Source of the DNA: Candidatus Faecousia faecigallinarum
GTDB lineage: Bacteria > Bacillota > Clostridia > Oscillospirales > Oscillospiraceae
Direction: 5' to 3'
DNA: 37,220 nt
NCBI GenBank assembly: GCA_018712145.1
Contig: DVHJ01000053.1
Coordinates: 1-37,220 of the forward strand
Every line of letters begins with the position of its first letter. Position 1 is the first letter of the stretch. The position numbers were made by a program, and so were the translations under genes. Below the pieces are notes generated by a model. The model had not been told where the DNA came from, made no database searches, and worked only from the letters and a program-made list of their open reading frames with translations. Below, one piece after another: positions 1 to 37,220 of this stretch.

Positions 1-435
1 TTTGCCCTAAGTACTACTGACTTGCCAGGCATTTCTGCGGGGACGCGGATTGCCACACCAGTGTGCGCACTGGTTCGCAATGACATGCAGAAGGAAGGAC
101 GTGTGCGCGGGGGCAAGAACGTTGCTCGCAATGACATGCAGAAACTGGACAGGCATTTGCGTGGCAACACAGTGGTTCGCAATGACATGCAAAAGATTGC
201 CGCGTTGCTACGTGTGCAAGAGGGTGCCGCCGGGGCAAGCCCGCAACCGCCTACGAATTCGCCTTAAGTGTTACTTTTTCCTGCCCTTTTCTGCGGGGAA
301 GCGGATTGCCGCGTCGCTCCGCTCCTCGCAATGACATGCAAAAACCTGCTGCGTGTTCGCATAGGCAACTACGTCCTCCCGGGTTAAATTCGTTACGGGT
401 TTTGTATTCGCCCGAAGTACTGCTTTCTGCCATGT
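1..435. repeat. Cluster of degenerate dispersed palindromic repeats (A-type copy in reverse orientation at ~41-91, B-type copy at ~296-345, partial 'cgcaatgacatgca' pieces at ~120-195)
   Basis: Shared words 'gcggattgcc...tcgcaatgacatgca' and 'ccagtgtgcgcactgg' recur at 10.2-10.9 kb and 17.1-17.8 kb; ORFs here translate to typical repeat-derived peptides (RNDMQK, CHCEERSD-like). Confidence 0.85.
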
Positions 436-439
436 CCAA

Positions 440-469
440 CCGCCGGGGGAAAATCTTTTCCCCGGCGGG
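440..469. other. Near-perfect hairpin ccgccgggggaaaa-tc-ttttccccggcgg upstream of feoA
   Basis: Inverted repeat with a one-base length difference between arms. Confidence 0.6.
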
Positions 470-525
470 CCGCACCATTTCCCCGGCCGGCAGATACACT
501 GGTCATAGGGTCAGAGCAAGGGGGG

Positions 526-762
526 ATGGAGATGACAACATTAGACCGGCTGCCGGTGGGCGGCCGGGGGCTGGTGGTGGCAGTGGGGACCGGCGAAGCC
601 CTGCGCCGGCGGCTGGCGGAGCTGGGCATGGTGCCGGGCACAAAGGTCACTTGCCGTATGACTGCGCCGGGGGGCGACCCCCTGGCCTATGGGTTCCGGG
701 GGACGGTGATTGCCCTCCGGGCCAGGGACGCCGGGAAAATCCGATGCGAAGTGGAGGAATGA
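526..762 (+). CDS. feoA: Ferrous iron transport protein A (FeoA, SH3-like); start may be ATG 532
   Basis: RRRLAELGMVPGTKVTCRMTAPGGDPLAYGFRGTVIALRARDAGKI pattern; directly upstream of feoB; G-rich RBS. Confidence 0.9.
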   Translation: MEMTTLDRLPVGGRGLVVAVGTGEALRRRLAELGMVPGTKVTCRMTAPGGDPLAYGFRGTVIALRARDAGKIRCEVEE

Positions 763-765
763 GCC

Positions 766-2580
766 ATGAGCAGAAGAAAGCCGGCCCCGGCGGGGAAAAC
801 CGTGGCCCTGGTGGGTAACCCAAACGTGGGAAAAAGTACGGTGTTCAACGGCCTGACGGGGCTGAACCAGCACACCGGCAACTGGCCGGGGAAAACCGTG
901 GCCCTGGCCCAGGGACGGCTGACCATTGCCGGGGAAACCTACCGGCTGGTGGACCTGCCGGGCACCTACACCCTCGCCGGAAGCGCAGGGGAGGAGCGGG
1001 TGACCCTGGAGTTCATTGCCTCCGGGGAGGCGGACTGCGTGGTCATTGTCTGCGACGCCACGGCCTTGGAGCGGAATTTGATCCTGGCCCAGCAAGTCAT
1101 GCAGCGGCAGGACAAGGCGGTGCTTTGCCTCAACCTCATGGACGAGGCAGAGCGGGGGAACATTCACATTGACCGGGCCGGGTTGGAAAAGGCCCTGGGC
1201 ATTCCCGTGGTGGCCACTGCCGCCGGCAGCGGCAAGGGCCTTGACCGGCTGAAAGCGGCCATTGCCCGGGCGTGCCGGCAACCCGGCCGGCCGAACCGGC
1301 TGCCCCTGACCGCCACCACGGCCCAGTACATTGCATGGGCAGAGGAAGTGACGGAAAAAACGGTGCTTCGGGGGCGCAGCGCCTACCACCTGCGCCAGCT
1401 GCGGCTGGACCGCTTGCTCACCGGCAAAGGATTGGGAATTCCTCTGCTGCTGCTTTTGCTGCTGGCGGTGATTTGGTTGACCATTTCCGGCGCAAACTAC
1501 CCATCCCAGGTGCTGAAATGGGGATTTGACTGGGTGCAGGCCCGGTTGGCAGCCTGGCTGTCCGGCCTGCCCTGGTACGTGACCGGGCCATTGCTGGATG
1601 GGGTCTATGCCACCGTGGCCCGGGTGATTGCGGTGATGCTGCCGCCCATGGCCATTTTCTTCCCCTTGTTTACCTTGCTGGAGGATGTGGGCTATCTGCC
1701 CCGGGTGGCCTTTGTCCTGGACAGGGGACTGTCCCGGTGCGGCGCCTGCGGCAAGCAGGCGCTGACCATGTGCATGGGCCTGGGCTGTAATGCGGTGGGG
1801 GTTACCGGCTGCCGGATTATCGACTCGCCCAGAGAGCGGCTGATTGCCGTGGTCACCAACGGATTTTTGCCTTGCAACGGCAGGTTTCCCACTCTGATTT
1901 TGCTGGGCAGCATTTTTTTTGGCGGCGGGGGATTTTTGGGGGCGCTGACGGTAACGGCGTTGATTGCCCTGGGTACCGGGGCTGCCATGGCTGCATCCTG
2001 GCTGCTGAGCCGGACGATTCTCCGGGGTCAACCCAGCGCCTTTGTCCTGGAGCTGCCGCCGTTCCGCAAGCCCCGGGTGGGGCAAATCCTGGTTCGCTCC
2101 CTGACGGACAGGACTCTTCTGGTGGCCCGGCGGGCGGCGCTGGTGGCCGCCCCGGCGGGGCTGCTCACCTGGTGCCTGGGGGCGGCAACCTGGAACGGCA
2201 GGAGCCTGCTGGCCTGGGGGGCGGCGCTGCTGGAGCCGGTGGGCCGGGCCCTGGGGATGGACGGGGCAATTGCCCTCAGCTTTCTGCTGGCCCTGCCGGC
2301 CAACGAGCTGTTTTTGCCGGTGCTGACCATGCTCCTCACCGGCGGCGTTGGCCTGGGGCCGGAGCTGGAGCAAACCGGCCCGCTGCTGCTGGGCGCAGGC
2401 TGGTCCTGGCCTACGGCCATGTGCGTGATGATTTTTGTGGTTCTGCACTGGCCCTGCGGCACCACCCTGGCCACCATCGTCCGAGAGACGGGAAAACGCC
2501 GGTGGGCGGTGTTGGCGGCGGTGCTGCCCACCGCCATTGGGGCGGGGATATGTTTGCTTATCACAGCGCTGCTGCGGTAA
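766..2580 (+). CDS. feoB: Ferrous iron transporter FeoB (GTPase plus gate-domain permease)
   Basis: GNPNVGKSTVFNGLTG P-loop, DLPGTYTL switch, NLMDEA, GCGAC..MGLGCNAVGVTGCRII and LPCNGRFPTLILLG gate motifs. Confidence 0.95.
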   Translation: MSRRKPAPAGKTVALVGNPNVGKSTVFNGLTGLNQHTGNWPGKTVALAQGRLTIAGETYRLVDLPGTYTLAGSAGEERVTLEFIASGEADCVVIVCDATALERNLILAQQVMQRQDKAVLCLNLMDEAERGNIHIDRAGLEKALGIPVVATAAGSGKGLDRLKAAIARACRQPGRPNRLPLTATTAQYIAWAEEVTEKTVLRGRSAYHLRQLRLDRLLTGKGLGIPLLLLLLLAVIWLTISGANYPSQVLKWGFDWVQARLAAWLSGLPWYVTGPLLDGVYATVARVIAVMLPPMAIFFPLFTLLEDVGYLPRVAFVLDRGLSRCGACGKQALTMCMGLGCNAVGVTGCRIIDSPRERLIAVVTNGFLPCNGRFPTLILLGSIFFGGGGFLGALTVTALIALGTGAAMAASWLLSRTILRGQPSAFVLELPPFRKPRVGQILVRSLTDRTLLVARRAALVAAPAGLLTWCLGAATWNGRSLLAWGAALLEPVGRALGMDGAIALSFLLALPANELFLPVLTMLLTGGVGLGPELEQTGPLLLGAGWSWPTAMCVMIFVVLHWPCGTTLATIVRETGKRRWAVLAAVLPTAIGAGICLLITALLR

Positions 2581-3160
2581 GGGCGGAGACCTCGTATGCG
2601 GTGCGCATTTCCTGGCCGGCCTCCGTCACCTTGCGGTAAAGGCGGCTTTGCAGCCGGCCGGTGAGCTGGATGGTATCCCCGGGAGAGAGTTTGGCAATCT
2701 CCTGGGCGGTTCGTCCCCACAGGATACAGGGTAAGTAGTCTGACCGGCGGCAGGAGCGGGGGACGGCCAGCATCACATCGCAGATTTCCCGGCCCAGGGG
2801 CGTCCGCCGGTAAACCGGCGGCTTGCAGATGGCGCCGGAGAGCTGGGCGTCATTGCAGGGCGGCAGGTCGCCGGTGCTCAGGGCCTGGGCAAAGACAAAG
2901 ATCACCAGCCTTTGCCCCTGGCCGGACCGGTTGTTGTAGGAGCGGATCTGCCCCTGGACGGTGATCATGCCGCCCCCGGACAGATCCATCTGCTCCAGCA
3001 CATCTCCCCGGGCAATCACCGGCAGCCGGTCCACCGCGCCGGACAGCCGGGGCACTTCCAGCACGAAGCGGAAAAACTGGCTGCCGTGATTTTCGTGAGA
3101 AAGCCGGGGAAGCTCCAGGAGACTTCCCCGTATGGTAATTTGATTGGCTGCGTGTTCCAT
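2561..3160 (-). CDS. Single-stranded DNA-binding-like protein with two OB-fold-like segments
   Basis: MEHAANQITIRGSLLELP...FRFVLEVPR...ITVQGQIRSYNNRSG and second unit NDAQLSGAICKPPVYRRTPLGREICDVMLAVPR...LPCILWGRTAQEI...IQLTGRLQSR; ATG at 3160. Confidence 0.75.
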   Translation of the reverse strand: MEHAANQITIRGSLLELPRLSHENHGSQFFRFVLEVPRLSGAVDRLPVIARGDVLEQMDLSGGGMITVQGQIRSYNNRSGQGQRLVIFVFAQALSTGDLPPCNDAQLSGAICKPPVYRRTPLGREICDVMLAVPRSCRRSDYLPCILWGRTAQEIAKLSPGDTIQLTGRLQSRLYRKVTEAGQEMRTAYEVSALTAAAL

Positions 3161-3232
3161 ACTTCCACCTCTGATTCCAGTTGTATGGGACACTGTATGA
3201 ACATCCGGCGGCGGATATGCGGGAAATACGCC

Positions 3233-3261
3233 TTGCACGGCGGGGAAAAATATGGTATACT
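3233..3261 (+). promoter_or_regulatory. Sigma-A-type promoter TTGCAC-17-TATACT
   Basis: TTGCAC 3233-3238, 17-bp spacer, TATACT 3256-3261, upstream of the M50/scpAB operon. Confidence 0.75.
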
Positions 3262-3306
3262 CCGTACTAAAGTGCCGGGGTATGCCCTGGCAAATTCTCG
3301 GACGGA

Positions 3307-4020
3307 ATGAGGCGGGTTATGAACGGATTTTCCGCATGGCTGGAACAGCTGCAATATGAACGGCTGCTGGACTTGGTGGTGACGGTGGCGGCGGCGCTGC
3401 TGTGCATCACCATCCATGAGACTTGCCACGGCTGGGCGGCCTACCGCTTGGGGGACCCCACCGCCAAGCAAGCCGGGCGGCTCACCCTGAACCCGCTGCG
3501 GCACATTGACCTGCTGGGCCTGGTGTGCATGGCGGTGGCCCACTTCGGCTGGGCTAAGCCGGTGCCCATCAATCCGGGGAATTTCCGGCATTTTCGCCGG
3601 GATACCGCCATTACCGCCCTGGCCGGGCCCCTATCCAATCTGGTGCTGGCGGTGGTGGCCTTTACCCTGTACTGCGCCGGGGTCTGGCTTAATTGGTATC
3701 TGGGGCAGCCGGAGTGGCTTTACTATATTCTGCTGTTTTTGAACTATACCGGGGGGATGAGCGCGGCTCTGGCGGTGTTTAACCTGTTTCCCATCCCGCC
3801 GCTGGACGGCAGCAAAGTGCTCTACTCCCTGCTGCCGGAGCGCCAGTACCAGTGGCTGCTGCGGTATGAGCGCTTTGGCTTTCTGGTGCTGGCGGTGCTG
3901 CTGATCACCGGGGTGCTGGACGGACCCATGCGCTTTTTGCTGGACAAGCTGCTGACGGTGCTGCTCCAGATCTGCCGGTGGCCCATGGCTTTGCTCAATG
4001 CCCTGGTCTATGGGCGGTAG
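3307..4020 (+). CDS. Site-2 protease family (M50) membrane metalloprotease
   Basis: ITIHETCHGWAAYRLGD (HExxH) and NLFPIPPLDGSKVL motifs; multiple TM segments. Confidence 0.88.
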   Translation: MRRVMNGFSAWLEQLQYERLLDLVVTVAAALLCITIHETCHGWAAYRLGDPTAKQAGRLTLNPLRHIDLLGLVCMAVAHFGWAKPVPINPGNFRHFRRDTAITALAGPLSNLVLAVVAFTLYCAGVWLNWYLGQPEWLYYILLFLNYTGGMSAALAVFNLFPIPPLDGSKVLYSLLPERQYQWLLRYERFGFLVLAVLLITGVLDGPMRFLLDKLLTVLLQICRWPMALLNALVYGR

Positions 4021-4029
4021 GAGTGGGGC

Positions 4030-4812
4030 ATGAAGGAACCAAGCTACCATTTGGAGGGGGTCATCCGGACAAAATCCCAGGAAATGGAGGATTTTAACGG
4101 CCCCCTGGATGTGATTCTGCTGCTGCTGAGCAAAAATAAAATTGAGATTCAGCAGGTGAGCATCACCGCCATCCTGGAGCAGTACCTGGCCTACCTGGAT
4201 GAGATGAAGCGGATGGACATGGAGATTGCCAGCGAATTTATCACCATGGCCTCCCACTTAATGGTGATTAAGACGAAGATGCTCCTGTCGGCCAGCGAGC
4301 AGGCCGAGGCGGAGAGCGAGATGGATCAGCTCCGCCAGAGCCTGGTGGAGCGGCAGCGGAAGGAAAACCTGGACCAGCTCCATCAGGCGGTGCAGTTCCT
4401 GGAGGGGCGCAACGAGATTGGCCGGTGCCTGTTTACCAAGGGGCCGGAGCAGCTCCGGCGGCCCCAGGGCTACCAGTACCGCCATGAGCCGGGGGATCTG
4501 ACCCGGGCCCTGGCGGCGGCGGCGGAGCGCACCCGGCGGCGGCTGCCGCCGCCGGTGGCCAGCTTCCAGGGCATTGTGGGCAAGGAGCCTTTCCCGGTGA
4601 CCAAGAAGGCCGGACAAATTCTCCGGCGGTTGGCCCGGTGGGGGATGATGCATCTGCGGCAGCTGCTGGCCGGCAGCCGCAGCCGGTCGGAAATTGTGGC
4701 CGGGTTTCTGGCGGTGCTGGAGCTGTGCCGGACCCACGCCATCCGGCTGGAAGATGGGGACGGGGACGACCCGGCCCTGTACCCGGAGGAGGAGAGCCAT
4801 GGAGGAACTTGA
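4030..4812 (+). CDS. scpA: Segregation and condensation protein A
   Basis: FNGPLDVILLLLSKNKIEIQQVSITAILEQYLAYLD; next to ScpB. Confidence 0.93.
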   Translation: MKEPSYHLEGVIRTKSQEMEDFNGPLDVILLLLSKNKIEIQQVSITAILEQYLAYLDEMKRMDMEIASEFITMASHLMVIKTKMLLSASEQAEAESEMDQLRQSLVERQRKENLDQLHQAVQFLEGRNEIGRCLFTKGPEQLRRPQGYQYRHEPGDLTRALAAAAERTRRRLPPPVASFQGIVGKEPFPVTKKAGQILRRLARWGMMHLRQLLAGSRSRSEIVAGFLAVLELCRTHAIRLEDGDGDDPALYPEEESHGGT

Positions 4813-5356
4813 ACGGATTGTGGAGGCGCTGCTGTTTGCCGCCGGGGAGCCGGTGGAGCTGAAGCGGCTGAGCCAGGCTGCCGGCTGTGAAGTGGCCCAG
4901 GTCCAGGCGGCGGCAGACCGCCTGATGGACGAGCTGGCCTTTTCCCGCCGGGGCGTGCGGGTGGTGAAGCTGGACGGGGCATACCAAATGTGCTCCGCCG
5001 GGGAGATGGGGGACTATGTGGCCCGGGTGCTGGAAACCCGGAAGCCCCCCAAGCTCTCTGCTTCCCAGCTGGAAACCCTGACGGTGGTGGCCTACTACCA
5101 ACCGGCCACCAAGGCCATGGTGGAGCAGGTCCGGGGGGTGGACAGCAGCTACTCTTTGTCCGCCCTGCTGAACAAAAAGCTGATTGCCGAATGCGGCCGG
5201 CTGAATGTCCCCGGCCGGCCGATTCAGTACAAGACCACCCCGGATTTTTTGCGGACGTTTGGGCTGTCCAGCCTGGACGACCTGCCGGAGCTGCAGCTGG
5301 CGGAGCTGGGGACCCCGGATCAGCTGACCCTGGCGGATCAGCCGGAAGGCCAATGA
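4799..5356 (+). CDS. scpB: Segregation and condensation protein B
   Basis: MEELERIVEALLFAAGEPVELKRLSQA...VVAYYQPATKAMVEQVRGVDSSYSLSALLNKKLIAECGR; start overlaps the scpA stop. Confidence 0.93.
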   Translation: MEELERIVEALLFAAGEPVELKRLSQAAGCEVAQVQAAADRLMDELAFSRRGVRVVKLDGAYQMCSAGEMGDYVARVLETRKPPKLSASQLETLTVVAYYQPATKAMVEQVRGVDSSYSLSALLNKKLIAECGRLNVPGRPIQYKTTPDFLRTFGLSSLDDLPELQLAELGTPDQLTLADQPEGQ

Positions 5357-6006
5357 CCGCCCTGTATATCCTGCTGGCGCTGGCGGCCCTGGTGGCGGCG
5401 GTGCTCCTGGCGCCGGTGGGCCTGCGGCTGCGGTATGACCGGGAGGGATTGGCGGCATGGGCGATCCTTGGTCCGGTCCGCCTGGGCCTGGGGAAGAAAA
5501 AGCCCCCCAAGAAAAAGCCCCCTAAGCCCGCCAAAGAGAAGGCCCCCAAGGGAAAGGCCCCAAAGCCCCCCAAGGGGAATCACTCCGCCAAACCCGGCGG
5601 GGAATCCGGGGACGCTCCCCCGCCGGAGTCCGGCGGAACCCTGGCCGGGCTGAAGGTTTACCTGCCCACCGCCAAGGCCATGCTGGGGGCGGTCCGGCGG
5701 CGGCTCACGGTGCGCAGGCTTACGTTGCTGGTGAACCTGGCGGGGGATGATCCTTGCGATTTGGCGGTAAACTATGGCAGGACCTGGGCGGCTCTGGGCA
5801 GCGGGCTGGCCCTGCTGGAGGGGGCCTTCCGCATCCGGCAACGCCGGGTGGAGGTGGCCTGTGACTTTGCCGGGGAGGAAACCCGGATTTACGGCGAGCT
5901 GGTCATTGTGGCCTGCCCGGCCAGGCTGCTGGCGGTGGCCATTCGCTACGGCTGGCAGCTCCTGAAGATCTATTGGAATCAGAAGAAAGGCGGTGCAGAT
6001 GCATGA
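5353..6006 (+). CDS. DUF2953-like membrane-anchored protein with K/P-rich linker
   Basis: N-terminal TM, KKKPPKKKPPKPAKEKAPKGKAPKPPKG linker, ATGA overlap with scpB; position upstream of gerW. Confidence 0.7.
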   Translation: MTALYILLALAALVAAVLLAPVGLRLRYDREGLAAWAILGPVRLGLGKKKPPKKKPPKPAKEKAPKGKAPKPPKGNHSAKPGGESGDAPPPESGGTLAGLKVYLPTAKAMLGAVRRRLTVRRLTLLVNLAGDDPCDLAVNYGRTWAALGSGLALLEGAFRIRQRRVEVACDFAGEETRIYGELVIVACPARLLAVAIRYGWQLLKIYWNQKKGGADA

Positions 6007-6389
6007 GTCAAACTCTCCCCAATATGCTGGAAACCACGTTAAAAAAGCTGAAAGAGCTGATGGATGTGAACACGGTGGTGGGGGATCCCATCACCACCCC
6101 GGAAGGGGTGACCATCCTGCCGGTGTGCAAGGTGAGCTACGGTGTGGGCGGCGGCGGCTCGGATATTCCCAAGTCCGCCTCCAGTGGCAATTATCCCTTT
6201 GGAGGCGGCGCCGGCGTGGGGGCAAAGATCACGCCCATCGCCTTTTTGATCATCAAAGGGGACTCGGTGCGGCTGCTGCCCATTGGCGCGCCCCCCAGCA
6301 CCACCGCCGACCGGGTGGTGGAGCAGCTGCCGGACCTGGTGGACAAGCTCCAGGCCATGGTGGCGGGATTCCGCAAAAACGGCCAGTAA
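6003..6389 (+). CDS. ytfJ: GerW/YtfJ-family sporulation protein
   Basis: VVGDPITTPEGVTILPVCKVSYGVGGGGSD...FGGGAGVGAKITPIAFLII signature; ATG 6003 overlaps the upstream stop. Confidence 0.9.
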   Translation: MSQTLPNMLETTLKKLKELMDVNTVVGDPITTPEGVTILPVCKVSYGVGGGGSDIPKSASSGNYPFGGGAGVGAKITPIAFLIIKGDSVRLLPIGAPPSTTADRVVEQLPDLVDKLQAMVAGFRKNGQ

Positions 6390-6436
6390 GTGCATAAATG
6401 CCCCATTGCCGGACAAGCTATGGCCGGTGATGAAAC

Positions 6437-7537
6437 ATGAAACGTTGGATAAGCGCCGCTTTGGCCGCCCTATTTCTGCTGCTGCCCGGCCTGCCCCGGG
6501 CCGGGGCGGTGGAGCTGTCTGCCCAGTGCGCCGTGCTGATGGACGCCGCCTCGGGCAGGCTCCTCTATGCCCAAAACCCGGACGCGGAGAAGCTGATTGC
6601 CAGCACCACCAAGATCATGACCGCCCTGGTGGTTTGCGAGCAGTGCAATGTGCTGGACCGGGTGCAGATTCCCCAGGAGGCGGTGGGGGTGGAGGGTTCG
6701 TCCATGTACCTCCGGGCCGGGGAGATCCTCACGGTGCAGGAACTGCTGTACGGCCTGATGCTCCACTCCGGCAACGATGCGGCGGTGGCCCTGGCCATCT
6801 ACTGCGGCGGTACGGTGGAGGGGTTTGTGGCCCTGATGAACGACAAGGCCAGGAGCTTGGGGCTGGAGAACACCCATTTTGAAAACCCCAACGGCCTGGA
6901 CAATGAGAAGCACTATTCCTCTGCCCGGGACCTGGCGGTGCTCACCGCCTATGCCATGGAAAACGAGATATTTGCCAAGACCGTCTCCACCCGGCAGATC
7001 CAGGTGGGCGGCCGCCAGCTCACCAACCACAACAAGCTGCTGTGGCGGTACGACGGCGCCGACGGGGTGAAAACCGGCTACACCAAAGCGGCCGGCCGGG
7101 TGCTGGTGTCCGCGGCGGTGCGGGGGGGACGGCGGCTGGTGGCGGTGACCATCAACGCGCCGGACGACTGGAACGACCACACCAAGCTCCTGGACTATGG
7201 CTTCAGCCAGTTCGCGGTAAAGACCCTGGTGAGCCGGGATCAGATGGTGGGCAGCCTCACCGTATTCTCCGGCCAGCGGGAAACCGTGGATCTGATTGCC
7301 ACCCAGGAATTTGCCTGGCCCATGGCCCAGGGAGAGCAGGTGGAAGTGGAAATTCCCGGCCCCGGCTTTGTGTTCGCGCCGGTGCAGGCCGGGCAGGAGG
7401 CGGGCTTTGCCCACATTCTGGTAGACGGCGTCGGGGTGGGCAAAGTGCCCCTGGTGTATGGGGAGACGGCGGAGCTGCCCCCGGAGCCGGAGAAGCCGGG
7501 CCTGTTCCGGCGGATATTTGGAGGAGCCAATGCGTGA
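6437..7537 (+). CDS. D-alanyl-D-alanine carboxypeptidase (DacF/DacB-like)
   Basis: Signal peptide; IASTTKIMTALV (SxxK), SGNDAAVALA (SxN), DGVKTGYTKAAGR (KTG). Confidence 0.93.
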   Translation: MKRWISAALAALFLLLPGLPRAGAVELSAQCAVLMDAASGRLLYAQNPDAEKLIASTTKIMTALVVCEQCNVLDRVQIPQEAVGVEGSSMYLRAGEILTVQELLYGLMLHSGNDAAVALAIYCGGTVEGFVALMNDKARSLGLENTHFENPNGLDNEKHYSSARDLAVLTAYAMENEIFAKTVSTRQIQVGGRQLTNHNKLLWRYDGADGVKTGYTKAAGRVLVSAAVRGGRRLVAVTINAPDDWNDHTKLLDYGFSQFAVKTLVSRDQMVGSLTVFSGQRETVDLIATQEFAWPMAQGEQVEVEIPGPGFVFAPVQAGQEAGFAHILVDGVGVGKVPLVYGETAELPPEPEKPGLFRRIFGGANA

Positions 7538-8252
7538 ACGGCTGCAAAAGCTGCTTTCTGCCCGGGGGATTGCCTCCCGCCGCCAGGCGGAGCAGATGAT
7601 TGCCCAGGGCCGGGTGCTGGTCAATGGCCGCCCCGCCGCCCTGGGGGACCGGGCCGACCCGGCAGCAGATGAAATTACGGTGGACGGGAGAAGGCTCCCG
7701 CCCGCCCGGTCTTTTGTGTACATTATGCTCAACAAGCCCCGGGGGGTGGTGACCACCCTGTCCGATGAGAAGGGCCGGAAAAATGCCGCCCAGCTGGTTT
7801 CCGGCTGCGGCTGCCGGGTTTGGCCGGTGGGGCGGTTGGACATGGACTCCGAGGGGCTATTGCTGTTTACCAATGACGGCAGCTTTTCCCAGGCGGTGGC
7901 CCATCCCCGGGGCCGGGTGGATAAACACTACCGGGTCTGGGTCCAGGGCTATGGGCCGGACCGGCTGGCGGCCCTGGCCAGGCCGGTGGTGCTGGACGGA
8001 TACCAAATTGCCAAGCCGGAGATCCGGCTGCTCCATGCCCAGGGCGGCCGGGCCTGCCTGGCCGTGACCATCCACGAGGGACGCAACCGGCAGATCCGGC
8101 GGATGTGCGCCATGGCCGGCATGGGGGTCACCCGGCTGGTGCGCCTGGGGGAGGGGAAACTGACCTTGGGCTCGCTGAAGCCCGGCCAATGGCGGTATCT
8201 GACCCCGGCGGAGGTGGCCGGGGTGCTGGAACAGGGAGGCAACCATGGGTGA
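7530..8252 (+). CDS. rRNA pseudouridine synthase (RsuA/RluB family) with S4 domain
   Basis: RLQKLLSARGIASRRQAEQMI S4 motif; VGRLDMDSEGLLLFTNDG and GRNRQIRRMCA motifs; ATG 7530. Confidence 0.93.
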   Translation: MRERLQKLLSARGIASRRQAEQMIAQGRVLVNGRPAALGDRADPAADEITVDGRRLPPARSFVYIMLNKPRGVVTTLSDEKGRKNAAQLVSGCGCRVWPVGRLDMDSEGLLLFTNDGSFSQAVAHPRGRVDKHYRVWVQGYGPDRLAALARPVVLDGYQIAKPEIRLLHAQGGRACLAVTIHEGRNRQIRRMCAMAGMGVTRLVRLGEGKLTLGSLKPGQWRYLTPAEVAGVLEQGGNHG

Positions 8253-8979
8253 GCATATTCTCTCCCGCTTGCAGGCGGGGATGGACGGATTTTCCAAGGG
8301 GCAGAAGCGGCTGGCCGCCTATATTTTGGCGGATCCCCGGCAGGCGGCCCTGAAAACGGCGGAGGAATTGAGCCGGTGCGCCGGGGTTTCGGCGTCTACA
8401 GCGGTGCGGTTTGCCGCCGCCCTGGGGTACGCCGGGTATCCGGAGATGCAGCGGGATTTGCAGCGCGTTGCTCTGAGCGGAACGGCCCCGGCATCCCCCG
8501 CCGGCGGGCTGACCCAAACCATGGAGGCGGATATCCGGCAGATCCGCCAGGTCATGGCCGGCCTTGACCGGGGGGCGTTTTGCCGGTCGGCGGAGGCGGC
8601 AGGCAAGGCCAGGCGGGTGTATGTCCTGGGCTTTCCCCTGGCTGCCCTGCTGGCCCAGGGCCTGTGGCGGCTGCGGCCGGACGTGATTGCCGTGCCCAGG
8701 GGAGAGGAGGAACGCCTGGGCTGGGCCGGGCCGGGGGATATGGTGATTCTTCTGGATTTTCCGCCCTACGCCCCGGACAGCGCCCTGGGGGCGGAAACCG
8801 CCTGGCGGCAGGGCGCCAAGGTGGTGGCCATCACCGACCGGCCTGACGCCCCGGCCGCTAAGCGGGCAGGCATGGTGCTCACCGTCCCGGCCAAGGCCGG
8901 GGAAATGGCCGCCCCGGCCAGCCTGATCCGGGCTTGGCTTACTGCTGTGGCGGAAGGAAAGGGATCGGAATATGGATGA
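8245..8979 (+). CDS. MurR/RpiR-family transcriptional regulator
   Basis: KGQKRLAAYILADPRQAALKTAEELSRCAGVSASTAVRFAAALGYAGYPEMQRDL HTH followed by a SIS-like region. Confidence 0.85.
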   Translation: MGEHILSRLQAGMDGFSKGQKRLAAYILADPRQAALKTAEELSRCAGVSASTAVRFAAALGYAGYPEMQRDLQRVALSGTAPASPAGGLTQTMEADIRQIRQVMAGLDRGAFCRSAEAAGKARRVYVLGFPLAALLAQGLWRLRPDVIAVPRGEEERLGWAGPGDMVILLDFPPYAPDSALGAETAWRQGAKVVAITDRPDAPAAKRAGMVLTVPAKAGEMAAPASLIRAWLTAVAEGKGSEYG

Positions 8980-10195
8980 TGTCATTGTGGTTGGCGGCGG
9001 CCCGGCGGGGATGTTTGCCGCCATTGCCGCTGGCCGGGCAGGCCGGCGGGTTTTGCTCTTGGAGCGGGGGGACCGGCTGGGCAGGAAGCTGCGGATCACC
9101 GGCAAGGGCCGGTGCAACGTGACCAACTGCTGTTCCGCCGGAACGGTGTTGGAGAACATTCCCCGGAACAGCCGCTTTTTGTACAGCGGGGTAACCGCCT
9201 TTCCCCCGGAGAAGGTGATGGCTTTCTTTACCCAGCTGGACTGCCCGTTAAAGGTAGAGCGGGGCAACCGGGTCTTCCCCCAGTCGGACAGCGCCTTAAG
9301 CGTACAGGCAGCCCTGGACCGGGGCCTGGCCCAGGCTGGGGTAAAGGTGATTTACCATGCGCGGGTCCAGGGGGTGGAGACGGAAAACGGGGCGGTGGCC
9401 GGGGTGTTGACCCAGTCCGGCCGGTACGCCGGGGCCAAGGTGATTTTGGCCACCGGGGGCTGCTCCTACCCGGCTACCGGCTCCACCGGGGATGGCTATG
9501 CCCTGGCCAAGGCCCTGGGCCATGAGATTGTGGAGCCGGTTGGCTCCCTGGTTCCCCTGACTGCCGCCGGGGAGGACTGCGCCAGGATGCAGGGGTTGTC
9601 CCTGCGGAACGTGGGGGTGAAGCTCCTGGACAGCCGGGGCAAGTGCGTCTACCGGGACTTTGGGGAGCTGCTGTTTACCCACTTCGGCCTGTCCGGCCCC
9701 ACGGTGCTCAGCGCCAGCGCCCACCTGGCCAAGGCCGGCCCCTACCGGCTGGCCATCGACTTTAAGCCCGCCCTGGAGGAGGGGAAGCTGGACGCCCGGC
9801 TTCTCCGGGATTTGGACATATACAAAAACAGAACCATGGCCAACGCCATGACGGATCTGCTGCCCCGGTCCGCCATCCCGGTGCTCCTGGACAGGGCGGG
9901 GATTGCCGGGGACCTGCCGGCCAATGCCCTGACCCGGCAGCAGCGCCGGGCGTTGGTGGCGGTGCTGAAGGGGTTTACCCTGGAGATTACCGGCAAACGG
10001 CCGGTGGCCGAGGCCATTGTCACCTCCGGCGGGGTGAAAACCGCCCAGGTGAACCCGAAGACCATGGAATCCCGGCTGGTGCCGGGGCTGTACTTTGCCG
10101 GGGAGATTCTGGACTGCGACGGCTATACCGGCGGGTTTAACCTGCAAATTGCCTGGTCCACCGGCTACGCCGCCGGTATGGCAGCGGCGGAGTGA
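8972..10195 (+). CDS. NAD(P)/FAD-dependent oxidoreductase, HI0933/YhiN (BaiN-like) family
   Basis: VVGGGPAGMFAAIAAGRAGRRVLLLERGDRLGRKLRITGKGRCNVTN; GLYFAGEILDCDGYTGGFNLQIAWSTGYAAG. Confidence 0.92.
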   Translation: MDDVIVVGGGPAGMFAAIAAGRAGRRVLLLERGDRLGRKLRITGKGRCNVTNCCSAGTVLENIPRNSRFLYSGVTAFPPEKVMAFFTQLDCPLKVERGNRVFPQSDSALSVQAALDRGLAQAGVKVIYHARVQGVETENGAVAGVLTQSGRYAGAKVILATGGCSYPATGSTGDGYALAKALGHEIVEPVGSLVPLTAAGEDCARMQGLSLRNVGVKLLDSRGKCVYRDFGELLFTHFGLSGPTVLSASAHLAKAGPYRLAIDFKPALEEGKLDARLLRDLDIYKNRTMANAMTDLLPRSAIPVLLDRAGIAGDLPANALTRQQRRALVAVLKGFTLEITGKRPVAEAIVTSGGVKTAQVNPKTMESRLVPGLYFAGEILDCDGYTGGFNLQIAWSTGYAAGMAAAE

Positions 10196-10258
10196 GGAAA
10201 ACCACCGCAAATTTGCCGCCGGGCGTCCTTGCACACGCTGACACCTTACAAGTTTTTG

Positions 10259-10300
10259 CATGTCATTGCGAGGAGCGCAGCGACGTGGCAATCCGCGTCC
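10259..10300 (-). repeat. B-type palindromic repeat, reverse orientation
   Basis: tgtcattgcgaggagcgcagcgacgtggcaatccgcgtcc. Confidence 0.9.
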
Positions 10301-10358
10301 CCTGGCTGAGACGTAGTACATTGCACCACTGCCCGGCCGCGCGCACACCTACCAAACT

Positions 10359-10542
10359 TGTCATTGCGAACCAGTGCGCACACTGGTGCGGCAATCCGCG
10401 TCCCCGCAGGGAAAGCTAACAAGTTGGCAATACTTTGGGCAAATCCGCAGCATCTCTCGTATTCGCCCAAAGTATTCCCTTTCGCCATGTCCTGCCGCAG
10501 GGTTACGGATTGCCACGTCGCTCCGCTCCTCGCAATGACAAT
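10359..10542 (+). repeat. Composite repeat unit 1: A hairpin (10359-10410), C hairpin (~10434-10468), B (10505-10542)
   Basis: tgtcattgcgaaccagtgcgcacactggtgcggcaatccgcgtccccgcag ... tttgggcaaatccgcagcatctctcgtattcgcccaaag ... cggattgccacgtcgctccgctcctcgcaatgaca. Confidence 0.9.
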
Positions 10543-10638
10543 GGGGGGACGTCCTTGCACCCGCCGGCACGCTCCCGCGTTCCGCACACCTTGCGCGCCA
10601 AACGGCCTTGCACCCGCGAACACGTACCCGTCTTCTGC

Positions 10639-10824
10639 ATGTCATTGCGAACCAGTGCGCACACTGGTGTGGCAATCCGCATCCCCGCAGAGATACTTGA
10701 CAAGTTGGCTGCCGTTGGGGCAAATCCGCAGCACCTCTCGTATTCGCCCAAAGTATTCCCTTTCGTCATGTACTGCCGCAGGGGATGCGGATTGTCCCGT
10801 CGCTTCGCTCCTCGCAATGACATG
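10639..10824 (+). repeat. Composite repeat unit 2: A (10639-10689), C (~10722-10752), B (10785-10824)
   Basis: Same order and spacing as unit 1; A-to-A distance 281 bp. Confidence 0.9.
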
Positions 10825-10970
10825 CTGAAACTTGCTGCGTGTCTACGGGTGCAACTGCGTGGTGCCATGGCAAATTTGTTACGCCTTACGAATTCACCCT
10901 AAGTGCTGTTCTCTGTTATGCCCTGCCGCCACGGTACATTCTGCAATCCAGGCCGGGCGGAAAAAAGGGG

Positions 10971-10999
10971 TTGACAACCGATGGGAAAAGTGGTATCAT
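10971..10999 (+). promoter_or_regulatory. Sigma-A promoter TTGACA-17-TATCAT for the tRNA operon
   Basis: TTGACA 10971-10976, TATCAT 10994-10999; 38 bp upstream of the mature tRNA-Met 5' end. Confidence 0.8.
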
Positions 11000-11037
11000 A
11001 CCGCATGCAACGGTGCCGGCGCTGTGGTGCCGATTAT

Positions 11038-11114
11038 GGGCCTTTAGCTCAGTTGGTTAGAGCCTCCGGCTCATAACCGGATCGTCCCGGGTTCGAATCC
11101 CTGAAGGCCCACCA
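11038..11114 (+). tRNA. tRNA-Met (CAT anticodon), CCA encoded
   Basis: GGGCCTT/AAGGCCC acceptor, GCTC..GAGC D-stem, TCCGG CTCATAA CCGGA anticodon arm, TTCGAAT T-loop, ACCA end. One C/T mismatch in the T-stem. Confidence 0.93.
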
Positions 11115-11149
11115 TCAACTCAGCTTATGCTTTTTTATAGATTGCAGAT

Positions 11150-11225
<76 letters not shown>

Positions 11226-11230
11226 TATTT

Positions 11231-11280
11231 GGACGCCGATCTGGATACACTCTGTATCCCGACCGGCGTCCAGCTATTTT
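11231..11280 (+). terminator. Rho-independent-like terminator after the tRNA genes
   Basis: GGACGCCG ... GGATACA ctc TGTATCC ... CGGCGTCC stem (11231-11271) followed by agctatttt. Confidence 0.75.
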
Positions 11281-11338
11281 CCATGGCACTAGGGTTCCCC
11301 GGCCTTAGGGCACCGGCAGATGGATTTTCCCTTGCTGC

Positions 11339-11488
11339 TCAACTTGGAAGTAAAATCATGATGAGGTAGTTGGTGATGCTATGGATACCCACGCTCGTCT
11401 CCCGGGTATGCCTGACGCCCAGCCAGAAATCCGCAGCGATCCAGATGCTTAAAGCCATGAGCCATGACAACGAAACATTGGAAATCAT
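11339..11488 (-). CDS. Small hydrophobic ORF (49 aa), possible membrane-protein fragment
   Basis: MISNVSLSWLMALSIWIAADFWLGVRHTRETSVGIHSITNYLIMILLPS*; not in the provided track; no clear RBS; ATG lies in a hairpin. Confidence 0.3.
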   Translation of the reverse strand: MISNVSLSWLMALSIWIAADFWLGVRHTRETSVGIHSITNYLIMILLPS

Positions 11489-11516
11489 GCCGGACTGACG
11501 CCTGTCAGCCCGGCAT
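11487..11516. terminator. Hairpin ATGCCGGaCTGAC-gcct-GTCAGcCCGGCAT between opposing ends
   Basis: 13-bp inverted repeat with one mismatch immediately downstream of the 11532 stop on the minus strand; weak T-tract. Confidence 0.5.
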
Positions 11517-11531
11517 TTGTCTGCCCGGGGA

Positions 11532-12226
11532 TTATTCGGTGAACTGCATATTGGGAAACAGGCGGGTCATGGTCTCATCGCCGTAGGTATCGTCCAGCCA
11601 TTGGGCAACAGGATTGTGGGCAGGCTCTCCTGCCGCCCGTGTTCTCCACCGGGTAATCGCGGCGGAAGTGACCAGCAAGTTCACTGCCATAAAGACCGTC
11701 ATTGCCACACAGGCAATCCGCCAACCCGTTCCCTTCATCTTTTCCAACAGGCGGCTGATCCAGGGGAAGGCAAACCGCATAAACACAATACCCAGCACCC
11801 CCCACATGAACGCCATTTTCAGGCTGACCCGGCCGCCCAGGTTCAACATGTGTTCACTGTAATCCCAGGAAACAGAACCGAAGCACAGTTCCTGGAACAG
11901 GCTGCCAAAATATTCTACGGCGGCGCCGTATACGGTAAACACCCCGAATTGCACCAGCAGATTTTTGCTTTTCAGCACCACCGACAGCAAATACACCGCC
12001 ACGGCGCCAATGCCATAGATCAGGCAGAATGGCCCCCAGACCGTAGCGGAGTGATGCTCCCAATGCCCCTTGCATAAGACGCACACAGGCCCTCCAGCAC
12101 AAAACCGGCCACACTGCCCAGCATAAACAGCCAAAATAATGTGGAATACCGGATCGGATACGAAACGCCCCGCTGTTTCGGGGAAGACAGAAGCGTCCGG
12201 CGCAAACAAGTCATGACAGCATCCAT
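11532..12226 (-). pseudogene. Putative ABC-transporter type IV (PF06541-like) membrane protein, frameshifted near 12084
   Basis: Frame 1 MDAVMTCLRRTLLSSPKQRGVSYPIRYSTLFWLFMLGSVAGFVLEGL-, frame 2 -CVLCKGHWEHHSATVWGPFCLIYGIGAVAVYLLS...; the GHWEHHSATVWGPF motif continues only after a -1-base shift. Confidence 0.7.
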
Positions 12227-13561
12227 CTTTTTGTCCTCTTTCTCATTGCAGTTTGCCGTCCAGCCAGTTGGTGGGGGGGCTGGCAAATCGGGCCGGTCTG
12301 CGGCGGGAATGCATTTGTCCGTCAGTTCTTCCACATCTTCAGGGTTTTGCAGATCGGTGGAGTGGGCGCCGGAGGCCTTGACCATTTTTGCCAGTGCCCC
12401 CTGATTGTCCAGCAGCGGACAGGGGCGCAGCAGGTTATCCGAGAATGGCTGGTTGTCGTGGTAGGCCATGAACAGGGGTGAGCGCAATCCCTCCAGCAGT
12501 GTTTTTTCCCGGATGCTGGAATCGGAGTAGTGGATGAACGCGCAGGGGTCCATGTCGCCGTTGGCGTTGATGTGCAGGTAGCGCCGTCCACCGGCAATAC
12601 AGCCGCCGGCATATTCCCCATCATTCCAGAAGTCCATGGTAAAAATGGGCTTCGTTTCCCGGAATTTCCGCACCTGCTGATACATGAATTTCCGCTGCTC
12701 GGCGGAAACCATCAGCTCCGGTACGGCGTCTTTGCCCACCGGCATGTAGGTAAACAGCCAGCAGAACTTGGCACCCCACTGGATCATCTGGTCGAAGTAT
12801 TCCTCGCTGCCGATGACCTGGGTATTTTGACTGGTGTAGCAGCAGGAAAGGCCAAAGGGCAGACGCTTCTCCCGCAAGATGGCCATGGCCTGTTCGATGC
12901 GGCGGAAAGTCCCTGCGCCACGGCGGAAGTCGGTGGAGGCCTCAAAGCCTTCCACACTGATGGCGGGGATAAAGTTTTTCACCCGCAGCATGTCGCCGGC
13001 AAACGCTTCGTCGATGAGGGTGGCGTTGGTAAAGGCGGTGAATTGACAGTCGGGATGGGCCTGGCACAGTTGGATAATGTCTTTCTTGCGAACCAGGGGT
13101 TCGCCGCCGGTAAACAGGAAGAAATAGCAGCCAAGCTCGTTGGCCTGATTCACGATGCTGTCCATTTCTGCGTAGCTCAGGTTCAGCTTGTTGCCGTACT
13201 CTGCCGCCCAGCAGCCGGTGCAATGGAGGTTGCAGGCCGAGGTGGGATCCATCAGAATGGCCCAGGGGATGTTGCAGCCGTACTTTTCCCGGTTCTTTTC
13301 CTGCTCGGCATAACCAAACAGCGTGGCGTTCAAACCAAAATTGCGGAAAGTTGCCTTTAATATGTCGTTGTCGATATCCCGCCACAACCCCATCAGGTAG
13401 CGGTGCCACACATTGTCGGGGTTGTCCAGGATTTTGCGGAAAACCTCGGTCTGGCTTTTATCCCACCCGAGCCCCTCAATCAAACCGAGGAGCTTTGGCA
13501 GGTTTTTTTCCGGGTCGCCGGAGATGTAGTCCATGGCAGTGGATAGGGCCGCTCTGGTCAA
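12020..13561 (-). CDS. Radical SAM protein with SPASM-like C-terminal region; ORF runs without a stop into the first TM of the PF06541-like domain
   Basis: DPTSACNLHCTGCWAAEYGNKL (CxxxCxxC), FLFTGGEPLVRK, CIAGGRRYLHINANGDMDPCAFIHYSDSSIREKTLLEGLRSPL, CPLLDN. Start here is TTG; an ATG with RBS at 13579 is separated from it by an in-frame TAA. Confidence 0.8.
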   Translation of the reverse strand: MTRAALSTAMDYISGDPEKNLPKLLGLIEGLGWDKSQTEVFRKILDNPDNVWHRYLMGLWRDIDNDILKATFRNFGLNATLFGYAEQEKNREKYGCNIPWAILMDPTSACNLHCTGCWAAEYGNKLNLSYAEMDSIVNQANELGCYFFLFTGGEPLVRKKDIIQLCQAHPDCQFTAFTNATLIDEAFAGDMLRVKNFIPAISVEGFEASTDFRRGAGTFRRIEQAMAILREKRLPFGLSCCYTSQNTQVIGSEEYFDQMIQWGAKFCWLFTYMPVGKDAVPELMVSAEQRKFMYQQVRKFRETKPIFTMDFWNDGEYAGGCIAGGRRYLHINANGDMDPCAFIHYSDSSIREKTLLEGLRSPLFMAYHDNQPFSDNLLRPCPLLDNQGALAKMVKASGAHSTDLQNPEDVEELTDKCIPAADRPDLPAPPPTGWTANCNEKEDKKMDAVMTCLRRTLLSSPKQRGVSYPIRYSTLFWLFMLGSVAGFVLEGLCASYARGIGSITPLRSGGHSA

Positions 13562-13594
13562 AGATTATTTGATACGCATTGAGAAATATCCTTT

Positions 13595-13710
13595 CTAACT
13601 TAAGTTTATGTGATAGCAGTTACAAAAGCTGAAGGTTTGTTTTTGCTGCAAAAGGGATACACCGCAATTCCTGCAAAATACGGAAATGCCGGTTTGCGCT
13701 CAGTGGGCAT
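13595..13710 (-). pseudogene. Candidate zinc-ribbon microprotein, frameshifted at an A4/T4 run (13675-13678)
   Basis: AAGGAGG (13725-13719) 8 nt before ATG 13710; MPTERKPAFPYF in frame 0, then CRNCGVSLLQQKQTFSFCNCYHINLS* in the frame reached by restoring one base. Frame 0 alone gives a 34-aa ORF 13606-13710. Confidence 0.5.
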
Positions 13711-13830
13711 TGCATCTACCTCCTTGTGTTGATGTATGCATTTTATTTTGCCTGTGTTTGGGAATTGATGGCGAATTGTTTACAAGATATGAAAAACGCA
13801 TTTTTCTTGTTTTTTTGCCGGCGATTGTAG

Positions 13831-13879
13831 AAAAAGCCATCGCCGCCTGCCTGGGCGGTGCCCAGACAGGCGGCGATGG
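13831..13879 (-). terminator. Strong intrinsic terminator for the two-component/membrane-protein operon
   Basis: Minus strand CCATCGCCGCCTGTCTGGGC-acc-GCCCAGGCAGGCGGCGATGG followed by cTTTTT. Confidence 0.85.
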
Positions 13880-13883
13880 TGAC

Positions 13884-13943
13884 TTATGGCAGCACGGCCT
13901 TATAGCCCAGGCCATGCACCGTTATAATTCTGTCCAGTCTGTT
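13884..13943 (-). pseudogene. C-terminal relic of an OmpR-family response regulator
   Basis: Minus strand reads NRLDRIITVHGLGYKAVLP*, matching the C-terminus of the intact regulator at 16376 (FEIVTVHGLGYKAVLK*). Confidence 0.75.
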
Positions 13944-13946
13944 TCA

Positions 13947-14375
13947 TTACTCCGGTGCTGAGAGATCTTCTATCAGCTTTAAAATCTGCGGCGCCAGCTT
14001 TTCCCGTTCCTTTCTGGTGATCTTAGTATATAGCGGATAGGCTGCAGCCACAGCTGCAATTCCAATGATTCCGATAATCACGCCGGGAATAAACCAATTT
14101 TCCATCCAAACCATGGTACAGCACATGCCGATCCCCAAAAGCAGACAACCAATGACGCCCACGGCGATAGATACAATGGTACTCTTTTTGGTGGTACTTT
14201 GATCCAGCTTTCTCAGCTGTTCCATTTTATCTTGGGCCTTTGGCAGGTATTTTTGCCGGATGCGCTGGATTTCCTCCTGCTGTTTGGCTGAGTAGGTATA
14301 ATTGAAGATGTCTTTCCTGTTTTCCACAACCAATCTTCCTTTCTGATGAACGGGATATGCATAGTCTAGTTGCAA
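13947..14375 (-). CDS. Small two-TM membrane protein of unknown function
   Basis: FNYTYSAKQQEEIQRIRQKYLPKAQDKMEQLRKLDQSTTKK + IVSIAVGVIGCLLLGIGMCCTMVW + FIPGVIIGIIGIAAVAAAYPLYTKITRKEREKLAP; start may be internal. Confidence 0.75.
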   Translation of the reverse strand: MQLDYAYPVHQKGRLVVENRKDIFNYTYSAKQQEEIQRIRQKYLPKAQDKMEQLRKLDQSTTKKSTIVSIAVGVIGCLLLGIGMCCTMVWMENWFIPGVIIGIIGIAAVAAAYPLYTKITRKEREKLAPQILKLIEDLSAPE

Positions 14376-15301
14376 TGAGAAGAATCAAATTTTGATTCGG
14401 AATGATGATGTTTTAACTGCCTTAGCTGTTTTGTGGAATGGACGATCATATAAATCGCCATGGCCAAGATAATGATGCAGACAACGCCTCCGGAGGCCCC
14501 CAGCATGATGCGGCGGAACTCAGGCTCATCCCTGCCAAATTGGGCAAGCATGGCCGTTTCCAGGGAGAGCATGGAGACCAGAGCTGCGGTCAGACTGATT
14601 ACCTTGGCTGCCGACAGCACAGGGTTGCCCCGCTTTCGGAACCTGATGACGTTGATCACCGCGGTGATGGTGATATAGAAGGTATAAAATGCCATGGCGT
14701 AGATAAGCACCCCGGGGTAGGAAAAGCCCCGGTTTTGGGTCACCATATACACGACAATGCCCACCAGCGCCTGGTTCATCCACAGCAGGATAATGCCGCA
14801 GACCCGGTAGCGCTGCAGCGCGGACCGCCTGTCCTGGTCAAGGGGCTTTCGGTGGACATACCGGACCAGCACCGCCCGCATGGCTGACAGCAGGGCATAG
14901 TAAAATGCAAGGGCCACAAACCAGGCGGAACGGTATCGGATACCGGAGAACAGGTTTAGCGCAACGTACAACAAGTTGACCAACAGGCCGCCGTGGAGGG
15001 TAATTTCTGAGCGAAAGACAGCGTCGTCAAGAAGACGGTTCCTCAAGGGCGTGCTGTGGATTTTTTGGACCAGGGGAAGTCCGCCGATTCCATTGCGTGC
15101 CGCTTTAACGACGCCGGATATCCCGGTTGCGGTGATCACCAATGCGTAGGCGGATAGAATATACGACAAATAGGATAAAATGGAATGTTCGCCAGTGCCA
15201 AGCATAACAAACACGAAAATGAACGATGGCACAGCAATGAGCAAGGTGGGCAGGGGAGGAAGAAAAAATATTTTTTTCAACACTGCGTTAAGGCGTTCCA
15301 T
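14366..15301 (-). CDS. Polytopic membrane protein of unknown function co-transcribed with a histidine kinase
   Basis: About eight hydrophobic segments; overlaps the kinase 3' end by 14 bp and the downstream gene by 10 bp. Confidence 0.75.
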   Translation of the reverse strand: MERLNAVLKKIFFLPPLPTLLIAVPSFIFVFVMLGTGEHSILSYLSYILSAYALVITATGISGVVKAARNGIGGLPLVQKIHSTPLRNRLLDDAVFRSEITLHGGLLVNLLYVALNLFSGIRYRSAWFVALAFYYALLSAMRAVLVRYVHRKPLDQDRRSALQRYRVCGIILLWMNQALVGIVVYMVTQNRGFSYPGVLIYAMAFYTFYITITAVINVIRFRKRGNPVLSAAKVISLTAALVSMLSLETAMLAQFGRDEPEFRRIMLGASGGVVCIIILAMAIYMIVHSTKQLRQLKHHHSESKFDSSHCN

Positions 15302-16379
15302 ACGGCTCCCTCCTGAGCTTTACGGTAAATATGCTGCCCTTTCCCACCTCGCTGCTGACGGAGATATCCCCGCCCACAATGTCTATGACCCGCTTAACCA
15401 GCGCCAGTCCCAGACCGTTGCCCTGGGTGGCGTGGGAGGTATCCCCCTGATAAAACTTTTCAAACATGTGTTTACCAACCTCTGGGGAGATTCCGCAGCC
15501 GGTGTCCGACACCTGCACCACAGCAAACTCTCCTTCTGCTTTCAGGGTGAGGGAAATTTTGCCGCGGGGCGGGGTAAATTTGATGGCATTGGAAAACAGG
15601 TTGTTCCAGACAAGAGACAGAAGCTCCTCATCGCTATTTACCATAACTTCCGCTTCTACATCGGTTTCAATGTCCAGGGCCTTGTCTTCCCATGCGCGCT
15701 CGAAGGTAAGCAGGCATTCGCACAACTGCTCACCCAAGTCATAGGTCTCCGCCTTGGGATAAATCTGCTGGTTTTCCAGCTTATTGAGTTTTAGGATGTT
15801 GGTAATCAGATTAGCCAGCCGGCGGGAAGCGTCTGTAATTGCCTTGGCGTATTCCAGCCGCTTGTTTTCCGGCAAATCCTGCTGCTGGAGCATGGTGCCG
15901 TAGTTCTGGATCACCGCCAGCGGCGTTTTCAATTCGTGAGATACGTTGGCGATAAAGTCAGTCCGCAGGGTTTCCGTGCCGGACAGCTCCTGGGCCATTT
16001 GATTGAAGTAATCGGCAATCACCCCGAACCCGTCGGCGTTGGCAATCCCATGCAGGGGCGGGATTCTCACCGAAAAATCGCCCGTCATCATTTGCTCCGC
16101 CGCCTTGATGATTTGCCCCACAGGCCGGCCTACCATAAACTTGCGCCGGATTTCATCAACGATGGTACACAAAAAACTCAATAAAATTACATTTAAAAAG
16201 GTTACCTTGGCGGCCCGCTCAATATGTTCCTGCGTCAGCTCCAGATTTGCCGATCTGGTCATCATATTGAGAAACAGGATCATACAACAGCTGATGATAA
16301 AGGCCATCAGTAGGAAAAAAGTAATATACCGCCGGAGGGCGAACAGCCATCGGATGTTTTTTTTATCCTGCCCGCTCAT
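15288..16379 (-). CDS. Sensor histidine kinase (HAMP-HisKA-HATPase)
   Basis: FIANVSHELKTPLAVIQNYG H-box; NLFSNAIKFT N-box; VSDTGCGI, GNGLGLALVKRVI G-boxes. Confidence 0.95.
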   Translation of the reverse strand: MSGQDKKNIRWLFALRRYITFFLLMAFIISCCMILFLNMMTRSANLELTQEHIERAAKVTFLNVILLSFLCTIVDEIRRKFMVGRPVGQIIKAAEQMMTGDFSVRIPPLHGIANADGFGVIADYFNQMAQELSGTETLRTDFIANVSHELKTPLAVIQNYGTMLQQQDLPENKRLEYAKAITDASRRLANLITNILKLNKLENQQIYPKAETYDLGEQLCECLLTFERAWEDKALDIETDVEAEVMVNSDEELLSLVWNNLFSNAIKFTPPRGKISLTLKAEGEFAVVQVSDTGCGISPEVGKHMFEKFYQGDTSHATQGNGLGLALVKRVIDIVGGDISVSSEVGKGSIFTVKLRREPYGTP

Positions 16380-17050
16380 TTCAGTACCGCCTTATACCCC
16401 AATCCATGCACGGTCACAATCTCAAAATCCGAACAGTCCGAAAATTTATCCCGCAGCTTTGTCATATACACATCCACCGTCCTGGGGCCGGCGGAAGAGG
16501 CGCTGTCCCAAAACTCATCCATGAGCTGGGAGCGGGTGAAGGCTTTTTTCGGATAGGACAAAAGTTTGTAAATCAAGTTGAATTCCCGTACCGTCAGGGC
16601 AATTTCTTTTCCATTGAGATAGGCAGTGCGCTCTTCCGCATCCAGCGTCAGGCTGCCAACCGTCAGCTTTTTGCTGGTGGCAATTTTGGCCCGGCGCAGC
16701 AGTGCCTCGATCCGGAGCAGCAGCTCGTCCAGATCAATGGGCTTGACCATGTAGTCGTCAATGCCCATTTTGAAGCCCCGCTGTTTTGCGGCAAAATCAT
16801 CCCGGGCGGTCATAAACAAAATGGGGATTTCCTGATTGAACTCCCGCACGGTTTTTGCAAATTCGAACCCATCTATTTCTGGCATCATAATATCAGAGAT
16901 AATCATGTCAAACAAAGTGCCGCCGTACATAGCGTCATAGGCCTCACCGGCGCTCAGGCATCCTTCTGCGGCATAACCATTTTGCTTTAAATGGGAACAT
17001 ACGGTTTTATTCAATTCCCGGTCGTCTTCCACGACCAATAGTTTAAACAT
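16376..17050 (-). CDS. OmpR-family response regulator
   Basis: MFKLLVVEDDRELNKTVCSHL...DMIISDIMMPEIDG...FMTARDD..MVKPIDLDELLLRI; C-terminal winged helix TVDVYMTKLRDKF..VTVHGLGYKAVLK. ATG at 17050. Confidence 0.95.
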   Translation of the reverse strand: MFKLLVVEDDRELNKTVCSHLKQNGYAAEGCLSAGEAYDAMYGGTLFDMIISDIMMPEIDGFEFAKTVREFNQEIPILFMTARDDFAAKQRGFKMGIDDYMVKPIDLDELLLRIEALLRRAKIATSKKLTVGSLTLDAEERTAYLNGKEIALTVREFNLIYKLLSYPKKAFTRSQLMDEFWDSASSAGPRTVDVYMTKLRDKFSDCSDFEIVTVHGLGYKAVLK

Positions 17051-17279
17051 AAATTCCGCCTCCTCCGGTTTGTTGTCTGGATTGTACCACGGATATGTTA
17101 AAGTTTTGTTTGTATACGGGGCGTTTGCGAATTTTTTTGCCTGTTCTTGCACCCTTGGATGCGCAGAAGCGTTCCCGCTTTCTGCCTGTCATTGCGGCCC
17201 AGTGGGTGGGCCCCGCAAAGGGGCACCCTTTGCGGGGAAGTACGTCCTTGTAACCGCACCTACGCCTCCGTCTTTTGCC

Positions 17280-17462
17280 TGTCATTGCGAACCAGTGCGC
17301 ACACTGGTGTGGCAATCCGCGTCCCCGCAGGAATACCAACAACAAGCAGTGCTTTAGGCGAATTCGAAGTAGTCTACGAATTCGCCCTAAGTTCTATTTT
17401 TTCTTAGCTTTTTCTGCGGGGACGCGGATTGCCCCGTCGCTTCGCTCCTCGCAATGACATGC
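17280..17462 (+). repeat. Composite repeat unit 3: A (17280-17330), C hairpin GGCGAATTCG..CGAATTCGCC (~17357-17387), B (17420-17462)
   Basis: tgtcattgcgaaccagtgcgcacactggtgtggcaatccgcgtccccgcag ... gcggattgccccgtcgcttcgctcctcgcaatgacatg. Confidence 0.9.
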
Positions 17463-17555
17463 AAAAGCTTGCCGGGTGGCTGCGTTTGCCGGGGGCACTG
17501 CCGGAGTACTGCCGGAAAACCGTCTTGTCCAGCAGAAGCGCACCCGCCTTCAGCA

Positions 17556-17740
17556 TGTCATTGCGAACCAGTGCGCACACTGGTGTGGCAATCCGTTCTC
17601 CCCGCAGTAATAACCAAAAAGTGAGCAGTACTTTCGGCGAATTCGTAGGCTACTGCGGATTTGCCCAAGCGATTGCCCTTCATTTAGCTCTACAGCAAGG
17701 AGAGCGGATTGCCCCGTCGCTTCGCTCCTCGCAATGACAT
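17556..17740 (+). repeat. Composite repeat unit 4: A (17556-17607), C (~17635-17670), B (17703-17740)
   Basis: Same order and spacing as units 1-3; A-to-A distance to unit 3 is 276 bp. Confidence 0.9.
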
Positions 17741-17800
17741 CCGGCAGGTTTGCACACGCCCGCCCACGCGCACAATGTACTACATTTTCCCTCAAAAACA

Positions 17801-17845
17801 TCCTTACACCCGCAGAAGCGTTTCTGTCTTCTGCGGGTGTAAGGA
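17801..17845. terminator. Perfect 18-bp hairpin TCCTTACACCCGCAGAAG-cgtttctgt-CTTCTGCGGGTGTAAGGA
   Basis: Uninterrupted inverted repeat downstream of the SLH gene stop on the minus strand; built from the end sequence of the repeat family. Terminator role is inferred. Confidence 0.6.
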
Positions 17846-17917
17846 CGTGCTTCCAAGCAAACCCGTAACCGTCTACGGATTGCCCAAGTACTGCTTATGT
17901 GTACGCTATCCCAAGAC

Positions 17918-19537
17918 TCAGGGGATGATCCGCCGGGCGCCCACCAGCTTTTCCGTATAGTAACTGGACTCGGTGGAGGTGACAATCACCCCGGAGCGGG
18001 AGTTTGCCGCGTGGAGAAATTCGTCATTGCCGATGTAAATACCCACATGGGTAATGTTATCCAGGGAGTATGTATCGGAGAAGAACACCAGATCCCCCGG
18101 CAGCAACTGCGCGGGAGAAACCTCCCAACTGTCCTCATATTCCCACTGGGCGGTGGCGGTGCGGCCGACGGGATAGTTGAAATAGTGGAAAACATAGTAA
18201 ACCAGGCCGGAACAGTCAAAGCCGGTGGCAGGTTCTTTTCCGCCCCACACATAGTCGTACCCTTCAAATTGCAGGGCAAATTCCACCAGCGCTTCCGCCT
18301 CTGCCCGTTCCCCGGGTTCCTGCCCGTCCCCAATCCAGGTGCACAGGAAATTGTAGGACCGGAAAAACAGGGCCAGGGCCTGTTGGCACTGGGTGGAAGC
18401 CTTGGGGGAGAGGGTAGAGCCATTGCCCTTGAGAATGCCTAAACTGACCAACAGCCGGGCGCAGGGTTGGGCATAGGCCTGGAGCTGGCCGGCATCGGTA
18501 AAACCGCTTAGATCCGTGGCGGGAGAATCTGCCCGGGGGAAATCCATGGCGGTTAAGAAATTGACGGTTATCTTATAAAATTGCTCCCGGGTAATGGGGT
18601 TGTCCGGCAAAAATGTTCCGTCAGGGAAGCCGCTGACCAGGCCCAATTCGTAGGCCAAGGTCACCGTTTCATCGTCCACATCTGAGAAAGGGGAGGCGGA
18701 CAGAAGGCCCACCGTCTCCGGCCGCAGGGCCAGGTAGGCGGCGACGGCCACGTGACACATCTCCCGCCGGGTGATGGGGGAGGACATGTCCCGGCCCAGG
18801 AGGATGGCAGGAATCAATCCCTGCTCATCCATGGGGGCAAGCTCCTCCTCGGCCCATTTATCCAGATTGCTGTATTTTTCGCCAAAGGGCACTTCCGGCG
18901 CATTGGCCGGGGGCATCTGCTCCATTAAAAAGGTGTAGCACCGGTAGAACATGGCCAGGGCCTGCTCGCAGGTGGTGGTGTTGTGGGGCGCAAGGCCGCT
19001 GCCATTTCCCTCCACCACGCCGATGCCCACCACCAGCCGGGCGGCCGGCAGCGCCCACTGGCTCACTGTTCCGGCGTCGGGGAATCCGGCCAGATCGGAG
19101 AAGTGGGCTTCGGTGGGGGTCCACTGTACCGCCTGGAGGAACTGATAAATAAAGGAGAAGAACTCCTGGCGGGACAGAATCCCTGTGGGGTGGAAGGTGC
19201 CGTCCTCATAGCCTTTCACCAGGCCGGTGGCATAGGCTTTGGCGGCAATGAGGCTGTCCGTATCGGTGAAGGGGGCCGGGTTTTCCACTGGGATCTCCTG
19301 GCCGGTATAGGTTTCAAAGGCCTGCACCGCAATGGCGCACATCTCCAGCCGGGTGATCTCCACCCGCAGGTCAGGCTTTTCCGCCAGTGCTTGGGGGATC
19401 AGACCCAGGGCCTCCATGGCGTCCAACTCCGGCACAGCCCAATTGCTGGATGTGCCATAGGCATAGGCGGTGGATACCGTTACCAGGGCGATCAGACACA
19501 GTAGACTGAGCAAGCGAATCAGTTTTTTCTGTTTCAT
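17918..19537 (-). CDS. Secreted SLH-domain protein with C-terminal NlpC/P60 cell-wall hydrolase domain
   Basis: Signal peptide; repeated SLH-like units (ITRLEMCAIAV, LSRQEFFSFIYQ, ITRREMCHVAV, ITREQFYKITV); GKEPATGFDCSGLVYYVF, LPGDLVFFSD, THVGIYIGNDEFLHA. Confidence 0.92.
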   Translation of the reverse strand: MKQKKLIRLLSLLCLIALVTVSTAYAYGTSSNWAVPELDAMEALGLIPQALAEKPDLRVEITRLEMCAIAVQAFETYTGQEIPVENPAPFTDTDSLIAAKAYATGLVKGYEDGTFHPTGILSRQEFFSFIYQFLQAVQWTPTEAHFSDLAGFPDAGTVSQWALPAARLVVGIGVVEGNGSGLAPHNTTTCEQALAMFYRCYTFLMEQMPPANAPEVPFGEKYSNLDKWAEEELAPMDEQGLIPAILLGRDMSSPITRREMCHVAVAAYLALRPETVGLLSASPFSDVDDETVTLAYELGLVSGFPDGTFLPDNPITREQFYKITVNFLTAMDFPRADSPATDLSGFTDAGQLQAYAQPCARLLVSLGILKGNGSTLSPKASTQCQQALALFFRSYNFLCTWIGDGQEPGERAEAEALVEFALQFEGYDYVWGGKEPATGFDCSGLVYYVFHYFNYPVGRTATAQWEYEDSWEVSPAQLLPGDLVFFSDTYSLDNITHVGIYIGNDEFLHAANSRSGVIVTSTESSYYTEKLVGARRIIP

Positions 19538-19544
19538 TCCAGCT

Positions 19545-20306
19545 TCAAACCTCCAGTTCTAGTCCGACTGGACAATGGTCGGACCCGAAAATATCTGCAT
19601 AGATTTCTGCTTGGCGGATCTTACTCTGCAGGGCGTTTGACACCAAGAAATAGTCAATCCGCCATCCGGCGTTGTTTTTCCGGGCATTGAACCGGTAGCT
19701 CCACCAGCTGTATGCCCCGGTTCTTTCTGGGTAGAGGAAACGGAAGGTATCGGTAAAGCCTGCCGCCAACAGCTGGGAAAAGCTTTCCCGTTCCTCGTCG
19801 GAGAAACCGGCGTTACCCCGGTTGGGCCCTGGGTTTTTCAAGTCGATCTCCTGATGGGCCACATTTAAATCGCCGCAAACCACCACCGGCTTATGGCCGG
19901 CCAGGGTGCTGAGCTTTTCCCGGAATGCCTTGTCCCAGGCCAGGCGGAAATCGATGCGCTTAAGCCCCTCCTGGGCGTTAGGGGTATAGCAGGTGGCCAA
20001 GTAAAACCCGGGGTATTCCAAAATAATTAACCGGCCTTCCGTGTCCAGCTCTGCCTGACCGACGCCAAGCTGAACGTCCAGGGGTGGCTTCCGGGCAAAA
20101 ATCGCCGTGCCGGAGTAACCTTTCTTTTGGGCGGAGTTCCAAAACTGAAGATAGCCGGGCAGCTCCAAGGATAGCTGCCCAGGCTGAAGCTTTGTCTCCT
20201 GGAGACAAAAAAAGTCGGCGTCCAGTTGACGGAAGGTGTCCAGAAACCCTTTTTGCATACAGGCCCGCAAGCCGTTTACATTCCAGGAAATCAGGCGCAA
20301 ATGCAC
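19545..20306 (-). CDS. xth: Exodeoxyribonuclease III
   Basis: LRLISWNVNGLRACMQKGF, FFCLQETKLQ, VVCGDLNVAHQEIDLKNP, WRIDYFLVS, GSDHCPVGLEL; GTG start 20306 after GGAAAGGAG. Confidence 0.93.
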   Translation of the reverse strand: MHLRLISWNVNGLRACMQKGFLDTFRQLDADFFCLQETKLQPGQLSLELPGYLQFWNSAQKKGYSGTAIFARKPPLDVQLGVGQAELDTEGRLIILEYPGFYLATCYTPNAQEGLKRIDFRLAWDKAFREKLSTLAGHKPVVVCGDLNVAHQEIDLKNPGPNRGNAGFSDEERESFSQLLAAGFTDTFRFLYPERTGAYSWWSYRFNARKNNAGWRIDYFLVSNALQSKIRQAEIYADIFGSDHCPVGLELEV

Positions 20307-20504
20307 AACTCTCCTTTCCTTCAGGCAATTGGTAACAAACAATGCCTATATCATAACAAAAAGAAACTTTTTTTGCAACCTTTGCAACGGAAAAGTTACA
20401 AAAAATATTCATCCGCCGGCAGCCCTGGCGCCGTGGCGGGATCCGGCATAAAATTCACGCTTTTTCGCAACCTAACTGTACCCAATTAGAAAGGAGGGAG
20501 CGCT

Positions 20505-20618
20505 GTGAAGGATGAGGAAAAGACGCCGGATATTGCCTGGGAGGTTCAGCATCCTGGCGTGCCTGTGGTCAACGGCACGGTGCCGGGCAGCCGGGGAGAG
20601 AGCCACCGCCGCACTTGA
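20505..20618 (+). CDS. Unannotated 37-aa small ORF (GTG start)
   Basis: AAGGAGG 20491-20497, 7-nt spacer, GTG 20505: MKDEEKTPDIAWEVQHPGVPVVNGTVPGSRGESHRRT*. Confidence 0.5.
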   Translation: MKDEEKTPDIAWEVQHPGVPVVNGTVPGSRGESHRRT

Positions 20619-20621
20619 ACC

Positions 20622-20726
20622 ATGCGGTGCTACCACTGCCGGAAATGCTGCTGCAGCCAGTGCCCCTGGCTGACCCGGGGCGGCATTTGTTTGCTGCCGG
20701 CAAAAAAGAAAGGCAGGCAACCATAA
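20622..20726 (+). CDS. Cys-rich 34-aa small ORF, in frame with the preceding ORF after TGA-ACC
   Basis: MRCYHCRKCCCSQCPWLTRGGICLLPAKKKGRQP* (7 Cys). Confidence 0.45.
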   Translation: MRCYHCRKCCCSQCPWLTRGGICLLPAKKKGRQP

Positions 20727-20728
20727 AG

Positions 20729-20767
20729 CCGGCCCTGCCTTCAGCACACCGTCTGAGGCAGGGCCGG
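20729..20767. terminator. Bidirectional terminator-like hairpin CCGGCCCTGCCT ... AGGCAGGGCCGG
   Basis: Perfect 12-bp arms between the small ORFs (+) and pyrG (-). Confidence 0.75.
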
Positions 20768-20774
20768 AAATTGT

Positions 20775-22373
20775 TTATTCCCCTTGATGCAGGAGCGCCG
20801 CTTCCACAAACCCAAAGAACAGGGGATGGGGGCGGTCCGGGCGGCTCTTAAACTCCGGGTGGAACTGGCAGCCCACAAACCAGGGGTGGTTGGGCAGTTC
20901 CACCACCTCCACCAGCAGGCCGTCCGGGGAGAGGCCGGCCAACAGCAGGCCCTTTTCCGTGAGCATCTGCCGGAATTCATTGTTGAACTCATAGCGGTGG
21001 CGGTGGCGCTCGGAAATTTCCGAACAGCCATACAGGCCCTGAGCCCGGCTGCCTTCCGTCAGGACGCAGGGATACTTGCCAAGGCGCATGGTGCCCCCTT
21101 TGGCGGTGATGTTTACCTGATCTTCCATCAGCGCCACCACCGGGTAAGGGGAGTACTCGTCAAATTCCGTGGAGTGGGCGCCGGTCAGGCCGGCCACATG
21201 CCGGGCAAACTCAATGACGGCAATCTGCATCCCCAGGCAAATGCCCAGATAGGGCACCCCGTTTACCCGGGCATACTGTGCTGCGGCAATCATGCCTTCG
21301 ATGCCCCGGTCGCCAAAGCCGCCGGGCACCAGAATGCCGTGGCAGCCGCCTAAAATTTCCCCGGCGTTGTCCGGGGTGAGCTCCTCGGAATCCACCCATT
21401 TGATGGTGACCACCGCGTCGTTGGCGGTACCGGCGTGGAACAGGGACTCGGCCACGGACAAGTAGGCGTCATGGAGCTGGACATATTTGCCCACCAGAGC
21501 GATTTGCACGTGGCGGTTGGCGGTTTTGATCCGGTTGACCATGGCCGCCCAGACGGCCAGATCCGGCTTCGGCGTATCCAGCTGCAGCTTTTCGCAGACC
21601 ACCTGATCCAACCCCTCCTTGGCCAGGAGCAGCGGCACCTCGTACAAAGTAGAGGCGGTGGAATTTTGAATGACGCAGCTGGGGTCAACGTTACAGAACA
21701 GGCTGATTTTCCGGCGGATGTCCTGGGTAAAAGGCACGTCGCTGCGGCAAACCAGAATATCCGGCTGAATGCCGATGGACAGCAGCTCTTTTACCGAGTG
21801 CTGGGTGGGCTTGGACTTTAATTCATTGCTGCCGGGGATTTGTACAATCAAGGGCACGTGGATAAACAGCACGTTCCGCCGGCCTTGCTCGGCGGCCACC
21901 TGGCGGATGGCTTCCAGAAAGGGCTGGCTTTCAATGTCGCCTACAGTTCCGCCGATTTCGGTGATGACCACGTCTACCTCCGGCCCGGCCATGGAGTAGA
22001 CCCGGCGCTTGATCTCATCGGTAATGTGGGGAATAATCTGCACCGTACGGCCCAGATAGCCCCCCTCCCGCTCCCGGTTCAGCACGGACCAGTAAATTTT
22101 CCCGGCGGATACGGAGGAATGCTTGTTCAGGCTCTCATCCACAAACCGCTCGTAATGGCCCAGGTCCAGATCTGTCTCGGCAGCGTCATCGGTGACGAAG
22201 ACTTCCCCGTGCTGGTAGGGGCTCATGGTGCCGGGGTCCACGTTTAAGTAGGGATCCAGCTTTTGATTGCGCACCCGCAGTCCCCGCTGCTTCAGCAGGC
22301 GGCCCAACGAGGCGGCGCAAATTCCCTTGCCCAAGCCGGAGACAACGCCGCCGGTGACGAAAATATACTTCAT
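20775..22373 (-). CDS. pyrG: CTP synthase
   Basis: [29 protein letters not shown]-terminal GATase [17 protein letters not shown]. Confidence 0.98.
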
Positions 22374-22480
22374 ACCCTATCCTCCCGCAAATCATTTCTC
22401 TGCTATTGACTGATGAAACAAGAAAGGTTCCCCCGGCGCGAAGCACCGGAGGAACCGTCGCACAAAATCATTATATCCGA

Positions 22481-24571
22481 TTACACGTAGAAAAGCAAGT
22501 CGGAGTAAATGGGATATGGCCAGTAAGATTTGTCCGTCAGGGTTTCCAGCAGGTCGGCGTCGGCCCGGGCGGCTTCCATGGCGGGGATAACCACATTGCA
22601 GTAATACTTGGATTGCTCAGCGGCAGTTTGGGGCAGCTTGGCCAGCCGGTCTTCCAAGGCACAGCAGTGGTCATACAGCGCGTCGGTAGTCTGGGCGAGT
22701 TTGCCGGCCAGGGCCTTTTCCGCTTTGCAGGACACCGGCACCGCTTCTTTGGCCTGGATGGTGCTGCACAGCTTGGCGGCATAGGCGGAGGCGGCAGGCA
22801 GAATCTGCTGCCGGATCATGTCAATCATGGTGGAGGCTTCAATGTGGAGGATTTTGCAGTAGCTCTCCAGATGAATCTCATATCTGGCCCGGAACTCAGT
22901 CTCGGTAAAAATCCCGTGGCGGGTGACCAGATCAATGTTTTTCTGGGAGATGTAGGCAGGCATGCAGTCGGCGGTGGTGCGCAGGTTGGACAGGCCCCGC
23001 TTTTCCGCCTCTTTTACCCAGGCTTCGTCGTATCCGTTTCCGTTGAAAATGATTCTCTTGTGCTCGGTCAGCACCTGGCAGATGAGTTTTTGCAAATCCG
23101 CATCAAAGTCTGTGGACTGCTCCAGCCGGTCGGCGAACCATTTGAGTTCCTCGGCCATGATGGTATTCAGGGCAATGTTTGGCCCGGAAATGGACTGGGA
23201 GGAACCCAACATCCGGAACTCGAATTTATTGCCGGTAAAGGCCAGGGGGGAGGTGCGGTTCCGGTCGGTGGTATCCTTGGAAATGGAGGGGAGCACGTCG
23301 ACGCCGATGCGCATGACGGACTTTTCCAAATCCGTATAATTGGCGCCGTTGATGATGGATTCCACCACAGCTTCCAGCTCATCCCCCAGGAAAATGGAGA
23401 TGATGGCAGGGGGAGCCTCATTGGCGCCCAGCCGGTGGTCATTGCCGGCGGAGGCCACGGTGCACCGCAGCCAATCCTGATATTCGTCTACGCCTTTGAT
23501 AAAGGCGGAGAGGAAAACCAGGAACTGGGCGTTCTGGCTGGGGGTGCGGCCGGGTTTAAACAGATTTTTGCCGGTGTCGGTGCTCAGGGACCAGTTGTCA
23601 TGTTTGCCGGAACCGTTCACCCCGGCGAAGGGCTTTTCGTGGAGCAGGCAGACCAGGCCGTGCTTTTCCGCCGTTTTCTTCATCATTTCCATCACCAGCT
23701 GGTTGGCGTCGCAGGCGGTGTTGGCGTCGGTGTAAATGGGGGCCATCTCGTGCTGGGCCGGGGCGACCTCATTGTGTTTGGTTTTGGACAGGATGCCCAG
23801 CCGCCACAGAGACTCGTCCAGATCTTTCATGTAGGCGGCTACCCGGGGGCGGATGGTGCCGAAATAGTGGTCGTCCAGCTCCTGCCCCTTGGGGGCGGGG
23901 GCGCCGAAGAGGGTGCGGCCGGTGAGGCGCAGGTCCTCCCGCTGGGCGTAACCCTCCTTGGTGATGAGGAAATACTCCTGCTCCGGGCCGACGGAGGCGA
24001 TGACCCGCTTGGTCTCGGTATCGCCGAACAACCGCAGAATCCGCACGGCTTCCCGGCTTACCTCGTCAATGGAGCGCAGCAGCGGGGTTTTCTTGTCCAG
24101 CGCCGCTCCGGTATAGGAGAAAAAGCAGGTGGGAATATAAAGACTACCGTCTTTGACAAAAGCGAAGGCAGTGGGGTCCCACGCGGTATAGCCCCGGGCT
24201 TCAAAGGTGGCCCGCAGGCCGCCGGAGGGGAAAGAAGAGGCGTCCGGTTCGCCCCGCACCAGCTCCTTGCCGGAGAACTCCATCAGCACTTTGCCGTCGG
24301 CGGCAGGGACGATGAAGCTGTCATGCTTTTCGGCGGTGACGCCGGTCATGGGCTGGAACCAGTGGGTAAAATGGGTCGCCCCTTTTTCCGTTGCCCATTG
24401 CTTCATGGCCTCGGCGATGGCGTTGGCTACCCACAATTCCAGGGGCTTGCCCTCTTCAATACAGGTTTTCCAGGCACAGAAGACCTTGGGCTCCAGCCGC
24501 TGCTTCATGGTTGACTCGTTAAACACGTCGCTGCCAAAAATGGCTGGAACATTGGTAATTGCCTGACTCAT
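22481..24571 (-). CDS. glnN: Type III glutamine synthetase (GlnN)
   Basis: FNESTMKQRL, HFTHWFQPMTGVTAEKHDSF, NGSGKHDNWSLST, APAQHEMAPIY; ~696 aa. Confidence 0.95.
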   Translation of the reverse strand: MSQAITNVPAIFGSDVFNESTMKQRLEPKVFCAWKTCIEEGKPLELWVANAIAEAMKQWATEKGATHFTHWFQPMTGVTAEKHDSFIVPAADGKVLMEFSGKELVRGEPDASSFPSGGLRATFEARGYTAWDPTAFAFVKDGSLYIPTCFFSYTGAALDKKTPLLRSIDEVSREAVRILRLFGDTETKRVIASVGPEQEYFLITKEGYAQREDLRLTGRTLFGAPAPKGQELDDHYFGTIRPRVAAYMKDLDESLWRLGILSKTKHNEVAPAQHEMAPIYTDANTACDANQLVMEMMKKTAEKHGLVCLLHEKPFAGVNGSGKHDNWSLSTDTGKNLFKPGRTPSQNAQFLVFLSAFIKGVDEYQDWLRCTVASAGNDHRLGANEAPPAIISIFLGDELEAVVESIINGANYTDLEKSVMRIGVDVLPSISKDTTDRNRTSPLAFTGNKFEFRMLGSSQSISGPNIALNTIMAEELKWFADRLEQSTDFDADLQKLICQVLTEHKRIIFNGNGYDEAWVKEAEKRGLSNLRTTADCMPAYISQKNIDLVTRHGIFTETEFRARYEIHLESYCKILHIEASTMIDMIRQQILPAASAYAAKLCSTIQAKEAVPVSCKAEKALAGKLAQTTDALYDHCCALEDRLAKLPQTAAEQSKYYCNVVIPAMEAARADADLLETLTDKSYWPYPIYSDLLFYV

Positions 24572-24859
24572 CTGGGAACCACCTTACCTTTCACCTGGTT
24601 ATGCCGGGGATACACGCCGCCAATTTTCGGGGCGGAAAAAACTCCGGCACGTATAAAATACTATTCTGGCCGGGTGGGGAATGCAAGGTGGGATTTTCCA
24701 TGAAATTCAACGAAGCCGAAAAACGACTTTTGGTTAAGCCGCATAATTTGGCGGCCAGCAATTTGTGCAACTTTTTGGGATTGCTTTCTCTGTGGCTTTC
24801 TCATAAAATAGAGGGGACAGCTGCGCCTTGGATGTGCGCAGAGAAAGGAATCGATTGCC

Positions 24860-26173
24860 ATGCAGACTTATGAAACCATGGATATATCCGCTGCCCGCCT
24901 GGAGCTTGCCGCCGTGCAGGAGGCGCTTGCCGCCTGGCAGGCCAAAGCGCTGCGGCTGAACATGGCCCGGGGCAAACCGGGCAAGGCCCAGTTGGATCAG
25001 GTCAGCGATATTCTCACGGTGTTGCAGCAGCCGGAGCAGTGTATCTCCGACGGCGTCGACGCCCGGAACTACGGGGAGTTGGCCGGCTTGCCGGCGGCCC
25101 GGCGGTACTGGGCGGACGTGTTGGGCTGCCAGCCGGAACAGACCTTGGTCGGGGGAAACTCCAGCCTCACCTTGATGTATGAAGTGATTGCCAAGGCCTA
25201 TTCCCACGGCCTCTTGCACAGTCCGGAGCCTTGGCACAAGCTGGAGCGGGTAAAATTCCTCTGCCCCAGCCCGGGGTATGACCGCCATTTCCGCATCACG
25301 GAATTTTTTGGCGCGGAGCTGATCACCGTGACCATGACCCCCACGGGGCCGGACATGGATCAGGTGGAGCGCCTGGTCCGGGATCCGGCGGTAAAGGGTA
25401 TCTGGTGCGTGCCCAAGTATTCCAACCCGGACGGCATTATTTATGCCGATGAGACGGTCAAGCGCCTGGCCGCATTGCGTCCGGCGGCGCCGGACTTTGT
25501 GCTGATGTGGGACAATGCCTACTGTGTTCACGAGTTTTCCGGTCCGTTTGTCGCCTTTGGAGATATTTTGTCTCTGTGTCAGGGGGCGGGCAATCCGGAC
25601 ATGGTGTTTGAGTTTGCCTCCACCTCCAAAATTACCCTGCCCGGCGCGGGCATTTCCGTGGTGGCGGCTTCGGCGGACAATATCCGCCATCTGCAAACTT
25701 TGCTGGCGGCCCAGATGATCTCCTTTGACAAGGTTAACCAGCTGCGGCATGTGCTTTACCTGAAAGACCGGGCCAATACCTTGGCGGTGATGGCCCGCCA
25801 TGCCAAAGTGCTGGAGCCGAAGTTCCGCTGTGTACAGGAGATCCTGGCCCGGGAGCTGGCGCCCCGGGGCTTGGGCACATGGCAGCAGCCCAAAGGCGGC
25901 TACTTTGTCTCCTACTACGCCCCGGCAGGCACGGCAAAGCGAACCTTGGCCCTGTGCAAAGCCGCCGGCGTGACCATGACTCCGGCAGGCGCCACCTATC
26001 CCTACGGCGTTGACCCCATGGACAGCAATATCCGCATCGCCCCCAGCTTCCCACCGGTGCAGGAGCTGGAGCAGGCCATGGAAATTTTCTGCCTGTGCGT
26101 TCGCCAGGCGGCCTTGGAGCAGAAGCTGGCGGGGAAAGCGCCTTGCCATGGTGGGGAAAATATGGTAGAATAA
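24860..26173 (+). CDS. PLP-dependent aminotransferase class I/II (aspartate aminotransferase-like, PF12897-type)
   Basis: RGKPGKAQLDQVSDIL, GGNSSLTLMYEVI, CVPKYSNPDGIIY, DNAYCVHEFSG, EFASTSKITLPGAGISVV. Confidence 0.9.
   Translation: MQTYETMDISAARLELAAVQEALAAWQAKALRLNMARGKPGKAQLDQVSDILTVLQQPEQCISDGVDARNYGELAGLPAARRYWADVLGCQPEQTLVGGNSSLTLMYEVIAKAYSHGLLHSPEPWHKLERVKFLCPSPGYDRHFRITEFFGAELITVTMTPTGPDMDQVERLVRDPAVKGIWCVPKYSNPDGIIYADETVKRLAALRPAAPDFVLMWDNAYCVHEFSGPFVAFGDILSLCQGAGNPDMVFEFASTSKITLPGAGISVVAASADNIRHLQTLLAAQMISFDKVNQLRHVLYLKDRANTLAVMARHAKVLEPKFRCVQEILARELAPRGLGTWQQPKGGYFVSYYAPAGTAKRTLALCKAAGVTMTPAGATYPYGVDPMDSNIRIAPSFPPVQELEQAMEIFCLCVRQAALEQKLAGKAPCHGGENMVE
26143..26171 (+). promoter_or_regulatory. 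Sigma-A-type promoter TTGCCA-17-TAGAAT inside the 3' end of the aminotransferase gene
   Basis: TTGCCA 26143-26148, 17-bp spacer, TAGAAT 26166-26171; the 3-kb promoter has a closely similar core (gcggggaaaaatatggtatact). Confidence 0.65.
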
Positions 26174-26240
26174 TCCTGCCTGGCGAAGGGCGAAGAGAAA
26201 AAACTGCGGCGTAGGCCGTGTTCAGTATAGAGGTAACGGT

Positions 26241-27329
26241 ATGAGTACACTTCCTTTCGGCATCGTTTTGTTGCTTGCCCTGCTGGTGTCAGCGGTGGTG
26301 TCGTTTGCGGCAACCCCGCTGGTAAAGCGAATGGCCTATAAATTGGGGGCAATCGATGTGCCGAAGGATAACCGGCGGATGCACAAGGAGCCGATTCCCC
26401 GGATGGGGGGCCTGGCCATTGCCATTTCCTTTATCCTCACGGTGCTGATTTTCGGGGAACTGGACCGGCAGATGCGGGGCATCCTGCTGGGCGCGGTGAT
26501 CATTGTGGTGCTGGGGGTCTTGGATGACTGCCTGACCCTCCGGGCGCTGTTTAAATTCCTGGTGCAGATCGGCGCTGCCTGCGTGGTGGTTGCCCATGGG
26601 TGTACCATTCAGTTTTTGTCCAATCCGGTATTCACCAGCGATGTGCCTTATTTGGATTTGGGGAATTGGTCTGTGCCCATTACCATCATCTGGATTGTAG
26701 CCATCACCAATGCGGTGAACTTCATTGACGGGTTGGATGGCCTGGCGGTTGGGGTGTCGGCGATTTCCGCAGCAACCCTGCTGGTGATCGCATTGCTGGT
26801 GTCGGAGAGCGCCGTGGCGGTGGTGCTGGCGGCGCTGCTGGGGGCTTGCCTGGGCTTTTTGCCCTACAATTTCAACCCGGCAAAAATCTTTATGGGGGAC
26901 ACCGGCTCAACCTTCCTGGGCTTTATTCTGGCCTGTATTTCCATCCAGGGTATGTTTAAGCTGTACGCGGTGATTTCCTTTGCCGTGCCGTTTTTGATCC
27001 TGGGTGTGCCGATCTTTGACATTTGCTATGCCATTATCCGGCGGCTGGCCCGGCATCAGAACCCGATGCAGGCGGACCGGGGCCACATTCACCACCGGCT
27101 CATCGATATGGGGTTCTCCCAGAAGCAGGCGGTGGCCATTACCTATATGCTCACGGCAATGTTGGGCCTGGCCGCAGTGGTGCTCACCTCTTCCGGGGAG
27201 GCCCGGGCGCTGATCCTCATCGGGGCGATTTTTGTGGTGGGCGCCATTGGCTTCGGCCTGATTTTCCGGCACAACGCCAAGCCCCACGATCCCAAACCGC
27301 CGGATAAGGAAGAGGTGCAGAGCAAATGA
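26241..27329 (+). CDS. Undecaprenyl-phosphate GlcNAc-1-phosphate transferase (TagO/WecA, MraY-like GT4)
   Basis: DVPKDNRRMHKEPIPRMGGLAI, VLDDCLTLRALFKFL, NAVNFIDGLDGLAVGVS, MGDTGSTFLGF, RGHIHHRLIDMGFSQKQAV. Confidence 0.94.
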   Translation: MSTLPFGIVLLLALLVSAVVSFAATPLVKRMAYKLGAIDVPKDNRRMHKEPIPRMGGLAIAISFILTVLIFGELDRQMRGILLGAVIIVVLGVLDDCLTLRALFKFLVQIGAACVVVAHGCTIQFLSNPVFTSDVPYLDLGNWSVPITIIWIVAITNAVNFIDGLDGLAVGVSAISAATLLVIALLVSESAVAVVLAALLGACLGFLPYNFNPAKIFMGDTGSTFLGFILACISIQGMFKLYAVISFAVPFLILGVPIFDICYAIIRRLARHQNPMQADRGHIHHRLIDMGFSQKQAVAITYMLTAMLGLAAVVLTSSGEARALILIGAIFVVGAIGFGLIFRHNAKPHDPKPPDKEEVQSK

Positions 27330-28480
27330 AGATCAAAGTGATGTCCGTATTCGGCACCCGGCCGGAGGCCATTAAAATGGCGCCTTTGGTGCAGGAGCTG
27401 GCGGCTTGGCCGGAAATGGAGAGCGTGTGCTGCCTCACCGGCCAGCACCGGCAGATGCTGGATGCGGTGATGGATATTTTCGGGCTGAAGGCCCAATATG
27501 ATTTGGATATTATGGAGCCTCAGCAAACCCTGTCCACCATTACCACCAAAACCCTGCTGGGCATGGAGCGGGTGTTGCAGGAGGCGAAGCCTGACCTGAT
27601 CCTGGTGCATGGGGACACGTCTACCACCTTTGCCGGGGCGTTGGCGGCGTTTTACCAGAAAATTCCGGTGGGCCACGTAGAAGCGGGCTTGCGTACCTAT
27701 GACCCCTATTCCCCCTTCCCGGAGGAGATGAACCGGACGCTGGTGGGGGACATTGCCTCCCTCCACTTTTGCCCAACCAAAGCCAACGGGGAAAATCTGA
27801 AAAAAGAGGCGGTGCGGGGGGATATTTTTATTACCGGCAATACGGTAATCGACGCCATGCGCACCACTGTCCGGCCCAACTTCGTTTTTTCGGAAGAGAT
27901 TCTCAACCGCTTGGACTATGACCACCGGAAGATCATCACCCTGACTTGTCACCGGCGGGAGAACTATGGCGGGCCCATGGAGGCCATCATGAGCGCAGTG
28001 CGCACCATTGTGGAGGCGGACCCGTCGGTGGAGGTGGTCTATCCGGTGCATTTAAGCCCGGTGGTACAGGCCTGCGCCAGGAAATACTTGGGGGATATGG
28101 AGCGGGTGCATCTCATTGCTCCCCTGGACGTGGCCCAGATGCACAACCTGTTGGCCCGGTCATACCTGGTACTCACCGATTCCGGCGGCTTGCAGGAGGA
28201 GGCGCCGGCCATGGGCAAGCCGGTTTTGGTGCTGCGCCGGGAGACGGAGCGGCCGGAAGCCATCGTGGCGGGGACGGCCAAGTTGGCCGGTGTGGAAACG
28301 AAACGGATTGTGGCCTTGACTCAGACCCTTCTCCGGGACCCCACCGCCTATTCCCGGATGGCCAGGGCGGTGAACCCCTATGGCGACGGGGGAGCCTGCC
28401 GCCGGATTGCCCAGGCCATTGCCTGGCGCTTTGGCCTCACCGGGGAACGTCCGGCGGACTTTTCCCCAAATCTGAAATAA
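27326..28480 (+). CDS. wecB: UDP-N-acetylglucosamine 2-epimerase (non-hydrolysing)
   Basis: VMSVFGTRPEAIKMAPLV, VHGDTSTTFAGALAAFY, HVEAGLRTYDPYSPFPEEMNR, LTCHRRENYGGPM, LTDSGGLQEEAPAMGKPVLVLR. Confidence 0.96.
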   Translation: MKIKVMSVFGTRPEAIKMAPLVQELAAWPEMESVCCLTGQHRQMLDAVMDIFGLKAQYDLDIMEPQQTLSTITTKTLLGMERVLQEAKPDLILVHGDTSTTFAGALAAFYQKIPVGHVEAGLRTYDPYSPFPEEMNRTLVGDIASLHFCPTKANGENLKKEAVRGDIFITGNTVIDAMRTTVRPNFVFSEEILNRLDYDHRKIITLTCHRRENYGGPMEAIMSAVRTIVEADPSVEVVYPVHLSPVVQACARKYLGDMERVHLIAPLDVAQMHNLLARSYLVLTDSGGLQEEAPAMGKPVLVLRRETERPEAIVAGTAKLAGVETKRIVALTQTLLRDPTAYSRMARAVNPYGDGGACRRIAQAIAWRFGLTGERPADFSPNLK

Positions 28481-28482
28481 TC

Positions 28483-28554
28483 AGACTGCCGCATCAAGCG
28501 CCGCAATCTGCTGCTATTTGGGCAAACAGGTTGTAGCGGTTGGTGCGGCAGTCT
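28483..28554. terminator. Bidirectional terminator-like hairpin AGACTGCCGCA ... TGCGGCAGTCT
   Basis: Perfect 11-bp outer arms between convergent wecB and the Spo0A-C-like gene. Confidence 0.7.
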
Positions 28555-28556
28555 CA

Positions 28557-28919
28557 TTATTCCGGTGTGGCGGCGTACTTTTCTCCGGCAATGGTCCGGC
28601 GGAGATAGTGGGCCACAATTTCGATAAAATCCGAAGCGGTGGGCGGCTCGGTCAGGGGATAGCCGGCCATTTTGATCAATCCCTGAGGATTAATCCGCCA
28701 AACCCGCTGCACCGTGGTGCGGATGTTCCGTTCTACGGCGGCCCAGCTGCATCCGCAGCGCTCCCCGGCCAGCGCGTAAATTTTCCTGGTTACACTGAAC
28801 AGACGGTCTTCATCCTCCAAGGCCAGAGCAATGGCAGTGACTACCCGTTGTTGTGCGATGTAGTTGCTGCCAATGCCAAGCTCCCGCAATGTGGCCTCAA
28901 TAATTGCGGTGTTGTCCAT
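28557..28919 (-). CDS. Stand-alone Spo0A C-terminal DNA-binding-domain protein (no receiver domain)
   Basis: LRELGIGSNYIAQQRVVTAIALALEDEDRLFSVTRKIYALAGERCGCSWAAVERNIRTTVQRVW...LTEPPTASDFIEIVAHYLR aligns by eye with the Spo0A-C fold (GVPAHIKGYxYLREAI...SITKxLYPxIAxxFxTTxSRVERAIRHAIEVAW...KPTNSEFIA). Confidence 0.8.
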   Translation of the reverse strand: MDNTAIIEATLRELGIGSNYIAQQRVVTAIALALEDEDRLFSVTRKIYALAGERCGCSWAAVERNIRTTVQRVWRINPQGLIKMAGYPLTEPPTASDFIEIVAHYLRRTIAGEKYAATPE

Positions 28920-28984
28920 GGGTGTCCCTCCCCGTTATGGTGAATAAGTTAATTCTACGACGGAAATGGATGAAACACCCGTTT

Positions 28985-29011
28985 TTCGACATCTTTTGAC
29001 TTTTTTCGACA
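28985..29011 (-). promoter_or_regulatory. Two tandem 0A-box-like sites (TGTCGAA) upstream of the Spo0A-C-like gene
   Basis: TTCGACA on + at 28985-28991 and 29005-29011, i.e. TGTCGAA twice on the minus strand, 20-bp period. Confidence 0.7.
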
Positions 29012-29027
29012 AACCGGGCCGCAGAAA

Positions 29028-29062
29028 GAACCTGCCGGCAGCCGGAAATCCGCTGCCGGCAG
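29028..29062. terminator. Hairpin CCTGCCGGCAGC-cggaaatcc-GCTGCCGGCAGG
   Basis: Perfect 12-bp stem between the TIGR03936-like gene end and the Spo0A-C-like promoter; weak T-tract on the minus strand. Confidence 0.55.
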
Positions 29063-29123
29063 GAGAAAGCCAGGGCAGCGGTTCCCGGCATTGGATTGTA
29101 CAGTACCGCCGGCCCGGGGAGGA

Positions 29124-29789
29124 CTATCGAAACTGGGCGCCGCTGCTGTCCAAAATTTCCAGCCGCCGGGCTTTGGCAAAATCCGGGGCGAGCTCAGGCC
29201 GGTGGAGGCGCAGCGCCTCCGGCAGCAGCATGGGATTGAGGGAGGGGTTCTGCGCGCACACCCGGCACTGCAGCTGCAAGGTGGTTTCCCAGCAGCCCAG
29301 GATGGAAACCGCCTGGATCATGGGCTGAATATCCAACTGGGTCTGGCCGGTTTTGGTGCGTTTTGGCACAATAACCGGCTGGCCGCTCTGGAAAAAGGCC
29401 AGAATTTTTTCTCCGGCGCCGGCAGGAAGGCCATGGTCATACTGGAGGGTGAGGCTGGCGTCCAGGTAGGTCAGCTCCTTCAGCTTTTTTCCCCCCTCCC
29501 AGGCGGACAGAACCCGAATGCCTGCCGGCAGGACGGCATTCAGCCGTGCCGGCAGGGATTCCAGGGGGAGTTGGGCACCCTCCGCGAAGGCAAAGTCCAG
29601 CAGCTCGCACTGGCTTTCCGTACCCACCGGCAGGGGAAGGGCCATGGACACATGGGCACGGGGGGAGTAGCCCTGACTGTGGTAAATGGCAATCCCGGCC
29701 CGGCGGAAGGCTCGTTGAAATACCCGCATCAAATCCAGATGGGAGATCCAGACGGCATTGCCCATCTTTTCAAACAACAGCCTAGGCAT
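29124..29789 (-). CDS. TIGR03936-family radical SAM-associated protein (DUF2344)
   Basis: MPRLLFEKMGNAVWISHLDLMRVFQRAFRRAGIAIYHSQGYSPRAHVSMALPLPVGTESQCELLDF. Confidence 0.92.
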   Translation of the reverse strand: MPRLLFEKMGNAVWISHLDLMRVFQRAFRRAGIAIYHSQGYSPRAHVSMALPLPVGTESQCELLDFAFAEGAQLPLESLPARLNAVLPAGIRVLSAWEGGKKLKELTYLDASLTLQYDHGLPAGAGEKILAFFQSGQPVIVPKRTKTGQTQLDIQPMIQAVSILGCWETTLQLQCRVCAQNPSLNPMLLPEALRLHRPELAPDFAKARRLEILDSSGAQFR

Positions 29790-31617
29790 GGCACGTTCCC
29801 TCCTTCAGCAGCCGGTTGGCGCCGCATCCGGCGCAGCCCTGGCGGCAGTCCGGGGTAACCTGGCCGGCATAAGCCCGGTGGCGCTCTCTCAGCAGGAAAT
29901 CTTTGCTAACCCCCACGGAAATGGTCTGCCAGGGCAGCAGCTCCTCCTCGCCGTAGCCCCGGGTGGTGTAAAACGCCGGATCCAGGCCGCAGGCGGCAAA
30001 GGCATTCAGCCAAGTGCCGTACTGGAAGTACTCGTCCCAGCCGTCCAGCCGGGCGCCATGGTCCACTGCCCATTCGATGACGGCGCCCAACCGCCGGTCG
30101 CCCCGGGCCAGGGCGGCTTCCAGCCGGGACAAGTCCGGGGCGTGCCAGTTGTACTCCACCGCCCGGCTGCGCATGGCGTCCTTCAGCAGCCGGGTGCGCC
30201 GGAGGTATTCCTCCGGGGGCAGCTGCTTTTCCCATTGGAAGGGGGTAAAGGGCTTTGGCACGAAAAAGGCGGTGGCCACATGTACCCGGAGGCCCCGTTT
30301 TTTGTTGGCGGCGTGGTTCTGCCAGGTGCGGATGACCTTCTGCACCAGCTGGGCAATGCCCAGTACATCCTCATCGGTTTCCGTGGGCAGGCCCAGCATG
30401 AAGTACAGCTTCACGTTGTTCCATCCCCCGGAAAAGGCCCGGGCACAGGTGTCCAGAATTTCTTCTTCCGTGAGATTTTTGTTGATCACGTCCCGCAGCC
30501 GCTGGGTGCCTGCCTCCGGCGCGAAGGTGAGGCCGCTTTTCCGCACGGTCTGGAGCTTCTCCATCAATTCCCGGGAGAAGTTGTCCGCCCGCAGGGAGGG
30601 CACGGATAAATTGACCTTATGGGCCTGGCAATCGGGGATCAGGGCGTCGGTGAGGGCCTTCAGCCCCCGGTAATCCGAGGTGGACAAGCTGGCCAGGGTC
30701 AGCTCGTGATTGCCGGAGTCTTTCAAACTTTCCACCGCCTGGCGGTACAGCACCTCCGGGCTTTTTTCCCGCACCGGCCGGCAGGAAAACCCGGCCTGAC
30801 AAAACCGGCAGCCCCGGATGCAGCCCCGGAACACCTCCAGGTTGCTTCTGTCGTGGACGATTTCCGTGGAGGGGACAATGGTTTTCACCGGGAAGTAGGC
30901 CCCATCCAAGTCCTCCACAATCCGCTTGGTGACCACCTGAGGCGCGCCGTCCTGGGGGATGATGGCGGCCAGGGTGCCGTCGGGATGGTAGGTGTGCCGG
31001 TAGAAGCTGGGCACATATACCCCGGGGATCCGGCCGGCCGCCGTCAGGAATTCCCCTTTGCTCCACCCGGCCTGCTTGGCTTTCCGGTACAGGGTGAGAA
31101 TTTCCACGGTGCTCTCTTCCCCCTCTCCCAGGGAGAAGAAATCCACAAAGTCGGCCAAGGGCTCCGGGTTATAGGCGCATACGCCGCCGGCAAACACCAG
31201 TTGGTTCAGTCCTTGCCGGTCCCGGCTATGGATGGGGACGCCGGAGAGCTTTAGCATATTGACCACGTTGGCATAGCACATTTCATAGCCAATGGTAAAA
31301 GCGATCAGGTCAAAGTCCTTCACCGGGTCCTGGCTTTCCAATGCCCACAGGGGCAGGTTGTTGGCTTTCATGGCTTCTTCCATGTCCCCCCAGGGGGCGA
31401 ACACCCGCTCGCACCATACCCCGGGCAGTTGGTTCATTACGCCGTACAAAATCCGCATCCCCAGATTGGACATCCCCAGTTCATAGGTATCCGGGAAGCA
31501 AAAGGCCACCCGCACATCCACTTCTTCCAGGGGCTTGACGATCTGGTTGTATTCGCCGCCGGTGTACCGGGCGGGTTTTTGCACAGTGGGCAGCAACCGC
31601 TGCAGCAAATCAGTCAT
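29782..31617 (-). CDS. TIGR03960-family B12-binding-domain radical SAM protein
   Basis: ARYTGGEYNQIVKP, FCFPDTYELGMSNLGMRILY, RGCIRGCRFCQAGF, FAPEAGTQRLRDVINKNLTEE. Confidence 0.94.
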   Translation of the reverse strand: MTDLLQRLLPTVQKPARYTGGEYNQIVKPLEEVDVRVAFCFPDTYELGMSNLGMRILYGVMNQLPGVWCERVFAPWGDMEEAMKANNLPLWALESQDPVKDFDLIAFTIGYEMCYANVVNMLKLSGVPIHSRDRQGLNQLVFAGGVCAYNPEPLADFVDFFSLGEGEESTVEILTLYRKAKQAGWSKGEFLTAAGRIPGVYVPSFYRHTYHPDGTLAAIIPQDGAPQVVTKRIVEDLDGAYFPVKTIVPSTEIVHDRSNLEVFRGCIRGCRFCQAGFSCRPVREKSPEVLYRQAVESLKDSGNHELTLASLSTSDYRGLKALTDALIPDCQAHKVNLSVPSLRADNFSRELMEKLQTVRKSGLTFAPEAGTQRLRDVINKNLTEEEILDTCARAFSGGWNNVKLYFMLGLPTETDEDVLGIAQLVQKVIRTWQNHAANKKRGLRVHVATAFFVPKPFTPFQWEKQLPPEEYLRRTRLLKDAMRSRAVEYNWHAPDLSRLEAALARGDRRLGAVIEWAVDHGARLDGWDEYFQYGTWLNAFAACGLDPAFYTTRGYGEEELLPWQTISVGVSKDFLLRERHRAYAGQVTPDCRQGCAGCGANRLLKEGTCHA

Positions 31618-31683
31618 GGCAATTCCTCTCTTTCACGTTGCCAGTCCATTGTAGCCGGGGCGGGGGAATTTTGCAACCCGAAA

Positions 31684-32238
31684 TTATGCCTCCTGCATGA
31701 GACCCAGGGTTTTGCCCAGGGCGATACCGGCCCCCAGGGCGGGCAGCAGCCCCAGGTGCAGCACGCAGGTGCCATATATCCCCAGGGCGATCAGGCAGAG
31801 TCCGGCCAGGGCCGCAGAGAGTTTTTCCACTGCCCCTCCGGTTGCCGGGGAATGGCGGGCGTAAAGGTAGCAGCGCAAGGCCCGGCCCCCGTCCAGGGGG
31901 TACAGGGGAAGCAGATTGTACAGGCACTGGATCAATCCCCAGAAGGCCAGCCAGGGAAAAGCCGGGGCAAACAGCAGCAGGGTAAGGCTGGCGGCGGGAC
32001 CGGCCAAAGCGCACAGGGCTTCCTGCCGGTAACCAAGGGGCGCGGTATCCAGTACCGCGCCCCCTGGGCTCAAGCGAATCCGCCGGATCTTACCGCCGCA
32101 CAGATAGACGGCCAGAATATGGCCCAGCTCATGGATGGTAGTGGCGGCCAGAAAGGGCCAGAAGCATCCCACCGGGTCCAGCCGGTAAAAGGCGCACAGG
32201 GCAGCCGGCAGCCATGGGCTGACGCTAACCCGGGGCAT
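31684..32238 (-). CDS. M50 site-2 protease, SpoIVFB-like
   Basis: TTIHELGHILAVYLCGGKIRRIRLSPGGAVLD, LAGPAASLTLL, YNLLPLYPLDGGRAL; upstream of TIGR03960/TIGR03936 as in many clostridia. ATG 32238. Confidence 0.85.
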   Translation of the reverse strand: MPRVSVSPWLPAALCAFYRLDPVGCFWPFLAATTIHELGHILAVYLCGGKIRRIRLSPGGAVLDTAPLGYRQEALCALAGPAASLTLLLFAPAFPWLAFWGLIQCLYNLLPLYPLDGGRALRCYLYARHSPATGGAVEKLSAALAGLCLIALGIYGTCVLHLGLLPALGAGIALGKTLGLMQEA

Positions 32239-32563
32239 ACAGGTCCTCCAGAACGGTTTGGCAAAAGGCGGCGGCGGCATCCGGCAGCGGCTCACCGTCC
32301 AGCACATCCGCCACAAATGCCTGGGCGGCGGCCTCCACCGGCCCGATTTCCTCACACACCAGCCATTTTCTGGCGGTTTCCGCCCCGGCAGGCCACCAAG
32401 CTTGCATGGTCAGCACCGCCACCGCCAGGAACAGGGCGGCCCAGAACTGCCGGCGGAAGAGTTTCCAGAACCGGCTTTCCGGCGGCTTATCCGGGGTTGG
32501 CGGCGGACTGTGGACCTCCGTCACCGGGGCTTGGGTCAACAAAGCCGAATCGTAATATTCCAT
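32225..32563 (-). CDS. Small single-TM protein in the SpoIVFA position
   Basis: MEYYDSALLTQAPVTEVHS...FRRQFWAALFLAVAVLTMQAWWPAGAETARKWLVCEEIGPVEAAAQAFVADVLDG...; overlaps the M50 start by 14 bp. Confidence 0.65.
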   Translation of the reverse strand: MEYYDSALLTQAPVTEVHSPPPTPDKPPESRFWKLFRRQFWAALFLAVAVLTMQAWWPAGAETARKWLVCEEIGPVEAAAQAFVADVLDGEPLPDAAAAFCQTVLEDLYAPG

Positions 32564-32586
32564 GATGATCACCTGCCGGTACAAGC

Positions 32587-33468
32587 CTATGCTTCCGCCG
32601 GCGGCGATATGTCTTTTTTCCGGATGGCCAGCAGCTGACAGCCGGCGTAGACGGTGCCGTAGACGCCGGCGGCGGCCAGGACAATCAACACCAACGTCCG
32701 GGCTGGGTCAACCGCCGAAAAGGACAGGCCCATGACCAGAATGTGACCGGCCAGATAGGCTGCCGGCGCCAGGGCCAGGCGGAGTAGAAGTTTTCTCCGC
32801 TTCCGCAGCAACAGTCCGCAAAGGCCCAGAATCAGGGCCAGCCCACCGGCGATGATCCCGTAATACCCCAGAGACAGCCTGGGCAGGATGTTGCCGCCGC
32901 CGGAAAATTGCCGGCCCCAAAGCCAGGTGAGCTGGCCGCTCTGGGTATTGTCGCAGTAGTACAGGCCAGGCGCGGCCCTCTCCGCCGGGAGAAAAAATTG
33001 GACGTTCTGCCGGATGCCGAAGGGCCAGCGGGTGCGCCAGGCTTCCAGCACCAGCAGGGTTTGGCCGTCCGGACCGGTAAGATCGGTCAACCGGTAACCG
33101 GCCACGCTTTGGTTCAGGGTGACCGACAGGGTTTCCCCGGTTTGGGCAATGGTCAGCAGATCCTGGGTGTAGGGCAGATAGATCGGGGTGGTGAACCAGG
33201 AAAACAGGGTGACCAGGACCGTACAGATCAGGCTGGCGGCCAGCAAAGCGGCCAGCCGCCGCCGCCGCCGGATCTCCCGGCGCAGCTTCCCCAGGGGGGC
33301 GGTGGGTGCCGCTGCTGCCGGCGGGGCGGATTGGATGGACGCCAACTGTTTTTGACATTGGGGACAGGCGGACAGGTGGCTGCGGATCAGCGCCGAGGTC
33401 TCCGGCGCAGTCATGTGCTCTGCATACAGGGGGAGCAGATCTCCCACCACGCTGCAAGGTAGGTTCAT
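32587..33468 (-). CDS. Anti-sigma factor-like protein with zf-HC2 motif and TM segments
   Basis: MNLPCSVVGDLLPLYAEHMTAPETSALIRSHLSACPQCQKQL; overlaps the ECF sigma gene by 4 bp. Confidence 0.82.
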   Translation of the reverse strand: MNLPCSVVGDLLPLYAEHMTAPETSALIRSHLSACPQCQKQLASIQSAPPAAAAPTAPLGKLRREIRRRRRLAALLAASLICTVLVTLFSWFTTPIYLPYTQDLLTIAQTGETLSVTLNQSVAGYRLTDLTGPDGQTLLVLEAWRTRWPFGIRQNVQFFLPAERAAPGLYYCDNTQSGQLTWLWGRQFSGGGNILPRLSLGYYGIIAGGLALILGLCGLLLRKRRKLLLRLALAPAAYLAGHILVMGLSFSAVDPARTLVLIVLAAAGVYGTVYAGCQLLAIRKKDISPPAEA

Positions 33469-33935
33469 GTGGATGCCTCCATTTCCCGTTGAATTTTTTG
33501 CTTGGCCCGGTGGTAAGTGACGCAAGCCCAGTTTTCCGACTTGTCAAAGAGATTGCCAATTTGCCGGAAGCTCAGCTCCCCCAACACCCGGAGGGTAAAA
33601 ACCTCCTTGTACGGTTCCGGCAGGCGGTGTAAAATGCCGTGGATGGCCATGGCCGTCTCCCGATCGGCGAGAAAATCTTCCGGGCCGGGGACCGGGGGCG
33701 GTTCCGCTTCCGGGCAGGGCTTTGCCTTCCGGGCGGAGAAAAAAGCGTTTTTGGCAATGGCGCACAGCCAGGTGCTGAGGCTGCCGGTTCCCCGGTACTG
33801 GTCCAGGTGTTGTAGGGCCTGGAAAAAAGTGTGGCTGGTCAGCTCTTCTGCGGCATCCGGGTCTCCGGTCAGCCTCAGGGCGTAGCGGTAAACCAGGCCG
33901 AAATGGGCTTGATAAATTTGCTCGAACTCGCCCAC
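33465..33935 (-). CDS. ECF-type RNA polymerase sigma factor
   Basis: LVYRYALRLTGDPDAAEELTSHTFFQALQHLDQYRGTGSLSTWLCAIAKNAF; region 4 PYKEVFTLRVLGELSFRQIGNLFDKSENWACVTYHRAKQKIQ. Confidence 0.92.
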   Translation of the reverse strand: MGEFEQIYQAHFGLVYRYALRLTGDPDAAEELTSHTFFQALQHLDQYRGTGSLSTWLCAIAKNAFFSARKAKPCPEAEPPPVPGPEDFLADRETAMAIHGILHRLPEPYKEVFTLRVLGELSFRQIGNLFDKSENWACVTYHRAKQKIQREMEAST

Positions 33936-34018
33936 ATCATCACCACCTTTCCTTGGTTAGACGCCGGGGCAGGGCATTTCTGACAAGAAAACGAAAAAAA
34001 TTTTTTCCCGGGACAAAT

Positions 34019-34072
34019 GTGACAAAACTGTCACCCAACAGTCACGCAGTTGTCACCTGGATCTGGTATACT
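34019..34072 (+). promoter_or_regulatory. Four 11-bp-phased GTSAC direct repeats followed by TATACT (-10-like)
   Basis: GTGAC 34019, GTCAC 34030, GTCAC 34041, GTCAC 34052; TATACT 34067-34072; no good -35 hexamer at 17 bp. Confidence 0.65.
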
Positions 34073-34101
34073 GGTGTCATCAACCAAAAGGAGCAAGGGA
34101 T

Positions 34102-34785
34102 ATGGAAATTCTTCGAGTAGAAAATTTGACCAAGGTCTACGGTCAGGGGGAAAACCAGGTTCGCGCCCTGGACGGCGTGTCCTTTTCCGTAGAGAAGGGG
34201 CAGTTTGTGGCCATCATCGGCCCCTCCGGTTCCGGGAAAAGTACGCTATTGCATATCCTGGGGGGCGTTGACCGGCCTACCGCCGGGAAGGTCTATCTCA
34301 ACGACCAGGACGTATATGCCAGGAGCGAGGATCAGCTGGCCATTTTCCGCCGCAGGGAGGTTGGCCTCATTTACCAGTTCTACAACTTGATTCCCGTTTT
34401 GAATGTGGTGGAAAATATGACCTTGCCGGTGCTGATGGACGGGCGGAAGGTGAACCAGGAGCGGCTCCAGGAAATGCTAAGCACCCTGGGCCTGAAGGGG
34501 CGGGAAAGGCATTTGCCCAATCAGCTCTCCGGCGGCCAGCAGCAGCGGGTGTCCATCGGCCGCGCCCTGATGAATGCGCCGGCGGTGGTGCTGGCCGATG
34601 AGCCCACCGGCAACCTGGATTCCAAAAACAGCAAGGAAATTGTGGATTTGCTCCGGTATTCCAACCAGCGGTATAATCAGACCTTGATTGTGATTACCCA
34701 CGACGAGTCCATTGCCCTCCAAGCGGACCGGATTATGGCCATTGAGGACGGGAAAATCACCAGAGATGAGGTGATTCGGGGATGA
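34102..34785 (+). CDS. ABC transporter ATP-binding protein (MacB/LolD type)
   Basis: IIGPSGSGKSTLLHILGG Walker A; QLSGGQQQRVSIGRAL signature; VVLADEPTGNLDSKN Walker B. Confidence 0.96.
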   Translation: MEILRVENLTKVYGQGENQVRALDGVSFSVEKGQFVAIIGPSGSGKSTLLHILGGVDRPTAGKVYLNDQDVYARSEDQLAIFRRREVGLIYQFYNLIPVLNVVENMTLPVLMDGRKVNQERLQEMLSTLGLKGRERHLPNQLSGGQQQRVSIGRALMNAPAVVLADEPTGNLDSKNSKEIVDLLRYSNQRYNQTLIVITHDESIALQADRIMAIEDGKITRDEVIRG

Positions 34786-37220
34786 ATGTGTTTCATAAAG
34801 TAACGCTGCAAACGCTAAAAAAGAACCGGGTCCGGACGTGGATTACCATCATCGGCGTGCTGCTGTCCACGGCCATGGTCTGCGCAGTCACCACCATTGT
34901 GGCCAGCTTTCAGGGCTACTACCGGGACATTGAAGTCTACGCCAGCGGCGACTGGTATGGCCGGGTGGAGGGCGCCAGCCCGGCCCTGCGGCAGCAGCTT
35001 GACCAAGACCGGCGCATTGCCCACGTGGCTTCGGCCCAGGTGCTGGGATATGCCCAAAGCGAGAGTCAGAATGAAGATAAACCTTACATTTACCTGCTGG
35101 GGGCGGACGAAACCTTTTTCCAAACCATGCCGGTACACTACACCGGCCGGTTGCCTGCGGCGGAAGGGGAGATCTTGGTCCCCACCCATTACCTGCAGCA
35201 GGGCAACGGCGGGGCCACCGTGGCCCTGGGGGACCAGCTCACCCTGGGCCTGGGGGACAGAACCATCGACGGGGAGTCCCTTACCCAGAGCAATCCCTAC
35301 ACCGATGGGGAGGTATTTACGGCTTCCCGGGAAAAGACCTATACCGTGGTGGGCTTTTATGAGCGGCCGGACTTTGAGGATTACTCCGCCCCGGGCTACA
35401 CTTTCCTGACGGTGCCGGAGGCCGGCGGCCCCCAGACCTACCTATTATACTACAAAACCACCACCCCGGCCAAGCTGGCGGAGGTGATTGCCGGGTATCA
35501 CCTGCCGGAGGATGAAAACTGGGGCCTGCTGGCGGCGGAGGGGGTTTTCCAATACGATAACTTTGGCCGGGTATTTTTCCGCCTGGCGGCCATGCTGATT
35601 TTCCTCATTGTGCTGGGCTCAGTTTCCCTGATTTACAGCGCGTTTTCCATTTCCGTTTCTCAGAGAACCCAGCAGTTTGGCCTGCTGCGGTCGGTGGGGG
35701 CCACGAAAAAGCAGCTTCGCCGTTCCATTTTTTATGAGGCGGCGGTAATTTCCGCCATTGGTATCCCGCTGGGCATTGTTTGCGGCTTGGGGGGCATTGG
35801 CGTGACTCTGTACTTCATCGGCGATATGTTCCGGAGTTTGGCCAATGGGGAGATTCCCATGCAGATGCGGGTCTCCTGGGTGTCCGTGGGGGCTGCCGTT
35901 GGCATTGCCATCGTCACCGTGGCCATCTCCGTCTGGATTCCGGCCAAGCGGGCCACCAAAGTCACGGCGCTGGAAGCCATCCGCCAGAGCAAAGATATCC
36001 GCCAGAGCGGCAGGGAAGTGCGGGTATCCAAACTCACCTGGAAGCTGTTCGGCCTGGAAGGCGCCCTGGCCAAGAAATACTTCCGCCGGAACCGCCGGCG
36101 CTACCGGGCCACCGTGGTGTCCCTGGTGCTGAGCCTGGTGCTGTTCATTTCCACCAACGCCTTTTGCCTGTACCTGACCCAGTCGGTGGACAGAACCGCC
36201 GGGGTAAGCAATTATGATGTATACTGCAATTTGGAGGGGGCGGACCCTGAAGCGCTGTACCCGGAGCTGCTGCAGGCCAAGGGGGTCACCGGGGGGATCT
36301 ATTTCTGTGAAGCCTGGCAGACAATTTTGGTGACCAAAGATCAGCTGGACAGCAGCTTCCTCCAGTTTGCCCGGCAGGACAATGGGTATTTTGACCTGGC
36401 GGAGGCTTTGCAGGACGACAGCTTTACCGATCCGCTGGCCATCAATATCTGGGTGTACTATATTGCAGACGAGAGTTACCGGGACTTTCTCACGGCCCAG
36501 GGGCTGGATCCGGAGCCCTACCTGGAAAATCCCGTCCCTGCGGTGTACAATCAGGGCACCGGGGTGCTGTACCAGCCCACGGCAGACGGGGGCCTGGACC
36601 GGCAGACCTATGTCTACCAGCTGCTGGCCGATGGGGTGGATACCCTGGTGCTCCGGGGCGGCACCGGTAACTGGCGCTACACGGCGGAAGGCGAGCCGGT
36701 CCTGGACCAGGCCACGGACTATTTCTACGGGGAGTCCAGCGGCGGCGACCTGTACCTGCCGGTGAAGACCCAGACCATTGCCCTGGGCCAGGAGGTCACC
36801 AGCCTGCCCATGGGCATCGACGAGCCGGAGGGGGCGGCGTGCTATTTGCTGTATCCCTACAGCGCCGCGCCGGAAGAAGTCCGGGCGCAAACCGCCTTTT
36901 ACTGCACCTCCGCCGACCACCGGGCCACCACACAGGCCCTGGAAACCATTATGCTGGAGCACGGGGCTTACACCGGCGCCGGGCAGGTGGTGGATGTGCG
37001 GGAATCGGAGTCCTCCCAACGGAATCTGGTCACCATCATCAATACCTTCTCCTACGGCTTTATTGTGCTCATCTCCCTGATTGCCGTGGCCAACGTGTTT
37101 AATACCATGTCCACCAATGTGGCCTTGCGCCGCCGGGAGTTTGCCATGCTCCGCTCGGTAGGAATGACCCGGGGGGGAATCAACCGGATGATGAATTATG
37201 AATGCTTGCTCTACGGCCTG
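34782..37220 (+). CDS. FtsX/MacB-like ABC transporter permease, truncated by the window edge (813 codons present)
   Basis: MNVFHKVTLQTLKKNRVRTWITIIGVLLSTAMVCAV...LIYSAFSISVSQRTQQFGLLRSVGATKKQLRRSI...LEGALAKKYFRRNRRRYRATVVSLVLSLVLF...MSTNVALRRREFAMLRSVGMT; open to the end and absent from the ORF track. Confidence 0.93.
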   Translation, partial: MNVFHKVTLQTLKKNRVRTWITIIGVLLSTAMVCAVTTIVASFQGYYRDIEVYASGDWYGRVEGASPALRQQLDQDRRIAHVASAQVLGYAQSESQNEDKPYIYLLGADETFFQTMPVHYTGRLPAAEGEILVPTHYLQQGNGGATVALGDQLTLGLGDRTIDGESLTQSNPYTDGEVFTASREKTYTVVGFYERPDFEDYSAPGYTFLTVPEAGGPQTYLLYYKTTTPAKLAEVIAGYHLPEDENWGLLAAEGVFQYDNFGRVFFRLAAMLIFLIVLGSVSLIYSAFSISVSQRTQQFGLLRSVGATKKQLRRSIFYEAAVISAIGIPLGIVCGLGGIGVTLYFIGDMFRSLANGEIPMQMRVSWVSVGAAVGIAIVTVAISVWIPAKRATKVTALEAIRQSKDIRQSGREVRVSKLTWKLFGLEGALAKKYFRRNRRRYRATVVSLVLSLVLFISTNAFCLYLTQSVDRTAGVSNYDVYCNLEGADPEALYPELLQAKGVTGGIYFCEAWQTILVTKDQLDSSFLQFARQDNGYFDLAEALQDDSFTDPLAINIWVYYIADESYRDFLTAQGLDPEPYLENPVPAVYNQGTGVLYQPTADGGLDRQTYVYQLLADGVDTLVLRGGTGNWRYTAEGEPVLDQATDYFYGESSGGDLYLPVKTQTIALGQEVTSLPMGIDEPEGAACYLLYPYSAAPEEVRAQTAFYCTSADHRATTQALETIMLEHGAYTGAGQVVDVRESESSQRNLVTIINTFSYGFIVLISLIAVANVFNTMSTNVALRRREFAMLRSVGMTRGGINRMMNYECLLYGL

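Follow-up and report, generated by a model that had tools for sequence, protein, structure and literature searches.

The window, the whole stretch of 37,220 nucleotides analysed here, is contig C18 of a 97-contig, 1.9-Mb genome of a gut-type bacterium, 98% complete. On its minus strand a response regulator (RR), a histidine kinase (HK), a multi-transmembrane protein (MP311) and a small two-transmembrane protein (sm142) follow one another as an operon of four full-length genes, upstream of a lesioned region with a radical SAM gene and a PF06541 membrane protein gene (Table 1). The rest of the window holds about 28 ORFs with no evident splits by greedy tiling, in agreement with an earlier judgement by eye that the other major coding regions are clean; the tiling used codon scores rather than orthologue comparison of individual ORFs. 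G+C content is 0.47-0.58 at 11-17 kb, whereas the left part of the window has about 0.6-0.7. Genes for tRNA-Met and tRNA-Trp, a frequent insertion neighbourhood, lie at 11038-11225, immediately past the 3' end of the cassette. On either side of the probably acquired region, at 10300-10900 and 17153-17400, lie dispersed repeats that contain the words GTCATTGCGAGGAGCGAAGCG / TCATTGCGAACCAGTGCGCACAC, and repeats of this type occur elsewhere in the genome, for example near position 43400 of contig C56.

Table 1. Features of the two-component operon and of the lesioned region (positions in the window)
Feature	Position	Strand	Basis or remark
RR, OmpR-family response regulator, intact	16376..17152	-	Pfam Response_reg and Trans_reg_C
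HK, histidine kinase, intact	15288..16379	-	HAMP, HisKA, HATPase_c
MP311, multi-TM membrane protein, intact	14366..15301	-	kept beside RR/HK in relatives
sm142, small 2-TM membrane protein, intact	13947..14375	-	kept 3' of MP311
3' relic of a second RR gene, ITVHGLGYKAVLP-stop	13884..13930	-	sequence; match to G172
Intrinsic terminator hairpin 3' of the relic	13837..13879	-	20-bp arms, 95% complementary
Proposed RR operator, three 11-bp direct repeats TCTTGTAAACA ATTCGCCATCA ATTCCCAAACA	13755..13787	-	comparison and matrix scores
-10 box TAAAAT	13740..13745	-	9 nt past last repeat; equal spacing in aligned promoters of other genera
34-codon open frame, AAGGAGG 8 nt upstream	13606..13710	-	overlaps the previously proposed zinc ribbon
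Radical SAM (twitch/SPASM-type) gene	12280..13579	-	Pfam Radical_SAM 1e-14; alignments; AF2 pLDDT 91
PF06541 membrane protein gene, one-base deletion near 12086-12084	11532..12226	-	Pfam; alignment to G172 and G352

The sensor-regulator core is well conserved. The RR carries both domains of the OmpR family and is 86-87% identical to its counterparts in four other genomes (G172, G291, G176 and G197), where, as in others, MP311 is kept adjoining the RR and HK genes. The kinase is 77-78% identical to the relatives' kinases and has two predicted transmembrane helices separated by a loop of about 20 residues, a topology assigned by eye from the sequence. A Pfam search with MP311 returned no match, and sm142 gave sub-threshold matches only. 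In G172 the locus is collinear and intact (protein identity 86% for RR, 77% for HK, 77% for MP311, 65% for sm142 and about 70-73% for PF06541; DNA identity 75% for the four-gene set and 73% for PF06541), with no radical SAM gene between sm142 and PF06541 and its radical SAM copy on another contig. Either the window gained this gene or G172 lost it.

Directly behind sm142 lies the end of what was once a second RR gene. This tail of about 14 codons reads ...RIITVHGLGYKAVLP-stop, where the intact RR ends EIVTVHGLGYKAVLK, and a 35-bp part aligns at 83% with the 3' end of the RR gene in G172. The inverted repeat that follows runs into a T-run, CTTTTTC. The relic, which had been suspected from the sequence at first sight, is real.

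Three lesions lie beyond it. In the radical SAM gene, an in-frame TAA (13567-13565) occupies codon 5 from the best-placed start, ATG 13579, just where it had been reported. Relatives have a sense codon at this place, within an N-terminal tail of similar length (for example MKVPNI/IKEMGF and MSFTNQ/LKKATL, with the slash at the position), and the frame is open again from TTG 13561, three bases past the TAA. The C-terminus diverges from the family ending ..W..xADxLW.. and reads in frame through a C7 tract (12279-12273) into PF06541, while in the other frame the stop, CTGCAATGA, falls right before the PF06541 start. This abnormal tail is an added lesion that had been overlooked. In the membrane protein gene, the domain announced earlier as PF06541-like and in need of one extra base is certain (2.2e-32; 112.8 bits against a gathering score of 25.9), and comparison with the two orthologues in G172 and G352, 72-73% identical, shows exactly one base missing at about 12086-12084, the reading being otherwise collinear from RYSTLFW to the C-terminus.

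The small ORFs of the region fared differently. A zinc-ribbon microprotein said to need one added base would in fact require a shift of -1 or +2. A TGA stands immediately before its second frame, and the joined product finds no Pfam match; we reject it. The 34-codon frame that overlaps it is intact and starts at an ATG with better Shine-Dalgarno spacing, and belongs to no family recognised by Pfam. A search near 80 radical SAM loci for small ORFs with two CxxC motifs as a zinc-ribbon partner found unrelated Cys-rich proteins and antisense noise only. Of the suggested trio of zinc ribbon, radical SAM and PF06541 in relatives, the adjacency of the latter two stands (L076 and L090, and L094 with DegV between them) and the zinc-ribbon partner falls away. 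A hydrophobic orphan ORF described near 11339-11500 is indeed an open frame, with no Pfam match. L076 and L127 share one type of small Cys-rich ORF close to the radical SAM gene, by eye of mobile-element type. On balance the sequence-only reading named the main lesions correctly, erred on the zinc ribbon and was too limited in scope, as it missed the more important unit, the upstream two-component system with its shared promoter signature.

How real, and how old, are the lesions? They are concentrated in the radical SAM-PF06541 pair, with RR, HK and the two membrane genes next to it full-length, which makes local decay, as against a uniformly bad assembly, a reasonable reading. Were three lesions placed at random over some 30 kb of coding sequence, all three would fall within 2 kb in about 3 cases in 10,000 by our estimate, and this improbability favours true local loss over uniform error, with a local coverage fault as another possible source. 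The cassette had been called decaying or mis-assembled; the first of these words is too strong. Where an alignment of 94 family members is conserved to 97% or more, the radical SAM protein shows 0 deviations, and pairwise dN/dS for PF06541 is about 0.15 between the window and G172 and between the window and G352, like the 0.20 between the intact orthologues G172 and G352, ratios that are rough since dS exceeds 1. Ordinary purifying selection thus acted on both genes until very recently. With conserved columns kept and dN/dS normal, the lesions are either young or consensus errors.

The second of these options, that the operon is intact in the organism and the breaks arose in the consensus of a metagenome-assembled genome of 97 contigs, is a serious one, to which we give a distinctly smaller share of belief than to the main reading given below. 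It would account for the absence of relaxation in conserved columns and dN/dS, and two of the lesions alter the length of a short tract (C7 and TGTG). However, the TAA is atypical of a length error, the radical SAM tail is divergent past a single base, and the lesions gather in two genes, their neighbours being full-length. Alternatively, the radical SAM enzyme might still be made, with the five-codon ATG-TAA minigene serving as a leader and translation restarting at TTG 13561: the frame from the TTG retains every conserved residue, and the TAA falls in the variable N-terminal tail. This is unlikely, as none of the relatives examined has such a leader, the TTG lacks a properly spaced Shine-Dalgarno of its own, and there is damage in the C-terminal tail and in PF06541 as well. 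Radical SAM genes split between frames are also seen in other members of the genus (L046, L048/L027 and L049/L053, in G150, G015 and G129), and such breaks may be a recurrent feature of the genus or of its assemblies.

The promoter of the radical SAM unit consists of three tandem WTTCNCAAACA repeats, with 9 nt between the last of them and a TANNNT -10 box. Its first trace was a 28-bp match, at 93%, between window positions 13781-13754 and a G172 promoter. A matrix built from this pair of sequences together with the PF06541 promoter of G172 found matches outside this sample before PF06541 in G352, an SDR-180aa-rSAM operon in Sporobacter termitidis (L060, a cultured relative with an intact system), radical SAM and ABC genes (L065), a radical SAM gene (L069) and RR genes (L056, L071). 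In other genera the signature precedes PF06541, small membrane or helical proteins, ABC transporters and radical SAM genes. Leave-one-out scoring with a model of 11 sites gave 35-42 for nine of them and 18-20 for the other two; the window operator scored 41.8, against a maximum of 17 in 0.64 Mb of shuffled sequence from a first-order Markov model. Eight radical SAM loci score 18 or more (L055, L056, L060, L063, L065, L069, L071 and L087), and all eight are labelled as two-component-linked in the tree, a concordance that is not independent for L055 and L087, which owe the label to their operator matches.

Loci picked solely by MP311 similarity carry the signature in 11 of 14 cases (10 of 13 outside the training set), mostly before 4TM, helical, MP311 or sm142 genes. 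In the window's own 1.9-Mb genome, the consensus with at most three mismatches occurs at two places only, and its reversed control at none; the second place, on C56, precedes the genes for a 4TM protein and an 82-residue helical protein. A literature search for the repeat motif with Clostridium found no paper, and the conserved signature so far has no name. Proteins made of repeated amphipathic 11-residue units (MAKSKLVAANEKIAEHVVHGYQKIEQGVVDGYKKMEEG...), of no known family, sit with a 4TM gene, an RR gene or a radical SAM gene at L174:10443-10847, L063:7617-7922 and L071:5714-5977.

The radical SAM protein belongs to its superfamily by an invariant CX3CX2C motif (C110/C114/C117) and its PF04055 match. 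Its C-terminal part has the auxiliary motif of SPASM/twitch enzymes (CX9-15GX4C plus a distal Cys) as conserved C321-X13-G335-X4-C340 and C381; the full seven-Cys SPASM motif is absent, and the enzyme is therefore twitch-like. The AF2 model comes closest to SuiB, SkfB, anSME and viperin. With SuiB, SkfB and anSME, which are among its best structural matches, it shares the CX3CX2C and C-terminal CX13GX4C motifs, and it differs from them in an N-terminal helical domain of its own, modelled as a bundle, and in reaching no named NCBIfam family at its cut-off. The family is large, with at least 586 relatives among the 598 pattern matches listed from the genome collection, yet patchy in the window's genus, where 23 of 136 genomes have it. 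Neighbours at the best 80 loci include TetR (30), DegV (26), two-component genes (15), oleate hydratase (9), patatin (6), CDP-alcohol transferase (6), PF06541 (5) and MMPL (4). At L056, L060, L063, L065, L069 and L071 the radical SAM gene has in its vicinity a relative of the window RR that is 58-77% identical to it.

In the tree, the window gene groups with L055 (Paenibacillus), L056, L060 and L062 at support 98/99; L055, L056 and L060 bear two-component genes or the operator, and the other radical SAM copies of the window's genus are far off. This position makes horizontal acquisition of the gene likely, and the lower G+C at 11-17 kb is in line with it. A viral origin was considered and set aside: among eight matches on viral contigs, a single one, at 57% over 311 residues, truly belongs to the family, and the other seven are remote and confined to the core.

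Together, these observations indicate a probable LiaFSR-like two-component regulon for membrane stress, with this stretch as its effector end and with a radical SAM-PF06541 pair that appears to have been disabled here very recently, while both genes are intact in relatives; gene order, the promoter signature and its recurrence, the intact two-component core and the lesions, all read from the DNA, carry this reading. The short loop of the kinase and the genes around it suggest that HK would sense membrane damage through a short intramembrane sensor. Phosphorylated RR would then bind the three repeats, which would replace the -35 box and allow activation without one, and would turn on 4TM and helical proteins, PF06541, ABC transporters and the radical SAM enzyme, effectors that may protect or modify the membrane. 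Here the pair directly behind sm142 and the RR relic would have been lesioned recently, with the sensor-regulator core left intact. A bolder proposal, that this is a conserved, apparently undescribed regulon of Oscillospirales and other Bacillota, recognisable by three operator repeats 9 nt before the -10 box, in which an inducible twitch-type radical SAM enzyme modifies a lipid or a small membrane peptide for membrane defence, is offered tentatively, at a little under even confidence.

LiaFSR, with LiaIH, is an envelope-stress module of Bacillus, and regulons of PhoB/PhoP-type OmpR regulators use 11-bp direct-repeat operators. As in LiaFSR, a short-loop kinase system appears to control a small membrane protein and a helical soluble protein. 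Unlike LiaR, which is NarL-type, the RR here is OmpR-type; no LiaF was identified, the relatives' helical effector, where LiaFSR has one of the LiaH/PspA family, has no NCBIfam match, and the effectors include a radical SAM enzyme and PF06541, so that the system falls outside LiaFSR proper. The 11-bp direct repeats in place of a -35 box recall the PhoB/PhoP type, but the repeat sequence differs, no phosphate genes were seen, and the RR scores well under the PhoB cut-offs (171 against 270 and 152 against 296 bits). PF06541 (ABC_trans_CmpB) proteins are represented by a clear domain match, and in G172 and G352 their gene sits under the two-component promoter signature; our literature search found no paper bearing on PF06541, nor on radical SAM with DegV, TetR or PF06541. 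The lesions themselves are ordinary. The value lies in a compact regulatory code that links genes of gut bacteria lacking annotation, for 4TM and helical proteins, MP311, sm142, PF06541 and the radical SAM family in one response, gives physiological context to PF06541 and to a radical SAM family of hundreds of members, can be tested genome-wide and makes predictions on binding and induction.

What would the enzyme act on? Lipids and small membrane peptides are the candidates we infer. It could be a bacterial membrane-spanning lipid synthase (Mss), joining fatty-acid tails, since lipid genes neighbour the radical SAM family throughout and the distribution of Mss in Clostridia is broadly similar (PMC13274423). 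Compared through the sequence and structure of Tes/GDGT-MAS (7tol), the protein shows no whole-protein homology to such synthases: 7tol matches the core alone, at 20 bits over about 75 residues, and is not among the 50 best structural matches (SuiB, SkfB, anSME, viperin and similar), which makes this identity very improbable. The lipid-related neighbours (oleate hydratase, DegV, patatin, MMPL) are mostly in other clades of the family, and for this reason may not tell the substrate here. A peptide-modifying maturase acting on the 34-codon ORF product or a small helical protein is better matched by fold, the closest structures being the peptide maturases SuiB and SkfB and the peptide-modifying anSME, and small ORFs do occur under the same promoter type. 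This too is doubtful, as the 34-codon ORF has no recognised family, the N-terminal part is modelled as a helical bundle, and neither Pfam nor NCBIfam finds a leader-binding (RRE) domain.

In one clade (L110, L070, L075, L077, L080, L081, L097 and others) the radical SAM gene stands beside oleate hydratase, MMPL and DUF308, an arrangement suggestive of a lipid role in this clade. At some 14-17 loci (L068, L074, L090, L091, L092, L094, L099, L101, L103, L104, L106, L107, L119 and L122, and L043-L045) a radical SAM paralogue, about 21% identical, lies on the opposite strand upstream of the radical SAM gene. The L106 copy has neither CX3CX2C nor a Pfam match, and the paralogue is possibly a catalytically dead partner subunit.
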